From an uncultured Phycisphaerae bacterium (GTDB lineage Bacteria > Planctomycetota > Phycisphaerae > UBA1845 > Fen-1342), in NCBI GenBank assembly GCA_937928595.1, contig CALGJV010000011.1, positions 124,001 to 188,000 of the forward strand: 64,000 nucleotides of DNA, written 5' to 3'. This document shows positions 1 to 64,000 of this stretch, piece by piece. The notes below the pieces were generated by a model. The model was not told the DNA's origin. It saw only the letters and a program-made list of their open reading frames with translations, and made no database searches. How positions within the stretch are numbered: the stretch's first letter is position 1; each line of letters begins with the position of its first letter. The position numbers were made by a program, and so were the translations under genes.

Positions 1-687
1 GCCCTGGCCGCCTACGAGGCCGGCGCCGCGCCGCTCAACAGCGTGGAGGGCTTCGTTCGCCAGATCATCGGCTGGCGCGAGTTCATCCGCGGCATCTACT
101 GGCACGCCGGTCCGGCGTACGGCGAGCGGAACGAGCTGGATCAGCACGGCCGCCTGCCGGAGTTCTACTGGACGGGCGACACCGAGATGGTCTGCCTGCG
201 GGAGTGCATCGGGCAGGTGCTCGCGTACGGCTATGGCCACCACATCCAGCGGCTGATGGTGACGGGGAACTTCGCGCTGCTGGCGGGCGTGCATCCGCGC
301 CGCATCAGTGACTGGTACCTCGCGATGTACGTCGACGCGGTGGACTGGGTCACGCTGCCCAACACGCTTGGCATGGTGATGCACGCGGACGGCGGGATGG
401 TGGGCACCAAGCCGTACGCCGCCAGCGGCCGGTACATCCAGCGCATGAGCAACTACTGCGCGACATGCCGCTTCGATCCGGCGCGGCGCACCGGCCCGGA
501 CGCCTGTCCGTTCACGACGCTCTACTGGGACTTCCTGCTGGGCTATGCACCGTGGTTCCGCGGCAACCGGCGGATGGCCATGATCCTCAAGAACGCCCGC
601 ACCATTCCCGCGGCCGAACAGCGCGCGATCCGCGAACAAGCCGACCGGTTGCGCGCGGCTTTCGGGGTCAGTGCCGGCTCCGCGTAG
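1..687 (+). CDS. cryptochrome/photolyase-related protein, FeS-BCP type (partial, 5' end outside window)
   Basis: The reading frame is open from base 1, so only the last 228 codons are seen. It matches the deoxyribodipyrimidine photolyase-related family (PF04244, (6-4) photolyases and bacterial cryptochromes with FAD, a ribolumazine antenna and a 4Fe-4S cluster). Family signatures include HHIQRLMVTGNF, WYLAMYVDAVDWV, ADGGMVGTKPYAASG and CPFTTLYWDF. Four cysteines lie in the codons at about 193, 457, 466 and 505; the spacings of 88, 3 and 13 residues equal those of the cluster ligands I recall for Agrobacterium PhrB (C350, C438, C441, C454). It therefore probably repairs UV photoproducts or senses blue light. 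It converges on the apbE-type gene. Confident for family; repair versus signalling is open. Confidence 0.9.
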   Translation, partial: ALAAYEAGAAPLNSVEGFVRQIIGWREFIRGIYWHAGPAYGERNELDQHGRLPEFYWTGDTEMVCLRECIGQVLAYGYGHHIQRLMVTGNFALLAGVHPRRISDWYLAMYVDAVDWVTLPNTLGMVMHADGGMVGTKPYAASGRYIQRMSNYCATCRFDPARRTGPDACPFTTLYWDFLLGYAPWFRGNRRMAMILKNARTIPAAEQRAIREQADRLRAAFGVSAGSA

Positions 688-796
688 TCGCACCGCTTTA
701 GCCCCGCGCCGTGGTGCACGCGGAGGTCGTGCTTGCGGTCGCGTGGGCCCTGGCGCACGCGGCGGGGCCGGCGTTGCATCCGGGGCCGCGCCGCGG

Positions 797-1726
797 TCAG
801 GGCCGCGCGGCCGGCGGCACGAGCTGCGCGCCGGGCGCGTTTCCGCATTGAACGACCGCGGCGGGACCCTTCGGCCGCCGCCGCAGCGCGGCCGTGTCCG
901 GCAGGGCCGCCACCGCGGCCCGCGCGCCGGCCTCGTCCAGCACCAGGAACGCGGTGGACAGGGCGTCGGCCAGGGCGGCCGTGGGCGCGAGCGACCAGGC
1001 CGCCCGCCCGGCCGCGACTGGCGCGCCGGTCCGCGGGTCGCGGACGTGCAGGCCGTGCAGCGCCTGGCCGGAGCCGGCCACCGCGGCCGCGTGCAGCTCG
1101 ACCGTCGCGAGCGTGCGGTCGGCGGCGTCCGGGGCACGCAGGCCCACGCGCCAGGGCGTGCCGTCGGCGGGTCGACCGAACGCCAGCGCCGTGCTCTGGC
1201 CGCTGTGGAGCAGGGCGGCGGCGATGTGCCACTCGCGCAGCACCGCCGCGGCGCGGTCCAGCGCGTAGCCTTTGGCGAGCCCGCCGAGATCCAGTTCGAC
1301 GCCCGGGCAGCGCGGCGCGACGGCGTGACGCGTCGGGTCCAGCGTCAGCAGCGGCGGGCCGGTGGCATGCGCCGGGATCCGGCGCGCCGGGCTGCGATAC
1401 GCGATGTCGAACGCGCCGCCGGTCGCCGCGTGGACCTGCGACGCGAGCGTCAGGCACTCGACGGTCTCGATGCTGACCGGGACGAACTCGCCGGGGGCGG
1501 CACGGTTGATGTGGGCGATGTCGCTCGTGGGAATGAACCGGCTGAGCTCGCGTTCGAGCCGGTCGATTTCGTCCGTCGCGGCGCGCGCGGCATGGGCCGC
1601 GTAGCGGGCGTCCGACGCGACGAGGAACAGCTCGAACGTGCAGGCCATCGCATCATGGGCGAACCGCCGCAACGGCGCCGCGGCCGGCGACGCGATTTCC
1701 AGAGCGGGCGGCGGCCGCCGGCTCAT
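797..1726 (-). CDS. apbE: ApbE-family FAD:protein FMN transferase
   Basis: 309 residues. The ApbE family attaches FMN covalently to a threonine of target proteins such as RnfG/NqrC or periplasmic flavin reductases. Visible are ATGGAFDI near residue 101, DLGGLAKGYALD near 146, HVRDPRTG near 227 and the C-terminal ADALSTAFLVL (metal-site region). The ATG at 1726 overlaps the stop of the upstream glycosyltransferase by four bases (ATGA), so translation is coupled; the frame stays open further upstream but only inside that gene. Most bacterial ApbE proteins are exported lipoproteins, yet no hydrophobic leader or lipobox is visible here, so a cytoplasmic enzyme or a start elsewhere is possible. 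No flavinylation target (DxxTGAT-type) gene is seen nearby. Confidence 0.87.
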   Translation of the reverse strand: MSRRPPPALEIASPAAAPLRRFAHDAMACTFELFLVASDARYAAHAARAATDEIDRLERELSRFIPTSDIAHINRAAPGEFVPVSIETVECLTLASQVHAATGGAFDIAYRSPARRIPAHATGPPLLTLDPTRHAVAPRCPGVELDLGGLAKGYALDRAAAVLREWHIAAALLHSGQSTALAFGRPADGTPWRVGLRAPDAADRTLATVELHAAAVAGSGQALHGLHVRDPRTGAPVAAGRAAWSLAPTAALADALSTAFLVLDEAGARAAVAALPDTAALRRRPKGPAAVVQCGNAPGAQLVPPAARP

Positions 1727-3306
1727 GGCGCCGCGCCTCCGGCCGGCGCGACCTTGGGCGCACCGAACGCCGCTTCCCACAGCGGTCGGTCCGCGTGGAG
1801 GACGACGACTTCGTCCCGTCGCAAGCCGAAGTGCGCCACGACGCGCTCGCCCGAAGGCCGCCCGGCCGCCCCGGCTGCGCTCAACCCGGTGAGCACCAGC
1901 GGCGATTCGAGCGTCGCGGGCGCTGCGGCCGGCTCCCAGTAGCCGACGCGCTCGAACCGACGCAGATACCACGGCAGCGGCCAAACGTTCTCGGCGACGA
2001 CGTCGATGCGGACGCGATCACCGTCCGGGTGCACCGCGGCCAGCCGGTCGAGCGTCGCGACGAGGTCGTCCACGCTGCGGCGCGTCCCCGCGTAAACGTA
2101 GGGATTGCGGTCGTCGGCCGACAACGGCCCGGCCGCCCGCCACGCCTGAAAAGCCAGGTGCCCAACGCCGCCCGTGATCAGCAAAGCGAGCGCGAGCCGC
2201 CCCCACGTCGGCCGCACGATGCGGATCAGTGCCGCCAGGCCGCAGCCCGCCAGCAGCGTCAGCGCGTGCAGCGGGCCGAGCATGCACCACGGCGTCTTGT
2301 ACGGGATCGCCGAATAGAGGGCGAGCAGCGCCGCCGCGTAGACCGCGAGGAACCGCACGAACCGTGCATCGCCCGCGACCCGCTCCGCGCCGCCGAACCA
2401 GCGCGGCCGGAAAGCGGCCAGGGCGCCCAGTGCCGCGAAGTCGAGCACGAATGCCTCGGTCCACACCGCGCCATGCCGCGGGTGCTGGTACGCGACGAGC
2501 GCGAGGTACTGGTACCACGGCCCGCTGTGGGGCGTGCCGCCGGCGCGTTCCGCGTACGTGGCCAGGGTCGCGACCGAGCGCAACGGCCCACCCGCGTCCG
2601 TCAGCAGCGCGCTGAAAAGCGTCACGGAAGTCAGCACGGCGGCGACGCCGCCGGCGACGAGCCCGGGCCACGGTGATCGTTGGGTGCCGGCTGGGAGCCG
2701 GGCGGCGGGCCGCCACGGTCCATAGACGACGATCCCGGCCAACGCGAGCGCCGCCGCCACCAGCACGCACGTTTCCTTGGTCGCGTGCATGAGACCCGCG
2801 CCCACGCCGGCCAGGAGCGCCCATCCGACGCAGCGCGCGCGGAAAAACCGCCAGCCCGCGCCGATCGCCACCAGCGTGAAGCAGACCAGCAGCGTCTCTT
2901 GGATGTAGTAGCGGCTGTAGAAGACCAGCGCCGGCGACACGGCCGCACACAGCCCCGCGAGCACCGCCGCGCCGCGGCCGAGCGCCGGCGCCAGGAGCGC
3001 GAGCAGCGGGACGAGCGCCGCGCCGGCCAGCACCGGCACGAGCCGATAATGCCAGGCCTGCGTGTCGGCGAAGGACGGTGTGCCGGCGGCGGCGACGACC
3101 GGCAGCGTCAGGTAGTTGAGCGTGGGGCCGTGGTATTCGTGCGGGTCATACCGGTAGCCCGGCCCCCAGCGGAGTTCCGCGAACTTCCACATGTGCACGG
3201 CCTCGTCCGCGTGGACGGGCCGCCGGTCGAGCTGCGGCAGGCGGAGCGCCAGCGCGGCCGCGGTGGCCGCGACGAGCCCCGCCGCCAGCAGGCCGGCGCG
3301 GTTCAT
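1723..3306 (-). CDS. Agl23-like membrane glycosyltransferase (TIGR03663 family)
   Basis: 527 residues, multi-pass membrane protein with about ten hydrophobic segments and one acidic extracytoplasmic site near the N terminus (RRPVHADEAVHMWKFAEL, about residues 29-46), the usual GT-C catalytic-loop arrangement. YDPHEYHGPTLNYLTLP and FYSRYYIQE resemble TIGR03663, described as 'flippase activity-associated protein Agl23', which is widespread in archaea and scattered in bacteria. It probably transfers a sugar from a lipid-phosphate donor on the outer face of the membrane. The start ATG overlaps the stop of the discoidin-like gene (ATGA), and its own stop overlaps apbE, giving a three-gene coupled operon. 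Family call is good, substrate unknown. Confidence 0.8.
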   Translation of the reverse strand: MNRAGLLAAGLVAATAAALALRLPQLDRRPVHADEAVHMWKFAELRWGPGYRYDPHEYHGPTLNYLTLPVVAAAGTPSFADTQAWHYRLVPVLAGAALVPLLALLAPALGRGAAVLAGLCAAVSPALVFYSRYYIQETLLVCFTLVAIGAGWRFFRARCVGWALLAGVGAGLMHATKETCVLVAAALALAGIVVYGPWRPAARLPAGTQRSPWPGLVAGGVAAVLTSVTLFSALLTDAGGPLRSVATLATYAERAGGTPHSGPWYQYLALVAYQHPRHGAVWTEAFVLDFAALGALAAFRPRWFGGAERVAGDARFVRFLAVYAAALLALYSAIPYKTPWCMLGPLHALTLLAGCGLAALIRIVRPTWGRLALALLITGGVGHLAFQAWRAAGPLSADDRNPYVYAGTRRSVDDLVATLDRLAAVHPDGDRVRIDVVAENVWPLPWYLRRFERVGYWEPAAAPATLESPLVLTGLSAAGAAGRPSGERVVAHFGLRRDEVVVLHADRPLWEAAFGAPKVAPAGGAAP

Positions 3307-4070
3307 TTGGCCGGGAGGCCGTAGACCTCGACCTCGGTGTAGTGGTTCTGGTCGTCGGCGGTGCTGCCCTTGCTGTACAGGCGGACGAAGCGGGCGGGAA
3401 CGCCGCCGGCGTCGATCAGCTTGCCTTCGTATGTCTCCCAGAACTCCTTGTCCTTGCCGACGCCGAGGCCGGAGGAATTGTCGTGGTCGTTGTTGAAGAC
3501 CGTGCTCACGTTTTCGAGGAAGTCCTTGTCATCGGCGAGCTGCACGACCACGTCGTGGTAGACGCGGGCGTTGCCGTGGTAGTGCCACAGGACGATGGCG
3601 TGGATCCTGTAGCGGCCCTTGAGATCGATCTGCACCCACTGCTTGCCCGGACCGAGCTCGACGTAGCTGCCTTCCTTCGCTTCCTTGTCGCCGTCCGTCA
3701 CCAGCTTCAGGCTGCCGATGATCGGCTCGGGGTCGCTGCTCGTGACCGGCTTGCCGGCCGCGACGTTGACGACGCCCGGCGGGACCATGAGCGGCGGGCG
3801 CGGGCCCTTGCGGTTTTCCTCGAGGTTCGTGTTCGCGGGGGCGTTGGTGGGCGTGCCCTTGAACGCCGGCTTGGGCAGCTTGAGCTCGAGCGGCACCAGG
3901 TCGCCCCGGGCCGGCTGCGTCGTCGGCGCGCCGGCGGGGGCCGTGGTCGGCGGGGCCGACGGTTTCGGATCGGCCGCGTCCTGGGCCGGTGCCAGCGCGG
4001 TCAGCGCCGCGGCGGCGGCGAGGGTCAGGTACGTTGCCGTTTTGTTCCGACCGGTGAGCCTGTTTCGCAT
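3303..4070 (-). CDS. secreted discoidin (F5/8 type C)-like protein
   Basis: 255 residues. A signal peptide (ATYLTLAAAAALTALAPAQ) is followed by a Pro/Thr/Ala-rich linker of roughly 50 residues and, from about residue 100, a galactose-binding-like fold with the discoidin hallmarks NVAAGKPVTSS, WVQIDLKG and a closing YTEVEVYG. Such domains bind carbohydrate or other surface ligands; no catalytic motif is visible. I chose the ATG at 4070; a GTG lies one codon upstream. It is the first gene of the coupled minus-strand trio and is likely exported, so it may work on the same envelope glycans as the downstream membrane glycosyltransferase (inference). Confidence 0.75.
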   Translation of the reverse strand: MRNRLTGRNKTATYLTLAAAAALTALAPAQDAADPKPSAPPTTAPAGAPTTQPARGDLVPLELKLPKPAFKGTPTNAPANTNLEENRKGPRPPLMVPPGVVNVAAGKPVTSSDPEPIIGSLKLVTDGDKEAKEGSYVELGPGKQWVQIDLKGRYRIHAIVLWHYHGNARVYHDVVVQLADDKDFLENVSTVFNNDHDNSSGLGVGKDKEFWETYEGKLIDAGGVPARFVRLYSKGSTADDQNHYTEVEVYGLPAK

Positions 4071-4242
4071 CACGGGCGTTGCTCCCAGGGGCCGCGGGCC
4101 GCTCGGTGTGCCGGGGGCCGACGCAGCGCGCCGCGCAGCCGCTCGTGCCAGGCATCGTACCCGCCGGCCGGCCCGTGTGCACGGACCCCTGCGCCGCGTC
4201 GGCCGGCCGTGTTACGATCTGCCGACTGTAGCGGAGCTTGCG

Positions 4243-5871
4243 ATGTCGGTTCAGTCCCGGGAAGTGCCCGCCGCCGGTCCGGAGTGCCCGAACACCCCGT
4301 GTGCGTTGCGGCGCTACGCGCTGCTGCTGGCGGTCGCGGGGGTTCTGTACGGTCCGTTCATCGGCCTTCCACACTTTGGCGACGACTACCTGTACCTGTT
4401 CGAGGAGCCGTGGGCGGCGGTTTGGCGCTACTTCGTCACGTACCATGACCTGGGCGGCATCTTCCGGCCGCTCCAGATGGCCTGGTGCGCGATCAACCAA
4501 GCGCTGTTCGGCGAGAGCACGGTCGTGCTTCAGGGGGGGCAGGTCGCGCTGCACGCGGGGCTGGCGCTGTTGGTGTGGCGGTTCCTGGAGCGGCGCGGCG
4601 TGCCGCGCGTCGCCGCGGCGGCCGCGGCGGTGTTGTTCGTCGTGCATCCGATCCATGTGTCCGCGGTGCTGGGGACCGACACGGGCAGCCAGCTCGCGGG
4701 GGCCTTGCTGGGCTTCGTGGCGTTCGCGCGGGCGTGGGAGTATGCGGCGGGCGGGGCGCGGCCGACCGGGGCGCGGGCCGCTGCAGAAGGGTCAATGGCT
4801 GCGGGGGTGCTGCGGGGTTGGCCGGTCGTGGTGCTGCTGGCGCTGGCGCTGCTGTCGAAGGAGACGGCGCTCTCGTACGCGGTGCTCGTCGTTATCGTGC
4901 TGCTCTACGGTGCGTGGCGGCAGCGCCGCCTCGCATCCGGCGGCGCGGCCCGCGGCGCCGTGGTGCTCGCGCTCGTTTGCATCCTGGTGACCGCGGCATA
5001 CTTCGCGTACCGCAGCCGCATGGCGCCGACGCGGATCGCGTGGAGCGCGACCGACCCGTACGGCTTTCACATCGGCGTCAACGTGCTGAGGAATCAGGCG
5101 TTCCTGTTCGGCGGGGCGCTGGTGCCGGCGTCAACGTCCGACCTGTTCGCGGCGGTGGCCCGTCGGAGCGGGGCGGTGCTGGGGACGCTGGGTGGACTGA
5201 CGGCGCTGTGGTGCGGCCTGCTGGCCGTCGGACTGTGGCGGGCCCGCCGGCCGGCCGCGACGGTCGGCTTGCTCCTGGCGGCCTCGCTCACGACGTTTCC
5301 CGTGACGCTCATGAACCACGTCAGCGAGCTGTACATTTACAACCTGACTCCGCTGCTGGCGGTGCTGATCGGGCTGGCGCTCGCGCCCTGGCTGGAGCCG
5401 GGCGAGGTCGGGGCCGCGGCTGAGCCGGCGTCGGCGGCGTCACGGGGGGTGGCCGGGGCGCACGCGCACGCGGGGCGGCTGCGCGTCTTGCCATTGGCCA
5501 TCCTGTTTCTCGTGGCCGCGAGCAGCGGGCTGGCCGTGCAGCGGAAGGCGGCCGAGATGCGCGCGAACGGGCGCGCCGCGGAGCAGCTCGCCGCCGCGGT
5601 CGTCGCGGCCGCCCGCGCGGCGTCGCCCGGCGCGATGATCGTGCTGTGGGAACGGCCGCAGCCGGGTCGGGCGTACTACTCCGTCTTCCGCACCAGCGAT
5701 TTTCAGGGGCTGCGGGTGGCGGAGCGCTGGTTGAAGCATCGGGCCGGACGCGCCGACGTGACGATCCGCGTGCTGGACGAAGACCGCGAGCCGCCCGCCG
5801 ACGCGCTGGTGTACGTGCGCGTCGACGCGAACGACCGCGCGGAGTTGCGGTCGTTGTCGGCGCGCCCCTGA
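4243..5871 (+). CDS. multi-pass membrane protein, GT-C glycosyltransferase-like
   Basis: 542 residues with an N-terminal membrane segment, GDDYLYLFEEPW just after it, and about nine further hydrophobic stretches. The pattern (short cytoplasmic N terminus, acidic loop, HPIHVSAV between helices) resembles GT-C glycosyltransferases and the TMTC-type proteins with HPIHTEAV, but no TPR repeats follow. The soluble C terminus (about residue 435 onward) has no motif I recognise. The start is the ATG at 4243, with GCGGAG eight bases before it and a possible -10 (TACGAT, 4213-4218); the frame is open much further upstream, but only antisense to the discoidin-like gene. Divergent from that operon. A glycosyl- or mannosyl-transferase is likely, not proven. 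Confidence 0.65.
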   Translation: MSVQSREVPAAGPECPNTPCALRRYALLLAVAGVLYGPFIGLPHFGDDYLYLFEEPWAAVWRYFVTYHDLGGIFRPLQMAWCAINQALFGESTVVLQGGQVALHAGLALLVWRFLERRGVPRVAAAAAAVLFVVHPIHVSAVLGTDTGSQLAGALLGFVAFARAWEYAAGGARPTGARAAAEGSMAAGVLRGWPVVVLLALALLSKETALSYAVLVVIVLLYGAWRQRRLASGGAARGAVVLALVCILVTAAYFAYRSRMAPTRIAWSATDPYGFHIGVNVLRNQAFLFGGALVPASTSDLFAAVARRSGAVLGTLGGLTALWCGLLAVGLWRARRPAATVGLLLAASLTTFPVTLMNHVSELYIYNLTPLLAVLIGLALAPWLEPGEVGAAAEPASAASRGVAGAHAHAGRLRVLPLAILFLVAASSGLAVQRKAAEMRANGRAAEQLAAAVVAAARAASPGAMIVLWERPQPGRAYYSVFRTSDFQGLRVAERWLKHRAGRADVTIRVLDEDREPPADALVYVRVDANDRAELRSLSARP

Positions 5872-5983
5872 GGGCGGTGGCAGCGGCCTCCGGTCAGGAC
5901 TCCGGCGGTCTGCCCGGAGCGTGACACTTGAGGTTGCCCGCGCGCGCCGCCAAACTAGGCGGCTGGTTCGGAACGAGGACTCC

Positions 5984-7516
5984 ATGGAACTGCCGCAACA
6001 GCAATACGACGTGCTTCGACAGCTGGCGGAGGCTTCCGCGCCGCGCTCGATCGCAGACCTGGTGGCCGCGCTGGGCATCGATCAGGCGAACGTGACGGCG
6101 GCGTGCATCATGCTCCAGCAGACGGGGTATGTGGCGATCGCCGAATCGACGTTCGAGGAGCTGCGGCTCGGGCCGGACGGCGAGCCGTATGCCGCGCGCC
6201 CGCTGCCGGAGCGCGTGATCGTCGGCGTGCTGCGGGCGCAGGGCGGCCGGTGCAGGCTGACCGAGGTGCCGAACCATTGCGAGCTCGACACGGCGCAGGT
6301 CGGGGGGGCGCTGCGTTGGCTGACACAGCGCGGCTGGGCAAAGAAGGAAGGCGACGCGCTGGTGCTCGGTGCGAACGCGCCGGCCGACGCTGCGGCGCTC
6401 GAGCCGGACGAGCAGCTCATCCGCGCGCTGGCGGGCGGCCGCGTGGCGACGCGGGCCGAGCTGGAGGCGGAGGGGCTGCCGGTGCAGGCGGCCCTCGACG
6501 TGCTGAGCAAGCGGAAGGGGTTCGTCGTCCTCAAGGAGCGCACGCAGCGGCTCGTTAGCCTGACGGAGTCCGGACGAAAGCTGCTGGCCGCGGGCGTGCA
6601 GGGCCGCCGCAAAGTCACGCAGCTCACGCCGGAGCTGCTGGCGGAGGGCGGCTGGCGGGACGTGGATCTCCAGCCGTACGACGTGACGCTGGCGGCGAAG
6701 CAGCTTTACCCCGGCAAGGAGCATCCGTTCCAGCGGACGCTCGAGCGCGTGCGGCGCGTGTTCCTGGAGATGGGGTTCGAGGAAGTCGTCAGCCCGTGGG
6801 TCGAGTCGAGCTTCTGGGACTTCGACGCGCTGTTCCAGCCGCAGGACCATCCGGCCCGCGATATGCAGGACACGTTCTACGTTGCCCGGCCGGACCGTTG
6901 CCGGCTACCGGACGAGACCTACGTGGAGCGCGTCCGAGCGACACACGAGAACGGCGGCGACACCGGGTCGGTGGGCTGGCAGTATCGCTGGAGCCGCGAG
7001 CTGGCGCAGAAGCCCGTGTTGCGTACGCACACGACGGCGACGACGATCCGCGCGCTGGCCCGCCACAGTGCGGGCCGGCCGGGCAAGTACTTCGTGATCG
7101 GGCCGGTGTTCCGCCGCGAGACGGTGGACTACAAGCACCTGCCGATTTTCCACCAGGTGGACGGGATCATCGTCGATCCGCACGCGAGTCTGGCGACGCT
7201 GATCGGCACGCTGACGGCGTTCTACACGAAGATGGGCTTTCCGAAGGTCAAGGTGAACCCGAGTTTCTTCCCGTACACCGAGCCGTCGGCCGAAGTGCTG
7301 CTGTACCTGGAAAACCGCGGCGACTGGGTGGAGATGGGCGGGTCGGGGCTGTTCCGGCCCGAGGTCACGCTGCCGCTGGGGATTCACGACCGGGTGCTGG
7401 CGTGGGGCCTGGGGCTGGAGCGGCTGGCGATGTTCATCCACGACGTGAAGGCGATCGGCGAGCTGTTCTACGCCGCGATGCCGTGGTTGCGCGAGGCGCC
7501 GCTCTGCCGGGCCTAG
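5984..7516 (+). CDS. pheS: phenylalanine--tRNA ligase alpha subunit, archaeal/eukaryotic type
   Basis: 510 residues, much longer than the usual bacterial PheS (about 330-350). The N-terminal ~220 residues look like repeated winged-helix domains, as in archaeal and eukaryotic cytosolic alpha subunits. The class II catalytic core carries HPARDMQDTFYV (about 289), RTHTTATTIR, GPVFRRETVDYKHLPIFHQV, FFPYTEPSAEV and GGSGLFRPEV (about 453), then LAWGLGLERLAM. FFPYTEPS and GGSGLFRPEV are the archaeal forms. PheS pairs with PheT to charge tRNA-Phe; no pheT is adjacent, the next gene being on the other strand. Start at ATG 5984 with GAGGAC upstream. The enzyme call is firm; the non-bacterial type is noteworthy. 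Confidence 0.93.
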   Translation: MELPQQQYDVLRQLAEASAPRSIADLVAALGIDQANVTAACIMLQQTGYVAIAESTFEELRLGPDGEPYAARPLPERVIVGVLRAQGGRCRLTEVPNHCELDTAQVGGALRWLTQRGWAKKEGDALVLGANAPADAAALEPDEQLIRALAGGRVATRAELEAEGLPVQAALDVLSKRKGFVVLKERTQRLVSLTESGRKLLAAGVQGRRKVTQLTPELLAEGGWRDVDLQPYDVTLAAKQLYPGKEHPFQRTLERVRRVFLEMGFEEVVSPWVESSFWDFDALFQPQDHPARDMQDTFYVARPDRCRLPDETYVERVRATHENGGDTGSVGWQYRWSRELAQKPVLRTHTTATTIRALARHSAGRPGKYFVIGPVFRRETVDYKHLPIFHQVDGIIVDPHASLATLIGTLTAFYTKMGFPKVKVNPSFFPYTEPSAEVLLYLENRGDWVEMGGSGLFRPEVTLPLGIHDRVLAWGLGLERLAMFIHDVKAIGELFYAAMPWLREAPLCRA

Positions 7517-7651
7517 CGGGCGGTTGACGCCCGCGCCGGCCCGCGGCGTCGCCGCCGGGTGCGTGCCCCCGCCGGGCGTGCACGCTGTGGCGAACCGGCG
7601 GGCGAAACTACAGGCCGCGTAAAGGGCTGCGCAGAGCGGTATTCCCGGAGG

Positions 7652-8194
7652 CTACGCCGGCACAATCTCGAACTCGTAACCGGTCAGCGGAATTTCCGTG
7701 TGCCCCATGAGGCTTGGCTCGGGGACGTAGAAGATCGGCCCCCGGCCGGGCCCCGGATACGTCAGTTCGTCGTGCAGCACGCCGCCGGGGACGGTGAAGT
7801 AGCTCGTGGCCGGGTCGTTCGGCCGCAGCTCCAGCACGATGATGTCGTCCGCGGTCAGGCGGCCCTCCTGGATCTTCGCGCGGAACTCGTCAACGCCGCA
7901 GGTCGCGACGACGTAGAGCAGCGGCTTGCTGGCGGGGTCGGCGAAGAAGAGCCAGCTTTCGGCGTCGCCGTGGGCGGCGAGGTGGTCGAGCTTCGTCCGG
8001 TTGCACGCCACGACCAGCATCTGCCACGGTCCCGTGCCTTCGGCGGCCAGCTCGACGCGCTCGACGACCTGTCGGCCTTCCGGGACGCTACAGCACCGGG
8101 GCGAGGGGATGAGCCGCCGCAGCAGGCCGCGACGCTCGAGGTCGGCCATGAGTTCCGGGGTGGCCCGGCGGGCCTGCAAACAAATTCTCGGCAT
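7652..8194 (-). CDS. hypothetical protein
   Basis: 180 residues, no recognised family. It looks soluble: mixed composition, no signal peptide or membrane segment. It starts MPRICLQARRATPELMADLE, has a pair of adjacent cysteines (SPRCCSVPEG) near residue 35, and ends HTEIPLTGYEFEIVPA. The start is supported by AGGAG eight bases before the ATG at 8194. It sits alone between pheS (convergent) and the lipase-like gene on the same strand, 191 bases upstream. That it is a real gene rests on a good ribosome site, the codon pattern and the lack of a better alternative on either strand. Confidence 0.6.
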   Translation of the reverse strand: MPRICLQARRATPELMADLERRGLLRRLIPSPRCCSVPEGRQVVERVELAAEGTGPWQMLVVACNRTKLDHLAAHGDAESWLFFADPASKPLLYVVATCGVDEFRAKIQEGRLTADDIIVLELRPNDPATSYFTVPGGVLHDELTYPGPGRGPIFYVPEPSLMGHTEIPLTGYEFEIVPA

Positions 8195-8385
8195 AGCCTT
8201 GCTCCTGGCTACCGGGACAAGCCCGGTTCGTCCCGTCGTATGAACGCCGCAGAGTCCGACCCGCGGGAGGCAGTGTCAAGGGGGGCGGCGACCGCGATTC
8301 CCGCGATGAGGAGAGCCGCGGACGCCCGCACGCGGGGCGGCGCGGGGGACGCCTCGCGGCCGCGCCCGCCGCGCGGGCCCGCGGC

Positions 8386-9285
8386 TCAGCGGCGGTAGTT
8401 GGTCTGCACGGCCTGGTCGATCTTCGCCGCGAGCGTCTCCAGATAGCGCTGCGATACGTGGTCCAGCGCGTTGAGGGACGGGTGCAGCGGGCCCAGTGGT
8501 CGGGTCGTGGCACGCGGGTAGTCGGGGTCGCTTGGCGGCACGTAAGCAAAAAACGGTCCGTTGAAGAGCACCACGATCGGCGCGAAATGCACGTAGTCGC
8601 CACCGGGGAAGAAGGGGATGGGGTCGTCCGCGTTGACGAACTGCATTACCGGCAGCCCCGCGAACGCCGCCCGCCCGGCCGCCGTGGTGATCTGCGGCTG
8701 GCCGAACGTGACGATCTCGTCCACCTCGAACCCGGCCAACTGAAGATAACGACCGAGAAGGCAGGCGATGGCCCCCCCGAGCGAGTAGCCGGTCAGCGTG
8801 ACGGGATAGTCCGGCTGAAGCCGCTGGAGGCAGTCGGTCAGCACCACGAGGGCGGCGGTGTTGAACCCCCGATGGACGGGGGCGCCGAAATCAGTTTCGG
8901 CATAGGGTTGTGTGTCGAAATCGAGGATCCACTGGTAGCGCGTGTTCGTGCCGGCCAGCACGACGGTCTGGTGACGGCGGGCGGGGTCGATGATCAGCAT
9001 GTACCGGCTCGGCGCCGAGTCGCCGTCGAAGGTGGTGGAGATCACGATCGCGTCGGCTCCGTCCCGGCCGTACTTCTCCCGCAGGGCGACGTCCGGGACG
9101 CCGAGATTGTCGGTGAGGTCGGCCAGGAGCGCGAGCAGCTCGGCGGCATGGGCGAAGTCGATGGGGGCGGGCGGCGGTGCGGGCGGCTGGCCGCCGATCG
9201 GCGTGAACTGCTGGACCCAGGGGGTGCAACCGGCGAGGAGCAGGAGCATCCCGCCGACCCCGATGCACGCGACCTGCCGTCTCAC
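8386..9285 (-). CDS. lipase class 3 family lipoprotein
   Basis: 299 residues. An alpha/beta-hydrolase of the lipase class 3 family (PF01764): TVVLAGTNTRYQWILDFD (oxyanion region), the nucleophile elbow GYSLGGAIA, NADDPIPFFP (probable catalytic Asp) and HPSLNALDHVSQRYLE (His region). The N terminus is a lipoprotein signal, RRQVACIGVGG followed by LLLLAGC, so it is expected to be lipid-anchored and to cleave esters in the periplasm or outside. I prefer the GTG at 9285, which has GAGGAG nine bases upstream and gives a typical 20-residue signal; an ATG at 9321 is in frame but sits in a possible -10 element (TACGAT on the minus strand, 9320-9325). Natural substrate unknown. Confidence 0.83.
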   Translation of the reverse strand: MRRQVACIGVGGMLLLLAGCTPWVQQFTPIGGQPPAPPPAPIDFAHAAELLALLADLTDNLGVPDVALREKYGRDGADAIVISTTFDGDSAPSRYMLIIDPARRHQTVVLAGTNTRYQWILDFDTQPYAETDFGAPVHRGFNTAALVVLTDCLQRLQPDYPVTLTGYSLGGAIACLLGRYLQLAGFEVDEIVTFGQPQITTAAGRAAFAGLPVMQFVNADDPIPFFPGGDYVHFAPIVVLFNGPFFAYVPPSDPDYPRATTRPLGPLHPSLNALDHVSQRYLETLAAKIDQAVQTNYRR

Positions 9286-9380
9286 GCTGCCGGGCTCCTC
9301 ATGGCGGTTCGCCGGCCGCATCGTAGCAGAGCGGGGGAGGCATGGGGATCGGCGCGCGGCCTGCTTTTCACGGATTTTCC

Positions 9381-9410
9381 TTGACGCCGGGGCCGACCTT
9401 GTGCGATACT
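9381..9410 (+). promoter_or_regulatory. sigma70-like promoter TTGACG-N18-GATACT
   Basis: Near-consensus -35 (TTGACG, 9381-9386) and a -10-like GATACT (9405-9410) 18 bases apart. It faces the small ORF at 9435 and the hypothetical gene at 9632, and diverges from the lipase-like gene. No other promoter is obvious for the 9632 gene. Confidence 0.5.
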
Positions 9411-9434
9411 GCGGGGCTCGCGAAGGAGAGCAAC

Positions 9435-9539
9435 GTGCGACGCTGCGCTGACCGAAGCAAGTCCTTGTACCGCTGGACCGGGAGCGAAATTCCGGCCGGT
9501 GGCCACGGGGCCGGCGCGCTGCGCGTCTCGTTCGCGTAG
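9435..9539 (+). CDS. possible 34-residue small protein or leader peptide
   Basis: A GTG start follows AAGGAG by six bases, 24 bases after a sigma70-like -10. The predicted peptide is basic, with a Cys near its start (RRCADRSKSLYRW) and no membrane segment. It is followed, before the next gene, by a 7-bp hairpin (9593-9610) ending in TTT. That layout resembles a translated leader with an attenuator, but I see no run of one amino acid that would reveal a regulatory substrate. It may be a chance ORF. Confidence 0.3.
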   Translation: MRRCADRSKSLYRWTGSEIPAGGHGAGALRVSFA

Positions 9540-9631
9540 CCCATTCCGACCCTGCTGACGGCGGTAACCCGACGGACCGAACCGAAACCGCGGCTGCCTG
9601 CGGGCAGCCTTTGCCGGGGGAGTTGAGTGCC

Positions 9632-10015
9632 ATGGCAGACCAACGTTGGACTGCGTGCGTGATCGCGCCGGAGGACCTGCGTCCCGGGCTCTACATCGCC
9701 CCGCTCCAGGTCATCACCGAGCGCGCCTTGCGCCCGTGGGAGTGCGACAACGCGGAGCAGGCGGGGCGGGTCGTGCGGCACGTGCGGCTGCCGGGCCGCG
9801 CGCCGACGCCCGTGCGCGTCGTGGACGTGTGCCTGCCTTTTGTGCTCGTGCAGACGCCGGGCGGCGAGCACAGCCTGATCGACGTGCGGCGGTTCCGCCT
9901 GGCGCGCGTTGCGACGCGCTTCGGTCGGCGGGTGTTCAAGCACCTGGCTCCGCCGCCGGCGCCGCCCGCGCCGGGCGATGGCGCGGCCATGGTTGAGCAG
10001 CCCGCGCGCGAGTGA
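9632..10015 (+). CDS. hypothetical protein
   Basis: 127 residues, unrecognised. A compact soluble protein: WTACVIAPEDLRPGLYIAPL near the start, then a basic region (RVVRHVRLPGRAPTPVRVVDV), a hydrophobic strand (PFVLVQTPGGE) and a disordered Pro/Ala tail. The beta-strand-like alternation suggests a small beta-barrel, but this is only a guess. The ATG at 9632 has GGGGGAG at 9616-9622; an upstream in-frame ATG at 9611 lacks a site. It is 115 bases upstream of the CCA-adding enzyme gene on the same strand. Confidence 0.6.
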   Translation: MADQRWTACVIAPEDLRPGLYIAPLQVITERALRPWECDNAEQAGRVVRHVRLPGRAPTPVRVVDVCLPFVLVQTPGGEHSLIDVRRFRLARVATRFGRRVFKHLAPPPAPPAPGDGAAMVEQPARE

Positions 10016-10116
10016 GTCAGCGCCGCGGCCCGAGCCGCGCCGCGCGGCGGGCGGGCGACTCGCCCGGCTCGCCGCGGCGCTGCGCCCGGTTGTTCGAGTG
10101 CGCCGCGGCCCGCCGG

Positions 10117-10122
10117 TATCAT
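10117..10122 (+). promoter_or_regulatory. -10 element TATCAT of a putative leaderless promoter (cca)
   Basis: TATCAT ends seven bases before the ATG at 10130. The -35 region (TTCGAG at 10093-10098) is weak. The same spacing of -10 to start codon recurs elsewhere in the window. Confidence 0.4.
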
Positions 10123-10129
10123 GCGCGAC

Positions 10130-11389
10130 ATGCCTGCGACGTTGCCGCTAGCGCTGCCGCTGCCCGACGCCGCCGCCGGCGCCGTCGGGATCGTGCGCGA
10201 GCTGCGCGCCGCCGGGCACACGGCCGTGCTGGCCGGGGGCTGCGTGCGCGACCTGCTCCTCGGGCAGCCCCCGCACGACTACGACGTCGCCACCGACGCC
10301 CCGCCGGAGCGGCTCTGTGAGCTGTTTCCGCGGGCGCGGCCGGTCGGCGCGCAGTTCGGCGTCGTGCTCGTCAAGCGCCGCGGGCGCTGGATCGAGGTCG
10401 CGACGTTCCGCTCGGACGGGCCGTACGTGGACGGCCGCCGCCCGGTGTCGATCACGCTCAGCGACGCCGAGCACGACGCCCGCCGACGCGACTTCACGGT
10501 CAACGGCATGTTCCTCGACCCGCTGGCGGGCGAATTGATCGACTATGTGGACGGGCTGGCCGACCTGCGCGCCCGACTCATTCGCGCCATCGGCGACCCG
10601 GCGACCCGTTTCGCGGAGGATTATCTGCGGCTGGTGCGGTCGGTCCGTTTCGCCGCGCGGCTCGACTTCACGATCGAGCCGCAGACGGCGGCCGCGGTTC
10701 GCGCGCACGCGCCGCATCTGGCGCGCGTCGCCGCGGAGCGGGTCCGCGAGGAGCTCGAGCGGATGCTCGCGCACCCGAGCCGGGCCCGCGCCTGGGACTT
10801 GCTGGGCGACCTCGGCCTGCGGCCGTTTCTATGGCCCGCGGCCCACTGGGGCGAGCGGCAGGCGGAGCGCGCCGGGACGTTGCTCGCGCGGCTGCCGGCC
10901 GACGCGTCGTTCGAGCTGGCGCTGGCCGTCCTGCTGGCGCATGTCGAGCCGGGCGAGCTCGAGCGCGTCGCCCGCGCCTTCACGCTGTCCAACGCGCAGC
11001 GGGTGGCGGTCGCGTGGCTCGTGCAGCACCAGGCCGACCTCGACGATCCGCAGGCACCGACGCTCGCGCAGCTCAAGCGACTCATGGCGAACGCGGCGTT
11101 TCCGGCTTTGGTGGACTGGGCCCGCGCGCGGTACGCGGACCTGCCCGACGGAGCCGCCCGCGGTGCGGCGTTGGCGGCCCGCCTCGCGGCCATTCCGCCG
11201 GAACGCGTACAACCGCCGCCGCTGGTGACGGGCGACGACCTGCTCGCGCGGCGCGTGCCGCCCGGGCCGCTCTACGCCCGTGTGCTCGAAGCGCTCTACA
11301 CTGCGCAGCTCGACGAGGAGTTGCAGACGCGCGAGGCCGCGCTGGCGGCGCTGGACCGGCGGCTGGCCGCCGAGCGCGGGCGGGAGTGA
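10130..11389 (+). CDS. cca: CCA-adding enzyme / poly(A) polymerase family nucleotidyltransferase
   Basis: 419 residues, class II tRNA nucleotidyltransferase/poly(A) polymerase. The head domain has GGCVRDLLLG and HDYDVATDA (metal-binding DxD) near residues 37-55, RRRDFTVNGMF near 122 and an EDYLRLVRSVRFAARL stretch near 165. It adds or repairs the 3' CCA of tRNAs; the one tRNA gene in this window does not encode CCA, which fits. Family members can instead be poly(A) polymerase, and the two activities cannot be separated by eye. I chose the ATG at 10130, since a -10-like TATCAT (10117-10122) overlaps the ATG at 10121; the mRNA would then be nearly leaderless. First gene of a tight three-gene run. 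Confidence 0.87.
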   Translation: MPATLPLALPLPDAAAGAVGIVRELRAAGHTAVLAGGCVRDLLLGQPPHDYDVATDAPPERLCELFPRARPVGAQFGVVLVKRRGRWIEVATFRSDGPYVDGRRPVSITLSDAEHDARRRDFTVNGMFLDPLAGELIDYVDGLADLRARLIRAIGDPATRFAEDYLRLVRSVRFAARLDFTIEPQTAAAVRAHAPHLARVAAERVREELERMLAHPSRARAWDLLGDLGLRPFLWPAAHWGERQAERAGTLLARLPADASFELALAVLLAHVEPGELERVARAFTLSNAQRVAVAWLVQHQADLDDPQAPTLAQLKRLMANAAFPALVDWARARYADLPDGAARGAALAARLAAIPPERVQPPPLVTGDDLLARRVPPGPLYARVLEALYTAQLDEELQTREAALAALDRRLAAERGRE

Positions 11390-11393
11390 CGCG

Positions 11394-11921
11394 ATGGACG
11401 GACGCGCGCGGCGGCGCTGCTGGTGCGGCTGCTTCGTGGCGCTGCTGGCGACGGCCTGTCGGGCGCCGGCCCCGGCTGGTGCGTCCGACGACCGGCCGCT
11501 GCCGAGACTCCGCGTCCACATCGCCCAGACGCAGGCGCAGGAGGGCTGGCGGCGGGCGCAGTTGGCCGGTGATCCCATCCTGTACGTCACGCCCGAACCG
11601 TTGCTGACCGAGCGTGATGTGGTCCGCGCGGATGCGCTGCACGCCGCCGACCGCAGCATGCTCCTCGTCCACTTCAACCTGCGGGGCGCGGCGGTCCTGC
11701 AACAGGCCACGACCGCCCGGCGTGGCGACTGGTTGGTCGTATACCTCGAAGACGAACTTGTGGTGACGGCGCCGATCGAGCGACCCATCCACGAGGCGGG
11801 TCTCGGTATCGACGGCGGTTTCTCGCGGCGGCGGGTCGAGGAACTGATGTCGCGCTACAACGCCCCTCGCACGCGGGGCTTCCGGTCCGAGACCGCGTCG
11901 CCGCCGGAGCGTCGCCAATGA
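11394..11921 (+). CDS. lipoprotein with SecD P1 head-like domain
   Basis: 175 residues. A Cys-rich, hydrophobic leader ([12 protein letters not shown]) gives a lipobox near residue 22. The rest, from about residue 80, reads [39 protein letters not shown] and ends in [11 protein letters not shown], which follows the pattern of the SecDF P1 head subdomain (V-x-F-x-L-x-x-x-G-A, then a lysine/arginine-rich T-x-x-x-G strand, L-D-x-x-V-x-x-A-P, I-x-G-x-F-x-x-x-E-A). In SecD that domain is the periplasmic base that moves with translocation; here it is free-standing and lipid-anchored. Starts four bases after cca ends and its stop overlaps the next start (ATGA). Resemblance seen by motif, not tested. 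Confidence 0.6.
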
Positions 11922-12640
11922 CCCCGTGCCTCCGGACCGCGCGTGCGGGCGGCGTGCTGACGCTGACCCTGAACCGCCCCTCGCGCCGCAACGCGCTCAA
12001 CCGGGAGCTGGTCGCGGCCCTGCACGCGGCGGTGGGGGCCGCCGCAGCGGACGCGACCGTACGCTGCGTCGTTCTGAGCGGCACGCCGCCGGCGTTCTGC
12101 GCCGGGCTCGACCTGGCAGAAATCGCCGCGACGCCGGGCGAGACGTACGACACCGCCCCGCTGGCCGCGCTCTACGACGCGCTGGCCGCGCTGAACCGTC
12201 CGACCGTCGCCGCCCTGAACGGGCCGGCCGCGGCCGGCGGCGCGGGACTGGCGTGCGCGTGCGACGTGGTGCTCGCGGCCGACACGGCGACGGTGAGCTA
12301 CCCGGGCGTGCCGCAGGGGCTGGTCGCCGGGGTGGTCGTGCCCGGGCTGATGCGCCGGGTCGGCGACCTGGCCGCGCGAGCGCTGCTGCTGACCGGGCGG
12401 ACCATCAGCGCGGCCGAAGCGCAGCGGATCGGCTTGGTGACGGAAGTGGTGCCGGCCGATGCGCTGCCTGCGCGGACGGCGGCGCTGGCGGCCGAGCTGG
12501 CGGCACTGCCGGCCGAAGCATTGGCCGAGACGAAGCAGTTGCTTCGCGGGCCCGGGAGCGGTGGGACGCCGGGATCGCTGCGGCTGACGGCGGCAGCGCG
12601 CGGAACGCTGGCGCGGTATCGGGACGCGGGCGGCCCCTGA
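11918..12640 (+). CDS. enoyl-CoA hydratase/isomerase family protein
   Basis: 240 residues, crotonase fold. Motifs are [13 protein letters not shown] near residue 16, a CoA/oxyanion loop [10 protein letters not shown] near 60, and [20 protein letters not shown] near 93 carrying the second oxyanion glycine. Position-specific catalytic glutamates of true enoyl-CoA hydratases (the E of NPAAGGG.. and the later PE-E) are not obvious, so hydratase, isomerase or another crotonase-type reaction is possible. It overlaps the preceding lipoprotein stop by four bases, so the two are translated together. No other fatty-acid gene is nearby. Confidence 0.83.
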
Positions 12641-12665
12641 CGGGCGTGGCGCCGCCGGGTATAAT
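12637..12665 (+). promoter_or_regulatory. sigma70-like promoter CTGACG-N17-TATAAT for tal
   Basis: A perfect TATAAT (12660-12665) with CTGACG 17 bases upstream, overlapping the stop of the crotonase gene. Predicted transcription starts near 12672, about 88 bases before tal. Confidence 0.7.
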
Positions 12666-12759
12666 GGTGGCCCACGGCGGTGGCGGGCGCCCCGGCGCGG
12701 CGCGGCCGCCCGCGACAAAGACCGTCGGTCGTGCTTCTCGAGCGCAGGAATCCGCCCGC

Positions 12760-13890
12760 ATGATGAACCGCATTCAGCAAATCACCGCCCTCGGACAGGC
12801 CATCTGGCTCGACAACATCAGCCGTGATCTGCTCCAGTCGGGCGAACTCGCGCAACTCGTGGACGAGGGGCTGACCGGCGTCACGAGCAACCCGACGATC
12901 TTCCAGAAGGCCATCGCGGGCGGCACGACGTATGACGATGACATCGTGCGGCTTGCCCGGCAGGGCGCCACCGCGCTGGAAGTCTACGAAGCACTGGCGG
13001 TGGCCGATATCGCCGCCGCGGCCGACGTGCTGCGGCCGGTGTACAACGAGACGCACGGGCGCGACGGGTTCGTGAGCCTGGAGGTCAGCCCGCGGCTGGC
13101 GCACGACACGGCCGGCACGGTGGCCGAAGCGCGGCGGTTGTTCGCGGCGGTGAACCGGCCGAACGTGATGATCAAGGTGCCCGCGACGGAAGCGGGTCTG
13201 CCGGCCATCACGACGCTGATCGGGGAGGGCATCAACGTCAACGTGACGCTGATCTTCGCGCTGGAGATGTACGAGCGGGTCATCGAGGCGTACCTCGAGG
13301 GGCTCGGGCGCTTCCGGCAGACGGCCGCCCAGACCGGGCGGCCGCTGGGGCTGGTCTCGTCGGTGGCTTCGTTCTTCGTCAGCCGCGTCGACACGCTGGT
13401 GGATGCGATCATCCGGCACCGCGTGGAACACGGCGAACCGCACCTGGAGCCGCTGTTTGGCAAGGCCGCAATCGCGAACGCGAAGCTGGCGTACGCGCAG
13501 TACCGGGCGGCGTTCGAGGGGCCCCGTTTCGCCGAGTTTCGCGCGGCCGGGGCGCGTCCGCAGCGGCCCCTGTGGGCCAGCACCAGCACGAAGAACCCGC
13601 GGTACCCCGACACGATGTACATCGATCCGCTGATCGGGGTGAACACGGTGACGACCGTGCCGCCGCAGACGCTCGCGGCGCTGCGGGACCACGCCGTGAC
13701 CGCGCAGACGATCGAGCAGGGGCTTGACCACGCCCGGGCGGTCCTGTCCGAGCTGGCCGGCATTCGCGTGGACATGAAGTGGGTCACGGACGAGCTGCTT
13801 AAGGACGGCGTGCGGCTGTTTGCCGACTCGTTCGAGAAGCTGCTGAGCGACATCGAAGTCAAGCGCGTTCGGGCGGTGCAGCCGGCGTAG
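12760..13890 (+). CDS. tal: transaldolase
   Basis: 376 residues. Transaldolase moves a dihydroxyacetone unit between sugar phosphates in the non-oxidative pentose phosphate pathway. Seen are [13 protein letters not shown] near residue 40 (phosphate/active site), the Schiff-base lysine in [11 protein letters not shown] near 138, [11 protein letters not shown] and [12 protein letters not shown], and [14 protein letters not shown] towards the end. The length fits the long (about 370) TalB-like/Tal type found in actinobacteria and planctomycetes. Two adjacent ATGs (12760, 12763) are possible starts. It has its own promoter and is not in an operon with other pentose phosphate genes. Confidence 0.95.
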
Positions 13891-13919
13891 GCCGCCCGCC
13901 CACGGGTGAGGTATTCGGC

Positions 13920-14906
13920 ATGCACCGCCGGATCGCTGTGACGTTTGTCCTGAGCTTGCTCGTGCTCGACGGGTGTCGCGGTCCCGACCCGCAGTCGCAC
14001 GGACCGGTCGTGGATCCCGCCACGCCGGATTTCGTCGCAGCGCCGCCCCGCCCGTCCGGCGCGCAGCCGGAGAACGGCTACGAGGCGTACGTGCGGCCGA
14101 CGCAGCACTCGACAGCGGCCCCGAGCGTGCTGATTTCGGAGTCCACGGACCGCCTGACCGCGTACAACGTGAAGATGACGGACCTGCTGTGCGTCGCGTA
14201 CCGCGAGCCCGAGCGGCCGCGGCAACTCGTGCCGAGCATGTCGGCCCTGCGCGTGCGGTCTTACGCGGCGGTGCCCGGGGGTCGGTACGACGCGCATGTG
14301 CGCGTGCCGCTGGCGGACGGGGCGCGGCTGCGGGCGGCCCTGCGGCGCGTGCTGGAGTCGACGTACGGCGTGCGGGCGCGCCGGGTGGTCGCCGACGCCG
14401 ACGCGCTCGTGCTGGTGGCCCCGACGGGTCGAATGAAGCCGTTCCTGGTGCCGCCGGAGCGCGCCGAGGTGCCGCAGGTCGACCTGCAGCGGAGCTACGG
14501 CACGCTGCGGCTCACGCTGCGGGGCGACGCGCTGCCGCTGCTGTGCGAACAGCTTGAGCAGTGGCTCGGCCAGGTCGTCGTGGACGGCGTCCGGGTCCGC
14601 AGCGCGTACATCCTGGACATCCAGGAGCAGAGCTCCGGGACCGGCGCCGCGGGGCTGTCGCTGCCGACCGTCCGGCGGGCCCTTCAGGAACAACTCGGCC
14701 TGGACCTCGTGCCGCGGCGCATGCCCGTCGAGTTCGTGGTGCTCGAGGCAATCAGCCCGCCGCCGGTAGCGCCGCGTGTGCCGGTCGCGCCGGCCCCGGT
14801 GCGGCAACCGGCGACGGCGCCACCGCCGGCTCCGCCCGCGGCGCCGCCGGTCGAGACCTCGCCGCCGGCGATGTCGCCCCACGAGTCGAACGGCGAGGAG
14901 AAGTGA
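13920..14906 (+). CDS. TIGR03435-like (DUF3738) lipoprotein
   Basis: 328 residues. Signal with lipobox (VLSLLVLDGC) near residue 19, then a disordered stretch. The core has the pattern of TIGR03435, best known as a 'soil-associated' family expanded in Acidobacteria: a STDRLTAYNVKMTDLLCVAY segment early (about 78-97), a middle region with SYGTLRLTLRGDALPLLCEQLEQ, and the hallmark C-terminal block TVRRALQEQLGLDLVPRRMPVEFVVLEAI near 245-273. A Pro/Ala-rich tail follows. Function unknown even in the family. It follows tal by 29 bases and converges on the GH-like gene. Family assignment rests on the C-terminal block. Confidence 0.65.
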   Translation: MHRRIAVTFVLSLLVLDGCRGPDPQSHGPVVDPATPDFVAAPPRPSGAQPENGYEAYVRPTQHSTAAPSVLISESTDRLTAYNVKMTDLLCVAYREPERPRQLVPSMSALRVRSYAAVPGGRYDAHVRVPLADGARLRAALRRVLESTYGVRARRVVADADALVLVAPTGRMKPFLVPPERAEVPQVDLQRSYGTLRLTLRGDALPLLCEQLEQWLGQVVVDGVRVRSAYILDIQEQSSGTGAAGLSLPTVRRALQEQLGLDLVPRRMPVEFVVLEAISPPPVAPRVPVAPAPVRQPATAPPPAPPAAPPVETSPPAMSPHESNGEEK

Positions 14907-14921
14907 GCGGGCGGCGGGCGT

Positions 14922-17081
14922 TCACCAGCCGTACACGACCTTCGTACCCTTCACCTGCGGCGGCACGACGCGCCCGTCGGTAAGCCGGACGCTCCGCTTG
15001 CGGCCGCGGACACCGTAAAGCGTCAGCGTGCCGGGGGCTGCGGCCGTGACCTCGAGGGGCTGGTCGGCCGGGCCGCCCAGCGGCAGGCGGATGATCGCCC
15101 GGGTCGTGCAGTCGAGGGCCGGCTTGCCGTTGCGACGCAGGCGCACGCCGGTATCGAGGGCCACGTCGTATCGCTCGCCGCCCAGCCGCACGTTGTCGAG
15201 CGCGGCATCCGGGAACTCCAGCGAGCCGACGCGCAGGTAGCCGCACGGCTCGACGTCGACCAGCTCCTGGAGCGCGACGAACACCAGCAGGCCGCCCCAG
15301 TGGTACAGCCGCGCGGCGTTCCAGACGTCGGCCCCCTGGCCGGTCTCGGCGTTGTAGTTCTCGTAGACGCCGCCGTCGGCCCGCCAGTTCTTCATGAACA
15401 GCGCCAAGCTCTTCTGCGCGAGCTCGGCCGCGGCGTGGTCGAAGCGGTAGCGGCGCAGGCCCTCCGCGACGAGGAAGTTGAAGGGGCCCCAGATGCGGCC
15501 GCGCCAGTAGTCGTTGTCCTGGTAGGCCGGGTCGCTGCGGGCGATGGAGGGGATGACCCACTCGCCCCAGAACTCGGCCGGGTTCAGCAGGTGCTCGCGG
15601 ACCATGCGGTCGGCGCGGTCGGGCGGGGCGACGCCGGCGATCAGCGGGAACAGGGAGGTCGGGGCCCAGCGGCGGCTGAGCCGGCCGGGCTCGAAGCGGG
15701 CCGTGTCCCAGTGGCGGTTGACGTAGAGGCCGTGCTCCTCGTCCCACAGGTGGGCGTTGATGCGCTCGGCCATCGTCACATGCTCACGGCGGAAGCGGGC
15801 GGCGTCCGCGGTTCGGCCGAGGCAGGCGGCGATCCGCGCCAGCGCGTCGCAGTCCAGGGCGTAGAGGCTGCTGAGCATCACGTCGTCGGACTCGAGGCAG
15901 TTCCGCTGCTCGTCGAACTGCACGTCGTCGAACAGCGGCGAGTTGTCGAGCCCGGACTCGTACATGGCCGACTGCCGCGTGTGCTGGAGGATCTGGTTGT
16001 ACGGCACGAGCTGCGGGAACTCGTAGTGCACGGGGTTGGAGCCCCAGGCCAGCAGGCCGCGGCCGCCGCCGCTGCGGTGCTTCATCCAGAAGCCGTGCCA
16101 GCGCACCAGCCGCGGGTAGATGCGCCCCAGCCAGGCCTTGTCGGGCGCGAGGGCCTGGGTCTTCCAGACCAGGTACGCGCCCAGCGGCGGCATGCTGCGG
16201 TCGCGCGAGACGGCCCCATGCGCCATGTAGTAGTTCGGGACGTGGCCCAGCTCGTCGATCGCGGCGCTGACGGTCTCGAAGTTCAGCCGGCTCAGCTCCG
16301 GGGCCTCGTACGACATGAACGTCGCGACCAGGTACGTGTCCCAGCAGAACACCAGCACGCCGCGCCAGTCGTAGCACCAGTCCCGGCTGACCGGTGACGA
16401 CACCAGCCGCCGCCGCGTGTCGTACAGCGTGTTCCAGCACACCGCCTGCATCATTGCGCCCGGGGCGTCGGCCAGCGCCCCGCGGCCGGTCAGGGCGTCC
16501 TGCTCGAGCGCGGCCATTGTGCCGGGGGAGCGGGGGCGGGCCCCCGGCGGACGGACGCGCACGGTCGCGGGCCGCCCGGCCGCCGCCACGGCATACGGCT
16601 CGGCGATGTTGACGAAGTAGTCCGTCGGCCAGGTCGCCCCTGCGAACTCGACCGCGCAGCCCGCGAAGGTGCCCTTCTTGGGCGAAGGGCACGCGGGCGT
16701 CTGCCCGACGGGCGCGAGGAACAGGAACACGACGCGCTGTTTCGACTCCCGAAGCGGTGTGACGGTCAGGTGAAGCGTGCCGCCCTTGTCGAGCGCTTCG
16801 GCGACGTACGGCACATCGCCCGCCTTGAACTCGAGCCGCGCCGGCAGGCCCAGCGGCGCGTGCGGTCCCAGCTGGGTGACGTGCTCCCAGCGGAACTGCT
16901 GGTACAGCTTGCCGATCTTGCGGTGCTCGGGGTCCGGCGGGGGCACAGGGGCCGGAACCGTTTCATCCCAGATCGCGAACTGCACCGTTACGACGGTGTC
17001 GCCGCCGCGGAGGTAGACGAGCCGGTTGAAACCCTGAAAGTCCCACGTGTTCCAGCCCGTCGGCTTGTGTGTCGTGCGCAT
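14922..17081 (-). CDS. MGH1/GH63-like glycoside hydrolase
   Basis: 719 residues, soluble, no signal peptide. An N-terminal beta-rich region of about 190 residues precedes an (alpha/alpha)6 barrel with the GH63/GH37-like landmarks WDTYLVATFMSYEAPE, MYESGLDNSPLFDD near residue 380, DEEHGLYVNR near 450 and DNDYWRGRIWGPFNFLVAEG near 525; the C-terminal region of about 125 residues is beta-rich. Family enzymes hydrolyse glucosidic or mannosidic linkages by inversion. The acids in ESGLDNSP and the D/E before YWRG are the likely catalytic or substrate-binding residues. Converges with the TIGR03435-like gene, 15 bases between stops. Substrate unknown; a cytoplasmic site is suggested by the missing leader. 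Confidence 0.8.
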   Translation of the reverse strand: MRTTHKPTGWNTWDFQGFNRLVYLRGGDTVVTVQFAIWDETVPAPVPPPDPEHRKIGKLYQQFRWEHVTQLGPHAPLGLPARLEFKAGDVPYVAEALDKGGTLHLTVTPLRESKQRVVFLFLAPVGQTPACPSPKKGTFAGCAVEFAGATWPTDYFVNIAEPYAVAAAGRPATVRVRPPGARPRSPGTMAALEQDALTGRGALADAPGAMMQAVCWNTLYDTRRRLVSSPVSRDWCYDWRGVLVFCWDTYLVATFMSYEAPELSRLNFETVSAAIDELGHVPNYYMAHGAVSRDRSMPPLGAYLVWKTQALAPDKAWLGRIYPRLVRWHGFWMKHRSGGGRGLLAWGSNPVHYEFPQLVPYNQILQHTRQSAMYESGLDNSPLFDDVQFDEQRNCLESDDVMLSSLYALDCDALARIAACLGRTADAARFRREHVTMAERINAHLWDEEHGLYVNRHWDTARFEPGRLSRRWAPTSLFPLIAGVAPPDRADRMVREHLLNPAEFWGEWVIPSIARSDPAYQDNDYWRGRIWGPFNFLVAEGLRRYRFDHAAAELAQKSLALFMKNWRADGGVYENYNAETGQGADVWNAARLYHWGGLLVFVALQELVDVEPCGYLRVGSLEFPDAALDNVRLGGERYDVALDTGVRLRRNGKPALDCTTRAIIRLPLGGPADQPLEVTAAAPGTLTLYGVRGRKRSVRLTDGRVVPPQVKGTKVVYGW

Positions 17082-17170
17082 CGGGATCCTCGTGTGCCAG
17101 CGTCGCGGACGAACCCCACAGCCTACCGTGTCGCGCTGCGGCCGTCACGCGGCGTGCCGCCGGGCGGGGC

Positions 17171-17199
17171 TTGCGTTCGCCCGGTTGCGGGCGTATACA
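17171..17199 (+). promoter_or_regulatory. sigma70-like promoter TTGCGT-N17-TATACA for the SulP gene
   Basis: TTGCGT (17171-17176) and TATACA (17194-17199), 17 bases apart, place transcription start near 17206, about 43 bases before the SulP start. Confidence 0.55.
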
Positions 17200-17248
17200 C
17201 ACCGCCTTTCGTCGCCCAAGGGCCGCGACCGTCGCGAGGTCTCCGCCG

Positions 17249-18997
17249 ATGCCGCACCGCATCCATCCCCCGCCTCCGGCGCGCTACCCGCCGTTGCGCG
17301 CGGCGGCGGCCCTGCGGCGCACGCTGCGCGCCGGCTACCGTCTGGCGGACCTGCGGGCGGACGCTCTCGCCGGGCTGGTCGTCGGCCTTATCGCGCTGCC
17401 CTTGTCCATGGCGCTGGCCATTGCCACGGGCGTGCCGCCGCAGCACGGTCTGTACACCGCGATCGTGGCCGGGACCGTCGCGGCGCTGCTGGGCGGCTCC
17501 CCCGTGCAGGTGACCGGCCCGACGGCGGCTTTCGTCGTCGTCCTGGCGCCCCTGGCGACCCAGTTCGGCCTGGTGGGGCTGATGCTCGCGACGGCGTTCG
17601 CCGGGGGGCTGCTCGTGCTGATGGGCGTGGCCCGGCTCGGCCGCCTGATCGAGTTCGTGCCCTTCCCGGTGACCACCGGGTTCACCGCAGGCATCGCCAT
17701 CGTGATCGCGACGCTCCAGACGCGCGATTTGCTCGGACTGCGCGTGGAGCACATGCCGGACCATTTCCTCGAGCGGGTGGCAACGCTGGTGCAGGCCGGC
17801 CCGACCGCGCGGTGGCCGGACATGGCCGTGGGCGCGTTGACTCTGGTCGCGCTGTTCCTCCTGCCGCGCGTCGTGCGACGCTTTCCCGCACCCCTGATCG
17901 CCCTGCCGCTCGGCGTTATGCTCGCGCTCCTGCTGAGCCATTCCGGATACCCGTGCGAAACGATTCAGTCGCGCTTTCACGGGATTCCGCAATCCCCGCC
18001 CGTGCCGCTGTGGCCGTGGGCGTTCGACGGACCGCCCGCCGGGACCCAACCGCTCACGCCGGACGCGCTTCGCCCCCTGCTGCTCGCCTCCGTGACCATC
18101 GCACTGTTGGGGGCGATCGAGTCGCTGCTGTCGGCCGTGGTCGGCGCGGGCATGTCCGGGCAGGAGCACGACCCGGACGCCGAGCTGATCGCGCAGGGCG
18201 CGGCCAATCTCGTCGCGCCGTTCTTCGGCGGGTTCGCGGCCACGGGGGCGATCGCGCGCACCGCCACCAACATCCGCTCCGGAGCGCGTTCCCCGCTGGC
18301 GGCCGTGTTCCACTCCGTTTTTCTCCTCGTCGGCGTTCTGGTGGCCGCCCCGTGGCTGGGCTACCTGCCGATGGCGTCGATGGCGGCGCTGCTGGTGGTC
18401 GTGGCGTGGAACATGAGCGAGGTCCGCCACGTCGTGCACATGCTCCGCGTCGCCCCGCGCAGCGACAACTTGATCATGCTGACGTGCCTCGGCCTGACGG
18501 TGCTGTTCGACATGACCGTCGCCGTGACGGTCGGCGTCGCGCTGGCGGCCCTGCTGTTCATGCAGCGGATGGCCGAGCTGACGGGCGTGCGACTGGTGAC
18601 GCAGATGCCGACGCCCCTGGCGCGGCCGTTGCCCCCGGGCATCCTCGTTTACGAGGTCGCCGGCCCGCTGTTTTTCGGGGCGGCCCAGCGCGCCATGAAC
18701 GCGATCAAGGCCGTCGATCGCTCCGTCGCGGTGGTCGTGCTCGACCTGCGGGCCGTGCCCGTGATGGACGCGACGGGGCTGGTCAACCTCGAATCTGCGC
18801 TGCGGAAGCTCCACGACGCGCAGATCTACACCATCATCGCCGGGATCCAGGACCAGCCGCTGGCGTTGCTGGCGCGGGCCGGTTGGAAGCACCGCGACTG
18901 GCTATCGGTCTATCGCTCGTTCGAACACGGCATCGAAACCGCGTGCAATCTCGCACACCTGCTGCCGCTGGGTAACCCGGCCGCGGCACGGTCGTAG
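17249..18997 (+). CDS. SulP-family inorganic anion transporter with STAS domain
   Basis: 582 residues. Membrane part with the SulP signature around residues 35-85 (DALAGLVVGLIALPLSMALA, ATGVPPQHGLYTAIVAG, LGGSPVQVTGPTAAFVV) and a second signature at GGFAATGAIARTATNIRSGA near 330. A C-terminal STAS domain (about 455-560) includes VLDLRAVPVMDATGLVNLESA, with the D-A-T-G site that takes up phosphate in antisigma antagonists. Family members carry sulfate, bicarbonate, molybdate or dicarboxylates, usually as symporters; no assimilation genes nearby narrow the substrate. The ATG at 17249 is preceded by GAGGT at 17236-17240. Frame remains open upstream but crosses the promoter. Confidence 0.9.
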   Translation: MPHRIHPPPPARYPPLRAAAALRRTLRAGYRLADLRADALAGLVVGLIALPLSMALAIATGVPPQHGLYTAIVAGTVAALLGGSPVQVTGPTAAFVVVLAPLATQFGLVGLMLATAFAGGLLVLMGVARLGRLIEFVPFPVTTGFTAGIAIVIATLQTRDLLGLRVEHMPDHFLERVATLVQAGPTARWPDMAVGALTLVALFLLPRVVRRFPAPLIALPLGVMLALLLSHSGYPCETIQSRFHGIPQSPPVPLWPWAFDGPPAGTQPLTPDALRPLLLASVTIALLGAIESLLSAVVGAGMSGQEHDPDAELIAQGAANLVAPFFGGFAATGAIARTATNIRSGARSPLAAVFHSVFLLVGVLVAAPWLGYLPMASMAALLVVVAWNMSEVRHVVHMLRVAPRSDNLIMLTCLGLTVLFDMTVAVTVGVALAALLFMQRMAELTGVRLVTQMPTPLARPLPPGILVYEVAGPLFFGAAQRAMNAIKAVDRSVAVVVLDLRAVPVMDATGLVNLESALRKLHDAQIYTIIAGIQDQPLALLARAGWKHRDWLSVYRSFEHGIETACNLAHLLPLGNPAAARS

Positions 18998-19101
18998 GAC
19001 GGTCCGACGGGCTGGCTCCGCAGACCGCCCGGCCGCCGCGTCGAGACCCCGCGCGGCCCGCGGCGCAGCGGGCCCCGCGGGCAACGCCAGCGAGCCCCCG
19101 C

Positions 19102-21150
19102 TCACGGCCGCGTCAGCTCCGCCACGTCCCGCGCCGTGAGTCGGAACACGAACAGACCCGCGCCGATCCGCTCGTCCGGGACGCGGTCCGCCAGGCGGCT
19201 GAGGAGCCGCTTGTATCGCAGCTCTGCGAACTCGACCGCCGCCTGCTCCCGAAGCTGCGCCTTCTCCGGCGGTTCGCCCGGCTCCGGAGTCGACGTCGCG
19301 ATCCGACCCAGCGACTCGTACGCCGCGCGGCTCCGCGCGGTCCAGTACCCTCGGCGGATCTCCGGATCGTACACGCCGAGCAGTTGCGTGACGCTCACGA
19401 CGTAGGTGCCCGCGTCCAGGTCCGCGCGCGGCGCCCAGTCGAAGTGGCTGGGCAGCGAGCGGCACGGCACGTAGGCCGGCGGCGGGACGCTGCCGAAGTA
19501 CGCGAGCTTGAGCGGCTCGTCCGGGTGGGTCCGGGCCCAGGCCGCCAGCCGCAACAGGTCTTGGCCCCAGTCGAGGTTGCTGTCCGCGAGGTACAGGTGC
19601 CCGCGCGACCGCCCGCCCACCACTTCGTTGAAATACGCCAGATAGTGCGGAAACGTGCTCAGGTTCGCTCCCGCCAGCCAGAGCAGCAGCATGCCCAGCA
19701 CGACGCGCGGCCCGCGCCCGCCGAGCCACGCGACCGCACCGCCCGCGAGCACGCAAAGCAGCGGATACAGCGGCAACAGGTGGCGGTGCCCGATGTTCAG
19801 GTGCGCTGTCATGCTGCTCAGGCCGTGCACCGCCCAGAACCCGAGGATGCCCAGAAGCAACAGCGGCGAGCGTACCGGCACCCGCCGCAGCGCCAGCGCT
19901 GCCAGACCGGCCGCCGCGAGCAGAAGCGTCGCCAGAGGGGTCTTGATGAGCAACGCGATCGGAAAGTAGCTCGCCCAGCCGGTCGTGGAGTACGCCCCGC
20001 ACAGGTACGCGTACCGTTGCCCGGTCAGAAACCGCACGCGCGCCAGGCCGAACACGTACGCATCGGGCAGCAGGTGATACTCGGCGGCGGCGACCAGCCC
20101 GCGCGTCACCGGATCGGTTCGCGGCCGTCCGGTTGCGGGGTCCAGCAGCGCGATCTGCCAGTCTTGCTCGAGCCGGGCCTGGGTCTGTTGCATGCGCTCC
20201 TGCACCTCGGCCGGAACGGGTCCGGGCGGAGGAGACGGCAGGATCGTGCTCTGACCCTGGTACGCCGCCCAGATGCCGCCCCACGCGGCCAGCCCCAGCA
20301 CGCCGACCAGCGCGAGCACCGTCGGCACCCGCTCCGCCGGTCGCACGAGCGGCCGCGGGCCCGCGGGCGTGGGGCCGACTGCGGACGAGCGCCCGGCCAG
20401 CTCGAGCGGTGCGCGGCGGAAAACGGCCACGGCGGCCATCACAGCCAGCGCGGGCAGCACGACCGGCCAGGACATCTTCGTCCCGGGCAGCACCGCGACG
20501 GCGCCGGCGGCGGCCAGCAGCCGCGGCCACGAGACGCGCTCCAGCAAACGCGCGACCGTCAGCAGCACGAGCGTGTTGGCGAGCGTGATGGGCAGGTCGG
20601 TGGTGATCAGACGCCCGTGGGCGAGCAGGGTCGGGTCGAGCGCGGCCAGCGCCAGAGCGACCAGTGCCGCCGCGGGACCGTAGAGGTGCCGGGCCGTGGC
20701 GTACGTGGCGGCGACGGTCGCGAGCAGCAGCACGACCATCAGGCACCGACCGAGCACGATGAAGTGGTGGCGGTTCTCCGTGCCGAAGAGCCAGCGGATG
20801 GCGAAGGCGTTGCAGTCGGCCGCGAGCCAGGCGGGGTCGTCGGGTGGCGGCCAGTGCGGATCGACGAACAGCAGCGGCAGTGCGGCCCAGATCCGGCCGA
20901 GCGGCGGGTGGTCGGGCGACAGGCGGTAATCCGCTTGCGTCAGCGCGGCGTAACCGGCCGCGAGGTGGAACGGTTCGTCGAAGGTGGCGCTGTCGGTGCG
21001 AAGGGACAGCCCGGCCAGCCCGGCGGTGACGACCAGCGCCGCGACCACGAGCAGCGCGTGGACGCGCGGCCCGAGCACGCCGGCCGACGACCGCGCAGGG
21101 CCGCGCGTCGCGGGCGGTGCGATTCTCGCGGAGAGTGTCGGCTCAGGCAC
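19102..21150 (-). CDS. GT39-like membrane glycosyltransferase
   Basis: 682 residues with about eleven membrane segments. Near residue 54 DSATFDEPFHLAAGYAAL provides the acidic site used by ArnT/PMT-like GT-C enzymes; SPDHPPLGRIWAALP near 78 is the usual HPPL motif. Further along are NIGHRHLLPLYPLLCVLAGG and ADSNLDWGQDLLRLAAW (about 500-535), typical of GT39-type proteins. It should transfer a sugar from a polyprenyl-phosphate donor at the outer face of the inner membrane. Start is GTG 21150; a -10-like TACCCT lies seven bases upstream on the minus strand (21158-21163), suggesting a leaderless mRNA. A GT4 gene lies just upstream on the same strand. Confidence 0.8.
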   Translation of the reverse strand: MPEPTLSARIAPPATRGPARSSAGVLGPRVHALLVVAALVVTAGLAGLSLRTDSATFDEPFHLAAGYAALTQADYRLSPDHPPLGRIWAALPLLFVDPHWPPPDDPAWLAADCNAFAIRWLFGTENRHHFIVLGRCLMVVLLLATVAATYATARHLYGPAAALVALALAALDPTLLAHGRLITTDLPITLANTLVLLTVARLLERVSWPRLLAAAGAVAVLPGTKMSWPVVLPALAVMAAVAVFRRAPLELAGRSSAVGPTPAGPRPLVRPAERVPTVLALVGVLGLAAWGGIWAAYQGQSTILPSPPPGPVPAEVQERMQQTQARLEQDWQIALLDPATGRPRTDPVTRGLVAAAEYHLLPDAYVFGLARVRFLTGQRYAYLCGAYSTTGWASYFPIALLIKTPLATLLLAAAGLAALALRRVPVRSPLLLLGILGFWAVHGLSSMTAHLNIGHRHLLPLYPLLCVLAGGAVAWLGGRGPRVVLGMLLLWLAGANLSTFPHYLAYFNEVVGGRSRGHLYLADSNLDWGQDLLRLAAWARTHPDEPLKLAYFGSVPPPAYVPCRSLPSHFDWAPRADLDAGTYVVSVTQLLGVYDPEIRRGYWTARSRAAYESLGRIATSTPEPGEPPEKAQLREQAAVEFAELRYKRLLSRLADRVPDERIGAGLFVFRLTARDVAELTRP

Positions 21151-21237
21151 GCGCGGCAGGGTACCGGCCGGCGGACAGCGCTGGAAGTGCGGCCGTCGAC
21201 GCCGCGGCCCTGCTGCGGGTGTTCCGGCACGTGACGC

Positions 21238-22593
21238 TTATCGCGAACCCGGCGTGAGCTGCTCGTACAGCGCCCACGTCTCCACGGCCATGCGTTCGGC
21301 CGTGAACTGCGCCCGCACGGCCTCCTGGCCGCGGCGTCCGAGTTCGCGGCGGTGCGGCGCGTCGTCGGCCAGGGCCGCCAGCGCGGCAACCAGGGCGTCG
21401 TCGTCGCCCGCCGGGTGCAGCACACCGCCGCCGGTCGCGGCGAGCAGCTCGGGAAAGGCTCCGTGGTCCGGGAGGACGGCCGGCACGCCGGCCGCGAGCG
21501 CCTCGAGTACGGGGTAGCCCTTCGACTCGACGTAGCGCGTCGGCAGGCAGAGGAGATCCGCTGCCCAGAGCACGGCGGACTTGGCCGCGCGGTCCACCTC
21601 GCCGAGGAACTCGACCGCGTCGTCGCCGGCGCGAGCGCGGGCCTCGGACACGATGTCGGCCGCCCACGCCCGCTCGGTCGGCGGGACGTATCCCGCAGCC
21701 CACAAACGCGCGGCGCGGCCGGCGGACCGGAGGGCGACAACGGCCCGCACGGCCCGGTCGAAGCCCTTCTCGGGACAGATGCGGGCAAGGTACGCGACCG
21801 TCAGCGGCGACGCGGCGGGCGTCTCCGCCGTGCTGCCGGCGGCGGCCGAGGCGGGCACGTCCCCCGGTGGCGGGCCGCCGATGCCGGGCGTCGCGGGGGG
21901 CGCGAAGTCGGCGACGCGAATCCCCATCGCGATCGTGTGAACGCGCTCGGCCGGGAGCGCGAAATGCTCGGCGGCGCGAGCGGCGTAGTAGCGCGTCGGG
22001 GCGACGAACGCGTCGATGTCGCGGGCGGCCTCCGCGATGCGGTGGAGAACCCGTTCGCGCCAGGGATCCGGCAGGGCATCCACGAAGATATCTTCACCGC
22101 TCAGACCGCACACGAGGGGCACGCCGAGGGTCGCCCGCAGCCGGGGCGCGACGCCCGCAAACAAGAGGTTCGGCAGGTGAACGACACTCGGTTGAAGCGA
22201 CCGCAGCGTGCTCTCGAGGCGCACGAATTCCTTGCGGAGCGGCCCGCGCTCGCCCTCCAGGACGGCGAGCGTGAGCGGACCGAGCTCCTGTGGCCGCGTG
22301 CTGCCGCCCCGTCGGCCGGCCCAACGCAGCAGAGCGGGGTGATCGAGCAGGCGGTCCAGCCAGACCGGCGTGCGGCGGAACAGCGGCAAAGTTTGCTGAA
22401 GGTAGACGTTCACCCCGCCGAAATGCACGTCGGTCCGACTCACATCCTCCTCGTCCGTCCGTAGCGGCGTGTAGAGCGGCAGCAGCACGACGTCGCGGCC
22501 CTGGGCGCGGAGCGTCGCGGCGAGGCGCGCGTCTTGCAGACAGCTTCCGCAGTACATGCCGCCCGCGCCGGCGGCGAGTTGAACGACGCGCAT
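21238..22593 (-). CDS. glycosyltransferase family 4 protein
   Basis: 451 residues. GT-B fold: the N-terminal domain begins MRVVQLAAGAGGMYCGSC, a form common in retaining GT4 enzymes that take a glycine-rich first loop; VCGLSGEDIFVDALP and RYYAARAAEHFALP mark the mid-domain. The C-terminal nucleotide-sugar domain has VAYLARICPEKGFDRAVRAV near 260 and GYPVLEALAAGVPAVLPDHG near 370, where the E is the usual donor-binding residue. It is expected to build a cytoplasmic precursor of a surface glycan. ATG 22593 has AGAGGAG nine bases upstream. 87 bases before the GT39-like gene on the same strand, so the two may be co-expressed. Product unknown. Confidence 0.87.
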   Translation of the reverse strand: MRVVQLAAGAGGMYCGSCLQDARLAATLRAQGRDVVLLPLYTPLRTDEEDVSRTDVHFGGVNVYLQQTLPLFRRTPVWLDRLLDHPALLRWAGRRGGSTRPQELGPLTLAVLEGERGPLRKEFVRLESTLRSLQPSVVHLPNLLFAGVAPRLRATLGVPLVCGLSGEDIFVDALPDPWRERVLHRIAEAARDIDAFVAPTRYYAARAAEHFALPAERVHTIAMGIRVADFAPPATPGIGGPPPGDVPASAAAGSTAETPAASPLTVAYLARICPEKGFDRAVRAVVALRSAGRAARLWAAGYVPPTERAWAADIVSEARARAGDDAVEFLGEVDRAAKSAVLWAADLLCLPTRYVESKGYPVLEALAAGVPAVLPDHGAFPELLAATGGGVLHPAGDDDALVAALAALADDAPHRRELGRRGQEAVRAQFTAERMAVETWALYEQLTPGSR

Positions 22594-22745
22594 GCGGCAT
22601 GGCTCCTCTGACGCTGGCGGCGCCGCTCGTCGGGCCGGGCCGCGGCGAAGCCCTGCGGCCGCCCGTCGGCCTGCCGCAGCGTACCATACACCCGGCGGGG
22701 CTGCGGGGCCGACGCCGCGCACCGGTTCGCCGCCGAGGATCGCGG

Positions 22746-24032
22746 ATGAGCGACTTTCGAACAGAGGTTCGCACTGCGGGGCGCGCATGGTGGCTGGTGG
22801 GCGGAACGTGCGCGCTGGTCCTGGCGTTCGCGGCATCGGGACAGACCTCGCGCCCGGCGACTCGGCCGGACATATCGCCGGTGTCGCGCACGTGGCCGGT
22901 CTTCCGCGGAGACGCGCGCAACAGCGGGGTCGCTCGCGGGCCGCTTGCCGACCGGCCGGTCGTTCGCTGGCAACGCGAGCTCGGCGCCGGCATTTCCGCC
23001 ACGGCGGCGATCTCGGACGGTCGCGTGTTTGTCGGCGACGAAGACGGGCGGCTGACCGCGCTCGCGTTGACGGACGGCCGCGTGTTGTGGCAGGTGCCCG
23101 GAACGGAGTCGGTGGAGGCGCCCGTCGCAGTGCATGACGGACTCGTGTTGTGGGCCGACAGCGGCGGAACGGTGCGAGCCGGTGACGTGGTGACCGGGAC
23201 GGTGCGCTGGACAGCGCAGACCGCCGGCCGCGTGATGGCGGGGCCGATGCCCGCCGGCGACCTCGTCCTCGTGGGCTCGTACGACGGGCATGTGTACGGG
23301 CTGCGGCGCAACGATGGGACCGTGGCGTGGAGATACGACGCGGGCGAGCGGGTGCACGGCACGCCGGCGATCGTCGGAGAGTTCGCGCTCGTGGCGGCCT
23401 GCGACGCACACCTGCATGTGCTGCGGATCGCCGACGGCATGCCGGTGCGGCGCGTCGCGATCGGTTCGGTGAGCGGGTCGGCTGCGGCGGTCGCGGGCGA
23501 TCGTGTCGTGCTGGGGACGTACGGGCAGCAGGTCGTGGCGCTCGACTGGCGGCGGGGTGAAGTCCTATGGCGATTCGAGGACAAAGAGCGCGGGCACCCG
23601 TTCCTGTCTTCGGCGGCCATCGCCGGATCGGTGGTGGTGATCGGGGGGCAGGACCGGCACATCCGGGCGCTGAATCTTGACGACGGACGCGAGCGCTGGC
23701 GTTTCACGACGAAGGGCAAGGTCGACTCGTCGCCGGTGGTCGTGGTGAACGGGGAAGCGAGGCCGCCGGCGGGGCCCTCGACCGGTGGACCAGCGGCCGG
23801 CTCGCGACTGGCGGTCCCGGCGGACGACCCCGGAGAAGGGATATCCGACGGGCGGGCGTTCTTCGGGTCGGCGGACGGGCGGGTGTACGGGGTTGACCTG
23901 AGGACCGGAGCTGAGGTCTGGCGGTTCGATGCAGGGGGGGTCGTTTCGGCATCACCGGCGGTGGCCGACGGTTGCCTGGTGATCGGGACGGCCGACGGCG
24001 TGATTTATTGTTGGGGCGAAGTTCGTAAATAA
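22746..24032 (+). CDS. PQQ-type beta-propeller repeat protein, exported
   Basis: 428 residues. A signal peptide (WWLVGGTCALVLAFAASG) is followed by WPVFRGDARNSGV, the usual opening of PQQ_2-type propellers, and then about eight repeats of the form V-x-V-G-x-x-D-G-x-L-x-A-L-x-x-x-D-G-x-x-x-W. Such proteins range from BamB-like scaffolds to PQQ enzymes; no cofactor-binding or dehydrogenase residues stand out, so a structural or binding role is safer. A repeat-free insertion (about residues 330-370, Pro/Gly-rich) breaks the propeller. ATG 22746 with GAGGAT upstream; divergent from the GT4 gene. Confidence 0.78.
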   Translation: MSDFRTEVRTAGRAWWLVGGTCALVLAFAASGQTSRPATRPDISPVSRTWPVFRGDARNSGVARGPLADRPVVRWQRELGAGISATAAISDGRVFVGDEDGRLTALALTDGRVLWQVPGTESVEAPVAVHDGLVLWADSGGTVRAGDVVTGTVRWTAQTAGRVMAGPMPAGDLVLVGSYDGHVYGLRRNDGTVAWRYDAGERVHGTPAIVGEFALVAACDAHLHVLRIADGMPVRRVAIGSVSGSAAAVAGDRVVLGTYGQQVVALDWRRGEVLWRFEDKERGHPFLSSAAIAGSVVVIGGQDRHIRALNLDDGRERWRFTTKGKVDSSPVVVVNGEARPPAGPSTGGPAAGSRLAVPADDPGEGISDGRAFFGSADGRVYGVDLRTGAEVWRFDAGGVVSASPAVADGCLVIGTADGVIYCWGEVRK

Positions 24033-24436
24033 CGCATAGACAATATATTGCGCGTTCAGCGTGATCGCTTGGCGCGGCCGCGGGCCGGCGGCGACCGGGT
24101 CCATCGCCCCTTGAAGACCCGGTTTCTGTCGCCCGCAAGTCCGATTTCGGCTTGTTCGAGTCGCCGGTCGGGGCACACGAAAATGCGACTGAAAGCGCTT
24201 GCAATCCGGGTTTCCCGTGATACACTGCAAGTATGAGGGCGTGCCTCGTTACACGTCGGCACGAGGCCCTGCATTAATCGCTCGGGCGGCCCGCGGCCGG
24301 GGACCACCGGGCGATTGCGGCCGACGCGGCACGCTCGGCGTCATGTTCGTCTGCTGGCTGTCGTCCCCTGGGCGAGTGAGCCGGACTCCGACGGAGTTGC
24401 CGTCGGCGGCGGCTGGCTCGCACGAGGAGACGAGCG
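24033..24436. other. long intergenic region and leader before a prepilin-like gene
   Basis: About 400 bases without a gene. The first 30 bases are AT-rich (GTAAATAACGCATAGACAATATATTG), a strong contrast to the surroundings. A promoter lies at 24200-24227. The resulting leader of about 200 bases has a hairpin, GCCTCG (24244-24249) with CGAGGC (24262-24267), and further GC-rich self-complementary stretches. I see no known riboswitch. Confidence 0.5.
24200..24227 (+). promoter_or_regulatory. promoter TTGCAA-N16-TACACT with extended -10
   Basis: TTGCAA (24200-24205) and TACACT (24222-24227), the -10 preceded by TG at 24219-24220. The same TTGCAAT...GATACACT text occurs on the other strand at 44225-44197. 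Transcription would start near 24235. Confidence 0.6.
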
Positions 24437-25429
24437 ATGAGGAACATCTCGATGCGCGGATTCGCACTAGCTCACGGCCGTCGGGATCTCGGGGGAAGGG
24501 GGCTATCCAACCCCGGCTCGCATCCCGCCGCCACCTCCGCCCGGCCCGCCCCCGCCTTCACGTTAATTGAGCTTCTGGTCGTCGTCGCGATTATCGCCCT
24601 CCTGATCAGCATTTTGCTGCCGGCGTTGCAGGGGGCGCGGAACACCGCTCGGACGACGGTGTGTGCGTCGAACATGCACCAGTTGGCGCTCGCGACGAAG
24701 TACTACTCCGACGACCATCGTGGGTATCTGCCGTGGATTCCGGGCAGCCCGGAGAGCGGCTACGTGAACTATCCGTACGAGCAGGCCAACCAGATCCTGA
24801 TCCTCTGGCCGTACGTGAAGAACCACAAGCTGTTCCGGTGCCCGTCGGCGTACGGGGAGAACTCGGTCAAATCGCTGTACGGGAAGGTGTTGGGGACGCA
24901 GCCCCCGGACCAGGCTACGAACCTGTCACGGTACTTCATCAGCAAGTCGAACGACTATTACCTGCAGACGGCGTACCGGGAAAACTGGTGGCCGGAGTTC
25001 AACCCGTTCGACCTCGGCGACGCCGACGAGTTCCCGGAGCTGTACACGGAGTACTGGTTCAACGACTACACGTCGTCGCTGCGGCAGAACGACTCGAGCG
25101 GCAGCCACGGTGTGCAGCTGCTCGACGCCCGCGGCCTGCCGCTGCCCGCGATGAACGGCGGCCGGGTGGACGCGATTGCGCGCCCGGCGCTCGCGGTGCC
25201 GTTCGCCGAGTATGACTGGTCGCTGAAAGCGAACCAGCTCCGGCACAACGGGGGCATGAACCTGGGATTCCTGGACGGGCACGTGGAGCGGAAGGCGAAG
25301 AAGAAGTTCTACGACCTGGACGGTCGGCCGGCGAACGCGTCGACGAAGGCCGAAGACTGGGATCCCTGGGGGAATCGGCCGTTCTACTGCTGGGGTCTGA
25401 CACTGTACGGGAAGGATTGGCTGCGTTAA
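24437..25429 (+). CDS. prepilin-like protein with N-terminal methylation motif and H-X9-DG tail
   Basis: 330 residues. A long basic leader of about 40 residues precedes [19 protein letters not shown], the type IV prepilin/pseudopilin signal and N-terminal helix. The residue before the F is Ala rather than the usual Gly. The C-terminal part contains [15 protein letters not shown], the H-X9-DG signature of the large planctomycete/verrucomicrobial prepilin-like (DUF1559-related) group. Such proteins are anchored in the inner membrane and may form pseudopili or be sorted to the surface; their roles are unknown. ATG 24437 has GAGGAGACGAGCG before it. It begins a run of secreted proteins. Confidence 0.83.
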
Positions 25430-25491
25430 CGCGTTACATCGTGGACTGTGGGAAGTGGACTGACTGGAGGCACGGTGGCAGGGGCAACGTC

Positions 25492-26814
25492 ATGAAGCAC
25501 ACGCTACTGGTCTTGGCGGTTCTTGGATCGATCATGCCTGGATTCGCACTTGCGCGGCAACAGGTGCTCCCGAACGGCAGCTACGAATTCGCGACCCTGG
25601 ACGGTGAAGGCCGGCTGATCCCGGACGGCTGGAACTCATTCGGCGGCGCGGTGCAATCGGCGGACTTCGCCTGGGACGGCGGGTTCAGCGCGCTGGCCAG
25701 CGTCCGAACCGACGCTTACGTCGGGCTGTATCGCGACACGGTGACCGTCGGAGCGAACACCCGCATTTTGATGAAGGCGCGGGCCTACCACCCGGCGGCG
25801 TTTCCGATCGCCGAACCGATCAAGGCGGGGATGAAGCTGGAGTTTCGGCCGCCGGAAGGGCTGGAATTGCCGCCACCGGTCGAGAACCTGGCGTTCGACG
25901 TGAACGCCCCGTTCGACCAGTGGGTGCTCGTGTCCGTGTCGTCGGTCGTGCCGGCCGGCGTTTCCAGCGCGAAAGCCGTGCTGATCTCGTTCGAGTTTCC
26001 GGATCCGCCGGACGTGCCGCTGACGAACGGGCAGTTGTTTGTTGATTCGGCGTTCGCCTCGGTCTCGTCGAACCCGGGCGTGAACCTCCTGTCGAACGAG
26101 AGCTTCGAGAGCGGCACGAGCGGCCAGAACGGCATGCCGCCCTGGATCGAGTTCGCCGATTCGCTGCCGGTCGGGACCGGGGCCCGCAAGGCCTGTCTCG
26201 TGTCGGGCGTTCCGGCGCAGGATGGCAACTGCGTCGTCCGTTTCACCGGCGGGACGGCGGGGCTGTTTCAGGAAATCCCCGTCACGCCGGGCGACACGCT
26301 GACCGTGTCGGCGTACTTCCGCACGCGGGCTTCAAGCCCGTACAACGATCCGCGAGCCCTGGCCGGCGTGAAGATCGAATGGTCGGGCGGCTCGTGGCCC
26401 ACGCCGAACATCGACGTCGTGCCGAATGCCAACCCGATCTCGGGCACGACGAACATCATCACGGCGGCCTCGCCGACGGACACCTGGGTGCCCATCTCGA
26501 TCGATTACACCATGCCGGCGAACAAGTCGGCGCTGCTGCGGGCCACCGTGATCAACGCCTTCGGCCCCGGCAACACCGACGTGTATTTCGACGGGTTCGA
26601 GATGGTGCTGACCAACGTCTTCAACGGCTCGGACGTGAACGCGGACAACGCTGAAGACCTGATCGACATCGCCACCTTGCAGCGCGTGTACACCGGCCCG
26701 GGTGCCGAGCTCAAGTACCTCGGCCTGGTGTATGACCACGACGAGAACGGCGCTCTCGAGCCGTCGGACGTGACGTACACACTGCAGCGCATGACCGGCC
26801 CGGTCAGTCCGTGA
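25492..26814 (+). CDS. secreted protein with carbohydrate-binding-like domains and dockerin-like C terminus
   Basis: 440 residues. Signal peptide (HTLLVLAVLGSIMPGFALA), then two beta-sandwich-like regions. Each has the sequence style of CBM_4_9-type modules: GSYEFATLDGEG near 25 and NLLSNESFESGTSGQNGMPP near 200. The C terminus, about 379-435, has DVNADNAEDLIDIATLQRVY and YDHDENGALEPSDVTYTLQRM, two Ca-binding loops spaced as in type I dockerins. No catalytic motif is visible. It follows the prepilin-like gene by 62 bases and is likely co-transcribed. No cohesin is seen in the window, so the dockerin label is structural only. Confidence 0.7.
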   Translation: MKHTLLVLAVLGSIMPGFALARQQVLPNGSYEFATLDGEGRLIPDGWNSFGGAVQSADFAWDGGFSALASVRTDAYVGLYRDTVTVGANTRILMKARAYHPAAFPIAEPIKAGMKLEFRPPEGLELPPPVENLAFDVNAPFDQWVLVSVSSVVPAGVSSAKAVLISFEFPDPPDVPLTNGQLFVDSAFASVSSNPGVNLLSNESFESGTSGQNGMPPWIEFADSLPVGTGARKACLVSGVPAQDGNCVVRFTGGTAGLFQEIPVTPGDTLTVSAYFRTRASSPYNDPRALAGVKIEWSGGSWPTPNIDVVPNANPISGTTNIITAASPTDTWVPISIDYTMPANKSALLRATVINAFGPGNTDVYFDGFEMVLTNVFNGSDVNADNAEDLIDIATLQRVYTGPGAELKYLGLVYDHDENGALEPSDVTYTLQRMTGPVSP

Positions 26815-26906
26815 GGATGGTCCGCACGGAGACTGGACCCGGAGATCGGAGTGTGCCGGACAGGTGTCTGCGGCACCTTGTGACCTGAGAGGAGGAGGAC
26901 CGGATT

Positions 26907-27653
26907 ATGAGGATTCTCTCGGTGGTGGCAGTGAGCTTTCTGGCGCTGGCGGCCAGCAACGCGCTGGCCACCAACCTGCTCCAGAACCCCAGCCTCGACT
27001 TCGACGGCGGCGTCGCCAGCGGCGCTGAGAGCGCCACGGCGGACTTCTGGACGCGAACGGGTATGACCGACACGGGCAACCCGGACCCGGAGACCACCTC
27101 GCTGTTCGAGCCCTGGGCGGCGCACAACGCCGATCCCGGCGCGCGCGGCCTGTGGTTCAAGTCGTTCCTCGGCGGTGCGCTGTGGTGGAGCAACCCCCCG
27201 TCGCCGGTGGACAGCGACCTCTTCCAGGATGTTCCGGGCACGGCCGGCGCGGCCTACACGCTGTCGGCGTGGTTCAAGTACGAGAAGTACTACTCGGGTC
27301 TGAATCCCCTCCAGCCCACGCAGACGTTGCTGGCCATCGACTATTTCGACGCGGGCATGAATCTGCTGGGCAGCAACGTCCTTGATGTTGACGAGGTGAT
27401 GCCGACGCTGCCCGACGGGACCGGCAACGGCGAGTGGTATCAGTTCAGCGTCGGCGGCGTCGCGCCGGCCGGCACCGCCATTGTGCGGGCCCGGGCGTCG
27501 ATGGTCGACGGCACGTTCTCGTACCGCATCAATCCGCAGGGACAGTGGGAAGGCCTCAACCCGCAGTCGGCGTTCGTCGACGACTTCGTGCTGACGCCGG
27601 AGCCGGCGACCGGCCTGGCGCTTCTGGCGCTGCTCGTCCTGCGTCGCCGTTAG
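26907..27653 (+). CDS. secreted PEP-CTERM-type protein
   Basis: 248 residues. Signal peptide (LSVVAVSFLALAASNALA), a CBM-like beta-sandwich opening with NLLQNPSLDFDGG, and a C terminus of PEPATGLALLALLVLRRR. The last block is a short form of the PEP-CTERM sorting tag (PEP, then a hydrophobic run of about 11, then RRR). That tag is normally read by an exosortase; none is in this window. The ATG at 26907 has a strong GAGGAGGAGG site upstream. Its stop is followed by an intrinsic terminator at 27692. Function unknown. Confidence 0.75.
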   Translation: MRILSVVAVSFLALAASNALATNLLQNPSLDFDGGVASGAESATADFWTRTGMTDTGNPDPETTSLFEPWAAHNADPGARGLWFKSFLGGALWWSNPPSPVDSDLFQDVPGTAGAAYTLSAWFKYEKYYSGLNPLQPTQTLLAIDYFDAGMNLLGSNVLDVDEVMPTLPDGTGNGEWYQFSVGGVAPAGTAIVRARASMVDGTFSYRINPQGQWEGLNPQSAFVDDFVLTPEPATGLALLALLVLRRR

Positions 27654-27691
27654 GAAACGACTCTCCTCAACGTGTGACCCGATGAGTGCGG

Positions 27692-27730
27692 ACGCCCCAC
27701 CGGCTTCGGCCGGCGGGGCGTTCTCGTTTC
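27692..27730 (+). terminator. intrinsic terminator with TTCG tetraloop
   Basis: ACGCCCC (27692-27698) pairs with GGGGCGT (27715-27721); inside it CCGGC and GCCGG close a C(TTCG)G tetraloop. TCTCGTTT follows. It ends the secreted-protein run. Confidence 0.75.
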
Positions 27731-27801
27731 ATCGTGCGGACGCTGTGCTCCCCCACGACGCCCCGCGGGACTACAGTACCGGCCGGATGAAGGAGCCTCC
27801 C

Positions 27802-28989
27802 ATGACGCCCCATCGGGTTCGCCGACTCCTGCCCATTCTGCCGATCCTCGCTGCCGCTATGCCCGGCGCAGCGCAAGACCGCAAGAAGCCCGCGGGAATC
27901 CGTGTCCGGGCGGGTTATGAGCTCTCCGTCGCGGAAGCTACGCTCGCGCGTCCCAGGTTCCTGCGGCTCGATCCGGCCGGCACGCTCTACGTCAGCCGTC
28001 CGGACGCGGGCGACATCCAGGCCTGCCGGGATTGCGACGGGGACGGTTGCTACGAGACCGTCACGCCCTTCGTGCGGGACCACCGCTCGGTCCACGGCCT
28101 GTGCTGGTACGAGGGTTGGCTCTGGTTCAGCGAGTCCGGCGCGATCTTCCGGGCGCAGGATACGGACGGCGACGGGCGGGCCGACCGGGAGGAGACCGTA
28201 ATCGGTCCGGGCCGGCTGCCCGAGGGTGGCGGCCATTGGTGGCGTTCATTGCTGGTCCACAAGGGCCGGATCTACACGGGCATCGGCGACAGCGGCAACA
28301 TCACGGACGAGACGGCCACGCCGCGGCAGAAGATCTGGTCGTATGCGCTGGACGGCAGCGATGAGCGGCTGTTCTGCGCCGGCCTGCGAAACACCGAGAA
28401 GCTCGTGGTTCGCCCCGGCACGGACGAGATCTGGGGCATGGACCACGGCAGCGACTGGTTCGGCGGCCCGCTGGAGAAGAAGGCGAAAGCCGGGCAGCCC
28501 ATCACCGATCTGAACCCACCCTGCGAGATGAATCACTACGTCGAGGGCGGCTTCTACGGTCACCCCTTCATCGTCGGTTCGCGCGTGCCGCGCTACGAGT
28601 TTCTCGAACGGCCGGACATCGTCGAACTGGCGGCGAGGACGCGGCCGCCGGCCTGGGCCACCGGCGCGCACTGGGCGCCGAACGCGATGGAGTTCTACAA
28701 CGGTACTCACTTTCCGGGCGCGGCCGGCAGCGCCTTCGTGGCCTATCATGGGTCGTGGAATCGCAGCGAACGGGCCGGCTACTGCGTGACGCTCGTGCTG
28801 TTCGAGGATGGCCGGCCGTACGGTGAGCAGGTGTACGTGAACTTCCTGACGGCGGCGGGCGAGGTGCGGGGCCGACCCGTGGATTGTGCCGTGGCGCCGG
28901 ACGGCGCTCTGCTCATCAGTGACGATTACGGAAACCGGATCTACCGACTGCGATACGTGGGCGGCGCGGCCCGCGGGGAGGCGAAATGA
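27802..28989 (+). CDS. PQQ-dependent sugar dehydrogenase-like protein
   Basis: 395 residues, signal peptide (LLPILPILAAAMPGAAQ) and a six-bladed propeller of the soluble glucose/sorbosone dehydrogenase type: LRLDPAGTLYVSRPD near 55, IYTGIGDSGN near 163, GLRNTEKLVVRP and EIWGMDHGSDW near 210-225, then GSWNRSERAGY near 320 and DGALLISDDYGNRIYRLRY at the end. These enzymes oxidise sugars or alcohols in the periplasm with PQQ. The AAGGAG at 27790-27795 fixes the ATG at 27802. Its stop overlaps the start of a heme lipoprotein (ATGA), a natural electron acceptor. The substrate and true cofactor binding were not tested. Confidence 0.78.
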   Translation: MTPHRVRRLLPILPILAAAMPGAAQDRKKPAGIRVRAGYELSVAEATLARPRFLRLDPAGTLYVSRPDAGDIQACRDCDGDGCYETVTPFVRDHRSVHGLCWYEGWLWFSESGAIFRAQDTDGDGRADREETVIGPGRLPEGGGHWWRSLLVHKGRIYTGIGDSGNITDETATPRQKIWSYALDGSDERLFCAGLRNTEKLVVRPGTDEIWGMDHGSDWFGGPLEKKAKAGQPITDLNPPCEMNHYVEGGFYGHPFIVGSRVPRYEFLERPDIVELAARTRPPAWATGAHWAPNAMEFYNGTHFPGAAGSAFVAYHGSWNRSERAGYCVTLVLFEDGRPYGEQVYVNFLTAAGEVRGRPVDCAVAPDGALLISDDYGNRIYRLRYVGGAARGEAK

Positions 28990-29639
28990 GGCGAACCTCC
29001 CGACCTCGGAACAGGCCGGGCTCTGCAGCGGGTGCGCTCTTGGCATTGCTGGTCCTGGTGCTGCCGAGCGGCTGTGAGCGCCCGCCGCCGGATTCCGCGC
29101 ACGGCGCGCCGCAGCCGAGCGCCGGTGCGGCCGCGCCCGCGACGGCGTCGGTCGCAGCCCCGGACGGCGCGGCCGCGATGTTCGATCTGGTGGTCGGGCC
29201 GGTGACGCAGTTCGCGCAGTCGTGCAGCCGTTGCCACGGCGCCCACGGCGCGCTGTACGGGGCGGCTTTCGCCGCGCTCGATGAACCGGCGCTGGCCGCG
29301 AAGATCCGCGAGATGATGGAGCACAACGCACAGCTTCGTCCGACGGCGACGGACGTGGCCGCCATGGTCGCCCATCATCGGGCGCTCCAGCGCCGGCGGC
29401 CCTTTCTGTGTGTGACGAACGGGGCCGCGTACGCCGCAGGGCGCGAGACGGTATTGCGGGGCGAGTGCGCGGGCGTCGAGCGCGTGACGGCGGAGGTGAA
29501 CGGCCGGGCGGTGCCCGTCGCGATGGACGGCGACCGGTTCGAGGTCGCTTTGGGGGGCGCGTCTGGCGTCGTGTTGCGCGCGGAGAATTCGGCGGGAGCG
29601 GTCACGCTGGACTTTCCCCGACGACAATGGACGGAGTGA
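28986..29639 (+). CDS. cytochrome c-type lipoprotein
   Basis: 217 residues. Lipoprotein signal (ALLALLVLVLPSGC, lipobox Cys near residue 30), a disordered Ala/Pro stretch, then a single c-type heme site CSRCHG near residue 80. A distal Met is plausible in REMMEHNAQLRP (about 112-122). The C-terminal third is beta-rich with no heme motif. Start overlaps the stop of the PQQ dehydrogenase-like gene by four bases, so the two are made together, and it probably takes electrons from that enzyme. Ends close to the convergent M29 aminopeptidase. Confidence 0.78.
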   Translation: MRRTSRPRNRPGSAAGALLALLVLVLPSGCERPPPDSAHGAPQPSAGAAAPATASVAAPDGAAAMFDLVVGPVTQFAQSCSRCHGAHGALYGAAFAALDEPALAAKIREMMEHNAQLRPTATDVAAMVAHHRALQRRRPFLCVTNGAAYAAGRETVLRGECAGVERVTAEVNGRAVPVAMDGDRFEVALGGASGVVLRAENSAGAVTLDFPRRQWTE

Positions 29640-29729
29640 TTCGGACTCGCACCCGCCGAGTCACGCTGCCAACGGGGCCGGCCGCCGACCTGGCCGGTCC
29701 GTCCGGTTTTTCGGGCGGGGCGGCGGGCC

Positions 29730-30866
29730 TCATCTCGGCCACTGCGCGTTCAGGAACTTGCCGTTGCGGCTGATGACCTTGCCGTCGACCGCGACGGTCC
29801 CACCCCGGCGCAGGTCGCAGACCATGTCCCAGTGCAGCGCGCTCTCGTTCTTGCCGCCGGTCTTCGGGTACGCCGCCCCCAGCGCGAGGTGGCACGTCCC
29901 GCCGATCTTCTCGTCGAACAGCGTGTTCCGCGTGTACCGCCGGATCGCGTAGTTCGTGCCCAGGGCCAGCTCGCCGAGCGTCCGCGCGCCCTTGTCCTGG
30001 TCGAGCATCTTGAACAGGAAGTCCTCGTTCTTGCCGGCCGACGCCTCAACCACGCGTCCGGCCTTGAACACCAGCCGGACATCCAGCACTTCGCGCCCGC
30101 TCGTCACCGCCGGAAACGAGAACTTCACGACGCCCTCGGTCGCGTCCTCGATCGGGCCCGTGAACACCTCGCCGTCGGGGAAGTTCGCGTGGCCGCAGCA
30201 GTTCTCCCAGGACCGCCCGCGGATGCCCAGGCGGATGTCCGTGCCTTGCGGCGTGCGGATGTGCATTTCGCGGCCCTTGCCGAGGAAATCCGCCAGCCGC
30301 TGCTGCGCGACGCCCAGCCGCTTCCACGCGCCGACCGGGTCCTTCTCATCGAGCTTGCCGCCCGCGAACACGAAGTCGGCATATTCGGTCAGCGACATCT
30401 CGGCGTCCTGGGCCGCAGCGTTGGTCGGATACTGCGTGCCGACCCAGCGGATGCGGTCGGGGTCGCCGACGCGCTTGGCCTCGCGCGTCATGATCGCTTT
30501 GAGAATCGGCTTACGGGCCTGGCTGGCGAGGGCCTGCTTGGCCGGGTCCGCGTTCGACAGGTTGCGCGTGTTCTCCTCGCCCCACAACGCGATGTAGACC
30601 TGCGCCCGCGTCACCGGGAACTTGTCGAACGGCGACGTGTGCAGGAGCTGCGCGCGGCTGGCGTGCTTCAGGTGGATCTCCTTGCACCGCTCCGACTGGA
30701 TGCGGACCCACGGGTGACCGCCGGCCGCCAGAACCTCGCGGTAGACGGCCGCCAGGCCGGGTTCGGTGACGGTGGTGCCGGTGATGATGACGAGGTCGTC
30801 CTTGCGGACGCCGACACTGTAATGGACGACCACTTTCGCGAGGCGATCGAGACGCTGGTCGTGCAT
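29730..30866 (-). CDS. M29-family aminopeptidase (thermophilic metalloprotease family)
   Basis: 378 residues. Family M29 enzymes are cytoplasmic, metal-dependent, wide-specificity aminopeptidases. Typical blocks are present: DLVIITGTTVTEPGL near 25-39, NFPDGEVFTGPIEDATEG near 226 (metal ligand E), then a long C-terminal segment YTRNTLFDEKIGGTCHLALG near 316-335 and LHWDMVCDLRRGGTVAVDG near 348-366 (His/Asp ligands). ATG 30866 has AAAGGA upstream and a promoter at 30903-30932. The nine-residue match around HWDMV is well preserved. It sits alone, convergent with the heme lipoprotein. Confidence 0.87.
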   Translation of the reverse strand: MHDQRLDRLAKVVVHYSVGVRKDDLVIITGTTVTEPGLAAVYREVLAAGGHPWVRIQSERCKEIHLKHASRAQLLHTSPFDKFPVTRAQVYIALWGEENTRNLSNADPAKQALASQARKPILKAIMTREAKRVGDPDRIRWVGTQYPTNAAAQDAEMSLTEYADFVFAGGKLDEKDPVGAWKRLGVAQQRLADFLGKGREMHIRTPQGTDIRLGIRGRSWENCCGHANFPDGEVFTGPIEDATEGVVKFSFPAVTSGREVLDVRLVFKAGRVVEASAGKNEDFLFKMLDQDKGARTLGELALGTNYAIRRYTRNTLFDEKIGGTCHLALGAAYPKTGGKNESALHWDMVCDLRRGGTVAVDGKVISRNGKFLNAQWPR

Positions 30867-31177
30867 GTGTGGTCCTTTTGGAGCAGCCGTTCGGGAGTCG
30901 CGATGATAGGCCCGCGCCACGGGCGGCGTCCAGCCGGGAGCGGGCCCCGAGCAACCGGCGGGGTGTCAGGAACGCATGGGGAGGCGGAATCGAGGGGGCG
31001 GGGGCTGCGGCCGGAAGGACCGCGCGGCCTGGCGTTCGCGCTCGCCGGCGCTCCGCGTTCGGATTCCGGGGCTGCTCTCGATCTCTTGCTCTCTGGATCT
31101 CTTTCTCTGCCGAGCAGCCCCCGTGCTGCCGCCCGGGCTCCGGCGACGCCTCGCTTGCCGCCGGTTGCGCGGCCCAT
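30867..31177. other. intergenic region between M29 gene and tRNA-Val
   Basis: About 310 bases with no gene I can support; possible reading frames are arginine-rich shadows. It contains the M29 promoter at its left end. Confidence 0.5.
30903..30932 (-). promoter_or_regulatory. sigma70-like promoter TGGACG-N18-TATCAT for the M29 gene
   Basis: On the minus strand TGGACG (30932-30927) and TATCAT (30908-30903), 18 bases apart, with transcription expected near 30895 and the ATG at 30866. Confidence 0.55.
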
Positions 31178-31251
31178 TGGGCGGCACAGGACTCGAACCT
31201 GTGACCCTCTCGGTGTAAACGAGATGCTCTGGCCAACTGAGCTAGCCGCCC
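31178..31251 (-). tRNA. tRNA-Val (anticodon UAC)
   Basis: 74 bases including discriminator A. The acceptor stem GGGCGGC/GCCGCCC, D arm GCTC/GAGC, anticodon stem TCTCG/CGAGA with loop TTTACAC (anticodon TAC), a five-base variable loop and T arm ACAGG-TTCGAGT-CCTGT all pair perfectly. It decodes GUA and probably other valine codons. The 3' CCA is not encoded (AATG follows), so it depends on the CCA-adding enzyme. Transcribed away from pheA. Confidence 0.97.
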
Positions 31252-31281
31252 GGCGGGAACTGGCCACCGCCCGCTTTCCGC

Positions 31282-31288
31282 TATGATA
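31282..31288. promoter_or_regulatory. overlapping divergent -10 elements for pheA and tRNA-Val
   Basis: TATGATA reads TATGAT on the plus strand (31282-31287) and TATCAT on the minus strand (31288-31283). The plus-strand start would be near 31294, 60 bases before pheA; the minus-strand start near 31276, 25 bases before the tRNA. The -35 boxes are weak (CTGGCC on plus). Confidence 0.4.
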
Positions 31289-31354
31289 ACCGCCGGTCGA
31301 TTCCTGCATAGTGTCGGCCCGCGCCCACACGCAGGCCGGCGCCGGAGGCCCGTC

Positions 31355-32620
31355 GTGTCGCCCTCTGACCCAACCGAATCCGCGATCCCGCCGCCGCCCG
31401 ACCGCCCCGCGCGCCCGGGCGAGGCCGCGCCGGACACCCCGGCCGCCGCTGCTGCGCACACAACAGGCGGCGGCGCGGCGGCGAAGGACGTGGGCGGCGC
31501 GGCGGGGGAGACAGGGGCGCGGACGAATGCCGCCCAGTCAGAGGCCGGCGCGGATCTCGCGACGCTCCGGCGGCGCATCGACGCGGTGGATGACGAACTG
31601 CTCCGCCTGCTCAGCGAGCGCGGGCGGCTGGCGGCGCAGATCGGCCGCCTGAAAGTTGCGGAAGGCGCGCCGATCTACGCGGCCGACCGCGAGAGCGAGA
31701 TCCTGCGGCGCATCGCCGAGCGGAACCCCGGGCCGTTTCCGGAGAGCGTGCTGCACGCGATCTATCGCGAGCTGATGAGCGGGTCGTTCTTGCTGGAGCG
31801 GCCGCTGCGGATCGCGTTTCTCGGCCCGCGCGGGAGTTTCTCGCATCTGGCGGCGAGCGGCAAGTTCGGGGCGTCGGTAACGTACGAGCCGGTGGCGGAC
31901 ATCGCCGGCGTGTTCGCGGAGGTCGAGCGAGAGCACGCGGACTTCGGCGTCGTGCCGGTGGAGAATTCGACGGGCGGCGGGATCGTCGAGACGCTGGACG
32001 CCTTTACCGACACGCACGTGAAGATCTGTGCCGAGCTGTTGCGGCGCATCCACCACAACCTACTCGCCCGGGTGCCGTTGGAGCGCGTGACGCGCATCTA
32101 CTCCAAGCCCGAGGTCTTCGACCAGTGCCGACAATGGCTCCTGGCGACCGGGCTGCACGACCGGGCCGTGCCGGTCGCGAGCACCAGCCGGGCGGCGGAA
32201 CTGGCGGCGGCCGAGGAAGGCGCGGCCGCGATCGGCAGCACGCTCGCGGGCGAGCTGTACGGGCTGCCGGTGCAGCTCGAGCACATCGAGGACAACCCCA
32301 ACAACATCACGCGGTTCTTCGTACTCGGACGCACGGCGGCCCGGCCGACCGGCGACGACAAGACAGCGCTGCTGTTCGCGGTGCCGCATCGGGCGGGGGC
32401 GCTCGTGGACGTCCTCGACGTATTCCGGTCAGAGGGGATCAACCTGACGATGATCACCTCGCGGCCGAGCCGGCGGCGGAACTGGGAGTACTACTTCTTC
32501 ACCATCGTGGAGGGGCACGCCAGCGACGCGCCGCTGGCGCGGGCGATCGACGGGGCGAGAGCGCTTTGCGCGCACCTCGCGGTGCTGGGGTCGTTTCCGA
32601 GTGTTACGGAGGCGTACTGA
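31355..32620 (+). CDS. pheA: bifunctional chorismate mutase/prephenate dehydratase (P-protein)
   Basis: 421 residues. A disordered Ala/Pro/Gly-rich N terminus (about 1-65) precedes an AroQ-type chorismate mutase (LRRRIDAVDDELLRLLSERG, about 71-90), a prephenate dehydratase domain (GPRGSFSHLAA near 158, VPVENSTGGGIVETLD near 205, NNITRFFVLG near 320) and an ACT domain (GALVDVLDVFRSEGINL) that normally binds phenylalanine for feedback. It turns chorismate into phenylpyruvate. GTG 31355 is chosen for its GGAGG at 31344-31348; the in-frame ATG at 31283 lies within a -10 element. The long disordered N terminus is unusual. Confidence 0.93.
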   Translation: MSPSDPTESAIPPPPDRPARPGEAAPDTPAAAAAHTTGGGAAAKDVGGAAGETGARTNAAQSEAGADLATLRRRIDAVDDELLRLLSERGRLAAQIGRLKVAEGAPIYAADRESEILRRIAERNPGPFPESVLHAIYRELMSGSFLLERPLRIAFLGPRGSFSHLAASGKFGASVTYEPVADIAGVFAEVEREHADFGVVPVENSTGGGIVETLDAFTDTHVKICAELLRRIHHNLLARVPLERVTRIYSKPEVFDQCRQWLLATGLHDRAVPVASTSRAAELAAAEEGAAAIGSTLAGELYGLPVQLEHIEDNPNNITRFFVLGRTAARPTGDDKTALLFAVPHRAGALVDVLDVFRSEGINLTMITSRPSRRRNWEYYFFTIVEGHASDAPLARAIDGARALCAHLAVLGSFPSVTEAY

Positions 32621-32970
32621 GGCGTGACGGGGGCTCCGATAACAGAGCATCGGCGGCCGCGGCGCGCCATGCATTTTCCGCGCCGGGCCCGCTTGCGATT
32701 TTCGAGTTGTTTTGAGGCTGTCGGCTTGATTCCGGGCGCTCACGCCGCCTAAGAGTTGAGTGACGGGGACGTAGTGCTTCAGCGGACGGACCAACGTCGC
32801 TGAGACCCTAGTGCGGGCCTCGCCGACCCCGTGGCGACCCGCTTGTCTAGGAAAACTAGTGTGGCCGGAGTGCCCGGACGCGCCTGTGTTGTGCGCCCCG
32901 GACCCCGGCGCCAATGTCCGTGGCTGCGTCGCCGGAGGGGCGGCGGGCCGCGGGCGGGGAGAGTGTCGTG
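32621..32970. other. intergenic region before a PEP-CTERM gene
   Basis: About 350 bases. It is AT-richer near 32695-32720 (GATTTTCGAGTTGTTTTGAG). CTAG-GAAAA-CTAG at 32848-32860 is a small palindrome. A weak TTGATT...TAAGAG pair lies at 32726-32755. No gene seen. Confidence 0.4.
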
Positions 32971-33660
32971 ATGCGCCCTCGGAGCCTGTTCGTCGTGGCG
33001 GCCGTCCTGGCGGCGGGTGTGGTGGCCCAGGCCGGTCCGATCCAAACGCTGTGGGACAACTACTGGTCGCCGGCGCCCGGGTATGACCGACTCGGGTATT
33101 TCTCCTCGGAGGTCAGCGCCTCGGTGCCGGATTCATTCGCGGGCGATGACGCGATTTTCGCCGAGCCCGTGCGGATCCAGGAGATCAAGTGGCTGGGCAT
33201 GCGGAACACGACCTACACGTACGGCTCCGCCGAGGTCGTGATTCTCGACACCAGTTTCAACACGCTGCATTCGCTGACCGGCCTGTCGTTCAGCTCGACG
33301 ACGATCACCGACGGGGCTTTCCCGTGGGGCTACACCCCGTACGAGGGCACCGTGGCCATTCCGAACATCGATCTGGCGGCCGGCCACTATTACTTCGCCG
33401 TGCGGCTGGTCAGCGGGACGCCGCAGGCGCCCACCGGCGGGCGAAACTTCGTGCTGACGACCGGCAACGGCACGATCCACGGCGGCACGATGGGCGTGAT
33501 CCGCGCACCGGCCTTCGGGGCGCCGAACTGGACGCTGATCGGCAACTACTTCGGCTCGCGGCCGACCGAGTACGCGTATCGGATTCGCGGCGAGATCATC
33601 CCCGAGCCGGCCGGCCTCGCCCTGCTGGCGCTCGGCGGGCTGCTCGCGCGGCGGCGGTAA
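32971..33660 (+). CDS. secreted PEP-CTERM-type protein
   Basis: 229 residues. Signal peptide (SLFVVAAVLAAGVVAQA), a beta-rich domain with WLGMRNTTYTYGSAEVVILD and HYYFAVRLVSG that resembles the ligand-binding beta-sandwiches found in planctomycete secreted proteins, and a C terminus PEPAGLALLALGGLLARRR (short PEP-CTERM tag). ATG 32971 follows GGGGAGAG at 32957-32964; an ATG at 32914 is in frame but would add a non-signal leader. A hairpin at 33726-33758 lies just downstream. No enzymatic motif. Function unknown. Confidence 0.72.
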   Translation: MRPRSLFVVAAVLAAGVVAQAGPIQTLWDNYWSPAPGYDRLGYFSSEVSASVPDSFAGDDAIFAEPVRIQEIKWLGMRNTTYTYGSAEVVILDTSFNTLHSLTGLSFSSTTITDGAFPWGYTPYEGTVAIPNIDLAAGHYYFAVRLVSGTPQAPTGGRNFVLTTGNGTIHGGTMGVIRAPAFGAPNWTLIGNYFGSRPTEYAYRIRGEIIPEPAGLALLALGGLLARRR

Positions 33661-33725
33661 CGCCGCGTTGGGCAGAGCGCCCGGTGCTCCGACGGGGCGC
33701 GCGAACGCAAGCTAAGCGTTCATTT

Positions 33726-33758
33726 GCGGGGCTGTCCTTCGCCGAGGGACGGCCCCGC
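33726..33758 (+). terminator. GC-rich hairpin, probable transcription end
   Basis: GCGGGGCTGTCC (33726-33737) pairs with GGACGGCCCCGC (33747-33758), with one G-T pair and a nine-base loop. There is no T-tract, so it is a weak or factor-assisted terminator. Confidence 0.45.
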
Positions 33759-33777
33759 GGCAATTGGGGTGGGAAGA

Positions 33778-33825
33778 AGGCACGGAGGCACGGAAGCACG
33801 CAGGCACGCAGGCACGAAGGCACGG
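33778..33825 (+). repeat. tandem octamer AGGCACGN, six copies
   Basis: Six successive eight-base units close to AGGCACGG, with two more decayed units to 33841. It lies in the 370-base gap between a PEP-CTERM gene and the DUF192 gene, where no gene is seen. The unit length is not a multiple of three, which argues against coding. Confidence 0.85.
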
Positions 33826-34029
33826 AGGGAATGAGGGACTGAGGGGCGGAGGCGGAGGGGCGCGACCGCGGGCGCCGGGAGCCCCGGCGTTGAGCGATCA
33901 TCATGGGCCCGACTCACGACTGAGGGGAAACGGGCAAGGCGCGACCGCTTCCAGGCGCGGGTGGTGAACGGGCCGAGGCCGGTGCGGGGGGCTCTGGCCG
34001 GAGCCGCGTTTTCGAGGCCGCGCTGCGGC

Positions 34030-34629
34030 TCACGGTGACGTCGTGAACACCGCCGCCGGTACCAGCAGCTTGTCGCCCTCGCGGATCCCGAGCCGCGCGA
34101 AGCTGCCCTGTTTCATCTCGAGCGCGAACATCGCCGGCTCGTACGAACTGAACGTCTCGAGCGTTCGCGGCGGCATCGCCTGGACCGTCACGATCGTGCC
34201 ATCGAACCGTGCGAACGCGATGTCCAGGGGCGTAATCGTGTTCAGCATCCAGAAACTCCGGATCCGTTCGTCGCTGAACACGAACAGCATGCCCTGGTCA
34301 TCCGCGATTTCCTCCGGCCGCACGAACATGAGCCCCTCGCTGACGACGCCCGGCCGCGAACGGTCGAAATCCTGCGCGAGCCAGACGCGCAGTTCGTGTT
34401 TGCCGACCCGAATCGTGGCGGTCGGCAAGGTGTGAAGTGGGTATTTGCGCTCGGCGTCGCTTGAGGTCGAACGCGATCCGCCGGTTTCGCCGCCCGGGGT
34501 GCCCGAGCACGCGGCCAAGACCAGGGCGGCCAACACCCCCAAGCAGCGCGCCCCGGCCGCGCGGCCGCCTCTGCTCCGGGCTGTCGGAGGAAGCGCCATA
34601 CCGCACCCGGACTTGCCAGAACGCATCAT
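34030..34629 (-). CDS. DUF192 family lipoprotein
   Basis: 199 residues. Lipoprotein signal (CLGVLAALVLAACS, Cys near 41) and a DUF192 domain: VWLAQDFDRSRPGVVSEGLMF, FVFSDERIRSFWMLNTITPLDIAFA and the closing GSFARLGIREGDKL. The R-G-L-M-F-...-F-W-M-x-N-T-x-x-P-L-D core is conserved. The family is small, extracytoplasmic and of unknown function. The ATG at 34629 begins eight bases after a minus-strand -10-like TATGCT (34643-34638), so the mRNA may be leaderless. The start codon region is part of a 16-base palindrome. Divergent from truB. Confidence 0.85.
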   Translation of the reverse strand: MMRSGKSGCGMALPPTARSRGGRAAGARCLGVLAALVLAACSGTPGGETGGSRSTSSDAERKYPLHTLPTATIRVGKHELRVWLAQDFDRSRPGVVSEGLMFVRPEEIADDQGMLFVFSDERIRSFWMLNTITPLDIAFARFDGTIVTVQAMPPRTLETFSSYEPAMFALEMKQGSFARLGIREGDKLLVPAAVFTTSP

Positions 34630-34636
34630 GATGCGT
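34621..34636. promoter_or_regulatory. 16-base perfect palindrome at the DUF192 start
   Basis: ACGCATCATGATGCGT is its own reverse complement and covers the start codon of the DUF192 gene in the DUF192/truB divergent region. It could be an operator, or a chance result of ATGATGCGT. Confidence 0.3.
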
Positions 34637-34687
34637 CAGCATAGGACCGGCTGCGGGAACCCCGCAAGCCGCAACCGGTGATCCACC

Positions 34688-35407
34688 GTGGATGGTCTGA
34701 TCAACCTGTTCAAGCCGGTCGGCATCACCAGCGCCCGAGCGCTGGATGCGGTTCGCCGGGCGACCGGACAGCGGAAGAGCGGGCACGCCGGCACCCTGGA
34801 CCCGCTCGCGGACGGCGTGCTGGTGATCTGCCTCGGGCGGGGCACCAAGCTGGTCGAGCGCGTGATGGGCCTCCCAAAAACTTATCGGGCCGTGGCCCGG
34901 TTGGATGTGACCAGCGCGAGCCTCGACGCCGAGACGTCGCTCGAGCCGGTGCCCGTGGCCGCTGTCCCGGACGCTGCGGCCGTGCTGGCGGCACTGGCCC
35001 GGTTCCGCGGAACCGTGATGCAGGTGCCGCCGGCGGTCAGTGCCCTCAAGATCGGCGGGCGTCCGGCGTACCGGCTGGCCCGGGCTGGCCGACCGCCGGC
35101 GCTCGAGGCGCGGCCGGTGCGGATCGACGCGCTGGAACTGCGGCGCTACGCGTGGCCGGAGGTGGAGTTCGACATCCGCTGCGGACGGGGGACGTATGTT
35201 CGGGCTCTGGTGCGGGACATCGGGGCGGCGTTGGGGGCGGGCGGGTGCCTGACGGGCCTGCGGCGGCTGGGGGTGGGGCCGTTCACGAGCGAGGACGCCT
35301 GGACGGTGGAGCGGCTGGCCGCGGCGACACCCGCGGAGTACCTGGTGCCGCTGGAGCGCGCGCAAGCCATGTTGCAGGCGTCGCTTGCGGACGGCGGGGC
35401 GACGTGA
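34688..35407 (+). CDS. truB: tRNA pseudouridine(55) synthase
   Basis: 239 residues. TruB converts U55 to pseudouridine in the T loop of tRNAs. Landmarks are LFKPVGITS near residue 7, GHAGTLDPLADGVLVICLG near 32 with the catalytic Asp, KTYRAVARLD near 64, VPPAVSALKIGG near 112 (Tyr-like loop) and CGRGTYVRALVRDIG near 164. It is short at the C terminus, lacking a PUA domain, as in many bacteria. The GTG at 34688 is the only close start. Divergent from DUF192 by 58 bases; followed by a promoter and a small membrane gene. No rbfA or infB neighbour, unlike the usual cluster. Confidence 0.95.
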   Translation: MDGLINLFKPVGITSARALDAVRRATGQRKSGHAGTLDPLADGVLVICLGRGTKLVERVMGLPKTYRAVARLDVTSASLDAETSLEPVPVAAVPDAAAVLAALARFRGTVMQVPPAVSALKIGGRPAYRLARAGRPPALEARPVRIDALELRRYAWPEVEFDIRCGRGTYVRALVRDIGAALGAGGCLTGLRRLGVGPFTSEDAWTVERLAAATPAEYLVPLERAQAMLQASLADGGAT

Positions 35408-35484
35408 GGGTCGGCGGCGATGCGGCAGACGGCGCGTTGTCGGTCGACGCGGGGTTTGGGCGTGGCGATTTCCGAAACGCTGAC

Positions 35485-35513
35485 TTCACAGCGTCCAAAT
35501 GCAAAACTAACAT
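35485..35513 (+). promoter_or_regulatory. sigma70-like promoter TTCACA-N17-TAACAT
   Basis: TTCACA (35485-35490) and TAACAT (35508-35513) are 17 bases apart in a locally AT-rich stretch after truB. It should drive the small membrane gene at 35595 and the prepilin-like gene after it. Confidence 0.6.
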
Positions 35514-35594
35514 TCGGGCGTCATCCTTCGGACCCGAGAGGGTGCGGCGGATGGCCGAGGGCTGCTGGCGCGCGCGGGTCCGGCGACTTCGGTC

Positions 35595-35960
35595 ATGTGG
35601 CTTCTGGGCGGATGGATGGCCGGTGTGCTGACCAGTCGATCCGGCAAGGTTCTGCTCGCGAGCGTGCTGCTCCTCGGCGCGGGTGTGCTGGCGTACTGGA
35701 ATCTCAGTCGGCAGCCGATCAGCAGCCGCGTGAACTTCGTGTGTGTCGCGACCGGGCAAGTGTTCGCGTTGGATCGCAAGGAGATCGTGGTTTATCCCGT
35801 GCGAAACCCGAAGACCGGGGAGGACACGCTGCTGCCGTGCGTCAAGGACGCGGACGGGGTGGTGCGGGTGAGCGCGAGATACGGAGCGCTGCTCCGTGAA
35901 ATGGGAGCGAAGAACCGGTATGTGGACCCTGAGACCTTCGTCGTCCGGCCGCCGCCGTAG
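35595..35960 (+). CDS. small single-pass membrane protein
   Basis: 121 residues. One N-terminal membrane segment ([17 protein letters not shown], about 19-35) is followed by a soluble, probably extracytoplasmic domain with [25 protein letters not shown]. The two cysteines (FVCVATG and LLPCVKD) might bind metal or pair. No family recognised. It overlaps the following prepilin-like gene by up to 65 bases, so the two are coupled and likely act together. The start follows GTCATG with only weak ribosome binding. Confidence 0.65.
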
Positions 35961-37044
35961 TCCGGGCGATCACTTCGCGTTCACCCTGATCGAGCTGCTG
36001 GTGGTCGTCGCGATCATCGCGATGCTGATTTCGATCTTGCTGCCGAGCCTGAGCTCGGCGCGGGAGCAGGCGCGGGCGGTCGTCTGCGGGCAGAACTTGC
36101 GGCAACTCGGCACCGGGATGCAGACGTACGTGGCCGAGAACAACGATCATTACCCGGGGCTGAACACGAGCGGCGTGTGGCTGGAGGCCCAGCGGCTGCG
36201 GTGGGCGAGCAACCTGGGGTCGATCAACCGTGCGGGAATGCCGGTACAGACGTTTGACTGGATGACGCCGTCGCTGGTGGGCTCGGGCGAGCTGCCCGCG
36301 TCGCGGGTGGAGCGGTACAAGTTCCTGTTGGAGAAGTTCCGCTGCCCGACGCAGACGCTGACCTCGGCGGTTTATCCGGAGGGCGGCACGCCTCCGGAGG
36401 GCTTGGCGGCATTCGAGAACCTCAAGCCGTGGCCGACTGTCAGCTACTTGTCGCCCGTGTATTTCCATTACGTCGGTCAGCGGCAGAGGACCCGTGTGTT
36501 GGGGCGGATGGAGCATGCGACCGCCAACGTGAGCATCTTTGCGAAAGCAGCGCCCCCGTCCTGGAATGTCGTCGTCGACGACTTTTTGCCGCAGATCACG
36601 CGAATCGGGACGCCGGCGCGGAAGGTTTTCGCCGCGGACGGCACGCGGTATCTGGACACCGCCCTGACGCTCGACTTCGACCCGAATCCCGGGCCGACGT
36701 ACTACGGCTCGTTCTGCGCGGCCGGCGGGTACTGGAGCGGCTGTACCGCGTTCGGGGTCCGGCAGGGTACGCAGAACTGGAGCGGCCAGAGCGTCGCGGC
36801 CGGCTCGCCGGCGGGCGGCGAGAACATGGCGGTGAGCTACCGGCACGGCCGGCAGCGGGGCGTGTCGTCCGGCGCGTGCCGTGACAACAGGGGCACGATC
36901 AACGCGATGTTCTTCGACGGACACGTGGAACGACTGACCGACCGCCCGTCGCGCGAGGCGCACCTGTGGTACCCGTCCGGGGCCGTGGTGAGAACGCCCG
37001 GCGAAGGCATGGTAAGCCTGCCGCAGGACGCGGTGATTCCCTGA
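35920..37044 (+). CDS. prepilin-like protein, second copy
   Basis: 374 residues. A short basic leader, then [33 protein letters not shown]: type IV prepilin signal with Ala just before the F, again not Gly. The C-terminal block [10 protein letters not shown] matches the H-X9-DG tail, but Asn replaces the His nine residues ahead. The region between has five cysteines and no other motif. Start at ATG 35920 (GTG 35896 also in frame). Co-transcribed with the overlapping small membrane protein. Family expanded in planctomycetes; function unknown. Confidence 0.82.
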
Positions 37045-37301
37045 CCTTGCGGCAGGGGTGCTGGAGAGCCGCGGCGTTGTACGAGCCGCGGCGGTAGTGG
37101 GAAGTGAAGCAGGCGATCCCGGGACGGCCCGCCGCCGGCAGGCGGTTCGGCCGGGCGGTTCCCGGAGGACCACCCTGCTCCCGAAGCGCGCGTCGTATGG
37201 CACAGTCGGCGCCGGGGCTCTCATCCCGGGCGGCCGCCGGTGCGATTGTGGTGATAGAGAGCGTGGAGCGGAAGAACCCTTAGGTGACAGGAGACTTGGG
37301 C

Positions 37302-39557
37302 ATGACGAAGAATCGGTGGTTGATGGCGGTGGCCGTGGCCGTCCTGGCCCTACCGTCGCTGGCGCAGGACAGCACGTCGACGGACCCGGCGATCGGCGAC
37401 GCCGTCTTTCCGTGGCAGGACGCGACCTCGCCGGACGGTTCGGAGCAGATCAACCGGTATGTGGTCGATCTCCAGCAGATCACGTCGAGCTGGGGAAACC
37501 GGTTCCGGGTAGCGCCGCTGGTCAAGGCGAGCAAGACGGGCTACGCGTTTCTGAACAGCCTGATCAGCGCGCAGACGATCAGCAACACGCTGCTCGATGC
37601 GCCGTTCCCGTTCAGCAGCTACAGCGTGTGGAGCGGCCCGGGCTTCGGCGTGAACAACGTCTGGAACCTGACGCCGAGCACCGTCAACACCACAGGTTTC
37701 ACGGGCAAGCAGTTCGCGACCGCCTTCGCGGAGTTCTCGACGGGCGACGAGGGCGGCGGGCAGAACGCCATCATCGGCGCGGTCGTGAACTACCGGCTGG
37801 AGGACCCGAACCGGCTGTACGTCACGCGCGTGACGGCGGCGGGCAACGCGCTGGGCGGCGGCGAGAACCGCTCGCAGTTCGGCGTGGGCTCGATCGACTC
37901 GCACGGCCAGGTTTACTTCCGCGCCGATGCCTTCAACGTGACGGGGCCCGACCCGCTGCTGCGCAACAACCTGTTCCGCGTGCGCCTCATTGATCCGGAC
38001 GGCACGGGTCCGAAAGTCGGTCGCAACAGCAACGTCGCCAACATCATCGACCTGTTCTCGGACGACGACGTGCCCGCGACGGACTGGCTTCTGGATTACA
38101 ACAATTCCGAGTCAAACACGAGCACCAACACGCCGTGCAACATTCCGCAGCAGGTCGCCGGCCGGCCGGTCCTGGTTGATACGAACTTCTCCACCAAGTA
38201 CGTGTACGAGCAGAATCCCTACCCGGCTCCGCTGACGTTTGCGCCGGGCCTCGGCGCGACGGGCCACCTCGCGACCGGCCTGTCCGACCATCGCGGCGGG
38301 GTCGGCTTCAGCCACCTGCTGCGGTGCGCGCCCGGGAGCGTCGGCACGTTCGGCATGCTGGCCAGGGCCACGTCCACGAACCAGACCACCGCGCTGGCGC
38401 TGTGGGATGTGGATGCCAACGGCAACGTGCTGAACAAGTACGCGCTGTTTGCGCCGGCTTTCTTCAGCTTCCCGAGCGGCGATACGTTCGGCACGCCGGC
38501 CCGGATCGCGGAGTTCACCAACTACCGCGGGCAGACGGCGTTCCGCGGCGGCAACGGCCCGGTGGCGGTCGGCCGCGATCAGGCCGGCCGGGGCCTCGCG
38601 GCGGCGACGATGATTGACCCGAGCGCTTTCGCCGACGCAGGTACGCGGTACATCAACCCGTACAACCTGATCGCCGTGGCGCGGTTCACCTGCGGCGGCA
38701 CGCCGCAGTGGGCGGTCGCCGCCTACATTGACCAGGTCAGCGACAACGGCACGCCGAGCCTGACGCCGACGGACCCGACCTGGCCGAACAACGTGAAGGA
38801 CGATTCGTGGGCGGGCTCCCCGATCTACGGGCCGGGCGGCGCGACGCCGATCGGCCAGTTGGCGCCGCTGTGGGCCATTCCGAACATCACGACGATCGGT
38901 CCGTCGATGTCCGCGCCGGCGATCGACTCGGTCGGCAACATCTACTTCCTCTCGGCCTACCAGCTCTTCGGCCCGCCGGTCTACTACAACACCGGCCTGT
39001 TCCGGGCCGTCTACGACCCGGCGACGTTCACCTACAAGCTCGAGCTGCTGCTGGCATACGGGCAGGTGCTCCAGGGCCGGAACTCGAACACGCCGTACCG
39101 GATCCAGTACCTGGCGATCAACGACGGCAACAGCGTGTCGTCGGGCACGCTCTGGTCGAGCAACATCATCCAGGCCGCGTTCAACGGCCAGTCGCCCGAG
39201 GGGCTGGCGACGTCCGACCCGCGGACGCTCGGCGGCCTCGTGATCCAGGCTTCGATCATCTACGACAGCAACGGTGACGGCACGTTCGACGGCACGCTGG
39301 GGGCCGACGAGCGCTACACCGTGTTGCTGTACGTCGGCGCGGACGCGGGTTCGCCGCTGTGCCCCGGTGACATGGACTGCAACGGCCAGGTCGATTTCGA
39401 CGACATCGACCGGTTCGTTGAGGCCCTGAGCTATCCCGGCGGCGCGGGCTGGCCGTATCCGTGCCCCTGGCTGAATGGCGACTGCAACGGCGACGGCAAC
39501 GTCAACTTCGACGACATTGATCCGTTCGTCGCACGGATCGGCTCGTTGTGCAACTAG
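37302..39557 (+). CDS. large secreted protein with C-terminal dockerin-like cassette
   Basis: 751 residues. Signal peptide (RWLMAVAVAVLALPSLAQ), then about 650 residues of beta-rich, Gly/Asn-rich sequence with no recognised domain. The C terminus (about 688-749) has CPGDMDCNGQVDFDDIDRFV and GDCNGDGNVNFDDIDPFVARI, two Ca-loops as in dockerins, joined by a conserved GWPYPCPWLN. AGGAG at 37289-37293 sets the ATG at 37302. The same cassette ends the convergent protein at 40367. A strong terminator follows at 39636. Surface-associated or extracellular; role unknown. Confidence 0.8.
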   Translation: MTKNRWLMAVAVAVLALPSLAQDSTSTDPAIGDAVFPWQDATSPDGSEQINRYVVDLQQITSSWGNRFRVAPLVKASKTGYAFLNSLISAQTISNTLLDAPFPFSSYSVWSGPGFGVNNVWNLTPSTVNTTGFTGKQFATAFAEFSTGDEGGGQNAIIGAVVNYRLEDPNRLYVTRVTAAGNALGGGENRSQFGVGSIDSHGQVYFRADAFNVTGPDPLLRNNLFRVRLIDPDGTGPKVGRNSNVANIIDLFSDDDVPATDWLLDYNNSESNTSTNTPCNIPQQVAGRPVLVDTNFSTKYVYEQNPYPAPLTFAPGLGATGHLATGLSDHRGGVGFSHLLRCAPGSVGTFGMLARATSTNQTTALALWDVDANGNVLNKYALFAPAFFSFPSGDTFGTPARIAEFTNYRGQTAFRGGNGPVAVGRDQAGRGLAAATMIDPSAFADAGTRYINPYNLIAVARFTCGGTPQWAVAAYIDQVSDNGTPSLTPTDPTWPNNVKDDSWAGSPIYGPGGATPIGQLAPLWAIPNITTIGPSMSAPAIDSVGNIYFLSAYQLFGPPVYYNTGLFRAVYDPATFTYKLELLLAYGQVLQGRNSNTPYRIQYLAINDGNSVSSGTLWSSNIIQAAFNGQSPEGLATSDPRTLGGLVIQASIIYDSNGDGTFDGTLGADERYTVLLYVGADAGSPLCPGDMDCNGQVDFDDIDRFVEALSYPGGAGWPYPCPWLNGDCNGDGNVNFDDIDPFVARIGSLCN
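39447..39493 (+). repeat. 47-bp arm of an inverted repeat (dockerin cassette), left copy
   Basis: Bases 39447-39493 are identical, in inverse orientation, to 40431-40477. The identity is the core of a wider region of about 190 bases that encodes the paired Ca-loops in the two convergent secreted genes. Confidence 0.85.
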
Positions 39558-39635
39558 GTCGCAGCACCGCCTGCCTGGGTTTCGCCCGCGGCGGGGCCGG
39601 TTGCTGGAGCGTGTAAGAACTTAGGTAGGTTAGTC

Positions 39636-39680
39636 CGACCGGGCCGGCGGGTATGGCACCGCCGGCCCGGTCGTCTTTTC
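39636..39680 (+). terminator. intrinsic terminator after the dockerin-bearing secreted gene
   Basis: A 15-bp perfect stem (39636-39650 with 39659-39673), eight-base loop, then TCTTTTCC. It lies 79 bases after the stop of the secreted protein at 37302-39557. Confidence 0.85.
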
Positions 39681-39738
39681 CGCACGGACGTGTTACGCTG
39701 CGCGCGGAAGGTGCCGCCGGCGGACGCGCGCCGCTCGA

Positions 39739-40164
39739 GTTACGCTCCTGCCAGCCGTCGTTGCGCTGTCGGTCCTCGCGGCGAACGATCCGCCGCCCCG
39801 CGTCGTGCGTCGGGAGCCGGCGGACGGCTCGACGGAGGTCGCCTCCCACACGCGCTTCATCCGGGGCGAGTTCGACCCGGACCTGGCCGAGGGCAGCCAC
39901 TCCTGGGTCGGCGGCGGGGACGGTTTTCCGCGCATCCGCGGCTGTGCCTACTGGGAGGGGCCGCGGGTCGCCGTCCCGCCGGTCGCGTTGCCGCCGGAGC
40001 GCGCGTACCGGCTCAGCCTCAACAGCGACCGTTTTCGCAGTTTTGCCAGCCGCGCGGGCGTGCCGCCGGCGCCGGTGACGCTGACCTTCCGCGCCGGACC
40101 GGCGGTCCCGCACGACGCGGCCACGGGCGTTGTCCGCACCGCCCGTCGCCCCAGTACCCCCGCG
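39739..40164 (+). pseudogene. remnant of an exported Ig-like (Big_5/SbsA-type) domain protein
   Basis: In one frame the sequence reads VTLLPAVVALSVLAAND (a signal peptide style) and then PPPRVVRREPADGSTEVASH, GEFDPDLAEGSHSWVGGG, PPERAYRLSLNSDRFRSF and APVTLTFRAGPA. This is close to the SbsA-Ig-like (Big_5) module common in planctomycete exported proteins. No ATG, GTG or TTG start lies upstream in frame, and the frame runs on without stop into unrelated, Arg/Pro-rich sequence that overlaps the opposite gene. A truncated or decayed gene is therefore likely; a short functional protein with an unusual start is possible. Confidence 0.45.
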
Positions 40165-40268
40165 CCGGCGGCGCACGGAGACCGCCTGCGGCGTCGTCGT
40201 CCGGAACGCCCTGTTCCGCGCATTCTACCGCGCCGCGCGCTCCCCATACGGGGACCGAGCCAAATAAG

Positions 40269-40303
40269 CGGCCGGCCGGCAGCGCACGGCTGCCGGCCGG
40301 CCG
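40269..40303 (-). terminator. long GC-rich hairpin between convergent genes
   Basis: A 14-bp perfect stem (40269-40282 with 40290-40303), seven-base loop. On the minus strand it is followed by CTTATTTGG, fitting termination of the 40367-43753 gene 64 bases past its stop. Confidence 0.7.
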
Positions 40304-40366
40304 GATGCGGAGCCGGTGGCCCCGCCGGCGGCCGTTGGGTCGCCGGCGGAACCTACCGGTCAAGAA

Positions 40367-43300
40367 CTAGTTGCAGTCCGCGCCGATGCGGGCGACGAAC
40401 GGATCGATGTCGTCGAAGTTGACGTTGCCATCGCCGTTGCAGTCGCCATTCAGCCAGGGGCACGGATACGGCCAGCCGCTGCCGCCCGGATAGCCGAGCG
40501 CCTCGACGAACAGGCCGATGTCGTCGAAGTCGACCGAGCCGTTGCAATCCATATCACCGGGGCAGAGGACGGGACCGGTGCCGACGAGCCGCAGGCGGGT
40601 CCAGCGGCGCTGATAGCCGGCGCCGAACTCCATGTAGTAGATGTCGCCGTTGGGCGCGATGGACAAACCATCGGGCTCGCCCCAGTCGTTGACGAAGTGA
40701 TCGGCGTTCGTGACGTACTCGGCCAGCACGTCGTTGATCGGAGGCGACCAGCCGGAACTGGTCGGCGGCGTGGCCTGGTACCAGAGCTCGACGCGGTCGA
40801 TCACGCGCGTCGGGTCGAACACCGAGGCGCCCTGACCGTTGTTGGTTCCGGCGATGGTCAGGTTCTGCTGCGCGACGCCGAGCACGAGATTGTACTCGTA
40901 GGTGAGCTCTCCGGCCTGCCAGGTGTTGACGGCCAGATTGGCGGTCGGCGACCAGTCGGGATCCGCGCCGGTCGCATACGCCTTCTGATTGGCCGGATTG
41001 CCCGCGCCGTCCCACTGGAACACGCCGAGAGCGCCCGCGCCGCCTGCGGCGGGCGCGGTCACGACGCCGCCGTTGTCCGTCAGGTCAACCCGCTTCTGCT
41101 GCCACTGGACCTGGATGACGTCGCCGTCATTCGGCGCCGGCAGCGAGAGGTTCGCCTGGAGGCCGACGTACTGGAAGCTGTTCCCGCCGAATGGGTTGAG
41201 CACGAGGACCTTGTTCGAGCCCTCGAGCACGATCTGTGGCGCCGGCGCGCCGGCGTCACTGGTGCTCGTCCACTTGGGGTTCGGCAACGACAGGGGGCCG
41301 ACCGGGTACGACTGGAAGTCGTCCTCGAAGACGGGCACGCCGTTGAGCAACACCTTGACGTTGTCGAAGTAAATCGGGCCGTCATCGATCTCGGCTTCGC
41401 CCGGAACGCCCGGCAGGGCCTGGGTCAGGTTCAGGGCGACGATGCGCGCGAACTGGCGGGTCGAGCCGTCCGGTGCCGGCGGATCCTGCCACGGGACCCA
41501 CCAGCGGCCGTCCTTGAACGCGGTGATCATGATGTCGTCGCCCGCGGCATTCCGCACCAGCAGGGCGTTGGTGCCGGTGAAGCCGTAGGCCGCCCACTTG
41601 CCGCCGCCCCGCAGGAGCTTGCTGCCGTCATCGGTGTAGGTGTAGACCCAGCCGTCGCTGCCGCCGGAGTGGACCTTGTTGCCCGAGAAGCTCAGCGCCA
41701 CGGCCTCGTCGTCGTAGCGCGTCTGAGCCGTCGCGTCGGCCTGGACCTGCGTCGCGGCCGGCACGCCGGTGACGGGGTTGATCCGCCACTGGGGGATGTT
41801 ACCCCAGGCGTCGGACTGCGCCCGCACGTACAGCTGACCGGTGGTCGGGCTGTACGTTACGGCGCTCAAATCTGCGAGGATGCCGTCGACGCCCCAGCTC
41901 GAGACGACGCCGCTGTCGTTGACCGTGACGCCCACGGCATCCGCCAGACCGTCGGTGTCCGAGTCGCTGCGGCCGGCGAAGCACAGGATCACCTCGTTGG
42001 TCGGGCCGCCGGTCGGAATCACGACCATGTTGCCGAAGCGGGGCTCGATGCTGCCCCACGGGACGAGGCGACCCCACAGCAGCGTCGGGACGACCGGGCC
42101 GGGGACGTCCGAGCCGACGTTGACGCAGTAGATCGCGACCGTGTCTTTCTTGCCATCGCCGGACTGATCGAACGGCTGGCCGAGGACGTAGATGCGGTTG
42201 TTGTGCAGCGCGGCGATGGTGCGCCAATTGCCGCTGGTCGGGATCGCTTCCTGGACTCCGCTGACGGGATCCCGGAGCTCCTGACGCCAGACGACCTGGC
42301 CGTTGACCTTGTTGAACGCCCACACGCTCGGCAGCGCGGCCGGGTTGGTCGAGCCGTCGTTGTTCCGCTCGCCGGTGCCGACCGTGTACACATAGCGGTC
42401 GCCCACCAGCACCGCGGTGCTGTTGATGCCGTAGCCGCCGATTTCCACCGATTCCCAGCGGAGATTGAAGTTCGGATCGACCGAGCACAGTTTCCGGTAC
42501 CACTGCACGCGGTAGCTGTTGCTGAGGTCGTCGAACACCAGTTGGCGGTCCGGGCTGCTGTCGCCCGAGAACCCGAACGGTCCGCCCTGTACCTGGGTGA
42601 TCAGCTGGAACTGGAGGTCGCCATTCGGCAGCACCAGCGGATGCTGAGCCGTGCCGAAGTTGTCGCCGTTCTTGGTCGCGAACGGACCGGCCAGATCGTC
42701 GATTGGGATCGGCGTCGGCGGCAGCGTCGTAATGTTCACGGTGTCCGTGCTCTGCAAGCCGTCGTTGTCAATCACGGCCAGGCGCAGCGTCGTGGTCGCG
42801 TTCGCTGCGACCGGCACGTCCTGCGGTGCGCTGGCGGTGGCGCCTTGCACCTTCACGGCCGGGGGGCTGCCGTCAACGGTCCAGCGGTAGAAGACGAGCG
42901 AGCCGTTGGGGTCGGTGCTGGCGGTGCCGTCCAGGTCGACAAGAGCGCCGTCGTAGGTGCTCGGCGCGTTGTTCTGGTCGGGACCGGCGTTCGCGATCGG
43001 CATGCCTGTCGGATTGGCGACCGTGATCTTGAGGTTGTCGATCCGAGTGATGTAGGTCGGGTTGCGGCCCAGCGCGCGAATCTGGATCGTGTCGATGTCA
43101 TTGGCCGGCGCGATGCCCCAGCAGTCGAGCGCATAGATCTTGCTGCCGTTGACCTCGATGTACATGAGCTGGCCGTACGTCGCGCCCGTACCCGTACCGT
43201 AGTAGTACACGTACTTGATGTGGTTCCACTGCGTCGGGTTGGGAATCAGGTTCGGCGCGCCCGCCCAGGCTCCGGCGAACGCCGCCGGCGTCCCCGACGG

Positions 43301-43753
43301 GTGCCAGGAGCCGTACCACGTGAAGCCGGTGCCGCCGACCACGTCGCTGTGCGCGCCGCACACGCCCGCCAGACCGGTGGGGCTGTCCATCAAGCGGACC
43401 CGGAAGTCGATGCCGGCGCTGCTTCCGAAGTTGACGAACTTGAAGTCGTACTCGAAGGTGATGATCTTGTCGCCGGAGCCCACCGGCACCAGGTTTGCGA
43501 TCGGCTTGAACAGACGCCACTGTCCGCCGGTGGGACCGACCACCTCGACGCATTGCGAGCCCGCGATCGACGGGCCGTTGTCGCCCGTGATCACGGTGAA
43601 CGAGCCATCTGAGGTCGAGTTCTGGTCCCAGCTATCCTGCCCGACGAGTGCCGCCGCCGTATAGGTCGGCGACTCGAACGTAACGGTCTGTGCTGCGGCC
43701 GCGCCGACACAGGCGAGCACACCGACCAGACCTAGCCACCTCAAACGATGCAT
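40367..43753 (-). CDS. very large secreted protein with PKD-like domain and dockerin-like cassette
   Basis: 1,128 residues. Signal peptide (WLGLVGVLACVGAAAAQ), a lectin-like N-terminal region (about 20-245, FEYDFKFVNFGSSAGIDFRV), a PKD-like Ig fold (NAGPDQNNAPSTYDGALVDL, DNDGLQSTDTVNITTLP, about 255-345), then a region with propeller-like repeats and a second lectin-like segment, and finally the paired Ca-loops CPGDMDCNGSVDFDDIGLFV and GDCNGDGNVNFDDIDPFVARI. Start fixed by AAAGGAGGTCGTG before the ATG at 43753. A strong promoter sits about 440 bases upstream. Function unknown; the modules suggest binding at the cell surface. Confidence 0.8.
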   Translation of the reverse strand: MHRLRWLGLVGVLACVGAAAAQTVTFESPTYTAAALVGQDSWDQNSTSDGSFTVITGDNGPSIAGSQCVEVVGPTGGQWRLFKPIANLVPVGSGDKIITFEYDFKFVNFGSSAGIDFRVRLMDSPTGLAGVCGAHSDVVGGTGFTWYGSWHPSGTPAAFAGAWAGAPNLIPNPTQWNHIKYVYYYGTGTGATYGQLMYIEVNGSKIYALDCWGIAPANDIDTIQIRALGRNPTYITRIDNLKITVANPTGMPIANAGPDQNNAPSTYDGALVDLDGTASTDPNGSLVFYRWTVDGSPPAVKVQGATASAPQDVPVAANATTTLRLAVIDNDGLQSTDTVNITTLPPTPIPIDDLAGPFATKNGDNFGTAQHPLVLPNGDLQFQLITQVQGGPFGFSGDSSPDRQLVFDDLSNSYRVQWYRKLCSVDPNFNLRWESVEIGGYGINSTAVLVGDRYVYTVGTGERNNDGSTNPAALPSVWAFNKVNGQVVWRQELRDPVSGVQEAIPTSGNWRTIAALHNNRIYVLGQPFDQSGDGKKDTVAIYCVNVGSDVPGPVVPTLLWGRLVPWGSIEPRFGNMVVIPTGGPTNEVILCFAGRSDSDTDGLADAVGVTVNDSGVVSSWGVDGILADLSAVTYSPTTGQLYVRAQSDAWGNIPQWRINPVTGVPAATQVQADATAQTRYDDEAVALSFSGNKVHSGGSDGWVYTYTDDGSKLLRGGGKWAAYGFTGTNALLVRNAAGDDIMITAFKDGRWWVPWQDPPAPDGSTRQFARIVALNLTQALPGVPGEAEIDDGPIYFDNVKVLLNGVPVFEDDFQSYPVGPLSLPNPKWTSTSDAGAPAPQIVLEGSNKVLVLNPFGGNSFQYVGLQANLSLPAPNDGDVIQVQWQQKRVDLTDNGGVVTAPAAGGAGALGVFQWDGAGNPANQKAYATGADPDWSPTANLAVNTWQAGELTYEYNLVLGVAQQNLTIAGTNNGQGASVFDPTRVIDRVELWYQATPPTSSGWSPPINDVLAEYVTNADHFVNDWGEPDGLSIAPNGDIYYMEFGAGYQRRWTRLRLVGTGPVLCPGDMDCNGSVDFDDIGLFVEALGYPGGSGWPYPCPWLNGDCNGDGNVNFDDIDPFVARIGADCN
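40431..40477 (-). repeat. 47-bp arm of an inverted repeat (dockerin cassette), right copy
   Basis: Inverted identical partner of 39447-39493, inside the last codons of the opposite-strand secreted gene. The two copies are about 940 bases apart. Confidence 0.85.
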
Positions 43754-44397
43754 CACGACCTCCTTTGCGGTTACCCCCACGTTCCTCAGTGAATTCCACG
43801 CGCCACGCGGCGTTCGATCAGTGGAAATGAAACGGCTCGGTAGCTCTGCTCGGGAAACTTGACGCGGTCCTGACACTGCGCGCATCTCCGCACCGCTGCG
43901 GGTCGTCCCGGATGCGCTGGCGCGACAATCCGGGCACCCATCCTCCCGTGTGGTTCATTTCGACCGAACCGCCCGCCGCCTGTAGCTCGTGCGCCTCACG
44001 GGCGCACGCGCGGAAGGCCGCCAACAGGTCCGATCAACCCGCCGACGCGGGTTCTTCAAAACAGCGCACGACTTCGCTTCCCGACTTCCTCGCCCGCCGC
44101 ACTCTGGGCGGCCACCAAATGACAGTGTGCCGGAAATGTCATCCGCGTCGTCCCCAGTCGCGCGGTAGCTAAATCGGACTCACGCAGCACAACAGAAGTG
44201 TATCCGATTTTTTGGGGCATTGCAACCGTTTCATCCGATTGCGGACCACGCTCTGCCCGAATCCCCGCAAGGGAAGGCTGGCGCCGCGCGATAACGCCGG
44301 GCGGCCCGGCGGGCCTGGGTCCCGAAGTTATCGGCATCAGATGCGAGGTGCAGTTAGCGGATGTTTCGCGTCCAGCGTGCCGTGCCGACCCGAGACT
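43754..44397. other. long leader and promoter region of the large secreted gene
   Basis: About 640 bases without a gene. The 43,988-44,008 region forms an 8-bp hairpin (CGTGCGCC-TCACG-GGCGCACG), and 44,036-44,053 a 7-bp hairpin (AACCCGC/GCGGGTT). A minus-strand promoter (44,197-44,225) implies a leader of about 435 bases. Three copies of ATCCGATT or its complement surround the promoter. I see no known RNA family. Confidence 0.5.
44172..44240 (-). promoter_or_regulatory. promoter TTGCAA-N17-TACACT with triplicated ATCCGATT element
   Basis: On the minus strand TTGCAA (44225-44220) and TACACT (44202-44197) are 17 bases apart. ATCCGATT (plus-strand text) occurs at 44233-44240 and 44202-44209, 31 bases apart, and inverted as AATCGGA at 44172-44178, just past the expected start point. 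One copy lies above the -35, one on the -10 edge and one downstream, as expected for a regulator's operator set. Confidence 0.6.
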
Positions 44398-44757
44398 TCA
44401 GTTCGTCACTCTCACCCAACGCGCGTCCCAGACCATGAGCCACCCGTCCAGCGTCTCACCTTGCCCATCGCTGTATTGCACCCACTGGCCGGCGTCCGTG
44501 AACTCGTAGAGCGCGGGACGCGTGTACCAGCTCGGCGACGCGCTGTCGAACTCGTACCACGCGCCGTCATCGCCCCGGAACTGCGGCATCCGGTAGTACG
44601 CAATCTTTGCGCCGTCGCACTCGACCCAGTACAGGTCGCCCGACACTGCCGGCAGCGCGACGGTCGTTGCGGACGGCAGGCAGCCCGGGAAAACCAGCAA
44701 CCCCGCGATCAGCGCCAGGATCGAATTCAGTTTCAGCGGCAGAACGCGAGACCTCAT
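44398..44757 (-). CDS. small lipoprotein
   Basis: 119 residues. Lipoprotein signal (LNSILALIAGLLVFPGC, Cys near 26), then a compact Trp/Tyr-rich domain (DLYWVECDGAKIAYYRM, FRGDDGAWYEFD, GWLMVWDARWVRV). The aromatic content suggests a small surface-binding or beta domain. No family recognised. The ATG at 44757 follows GGAGG by eight bases; frame is open further upstream without a signal. Divergent from the MscS-type gene. Confidence 0.68.
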   Translation of the reverse strand: MRSRVLPLKLNSILALIAGLLVFPGCLPSATTVALPAVSGDLYWVECDGAKIAYYRMPQFRGDDGAWYEFDSASPSWYTRPALYEFTDAGQWVQYSDGQGETLDGWLMVWDARWVRVTN

Positions 44758-45103
44758 CGCAGGCCCTCCGGGGGGCAGATTCGGCGAAGCGCTGATTCTA
44801 TGCCCGCGCCGCCACCCGCTTCCCCGGTCGCCCGGAGGGCCGCCTCGCGAACTGTGCTTCACGCCGTGGAGGGCCCCGGGCGGCGGCCGCCAGTTCATCT
44901 TACCGGGACCTTCGAAGTCCGGCGAATACCTCCGGGAAGGGAACCCGCGTGTGTCCGGGAAGAGCGGGCTTCGGTCGCGCCTGCGTTGAGGGTTGCGCGT
45001 TCGCAGGCTAGATTACGCGGTCCGCCTCACGGTGCCGTTGCGCGGCCGCGGTGCGACCCGGCGAGCAACGACCCCGGGCGGCGGGCCGTGCGGGAAGCAG
45101 GGC
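44758..45103. other. divergent intergenic region, lipoprotein/MscS
   Basis: About 345 bases holding the start signals of both genes. I see no clear promoter, RNA or further gene. Confidence 0.4.
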
Positions 45104-47860
45104 GTGCGCGTGTGGATCCAGTTGTGCGTGTCGGCTGTCGTGGCGGGGCTGCTGCTCACGGGCGGGGCGACCGCGATCGACCCGGAAGCGACCCTGCCCA
45201 CGTCGGCGTGGACCACCGCGGCGGACACGCAACCCACCAGCATGCCGGACTCGGTGCCGACCACCGGGCCGACCGCGCTGCCTGAGACGCAGCCCGGCGC
45301 GGCGTTGGCCACCGGGCCGGCTTCACAACCTGCGGATGCCTCCGCGCCGCAGCGGACGCCGGCCCGCATGATGGCCTTCTTCCTGACCGTGACGCGCGAT
45401 GTGGACGAGCAGCCGGAGCGCCTCACGGCCGCTATGGGTTGCCTCGATTTTTCGCTGCTCGACCCGGAGGTCGCGGCCGCGCAGGGGCCGGAATACACGC
45501 GGCGGGCGGGTGAGATTGTGCATGCGCTCGTGCGGATGGGCGCATTCGAGCCGAACACCCTGCCCGACGAGCCGGCGGCCGGCACACGCGTCATCGGCCG
45601 TGAGCCGCTGCTGCTGATCATCGATCGCCGCGAGGACCGGCAGTGGCGGTTCTCGCCTTCGACGGTGGCGGAGATTCCGGATCTCTACCGCCGCTTGCAG
45701 GAGTTGCTGGAAACGCCGTCGCCGGCGTCGGCGCCGACTACCGACACGACTCCGCCTCCCGAGCCGCTCACCGCGAAGCTCCGCTCGCCGCGGGCGCTCG
45801 TGCGGCAGTTCCTGGTCGCGGTGAATGACGCGGAGCGCAACCCGGACTTCTACCCGGCGGCGCTGGCCTGCCTGAACTTCGCCGGGGTGGATGCGGCTGT
45901 CGCGGCCGAGCAGGGCGCGCGCTACGCGGACCAGTTGCAGGACGTGCTCCAGCGGCTGCTGGACCTGGGTCTGTTGAAGCTGGAGGACCTGCCGGAGGAG
46001 ACGACGCAGACCGCGTACACGATCGGGCGCGAACCGGTCGTGCTGGTTCTCGCGCGGCAGGAGGGGGGCCACTGGCTGTTCTCGGCCCGCACCGTCGCGC
46101 AGATTCCGGCGCTGTATCAGCAACTCGGCGAGCTCAGCACTGCCGCCGCTTCCCCGACGGCGGAAGAGCCGGTCCGTGCGGCGAAGGGCACCGCGGGAGC
46201 GGATGTGCCGGCCGAGTACCGGTCGCCGCGCGCGACGATGGTGACGTTCCTCAAGTCGATGACTGCGGATGACCTGCGGACCGCCATTCGCTGCCTGGAC
46301 CTGAGTGGCCTGAGCGAAGTCGAGCGGGAGGCCAGCGCGCGGCTGCTGGCGGGGAAGCTGCTGCTGGTGATGAACCGCCACAAGGTGGTCGTACCGCAGG
46401 AGATTTCCGACGACCCGGCGTTCGAGGGGCCGTACAAGCACCTCATCGACCGGTACGGGCGGATCGAGATCGCGCGGCAGGTCGGCGGGGACCGGGCCGG
46501 CGAGTGGCTGTTCAGCGCCGCCACCGTGAAATCGATCGAACGGCTGTACGACGCGTGGGAAAGCCGGCCGCTCCTGCCGGAGTTCCAGGCCGACCCGGGC
46601 GTGTCCCTGCGGACGGTGCCGTCGTTGTGGCTGCGGGAGCGCGTGATTCCGCCGGAGCTGAAGCGTACGGGTCTGTGGCTGCAGCACTGGCAGTGGATCG
46701 GGCTCGGGCTGGCGTTGCTGCTCGGATGGGTCGCGCAGCACCTGGCGCGAGCGCTGGTGCCGCGGCTCGCGCGGCGTCTGCTGCATGTTCCGGGGGCGAC
46801 GCGCGATTTCGGGGCGAACCTGCCGGCGCTGCGGCCGCTGGCGTTGCTGGCGCTGGTCGGCACGTGGTGGGCGGGCTTGCAGTTCGTCGATCTGGGCGCC
46901 CGAGTCGTGGGGCTGGTGTGGCCGGCGATCCGGTTCGTGCTGGTCGCGGCGGTGGCCTGGACACTGTACACGCTGATCGACGTGGTGGCCGGCTACGTGA
47001 CGGAGCGCGCGGCACAGCGCGGGCTGCGGTTGGACGACGTGCTGGTGTCGCTGGCGCGCAAGACGATGAAGGTGACGGTGGTCGCGATCGGCGTGCTGCT
47101 GATGCTGGCGACGCTGGGGTTTCAGGTGGAGCCGCTCCTGGCGGGGCTGGGCATCGGCGGCCTGGCGTTCTCGTTCGCGGCGAAGGACACGTTGTCGAAC
47201 TTCTTCGGCTCGGTCAACGTCGTGCTGGACCGCACGTTCCAGGTCGGCGACTGGGTGAAGATTGGGGCCAACGAGGGTCTGGTGGAGAGCGTCGGACTGC
47301 GGAGCTCGCGGCTGCGGACGTTCTACAACTCGGAACTGACGATTCCGAACGCCGAGATCATGAACGCGGTCATCGACAACCTCGGCCGGCGCCGCTATCG
47401 CCGCACGCTCCTGACGTTGTCGGTGACGTACCAGACGACGCCGGGGCAGCTCGAGGCGCTGTGCGAAGGGGTCCGCGAGCTGATCCGCCGCCACCCCTTC
47501 ACCCGCAAGGACCTCTTCCACGTCTCCGTGCGGGCCTTCGCCGCCTCGTCAATCGACGTGGTGGTCGACTGCTTCCACGACGTCTCGGAATACGCGGTCG
47601 AGCTGCGCGAGCGGCACCGGCTGCTGCTGGACATTCTGCGGCTCGCGGCCCGTCTCGGGATCGAGTTCGCGTACCCCACGCAGACGGTGTTCGTCCGCAA
47701 GACGCCGGCGGGCGAGGCGGACGGGGCGCCTCCCGCCGCGGCGGCCGCGTCGACGGTGCGGGCGCCCGCCGCGCCGGTGCCCGCGGATACGCCGGCGGCG
47801 CAGGCCGCGGGGCGCGAAGCCGCCATCGCGGTCCTCGCCGCGCAGGAGCGAACCGGCTGA
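45104..47860 (+). CDS. MscS-type mechanosensitive channel with triplicated N-terminal module
   Basis: 918 residues. After a signal-like segment (VSAVVAGLLLTGGATA) and a disordered Thr/Pro linker come three similar segments of about 110 residues (about 84-200, 227-345, 371-487). Each has CLDF/CLNF/CLDL early, a GREPLLL-type or similar strand in the first two, and a W-L/R-F-S-x-x-T-V-A/K-x-I-x-x-L-Y signature at its end. Four or five membrane helices follow (about 519-685), then GLGIGGLAFSFAAKDTLSNF (about 680) and the beta/alpha-beta domain of MscS. The channel should release solutes under membrane tension; the repeats presumably sit in the periplasm. The GTG at 45104 is a best guess. Confidence 0.83.
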   Translation: MRVWIQLCVSAVVAGLLLTGGATAIDPEATLPTSAWTTAADTQPTSMPDSVPTTGPTALPETQPGAALATGPASQPADASAPQRTPARMMAFFLTVTRDVDEQPERLTAAMGCLDFSLLDPEVAAAQGPEYTRRAGEIVHALVRMGAFEPNTLPDEPAAGTRVIGREPLLLIIDRREDRQWRFSPSTVAEIPDLYRRLQELLETPSPASAPTTDTTPPPEPLTAKLRSPRALVRQFLVAVNDAERNPDFYPAALACLNFAGVDAAVAAEQGARYADQLQDVLQRLLDLGLLKLEDLPEETTQTAYTIGREPVVLVLARQEGGHWLFSARTVAQIPALYQQLGELSTAAASPTAEEPVRAAKGTAGADVPAEYRSPRATMVTFLKSMTADDLRTAIRCLDLSGLSEVEREASARLLAGKLLLVMNRHKVVVPQEISDDPAFEGPYKHLIDRYGRIEIARQVGGDRAGEWLFSAATVKSIERLYDAWESRPLLPEFQADPGVSLRTVPSLWLRERVIPPELKRTGLWLQHWQWIGLGLALLLGWVAQHLARALVPRLARRLLHVPGATRDFGANLPALRPLALLALVGTWWAGLQFVDLGARVVGLVWPAIRFVLVAAVAWTLYTLIDVVAGYVTERAAQRGLRLDDVLVSLARKTMKVTVVAIGVLLMLATLGFQVEPLLAGLGIGGLAFSFAAKDTLSNFFGSVNVVLDRTFQVGDWVKIGANEGLVESVGLRSSRLRTFYNSELTIPNAEIMNAVIDNLGRRRYRRTLLTLSVTYQTTPGQLEALCEGVRELIRRHPFTRKDLFHVSVRAFAASSIDVVVDCFHDVSEYAVELRERHRLLLDILRLAARLGIEFAYPTQTVFVRKTPAGEADGAPPAAAAASTVRAPAAPVPADTPAAQAAGREAAIAVLAAQERTG

Positions 47861-47872
47861 GGCCGCAACGCC

Positions 47873-48535
47873 TCAGGCCAGGGCCAGCACGCGCTCCACC
47901 AGCTTGCGGATGCCCTCGTAGACCTCGGCCGGACCGCGGCCGAGCATGTACGCCGGCGTCGAGACGATCCGCAGTTCCTCGTCGACCGCGATCTCGGTGA
48001 CGGCGTGGTTCTCGTGCGTGCAACCCATGCCGTTGATGGCCCGGGCCGTGCCCGCGTCGGTGCCGATGGTCAGCCGGGCCTTCTGCCCGCGGTTGGCGAT
48101 GATGCGCGCCAGCATCGCGGGCGCGATGCAGATTGCGCCGATCGGCTTGCGAGCGTGCAGACATTCGCCGACGAGGCGCTCGACGTCCGGCTGCACGCGG
48201 CAGGCGGCGCCTTTCGTCGCGAAGTCGCTCAGGTTCTTCGCGGCGCCGAACCCACCGGGCAGGATCAGGGCGTCGAGCTCGTCGACCCGCACGGTCGCGA
48301 GGTCGCGGATCTCGCCGCGGGCGATGCGGGCCGCCTCGGTCAGCACGTTGCGCGTTTCGCGCACCGGCTCGCGCGTCGTGTGGTCGATCACCTGCGCTTG
48401 GGGGATGTTCGGCGCACAGCAGAAGTACCGGGCGCCCTGCTGGTCGAGCGCCAGCAGCGTCAGCACCGCTTCGTGAATCTCGGCGCCGTCGAAGACGCCA
48501 CAACCGGAAAGCACGACCGCAACTCGCTGGGACAT
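47873..48535 (-). CDS. elbB: ElbB-family glyoxalase-like protein (DJ-1/PfpI superfamily)
   Basis: 220 residues. Almost full-length match to ElbB: VAVVLSGCGVFDGAEIHEAVL at the N terminus, ALILPGGFGAAKNLSDFA near 95, GAICIAPAMLARII near 138 with the nucleophile cysteine and GCTHENHAVTEIAVDEELRIVSTPAYM near 173. ElbB proteins are named for isoprenoid biosynthesis in E. coli and may act as glyoxalases. The ATG at 48535 has GGAGGTGACC before it. It converges on the MscS gene, 12 bases apart, and diverges from mqnA. Confident for family, less for reaction. Confidence 0.92.
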   Translation of the reverse strand: MSQRVAVVLSGCGVFDGAEIHEAVLTLLALDQQGARYFCCAPNIPQAQVIDHTTREPVRETRNVLTEAARIARGEIRDLATVRVDELDALILPGGFGAAKNLSDFATKGAACRVQPDVERLVGECLHARKPIGAICIAPAMLARIIANRGQKARLTIGTDAGTARAINGMGCTHENHAVTEIAVDEELRIVSTPAYMLGRGPAEVYEGIRKLVERVLALA

Positions 48536-48911
48536 GGTCACCTCCGCCGCGACGGACCGCGGTCGGCCCGCCGCCTCGTTTTCATTCGATCCGCTCGGGC
48601 ATCAGCCGCCCGCGCAAACGCGCGGCCCTGGCCCGCAGCGCCGGACCACCCGCCGGTTGCGTGCTCCCCGTCGCCGCTGCGACGCGCGAGGCGCCGCCGG
48701 GCCGGTGGCACGGACCCACGCGGCCTGACCGGTCGCGCTTGGCCCCGCGGGGCGGACGGCCCGAGCAACAGGCGTTTCAGGGTTTTTGAAACCCGCGCAG
48801 CCGGGAAGCGCCCGCGGCCGCCCGGTTCTGCGTCGGATTATACTCGCGGGAGTAGGCGACGGACCCTCCCGGCTCTGGGCAGGGCCGGTGCGCCCTGCAA
48901 CAGGATTCGTC
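48536..48911. other. divergent intergenic region elbB/mqnA
   Basis: About 375 bases. Contains a -10-like TATACT (48839-48844) about 68 bases before mqnA with no good -35. Otherwise GC-rich, no gene seen. Confidence 0.45.
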
Positions 48912-49739
48912 GTGATCCGTCTCGGCGTCGTCTCGTTCCTGAACGCGCGCCCGCTCATCGCGGGCCTCGAGGCCGACGACCGGGTCGCGTTGCGCTTCGA
49001 CGTGCCCGCCGCACTGCCGGCGCTGCTCGACCGCGGGGCGGTGGACCTCGCGCTCGTGCCCGTCATCGACGTGCTGCGCAGCCCTGGGCGGCTGGCGGTC
49101 GTGTCCGACGCCTGCATCGGCTGCGACGGCGAGACCCTCACCGTGCGCGTGTTCTCGCAGGTGCCGCCGGACCGCATCCGCGCGCTGCGCGTGGACGGGG
49201 ATTCGCACACGTCGGTCGCGCTGGCGCGGGTGCTGTGGCGCGCGCTGTACGGCGTCCGGCTCGACGTGGAGCCGTTCGACGCCCGCCAAACGCCGCCCGA
49301 GTCCCACCCGGCCGTGCTGCTCATCGGAGACAAGGTCGTCGATCCGCGCCGCGGGCGCTTCGCGTACGAAGTCGACCTGGGTGGGGCCTGGCGCCAGCAC
49401 ACGGGGTTACCGTTCGTGTTCGCCGTCTGGGCGCGGCGCACCGCGGCGGCGGGCCCCGAGCCGGACGCCGCGCGGGGCCTGCTCGAGGCGGCCCGGGACC
49501 GCGGCGTGGCGCAGGCCGCGGCGATTGCGCACGAGGTCGGGCCGCGGCTCGGCTGGCCCGGCGCGCTGGCCGAGCGCTACCTGACCCGCTGCCTGACCTT
49601 CCGGCTGGACTCCCGCGCCATCGCCGGCGCCGCCCGCTTCGCGCAAGCCTGCCGCGCGGAAGGTCTCGTACCCGAGGATCCGGCCGAGATTGCATGGCCG
49701 GCCGCCGCAGCCGCCATCACCGCCGGAGACGCGGCATGA
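48912..49739 (+). CDS. mqnA: chorismate dehydratase (menaquinone, futalosine pathway)
   Basis: 275 residues. MqnA removes water from chorismate to give 3-enolpyruvyl-benzoate, the first step of futalosine menaquinone synthesis. GVVSFLNARPLIAGL at the N terminus, VDLALVPVIDVLR near 50, DGDSHTSVALARVL near 94 and LLIGDKVVD near 135 are the periplasmic-binding-like signatures of the family. GTG at 48912 is preferred since a further upstream ATG would lie before a -10-like element. The stop overlaps mqnC (ATGA), so the two are one translational unit. Other pathway genes (mqnB, D, E) are not in the window. Confidence 0.93.
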   Translation: MIRLGVVSFLNARPLIAGLEADDRVALRFDVPAALPALLDRGAVDLALVPVIDVLRSPGRLAVVSDACIGCDGETLTVRVFSQVPPDRIRALRVDGDSHTSVALARVLWRALYGVRLDVEPFDARQTPPESHPAVLLIGDKVVDPRRGRFAYEVDLGGAWRQHTGLPFVFAVWARRTAAAGPEPDAARGLLEAARDRGVAQAAAIAHEVGPRLGWPGALAERYLTRCLTFRLDSRAIAGAARFAQACRAEGLVPEDPAEIAWPAAAAAITAGDAA

Positions 49740-50944
49740 GCGCGTCCTCGGCGAGCGTCGCGTCGCGGGCGCGCCTGACCGATGCCGAAGCGCTCGCGCT
49801 GTATCGCGATGCGTCGATTCACGAACTGGGCCGCCGCGCCTACGCTCGGACACTCGAGCTGCACCCGGAGCCGTACCGCACATACGTGGTGGACCGGAAC
49901 ATCAACTATGCGAACGTGTGCACGGCCCGGTGCATCTTCTGCAACTTCTACCGCAAGCCCGGAGACCGCGAGGCGTACGTCCTGAGCCACGAGGAGATCG
50001 GACGGAAGATCGAAGAGCTGCTCGCGATCGGCGGCACGCAGATCCTGATGCAGGGGGGCCTGGTCCCGGCGGCGGACCATCCCAGCGGGCAAGGGTTGCC
50101 CTTTGAGTGGTATCTGGACCTGCTGCGCTTCATCCGACGCAACTACCCGTCGATCCACATCCATGCGTTCAGCCCGCCGGAAATCTGGGCGTTTCACCGG
50201 GTCTACGGGATGCCGCTGCGCGATGTCCTGCTGCGGCTGCGGGACGCGGGGCTGGATACGATCCCCGGCGGCGGCGGCGAAATCCTCGTCGACCGTGTAC
50301 GCCGCAAGATCGGGCAGGGCAAGACACTCACCGACGAATGGCTCGAGGTCATGCGCCAAGCGCACCGGGCGGGAATGCAGACGAGCTGCACGATGATGTT
50401 CGGGCACATCGAGACCGTGCCGGAGCGGGTCGAGCACCTGCGGCGGCTGCGAGACCTCCAGGACGAGACCGGCGGCTTCATCGCCTTCATCCACTGGCCG
50501 TTTCAACCCGAAGGTACGCCCCTGGGGCGCTGGAAACGACCCCCGTCGGCGGGGGCCACGGCCGGGGATCGGGCGGCCGGCAAATCGGAGGACGCGCGGC
50601 GACCGGTGCCGGATGGCGAACACCTCTACCTGGCGGACGCCCACGAGTACCTCGTCATGCTGGCCATCGCCCGGCTGTATCTCGATAACATCGCCAACAT
50701 CCAGTCGAGCTGGGTGACGATGGGACCGAAGGTCGGGCAACTGGCCCTCTTCTTCGGCGCGAACGACATGGGCTCGGTCATGATGGAGGAGAACGTCGTG
50801 TCGGCCGCGGGCACGACGTTCCGCCTGAACGAAACCGAGATCCGCCGGCTCATCGCCGACGCCGGCTGGCAGCCGCAGCAGCGCGACCAGTTCTACCGGC
50901 CGATCGAGCGGCCGCGGACGGTGGTGCCCGCCGGGCGGGTGTAG
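49736..50944 (+). CDS. mqnC: cyclic dehypoxanthine futalosine synthase (radical SAM)
   Basis: 402 residues. The radical-SAM motif CTARCIFC lies near residue 61, preceded by RNINYANV. Others are GGTQILMQGGL near 98, IHIHAFSPPEI near 140, DTIPGGGGEILVDRVRRKI near 172, TSCTMMFGHIETVPERVEHL near 219 and NIQSSWVTMGPKVGQLALFFGANDMGS near 320. MqnC closes the spiro-like ring of dehypoxanthine futalosine. Compared with typical members an extra, disordered stretch (about 268-294, Ala/Gly/Arg-rich) sits between PLGRWKR and GEHLY. Overlaps mqnA. Confidence 0.93.
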   Translation: MSASSASVASRARLTDAEALALYRDASIHELGRRAYARTLELHPEPYRTYVVDRNINYANVCTARCIFCNFYRKPGDREAYVLSHEEIGRKIEELLAIGGTQILMQGGLVPAADHPSGQGLPFEWYLDLLRFIRRNYPSIHIHAFSPPEIWAFHRVYGMPLRDVLLRLRDAGLDTIPGGGGEILVDRVRRKIGQGKTLTDEWLEVMRQAHRAGMQTSCTMMFGHIETVPERVEHLRRLRDLQDETGGFIAFIHWPFQPEGTPLGRWKRPPSAGATAGDRAAGKSEDARRPVPDGEHLYLADAHEYLVMLAIARLYLDNIANIQSSWVTMGPKVGQLALFFGANDMGSVMMEENVVSAAGTTFRLNETEIRRLIADAGWQPQQRDQFYRPIERPRTVVPAGRV

Positions 50945-51148
50945 GTCGCCGTGCGCGATCCCGGGCTCGCTGGCTGGCGGTCCTCGGCAGAGGTCGTTAA
51001 CATGTTCGGTTTGGCGCCGGTCCCTACCTGCCGGAAAACGTGGGCGTGTGGCTCGCGCGGCGGCGATCGATTGGCGGCCACGCGGCCATGGCGCTCGCAC
51101 GGGTCGAGCTCCCGCACGTGGTGGAAGAGTCCTGAACGGAGCACGGGC

Positions 51149-52036
51149 ATGTTGAATCGCATGGGGCGGTACGGTGTGGCGGTGGTGCTGATGGGGGCGC
51201 TGTCCGGCGCCGGGTTGGCGACGACGCTGGAAGAGGTGCAGAAGAAGGTGCAGGGGGCGTGGGAGAAGCACAAGTCCGTCGCGGCGAAGATGACCATCGA
51301 GCAGAAGATGGACATGGGCGGGGGGTCGATGGAGAGCAAGGGCGGCGGCACGATCGAGACGCAGCGCGAGGACGGGAAGCTCCTGGCGCGCCTCGAAATG
51401 AAGTCGACGATGACGCAGAGGTTCGGCGAGAACAGCAGCACGATGGAGCAGCAGATGCTGTCCATCAGTGATGGCGAGTTCACGTGGGTGCTGAGCGAGA
51501 TGATGGGGCAGAAGCAGGCGTTCAAGTCGAAGCCGGACGGCAAGATGTACGGCGACCCGGGAGCCATGTTCACCGAGCTGGGCAAGGAGCACGAGCTGCG
51601 GCTGGCGGCGGACCAGGACGTGGCGGGCCGCAAGGCGTACGTGATCGAGGCGGTGCCGAAGGACAAGGGCGCCAACCCGATGCTCGGCAAGATGGAGCTG
51701 TGCTTCGACCAGGACTGGGGGATCATGGTCAAGATGGTGGTGTACAACCCCGACGCCAAGCCGATCCAGACCGTCACGTACAGCGACGTGAAGATCGACG
51801 AGCCGATCCCCGCCGAGCGCTTCGTGTGGAAGACGCCGGAAGGGGTGGAGGTCATGGACCACACCGGTGGTCCGGCGACGGCCCCGGCGCCGGCCAAGGA
51901 GCCCGCGCAGGAACCCGCCAAGGATACCCCCCAGGAGCCGGCCAAGGACCAGCCCAAGAACGAGCCCAAGGAGCCCGGCAAGGAGCCCAAGAAGGACCTG
52001 CCGAAGATCCCGGGCGTCGGCGACAAGAAGCCGTAA
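51149..52036 (+). CDS. secreted LolA/DUF4292-like protein with Lys/Pro/Glu tail
   Basis: 295 residues. Signal peptide (YGVAVVLMGALSGAGLA), a beta-rich domain (about 30-245) similar in outline to LolA-like outer membrane lipoprotein-sorting proteins: TLEEVQKKVQGAWEKHKSVA then alternating strands, ending FVWKTPEGVEVMD. The tail repeats K-E/D-x-P motifs (EPAKD, EPGKE) and is probably disordered and positively charged. A role in handling lipoproteins or polymers at the periplasm is a guess. ATG 51149, weak ribosome site; a possible -10 TAACAT lies at 50998. Convergent with the DUF502 gene. Confidence 0.68.
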   Translation: MLNRMGRYGVAVVLMGALSGAGLATTLEEVQKKVQGAWEKHKSVAAKMTIEQKMDMGGGSMESKGGGTIETQREDGKLLARLEMKSTMTQRFGENSSTMEQQMLSISDGEFTWVLSEMMGQKQAFKSKPDGKMYGDPGAMFTELGKEHELRLAADQDVAGRKAYVIEAVPKDKGANPMLGKMELCFDQDWGIMVKMVVYNPDAKPIQTVTYSDVKIDEPIPAERFVWKTPEGVEVMDHTGGPATAPAPAKEPAQEPAKDTPQEPAKDQPKNEPKEPGKEPKKDLPKIPGVGDKKP

Positions 52037-52060
52037 GGCGGCGGCCGAGCGGCCGATCGT

Positions 52061-52111
52061 GAAACTGCGCAGCGGGGCCGGTCCGGCAGAGGACGGGCCC
52101 CGCTGCGTTTC
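52061..52111. terminator. bidirectional terminator between convergent genes
   Basis: CGCAGCGGGGCC (52068-52079) pairs with GGCCCCGCTGCG (52096-52107), extended outward by GAAAC (52061-52065) and GTTTC (52107-52111) across a two-base bulge. The hairpin ends in short T/A runs on both strands, so it can end the LolA-like and the DUF502 transcripts. Confidence 0.75.
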
Positions 52112-52129
52112 CGGTCCGAGACGGGGGCG

Positions 52130-52915
52130 TCAGGTGGGCGGCGCCGCGGCGGGGCCGACCGGGACCGCGTGCCCCAGCTTGAACGTCAGCGGTGGCGGGC
52201 TCAGGAGCCCGCCGGAGATGATGATCTTCACCGCTTCCTCGACCGACCAGTTCAGCTCGACGACGTCGCGGCGTCGCACGAGGAACATGTAGCCGGAGGT
52301 CGGATTGGGGGTGGTTGGAATGAAGACGGAAACGAGTTCCTCGCCGGTAACGGCGTCGTGGGCGCTGTTGGTGATGAACGCGACGGAACGCGTGATCTCG
52401 TTCGGGAACGGTACCAGGGCGACGCGCTGGAAGTTCCGCTTCTGCTCTCCGGAGAACAGCGAAAATACCTGCTTGAGCGAGCCGTAGACGGTTTTCACGA
52501 ACGGCATGCGGCTGACGATGAGGTCCAGCAGGTCGAGGAGGCGCTGGCCGATCACGTTGGCCGCGAACAGGCCGATCAGGTAAAGCAGGAAAAACGTGAG
52601 CAGGACCGAGAAAAGCGAGATGGCCCATTGCCACTCGATCGGGAGGGCGCTGAGTCCCTCGCGTTCGAGGCGCTCGGCGGCGATTCCCCAGCGCTCGAGC
52701 ACGCCCTTGCCCTGCGGGCTGAGCAGGAACCAGTCCACGAGCCACATGGAGGCATCCCGCAGCCAGCCGAACACGAGGCGTACGATCCAGAGGGTCAGGA
52801 GGATGGGCATGGCCGTGAGGATGCCCGCGGTCACGCGCGTGCGGACGAGGGCGCTGAGAGTCGCTCCGAGGCGACTGCGGCGGCGCCGCGGGCGGGCGGC
52901 GGGGGTCTGGGGCAT
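52130..52915 (-). CDS. DUF502 family membrane protein
   Basis: 261 residues. Two membrane segments (about 29-50 and 95-120), RTRVTAGILTAMPILLTLWIV and FSVLLTFFLLYLIGLFAANV, followed by the conserved MPFVKTVYGSLKQVF near 137, a beta-rich cytosolic or periplasmic domain (RNFQRVALVPFPNEIT) and a closing SVEEAVKIIISGG. This fits DUF502, a family of unknown role found in many bacteria. ATG 52915 with a minus-strand promoter at 52970-52998. Divergent from livK. Confidence 0.87.
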   Translation of the reverse strand: MPQTPAARPRRRRSRLGATLSALVRTRVTAGILTAMPILLTLWIVRLVFGWLRDASMWLVDWFLLSPQGKGVLERWGIAAERLEREGLSALPIEWQWAISLFSVLLTFFLLYLIGLFAANVIGQRLLDLLDLIVSRMPFVKTVYGSLKQVFSLFSGEQKRNFQRVALVPFPNEITRSVAFITNSAHDAVTGEELVSVFIPTTPNPTSGYMFLVRRRDVVELNWSVEEAVKIIISGGLLSPPPLTFKLGHAVPVGPAAAPPT

Positions 52916-52969
52916 TGCGGCACTCCGGTGGCGGCCGGCCCGTGGACGGCCGGGCCGGACGCGGTCCGC

Positions 52970-52998
52970 ACCATACTCAAAGAGCGGTGTGGCGTGAA
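52970..52998 (-). promoter_or_regulatory. sigma70-like promoter TTCACG-N17-TATGGT for the DUF502 gene
   Basis: On the minus strand TTCACG (52998-52993) and TATGGT (52975-52970). Transcription would start near 52963. On the opposite strand a perfect TTGACA (53011-53016) starts the livK promoter region. Confidence 0.55.
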
Positions 52999-53010
52999 GC
53001 CGGACGCCGC

Positions 53011-53040
53011 TTGACACGGGGCGGGGTCATCGGGTCTGGT
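53011..53040 (+). promoter_or_regulatory. possible livK promoter TTGACA-N18-TCTGGT
   Basis: A perfect -35 (53011-53016) with a weak -10-like TCTGGT (53035-53040). The -10 is poor, so activation may be needed. Confidence 0.35.
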
Positions 53041-53063
53041 ATGGGCCGCCGAGGAGGATGGCC

Positions 53064-54215
53064 GTGGACAGGCGCCGGTGGTGTGGATCGGTACTGGGGC
53101 TGGGGTTCGTGCTGCTGGGGGTCGGGTGTGAACGGGCGCCGGACGATGCCGGGCCGATTCTGATCGGTCATTTCGCCTCGATGACCGGCTCGGAGGCCAC
53201 GTGGGGCGTCTCGACCGACCGGGGCGTGCGGATGGCGGTGGATGAGGCCAACGCGGAGGGGGGCGTACGGGGCCGGCGGCTGAAGGTCATCACGTACGAC
53301 AACCAGGGCAAGCAGCAGGAATCGGCGACCGCCGTCACGCGGCTGATCACGCAAGACAAGGTCGTGGCGGTGCTGGGGGAGGTGGCGTCGTCGCGGTCGA
53401 TCGCGGGCGGGCAGGTCGCGCAGCGGTTCGGCGTGCCGATGATCTCGCCCTCGTCGACGAATCCGAAGGTGACCGAGATCGGGGACATGATCTCGCGGGT
53501 GTGCTTCATCGACCCGTTCCAGGGCTATGCCTGCGCGAAGTTCGCCCGCGGCGAGCCGCTCCGGGCGCAGAAGGCCGCGACGCTGTACAACCGCGCGCAG
53601 ATCTACTCGACCGGGTTGAACGAGACGTTCCGCGAGCACTTCGCGAAGCTGGGCGGCACGATCACGACCGAGCAGGCGTACTCCGACGGCGACACGGACT
53701 TCAGTGCCCAGCTGACCAACATCCGAGGGACGGCCCCGGACGTGATCTTCGTCCCCGGGTATTACACGGAGGTCATCAACATCTCCGTGCAGGCCCGCCG
53801 GCTGGGCATCACGGTGCCGCTGCTGGGCGGCGACGGCTGGGACGCCGAGGATCTCAAGAACGCGGGCGCGGCCCTCGACGGCTGCTTTTTCTGCAACCAC
53901 TATTCGCACGAGGATCCGCGCCCGGCCGTGCAGGAGTTCGTGCGGAAGTACAAGGCCCTGGAGGGCGGGCGCGTGCCGGACGGCATGGCCGCGACGGGCT
54001 ACGACGCGGCGCGGCTGCTGATCGACGCGATGCGGCGGGCGCCGTCGCTGAGCGGCAAGGACCTCGCGGCGGCGATCGCCGCGACGAAGGACTTCCCGGG
54101 CGTCACGGGCGTCATCACGATCGATGCCCAGCGGAACGCCCGCAAGCCCGCCGTCATTCTGCGGCTCCAGGGCGGCAAGCCGTCGTTCGTCACGTCCATC
54201 GACCCGCCCGAGTGA
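53064..54215 (+). CDS. livK: branched-chain amino acid ABC transporter, substrate-binding lipoprotein
   Basis: 383 residues. Lipoprotein signal (GSVLGLGFVLLGVGC) followed by a type I periplasmic binding protein: ILIGHFASMTGSEATWG, GGVRGRRLKVITYDNQGKQ, AVLGEVASSRSIAGGQVAQ, FGVPMISPSSTNP and DVIFVPGYYTEVINIS. It should bind leucine, isoleucine, valine or similar. The GTG at 53064 sits six bases after AGGAGG; an ATG at 53058 directly follows the same site and is less likely. First gene of the liv block; the 198-base gap to livH has a -10-like TATCAT (54277). Confidence 0.9.
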   Translation: MDRRRWCGSVLGLGFVLLGVGCERAPDDAGPILIGHFASMTGSEATWGVSTDRGVRMAVDEANAEGGVRGRRLKVITYDNQGKQQESATAVTRLITQDKVVAVLGEVASSRSIAGGQVAQRFGVPMISPSSTNPKVTEIGDMISRVCFIDPFQGYACAKFARGEPLRAQKAATLYNRAQIYSTGLNETFREHFAKLGGTITTEQAYSDGDTDFSAQLTNIRGTAPDVIFVPGYYTEVINISVQARRLGITVPLLGGDGWDAEDLKNAGAALDGCFFCNHYSHEDPRPAVQEFVRKYKALEGGRVPDGMAATGYDAARLLIDAMRRAPSLSGKDLAAAIAATKDFPGVTGVITIDAQRNARKPAVILRLQGGKPSFVTSIDPPE

Positions 54216-54413
54216 GGCCGACGGTGGGCCGAAACCCGGCGCGGCGCGGGCGGCTGGTGCGGAGCGGCTCGGTCGGTATCATGCCCGCGGTGTGCGCGAC
54301 TGCCGGGCGCGGGCCGGCGGCGGCGCGGGTCGTCGCCGACACGGTAATGCGCACACGGGCCCCACCCCTTCGCGGTCCCGGCGGTGCCGGGCGGCGGACG
54401 GCGATCGGACCGG

Positions 54414-55373
54414 ATGGACACGCAGTCGATCGACCCGCTGATGAAGCTCGTTCAGACCCTGCTGGACGGGTTCGCCGTCGGGGGCATGTACGCGCTCATC
54501 GCCCTCGGCTACACGATGGTCTACGGCATTCTGAAGTTCATCAACTTCGCTCACAGCGACGTGTTCACCCTGGGGGCTTGGGTTTCGTGGGGGCTGGCGG
54601 CCCGCGCGCTGCGGCTGGAGGGCGCGGCGGACGCGGGCGGCACACCGGTGTGGGCCGTGCCGGTCGTACTCCTCGGGGCCATGCTGCTGTGCGGGACGGT
54701 CGGCTTCCTGATCGAGCGGCTGGCCTACAAGCCGCTGCGGGCGGCCCCGCGGCTCAACGTGCTGATCACGGCGATCGGGGTCTCGCTGCTGCTCCAGAAC
54801 GTCGGCCAGTTGCGCGTCGTGTTCGGGCCCTACCCGAAATCGATGCCGGCGCTGTTGCCGGACGTCACGCTGCTGTACGTGGCCGGCGTGCGCGTACCGG
54901 TCGTGGACGTGCTGGTCATCGGCCTGCCGCTGGTGCTCATGCTCGGGCTCGAGTGGCTGATCTTCCGCACGCGCGTCGGCCTGGCGATGCGGGCGGTTTC
55001 GTACAACACGCAGACGGCCGCGCTGATGGGCGTGAACGTCAACCGCGTGATCTCGTTCACGTTCGTGCTCGGCTCCGCGCTGGCGGCCGCGGCCGGCTTC
55101 CTGTACGCCCTGAAATACGTCGGGCTCAAGCAGCCGGCGGATACGACCTGGGTCATGCTCGGGCTCAAGGCGTTCGTCGCGGCCGTCGTGGGCGGCATCG
55201 GCAACGTGCGCGGCGCGATGCTCGGCGGCTTCGCGATCGGTCTGCTGGAGTTCCTCGGCGTCGCGTATCTCGAGCCGCTGTATCGCGACGTGTACGTGTT
55301 CGCGGTTCTCATCCTGGTGCTGCTGTTGCGGCCGGCGGGCATTCTCGGCCGAGCCGCGGTCGAAAAGGTGTGA
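54414..55373 (+). CDS. livH: branched-chain amino acid ABC transporter, permease LivH
   Basis: 319 residues, about eight membrane segments. GGMYALIALGYTMVYGILKFINFAHSD near the N terminus and the cytoplasmic EAA-like loop MRAVSYNTQTAALMGVNVNR (about 199-218), then GGIGNVRGAMLGGF near 261, are LivH-type. The pair LivH/LivM makes the channel, fed by the binding protein. ATG 54414 chosen. The gap to livM is about 70 bases and carries no gene. Confidence 0.92.
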   Translation: MDTQSIDPLMKLVQTLLDGFAVGGMYALIALGYTMVYGILKFINFAHSDVFTLGAWVSWGLAARALRLEGAADAGGTPVWAVPVVLLGAMLLCGTVGFLIERLAYKPLRAAPRLNVLITAIGVSLLLQNVGQLRVVFGPYPKSMPALLPDVTLLYVAGVRVPVVDVLVIGLPLVLMLGLEWLIFRTRVGLAMRAVSYNTQTAALMGVNVNRVISFTFVLGSALAAAAGFLYALKYVGLKQPADTTWVMLGLKAFVAAVVGGIGNVRGAMLGGFAIGLLEFLGVAYLEPLYRDVYVFAVLILVLLLRPAGILGRAAVEKV

Positions 55374-55442
55374 CCTGGTGCCGACGAAGCGAGCAGACGA
55401 CGGGCGGAGTGAGGCGGCGGCCGCGCCGCGGGCGGAGCGGCC

Positions 55443-56609
55443 ATGAGCGCGGCGGCGCATCGCGACGGGCCGCCGGCGGTTTGGGCGCACGCCTGGCGGA
55501 GTGGGGCCCCGCTGCTCGTGGCGGTGGGCGTCGGCCTGCTGATGCACTTCGCCGTGCAGCCGGCGGTGGGGGCGTTCAAGGCCCGCGTGCTGGTCGACAT
55601 CGGCATCAACGTCATCCTCGCCGTGTCGCTGACCCTCGTGAACGGGTTCACCGGGCAGTTCTCGATCGGGCACGCGGGTTTCATGGCGCTGGGCGGTTAC
55701 GCCGCCGGGGCGCTCTCGTACTACGGCTCGTACCAGCTCTTCGGAGCGGCCGCGTTCAACGGCGGCGTGCTGAGCTGGACGGCCAGCCAGGGGCCGTTCC
55801 ACGGGCCGTGGGTGGGGGGCGGCGATCTGCTCTTCGTCGCGGCGTGTCTGGTCGGCGGGCTGGTGGCGGCGGGGGCGGGGTACCTGGTCGGGCTTCCGTC
55901 ACTGCGGCTGCGGGGCGACTACCTCGCGATCGTGACGCTGGGGTTCGGGGAAATCGTGCGCGTCGTGCTCCAAAGCACGCAGACGCAGCTTTCTCAGGCC
56001 GCGGAGGTCGCGGCGACGCCGTGGCCGCTGTTGACTCTCAAACTGGGTGGCGCGCTGGGGTTCATCGGGCTGCCGTTCTACACGACGCTGTTCTGGGTCT
56101 ACCTGGCCGTGGCTCTGACGCTGACTGTCGCGATTCGGCTGAAACGCAGCAGCTACGGGCGGGCTTTCCTGGCGATTCGAGAAGACGAGGTGGCGGCCGA
56201 GGCGCTCGGCGTACACACGACGCGCTACAAGGTGCGGGCGTTCGTGCTGGCGGCGTTCCTGGCGGGCGTGGCCGGCGCTCTCTATGCCCACCTGGTCGGC
56301 TCGATCAACGCGGGCGAGCTCGGGTTCCAGAAGTCGTTCGAGGTGGTGATCATGGTCGTGCTGGGGGGCATGGGCTCGGTCAGCGGCTCGACGCTGGCCG
56401 CCATCGTGCTCACGCTGCTGCCCGAGTTGCTGCGCACGGTCACGGGCTCGGTCAACACGTACCTGCCGCCCGCGTACGAGCTGCCCGACCTGCGCATGAT
56501 CATCTACTCGCTTGCGTTGATTCTCATGATGATCCTCCGGCCGCAGGGCTTCTTCGGGCTGCGCGAGATCTGGGACTGGCGGGTGCGGCGGAGGCCGCGA
56601 CCGGCATGA
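55443..56609 (+). CDS. livM: branched-chain amino acid ABC transporter, permease LivM
   Basis: 388 residues. [20 protein letters not shown] near 60 and, in the coupling loop, [23 protein letters not shown] near 240-262; [16 protein letters not shown] near 307. Ten or so membrane helices. The stop overlaps the livG start (ATGA), so translation is coupled. Start ATG 55443 sits at the end of a short GC-rich linker. Pairs with LivH. Confidence 0.93.
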
Positions 56610-57399
56610 CCCCGCTGCTCGAAGTGACCCGGCTCTCGATCGCGTTCGGCGGGCTGCGGGCCGTGCAGGATTTCAACCTTGCGCTGGCAGCGGGCGACCT
56701 CCAGGGGCTGATCGGCCCCAACGGCGCGGGCAAGACCACGGTGTTCAACCTTCTGACCGGGGTCTACCGTCCGGACGCGGGAGAGATTCGCCTCGCGGGG
56801 CGGCGGCTGGACGGCCTGCGCCCGTTCCAGATTGCCCGGGCGGGCCTGGCGCGGACGTTCCAGGCCAGCCGGCTGCTGGCGGACCTGTCCGTGGCGGACA
56901 ACGTGCGCGTCGGCGCGCAGCTCCGCACCCGTCCGAGCCTCCTGGGCACGGTCCTGCGCACCCGCCGCCATCGGGCCACGGAGGGCGACATCGAGGCCCG
57001 CACGCGCCGCCTGCTCGAGACGTTCGGCCTGGCCGAGCGCTGCGACGAGCTCGCGCGGCATCTGCCGTACGGCGACCAGCGGCGCCTCGAAATGGCCCGC
57101 GCGCTGGCCACGCAGCCGCGGGTGCTGCTGCTGGACGAGCCCGCGGCGGGGATGAACCCGCAGGAGAAGCTCGCGCTGCGGGAGCTGATCCGGCGCGTGC
57201 GCCGCGAGTTCGGCGTGACCATCCTGCTCATTGAGCACGACATGAGCGTGGTGATGAGCATCTGCGAGACGGTGACGGTGCTGGACTACGGCGTGACCAT
57301 CGCCCGCGGGACGCCGCCCGAGGTGCAGGGCGATCCGGGCGTGATCGAGGCGTACCTCGGCGTGGCCGCGCAGACCCGCGGACCCGGCGGAGGCGCGTG

Positions 57400-57400
<1 letters not shown>
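56606..57400 (+). CDS. livG: branched-chain amino acid ABC transporter, ATP-binding LivG
   Basis: 264 residues. Walker [10 protein letters not shown] near 37, Q-loop in the RTFQASRLL region, a signature block [14 protein letters not shown] near 155 in place of the typical LSGGQ (YG-type is normal for LivG), Walker [14 protein letters not shown] near 173 and switch His in IEHDMSVVM near 211. It hydrolyses ATP to drive import. The stop overlaps livF by one base (TGATG). Fits LivG. Confidence 0.94.
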
Positions 57401-58113
<713 letters not shown>

Positions 58114-58130
58114 GGCCCGCGCGGCACGCG

Positions 58131-58159
58131 TTGTCGCGTGGCGGGACGCCTGCTAGGAT
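58131..58159 (+). promoter_or_regulatory. sigma70-like promoter TTGTCG-N17-TAGGAT for the NSS transporter
   Basis: TTGTCG (58131-58136) and TAGGAT (58154-58159), 17 bases apart, 17 bases after the livF stop. The transporter is thus probably expressed on its own as well as, or instead of, from livK. Confidence 0.65.
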
Positions 58160-58226
58160 GCCGCCCGACACCGGACGGGCACGCCGGTGACACATCCTCC
58201 CCCTGCGTTCGAGGAGCGAACTACGC

Positions 58227-59849
58227 ATGGCGCGCACGCCGGAACACTGGGGCACTCGCCTGGGCGTCATTCTGGCCGTCGCCGGGTCGGCGGTCGGCAT
58301 CGGGAACTTCCTGCGCTTCCCCGGGCAGGCCGCCGCGAACGGCGGCGGCGTGTTCATGATTCCCTACTTCTGCGCCCTGCTGCTGCTGGGGCTTCCGCTC
58401 TGCTGGGCGGAGTGGACGATGGGCAAGGTCGGGAGCCGGCTGGGCGTGCACTCGTGCCCGGCCATTCTCGGACAGGTCGGCGGGCACCGTCTGTGGCGCT
58501 ACGTCGGTGCGCTCGGCCTGCTCATGCCCACGGTCGTGTACCTGTACTACGTTGTGGTCGAGTCGTGGTGCCTGGCCTATGCGTGGTCGTACCTGACGGG
58601 TGCGATCGACCTGGGCGCGGACCCGGCTCGCTTCGCGGAGCAGGCCGGGACGTTCTTCACGGGGATCAGCGGCGTGGATGCCGACGGGCTGATGTTCGAG
58701 GGCCGCATCCACGTGAGCGTCTACTTCTGGCTGATCACGGTCGCCGCGAACTTCGCGCTGATCTACCGCGGCGTGTCGCGCGGCATCGAGAGGTTCTGCA
58801 ACATCGCGATGCCGATCATGCTGCTGTGCGCGGTGGTCGTGCTGGTACGCGTGCTGACGCTGCCCCCCCAGACCGACGCGGCCGGGACGCGCACCGTGCT
58901 GGACGGCCTCGGCTTCATGTGGAATCCCAAGCCGCTGCACGCCGGCGAATCGGCCTTCGCGGCACTGGCCAACCCGAAGGTGTGGCTGGCCGCGGCCGGC
59001 CAGATCTTCTTCACGCTCTCCGTCGGCTTCGGCGTCATCATGAACTACGCCAGCTACCTGAAGCCGCACAACGACGTCATCCTCTCGGGCACCACGGCCT
59101 CGGCGACGAACGAGTTCTTCGAGGTGTGCCTCGGCGGGCTGATCACGATCCCGGCCGCGTTCCTGTTTCTCGGCGTCGCCGGGGCGACGGCCGGCACGTT
59201 CGGCCTGGGGTTCAAGACGCTGCCGATCGTGTTCGAGTACATGCCGGCCGGGCGGCTGTTCGGGTTCCTGTGGTTCTTCATGCTGTTCCTCGCGGCCATC
59301 ACGAGCTCGCTCTCGCTGCTGCAACCGGTGGTCGCGTTCCTGGAGGAGTCGCTCGGCATCGGGCGGCGGGCGTCGGTCGCGGTTCTGGCGGTGCTGACGC
59401 TGCTGGGCAACGGGTTCGTGATCTATTTCAGCAAGGGCCTGGCGGCGCTGGACCACCTCGACTTCTGGATGGCTCAGGTGGGCATCCTCGTGTTCGGGGC
59501 GCTCGAGGTGCTGCTCCTGGCGTGGGTCTTCGGCGCCCGGCGGGGGCACGCGCTCGCGCTCGTCGGGGCGGAGCTGCGCCCGCCGCGGTGGGTCTACACC
59601 GTGCTGATGCGCTTCGTCACGCCCGCGATCCTGCTGGTCGTGCTCGGCGCGTGGTGCTACTTCAACGTCGGCGATTACGCGCAGGCGCTCGCGGAAGGCG
59701 GGGTGCCGCTGTACGCGGTCGCGGTCATCGTGGCCCTGCTCGTGTTCTACCTAGTACTGGTGCACGCCGGCGATCGGCAGTGGGGACCGGTGCGAACCAT
59801 GCCGCAAGCCGAAAGGGAGCGGCGCGTGCCGCGGGAGGCGCAGCCATGA
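58227..59849 (+). CDS. sodium-dependent amino acid transporter, NSS (SLC6) family
   Basis: 540 residues with twelve membrane segments. TM1 carries LAVAGSAVGIGNFLRFPGQA near 16-35, with the sodium and substrate-binding N-F and the unwound GSAVGIGN; NGGGVFMIPYF follows. TM6-like LSVGFGVIMNYASYL and TM8-like FFMLFLAAITSSLSLLQP carry the second sodium site (the S/T-rich turn). It co-transports an amino acid with sodium. Its stop overlaps the next tiny gene by four bases, the MetP-MetS arrangement. The substrate may be methionine, alanine or another neutral amino acid. It follows the liv block. Confidence 0.92.
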   Translation: MARTPEHWGTRLGVILAVAGSAVGIGNFLRFPGQAAANGGGVFMIPYFCALLLLGLPLCWAEWTMGKVGSRLGVHSCPAILGQVGGHRLWRYVGALGLLMPTVVYLYYVVVESWCLAYAWSYLTGAIDLGADPARFAEQAGTFFTGISGVDADGLMFEGRIHVSVYFWLITVAANFALIYRGVSRGIERFCNIAMPIMLLCAVVVLVRVLTLPPQTDAAGTRTVLDGLGFMWNPKPLHAGESAFAALANPKVWLAAAGQIFFTLSVGFGVIMNYASYLKPHNDVILSGTTASATNEFFEVCLGGLITIPAAFLFLGVAGATAGTFGLGFKTLPIVFEYMPAGRLFGFLWFFMLFLAAITSSLSLLQPVVAFLEESLGIGRRASVAVLAVLTLLGNGFVIYFSKGLAALDHLDFWMAQVGILVFGALEVLLLAWVFGARRGHALALVGAELRPPRWVYTVLMRFVTPAILLVVLGAWCYFNVGDYAQALAEGGVPLYAVAVIVALLVFYLVLVHAGDRQWGPVRTMPQAERERRVPREAQP

Positions 59850-59983
59850 CCGCCGCCGGTTGGGTCTTCATGGTCTGCTCGCTCGGCCTGGTCATCGGGC
59901 TGGCGGGGTTTTGCTTCCGGCGCGTGCTCACCCACGCGGGCGCGCCGCCGGACGGATCCCGAGCCGGGGACGATGCGGCGTGA
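59846..59983 (+). CDS. MetS-like small subunit of an NSS transporter
   Basis: 45 residues: one membrane segment (GWVFMVCSLGLVIGLAGFCF, residues 5-24) followed by a short polar tail. It starts inside the transporter stop (ATGA). In Corynebacterium glutamicum MetS is a single-span peptide needed by the NSS transporter MetP. The position, size and topology match; the sequence is too short for a firm match. Easily missed because of its size. Confidence 0.7.
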   Translation: MTAAGWVFMVCSLGLVIGLAGFCFRRVLTHAGAPPDGSRAGDDAA

Positions 59984-60030
59984 CGGCCGGTCTCGCGTCG
60001 GCCGACGGTCCGGGCTAATGTGACGACACC

Positions 60031-60579
60031 ATGCCCCTCGGTTCGGAAACGGTTCCGGGAGAGCGACGCGCGGCCGCGCTGAATCTGTTGGTGCCGGGCG
60101 CGGGGCTCATCCTGCTCGGCGCGCCGACCTCGGGGGTCCTTGTCGTTCTGGCCGCGAGCGCGAGCGCAACGCTTGCGCTGCTGGCGTCGCTCCTGTTTCC
60201 GTTGGATTTCTCGCCGAACGTACGGGCGCTGCTGATCGGCATCGCGGGCGGCTGTTACGTCGGCGCGCAGGTGCGGCTGGGCCAAAGGGTCCGCAGCGTG
60301 CGTGATCAGGCGGCCGCCCGTCTGCGGCGCGAGCAGTTGGCATTGTGTCAGGACCGGCTGAACGCGGGCGACGCGGCCGGGGCGCTGGCGGCACTGGCTC
60401 CGCTGGAGGAGCTGGCGGCGGTGGATGTGGTGGTGGCGTACCGGCTCGCGCAAGCCCGGACGGCGCTGGGGGATGCGAACCGGGCGCGGGCGGCCTGGCA
60501 GCACCTGCGGACGCTGGATACGCACGGGCTGTACCGGGCGCAGATACGCGCGCACCTGAAGCGGTTGGGGGCGGAGTAA
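60031..60579 (+). CDS. small membrane protein with TPR-like tail
   Basis: 182 residues. Two or three membrane segments (about 16-85, LLVPGAGLILLGAPTSGVLV, ASASATLALLASLLFP, LLIGIAGGCYVGAQV) followed by an alpha-helical tail rich in Leu/Ala/Arg, which looks like one or two TPR units (AGALAALAPLEELAAVDVVV, YRLAQARTALGDANRARAAW). The TPR-like part probably binds a protein partner in the cytoplasm. The ATG at 60031 is nine bases after a -10-like TAATGT, so the mRNA may be leaderless. Not recognised as a named family. Confidence 0.65.
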   Translation: MPLGSETVPGERRAAALNLLVPGAGLILLGAPTSGVLVVLAASASATLALLASLLFPLDFSPNVRALLIGIAGGCYVGAQVRLGQRVRSVRDQAAARLRREQLALCQDRLNAGDAAGALAALAPLEELAAVDVVVAYRLAQARTALGDANRARAAWQHLRTLDTHGLYRAQIRAHLKRLGAE

Positions 60580-60634
60580 TCGGGTTCGGGTCGGGCGCAC
60601 GGGTGGTCGATAGCATCGGTGGCGCGGCCGCACG

Positions 60635-60663
60635 TTGCTGGCGGGCCCGGCGCGACATAGAAT
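60635..60663 (+). promoter_or_regulatory. sigma70-like promoter TTGCTG-N17-TAGAAT for clpC
   Basis: TTGCTG (60635-60640) and TAGAAT (60658-60663), 17 bases apart. Transcription would start near 60671, 77 bases before clpC. No CIRCE or HrcA-like inverted repeat is seen. Confidence 0.7.
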
Positions 60664-60747
60664 CGCCGGGCGTCGCGGGGCGACCGTGTGTGGAGCTGCA
60701 CGTCGGCAGCCCGTGGTCGTGGTCGCACTGCCTGGAGAACCCCACGC

Positions 60748-63264
<2,517 letters not shown>

Positions 63265-63372
63265 CCGCCCTGCGGCGCTGCCTGAGCGCGGGACCCGCCC
63301 CCGGTTCCGCCGACCAACGCGGCCGGGCGGGGCGCAGCGTTTTCAAAATCGATGTTGCCACCCGTTTCCCTC

Positions 63373-63401
63373 TTGCCCGGGCCGCGCGGGTTTGTTATAG
63401 T
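63373..63401 (+). promoter_or_regulatory. promoter TTGCCC-N17-TATAGT, predicted leaderless
   Basis: TTGCCC (63373-63378) and TATAGT (63396-63401) are 17 bases apart; the GTG start at 63409 lies seven bases after the -10, so the transcript would begin at or beside the codon. Confidence 0.6.
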
Positions 63402-63408
63402 CCGCAGC

Positions 63409-63954
63409 GTGCGACGGAACACGTCCGAAAAACCCGTCTCTCGGCCCGTGTCGCTCGGCTGGCGGCTGTTCTGGGCGTTGATGCTGCTCGGACACGCGCC
63501 GGCGTGGCTGTCGATCGTCGCGGGCCGGCCGGCGCCACCGGACGCCGCCTTGCTGATCCGCTGGCTGCTGCTGACGCTCAGCCAGGCGTTCTTCCTGCTC
63601 AAGCTGCTGGACGTGCGTTGGCTGCGGCTCCCGACGGATCGCCGGGCGCTGTTGGCCGTCACGCTCGTTTTCACTCTGTTGCATGGCGATGTCGCGGCCC
63701 GCGTTCTGCGGGACGGGCCCAGGGCCGACACAGCCGTGGTGCTGGCGTTCCTGGCGGAAGGCGCCGCGCTGCTGGCCGGTGCCGCCCTCGCGCGCGTCGT
63801 GCTCCGTGTGCTGGCCCGCTCCCTGCGGCGTGAGCGCTGCCGCAACCGGGACCGCTGGCTGGCCGTGCTGGCGTGGCTGACCGCCAGCACACCCCCGCCG
63901 CGCTTCCCGTTGCTCGCCCGGGCCTGCCGCGTCAACCGCGCGCCCCCCGCCTGA
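63409..63954 (+). CDS. multi-pass membrane protein of unknown function
   Basis: 181 residues with four or five hydrophobic stretches (about 15-30, 44-60, 75-93, 106-130) and an Arg-rich end. No family recognised. The GTG at 63409 is favoured by its promoter; the ATG at 63352 is upstream of the promoter and would add an unlikely leader. Its last 40 residues contain a basic stretch (RRERCRNRDRW) that would lie in the cytoplasm. The far side is the window edge, so an operon cannot be judged. Confidence 0.6.
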   Translation: MRRNTSEKPVSRPVSLGWRLFWALMLLGHAPAWLSIVAGRPAPPDAALLIRWLLLTLSQAFFLLKLLDVRWLRLPTDRRALLAVTLVFTLLHGDVAARVLRDGPRADTAVVLAFLAEGAALLAGAALARVVLRVLARSLRRERCRNRDRWLAVLAWLTASTPPPRFPLLARACRVNRAPPA

Positions 63955-64000
63955 TCTTCCCTCACCTGCGTCCGCCCGGCAGTCGCTGACGGACACCGTG

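Follow-up and report, generated by a model that had tools for sequence, protein, structure and literature searches.

An unnamed module ahead of the MscS channel core, in triplicate in an uncultured Phycisphaerae bacterium

MscK and MscM of Escherichia coli carry a big N-terminal part ahead of their MscS core, and in both this part is periplasmic. Booth 2014 (PMC4005912) describes the periplasmic domains of MscS relatives as unique to closely related species. YnaI, also a member of the MscS superfamily from E. coli, has an extended paddle and five long helices, the paddle plus the pore helix (PMC8137935). Here we describe a channel gene from an uncultured Phycisphaerae bacterium (GCA_937928595.1, contig CALGJV010000011.1, positions 124,001 to 188,000; this stretch of 64,000 nucleotides is referred to as the window) whose product joins an MscS core to three copies of an N-terminal module. 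That the product consists of three homologous modules, membrane helices and an MscS core is almost certain (Table 1). The open frame covers 44993-47860 on the forward strand (955 codons) and opens at TTG 44993, but GTG 45104 is the likelier true start because, by eye, a signal-peptide-like stretch comes after it.

Table 1. Features of the channel gene and of the divergent gene upstream of it (positions in the window).
Feature	Position	Strand	Basis or remark
Channel CDS	45104..47860	+	918 codons from GTG 45104; start picked by eye
Signal-peptide-like segment, VRVWIQLCVSAVVAGLLLTGGATA	45104..45175	+	By eye; hydropathy peak at residues 44-62
P/T/S/A-rich N-terminal stretch	45176..45355	+	
Module 1 (residues 122-238)	45356..45706	+	Alignment; AlphaFold2 pLDDT 95.3
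Linker 1-2, variable	45707..45784	+	Mean pairwise identity 0.19 (8 relatives)
Module 2 (residues 265-381)	45785..46135	+	Alignment only
Linker 2-3, variable	46136..46216	+	Mean pairwise identity 0.19 (8 relatives)
Module 3 (residues 409-525), membrane-proximal, standard form	46217..46567	+	Alignment, tree, model
Juxtamembrane segment, module 3 to first helix	46568..46684	+	
Five predicted long helices	46685..47230	+	Last three match MscS TM1-TM3
MscS beta domain and C-terminal domain	47231..47677	+	Pfam, model
Small lipoprotein-like gene	44398..44757	-	Divergent, upstream of channel; open frame from ATG 44898; lipobox by eye

The fusion to an MscS channel, proposed in the initial annotation, is borne out by Pfam: the C-terminal half matches PF00924 (63.9 bits, cut-off 20.2; E 1.4e-17), PF21088 (34.8 bits, cut-off 23.1; E 1.6e-8) and PF21082 (21.4 bits, cut-off 21; E 3.4e-4), and the channel core is an ordinary MscS. 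YnaI is its nearest solved relative by sequence (residues 647-903, E about 1e-34) and the first Foldseek match of the channel model (E 1.1e-18); five long helices are predicted in the model as well. The matched YnaI chains, however, have 324-419 residues and no room for modules, whereas here about 400 module residues precede the helices. MscK and MscM resemble the protein in overall layout, but their NCBIfam models match the channel core only, and identity with either was rejected on the equivalog scores (24.6 bits versus a cut-off of 991 for MscK, 10.2 versus 809 for MscM). In the model of unit 3 plus channel (pLDDT 88.5 and pTM 0.70 as a whole) the helices lie at model residues 164-195, 202-228, 235-275, 278-306 and 312-345; the count of five rests on this model, since hydropathy at the cut-off used marks fewer, with two helix regions picked out besides the signal segment. 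The TM1-TM2 loop carries 2-4 positive residues versus 0-1 in both loops taken as outer (8 of 8 proteins), which fits an N-terminus outside the membrane. The extracytoplasmic location suggested earlier for the modules is predicted, and the loop charges agree with it in all eight proteins. The channel gene is the sole PF00924 match in the genome (97.86% complete, 46 contigs), and a search of the same genome for MscL gave no match.

Three tandem units had been proposed for the N-terminal half, and they lie where they had been placed (ORF residues 122-525, 45356-46567), with the early motifs CLDF, CLNF and CLDL in units 1, 2 and 3 and the ends WRFSPSTVAEIPDLY, WLFSARTVAQIPALY and WLFSAATVKSIERLY, respectively; the unit measures about 117 residues, not the ~110 first given. 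Local alignment scores were 216 for units 1-2 (z 38), 86 for units 2-3 (z 13) and 64 for units 1-3 (z 8), and none of 2000 shuffles per unit pair attained the real score. Unit 1 is predicted with a mean pLDDT of 95.3 and a pTM of 0.88 and comprises helices 6-18, 26-31 and 41-64, strands 81-86, 89-95 and 101-103, and helices 105-109 and 111-123. The prediction for unit 3 has the same element order (helices 11-23, 27-32 and 41-62, strands 80-85, 88-94 and 104-106, helix 108-121), and with the alignment of unit 2 to unit 1 along its whole length this upholds a shared fold of the copies. The initial annotation had the third copy lacking a central GREP-type strand. This does not hold: GREP is the turn that joins the predicted strands TRVIGR and LLLIIDR of unit 1, and a matching hairpin (YKHLID and GRIEIAR) is predicted in unit 3, so that the two units differ at the hairpin turn only. 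Since the glycine of the GRIEI-type strand is kept in 75% of single-module rows, unit 3 represents the standard form, from which units 1 and 2 deviate.

Nor is the module specific to planctomycetes, as had been supposed; it occurs in many phyla, usually as a single copy. Matches were found in at least 56 of 392 sampled genomes of the window's phylum (E 0.001; at least 54 without false matches), in at least 16 of 299 of the phylum of the Methylophaga genome that holds L101 (at least 15 without false matches), in at least 31 of 199 of the phylum of Acidobacteria bacterium Mor1 (E 0.001) and in at least 31 of 198 of the phylum of the Bacteroidetes MAG that holds L073 (E 0.001). A contig search with alignment A2 matched at least 584 stretches, at least 533 of which encode a relative. 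In the best 80 of these relatives the module precedes the MscS core without exception (80/80, not a frequency, the query having included the module), with one copy in 76, two in 2 and three in 2. Record titles among the matches listed name Planctomycetota, Gammaproteobacteria, Acidobacteria, Bacteroidetes and Ignavibacteria, and further Eisenbacteria, Hydrogenedentota, Sumerlaeia, Rifleibacterium and UBP9; by these titles, module-bearing channels occur in at least eight phylum-level groups. In Gammaproteobacteria, Acidobacteria, Bacteroidetes and others, single-module MscS proteins thus carry the same module in the same place before the core, but in one copy (76 of the 80 loci) where the window channel has three. 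A two-module channel from the phylum of L101 (L196) has an extra stretch before its first module and a gap of 58 residues between the modules.

Module and core share one frame at 30/30 loci and 33/35 further stretches of the window's phylum, and at 53/55 loci and 23/23 further stretches of the three other phyla. The genes of the genomes on which these three samples were centred were read along with the best 80 loci. Pooled, 223 distinct frames contain the module (E 0.001) and 221 of them have the MscS core downstream; the other two are L208, a ParA-like protein removed as a false match, and L229, a truncated frame. One copy is present in 195 of the 221 channels, two in 17 and three in 9. Also removed were a small lipoprotein-like protein of the window's phylum (L159, E 8e-4; false), a frame of the same phylum with stops inside (L160; not genuine) and a match without a channel frame (G010/L011), and the match places in G572, G579 and G580 were left out of the frames read. 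The search for other architectures that had been suggested turned up no genuine module standing apart from an MscS core among all matches read. Because the profile was built from channel proteins, distant relatives of the module in other proteins could be missed. A contig scan for close relatives with the N-terminal half alone found none. Judged by these searches, the module is a common domain that lacks a name, and it extends beyond planctomycetes. It is a counter-example to the view expressed by Booth 2014 (PMC4005912), being a single recognisable domain, its fold predicted with confidence, in at least eight phylum-level groups, and it offers a handle on what the periplasmic parts of MscS channels do.

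The last module is followed by the first helix after 34.8 residues on average (sd 6.6; measured in those pooled proteins that show the motif, 174 of 214), and the linkers between modules span 4 to 58 residues and are mostly of low complexity (30 distinct linkers). In an alignment of 56 rows, 55 keep one juxtamembrane proline, and all 56 have a tryptophan where the first helix begins. Rigid coupling is nevertheless not established, because the juxtamembrane segment is less conserved than the module (mean top-residue frequency in the wide alignment 0.36 versus 0.45) and because the confidence of the unit 3 plus channel model falls to 73 at residues 131-140.

We favour, at a probability of roughly 0.4, a YnaI-like tension-gated channel in which the proximal module would load the sensor paddle and the two outer modules would contact the envelope. 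Tension gating is assumed here from MscS and YnaI (PMC8137935). In each subunit, an old periplasmic module close to the membrane would lead, through a short juxtamembrane segment, into the sensor paddle, with the two extra copies further out on variable linkers. Should the channel assemble as a heptamer, as MscS and YnaI do, its seven proximal modules would sit over the pore as a collar and load or damp the paddles. The 14 modules further out could act as tethers that touch an envelope component, be it peptidoglycan, a protein of the outer membrane or the lipoprotein encoded divergently; the opening tension would then depend on the state of the envelope. We consider the odds about even that the proximal module modulates tension gating. 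The assignment of the outer modules as envelope-binding tethers is more tentative, and it counts against this scheme that most relatives manage with one module and most sampled genomes without any. The widest version, in which the module is a new periplasmic domain family, possibly of new fold, that couples MscS channels to the envelope, and in which the tripled tether works with the lipoprotein and the sole MscS channel found reads envelope and tension together, seems improbable.

The history of the copies bears on whether the outer modules matter. Eight of the nine three-module channels are the window channel and its close relatives. An MscS search of 19 genomes of the window's family found seven with a three-module channel (G000, G089, G106, G200, G201, G202 and G1282), and the named Phycisphaerae MAG of L122 carries one as well. 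The other 12 family genomes, several of them incomplete, have other MscS genes (10) or none found (2); module searches were negative in 10 of these 12, G1283 and G1284 lying outside the searches. Many relatives of the window's family (in L249-L275) have long MscS frames of about 1100-1270 residues with no module in the stretch read, and the MscS proteins of L268, L272 and L273 have, by eye, coiled-coil-like N-terminal parts. Five genomes of another family in the order encode two-module channels.

A tree was built from 77 modules (126 columns; 22 of 74 forks open). For seven of the three-module channels, modules 1 and 2 cluster together (98/89); modules 3 make up a separate cluster (99/99), and this cluster branches with module 2 of the two-module channels (85/94, not starred). 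Module 2 of the window channel is not placed among the remaining module 2 rows, which group with one another. In L076 all three copies cluster together (99/91), and the L027 copies are found among single copies from other families (100/99). On this grouping, the old copy is the one next to the membrane, modules 1 and 2 form a later pair, itself the product of an old duplication, and copy number has increased more than once. Among the eight close relatives, mean pairwise identity is 0.40, 0.33 and 0.45 for modules 1, 2 and 3 and 0.19 for each linker; it is 0.42 for the juxtamembrane segment, 0.49 for the first two helices, 0.60 for TM1-TM3 and 0.76 for the beta and C-terminal domains. As the modules exceed the linkers in identity and the copies group by position, all three modules are being retained, and by these comparisons the three-module form is a stable variant within one planctomycete family.

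The same data bear on a purely structural role, in which the proximal module would aid folding or assembly of the subunit and the outer two would be surplus, without effect on gating. One copy is enough in 195 of the 221 distinct channels, copies have multiplied independently elsewhere (L076, L027) and module 2 is the least conserved of the three, all of which suits such a role. Surplus copies would, however, be expected to be lost in some relatives, and all eight close relatives found keep exactly three, grouped by position; we therefore regard an exclusively structural function as rather unlikely, although it is the strongest of the alternatives.

A second alternative turns on the fold of the module. 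The module was not recognised in the initial annotation, and Pfam and NCBIfam searches likewise gave no match in the N-terminal half. When 59 module rows were scanned singly, every Pfam family matched at most two rows and every NCBIfam family at most one, the best single Pfam match being a lone DnaA (E 5.3e-4). A PDB profile search with the module gave weak matches only, the best (E 0.006, profile positions 5-77) to the defence protein Ec4ApeA and the rest, including the plastid protein CDP1, at E of 0.2 or more. Foldseek with the unit 1 model returned no match at E 0.001 (best E 0.44). VIA-align re-ranks Foldseek candidates only, so families missing from the Foldseek list may still apply; its best match, weak and drawn from those candidates, was the NTF2-like 3k7c (Z 4.8, rmsd 3.8, 83 aligned). 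We take 25 of its 34 rows to be NTF2-like, cystatin-like or MlaC-type. Like the NTF2-like/cystatin-like superfamily, the module is predicted to have helices first and then a short sheet; it differs in Z values below 5, in the lack of a Foldseek match and in its three short strands followed by a helix. A distant NTF2-like origin is plausible from these models, and the fold is possibly new. The weak VIA-align matches include the CaMKII hub (7urw, Z 3.5), in which an NTF2-like domain assembles as a 14-mer; by analogy, a heptamer bearing a ring of modules is no more than conceivable. A literature search, mostly of papers available free of subscription, found no publication describing the module.

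Several NTF2-like, cystatin-like and MlaC-type proteins bind small molecules or lipids. The module might accordingly be a distant NTF2-like pocket for a periplasmic small molecule or lipid, by which the channel would be gated or tuned. The majority of VIA-align rows (25 of 34, on our own classification) point this way, but a best Z of only 4.8, the empty Foldseek result at E 0.001 and the core-type character of several best-kept positions (W, F, P, L, A) speak against it, and we think a ligand-operated channel unlikely. Least probable, and in our view very doubtful, is that the protein is not chiefly a tension valve and is instead a dedicated envelope or signalling protein on an MscS scaffold: the MscS superfamily does include members with other uses and much of the protein consists of the three extracytoplasmic modules, but the pore (0.60) and beta domain (0.76) are its most conserved parts, and with a sole MscS gene and no MscL found, the genome would be left without a valve of this kind if the role were lost.

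For the tension-gated channel with envelope contacts, the neighbouring lipoprotein-like gene provides a candidate partner, which could also be unrelated. Its likely start is 44757 rather than ATG 44898. The G-C of the putative lipobox, assigned by eye, is invariant in six of six aligned members; Pfam LPAM_1 was matched weakly in one of the six (E 0.2), and no Pfam family was matched by the gene itself. Of the seven other channels, five (L278, L279, L280, L281 and L283) have a relative of it in the corresponding divergent position (single-sequence E 7.5e-26 to 3.4e-5), so that channel and lipoprotein are linked in six of eight three-module loci, the window included; in L280 the lipoprotein domain is doubled. 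A relative is absent beside L122 and from the stretch upstream of the channel gene of G201. A search across the class detected the lipoprotein family in 6 of 198 genomes, each of them from the window's family: with the channel in G000, G089 and G106, and beside other genes and without a module match in G095, G101 and G118. Strict co-occurrence was thus not found, with three genomes having the lipoprotein only and two of eight channels lacking it. That the lipoprotein is the direct partner is improbable, and the three-module form with its linked lipoprotein makes a natural test case.

Window frames of more than 150 residues in 34000-60000 were compared with the loci of the seven relatives, whose flanks are short, at E 1e-8; matches were confined to the channel with its shadow frames, the lipoprotein and a single frame at 39634-40419 (in L280 only). 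By eye, the product of 47873-48541 (-) resembles an ElbB-type glyoxalase-like protein, the frames in 48786-50944 (+) look like MqnA and MqnC of the futalosine menaquinone pathway, and 40367-43885 (-) encodes a large secreted-looking protein with dockerin-like D-x-N-x-D repeats at its end.
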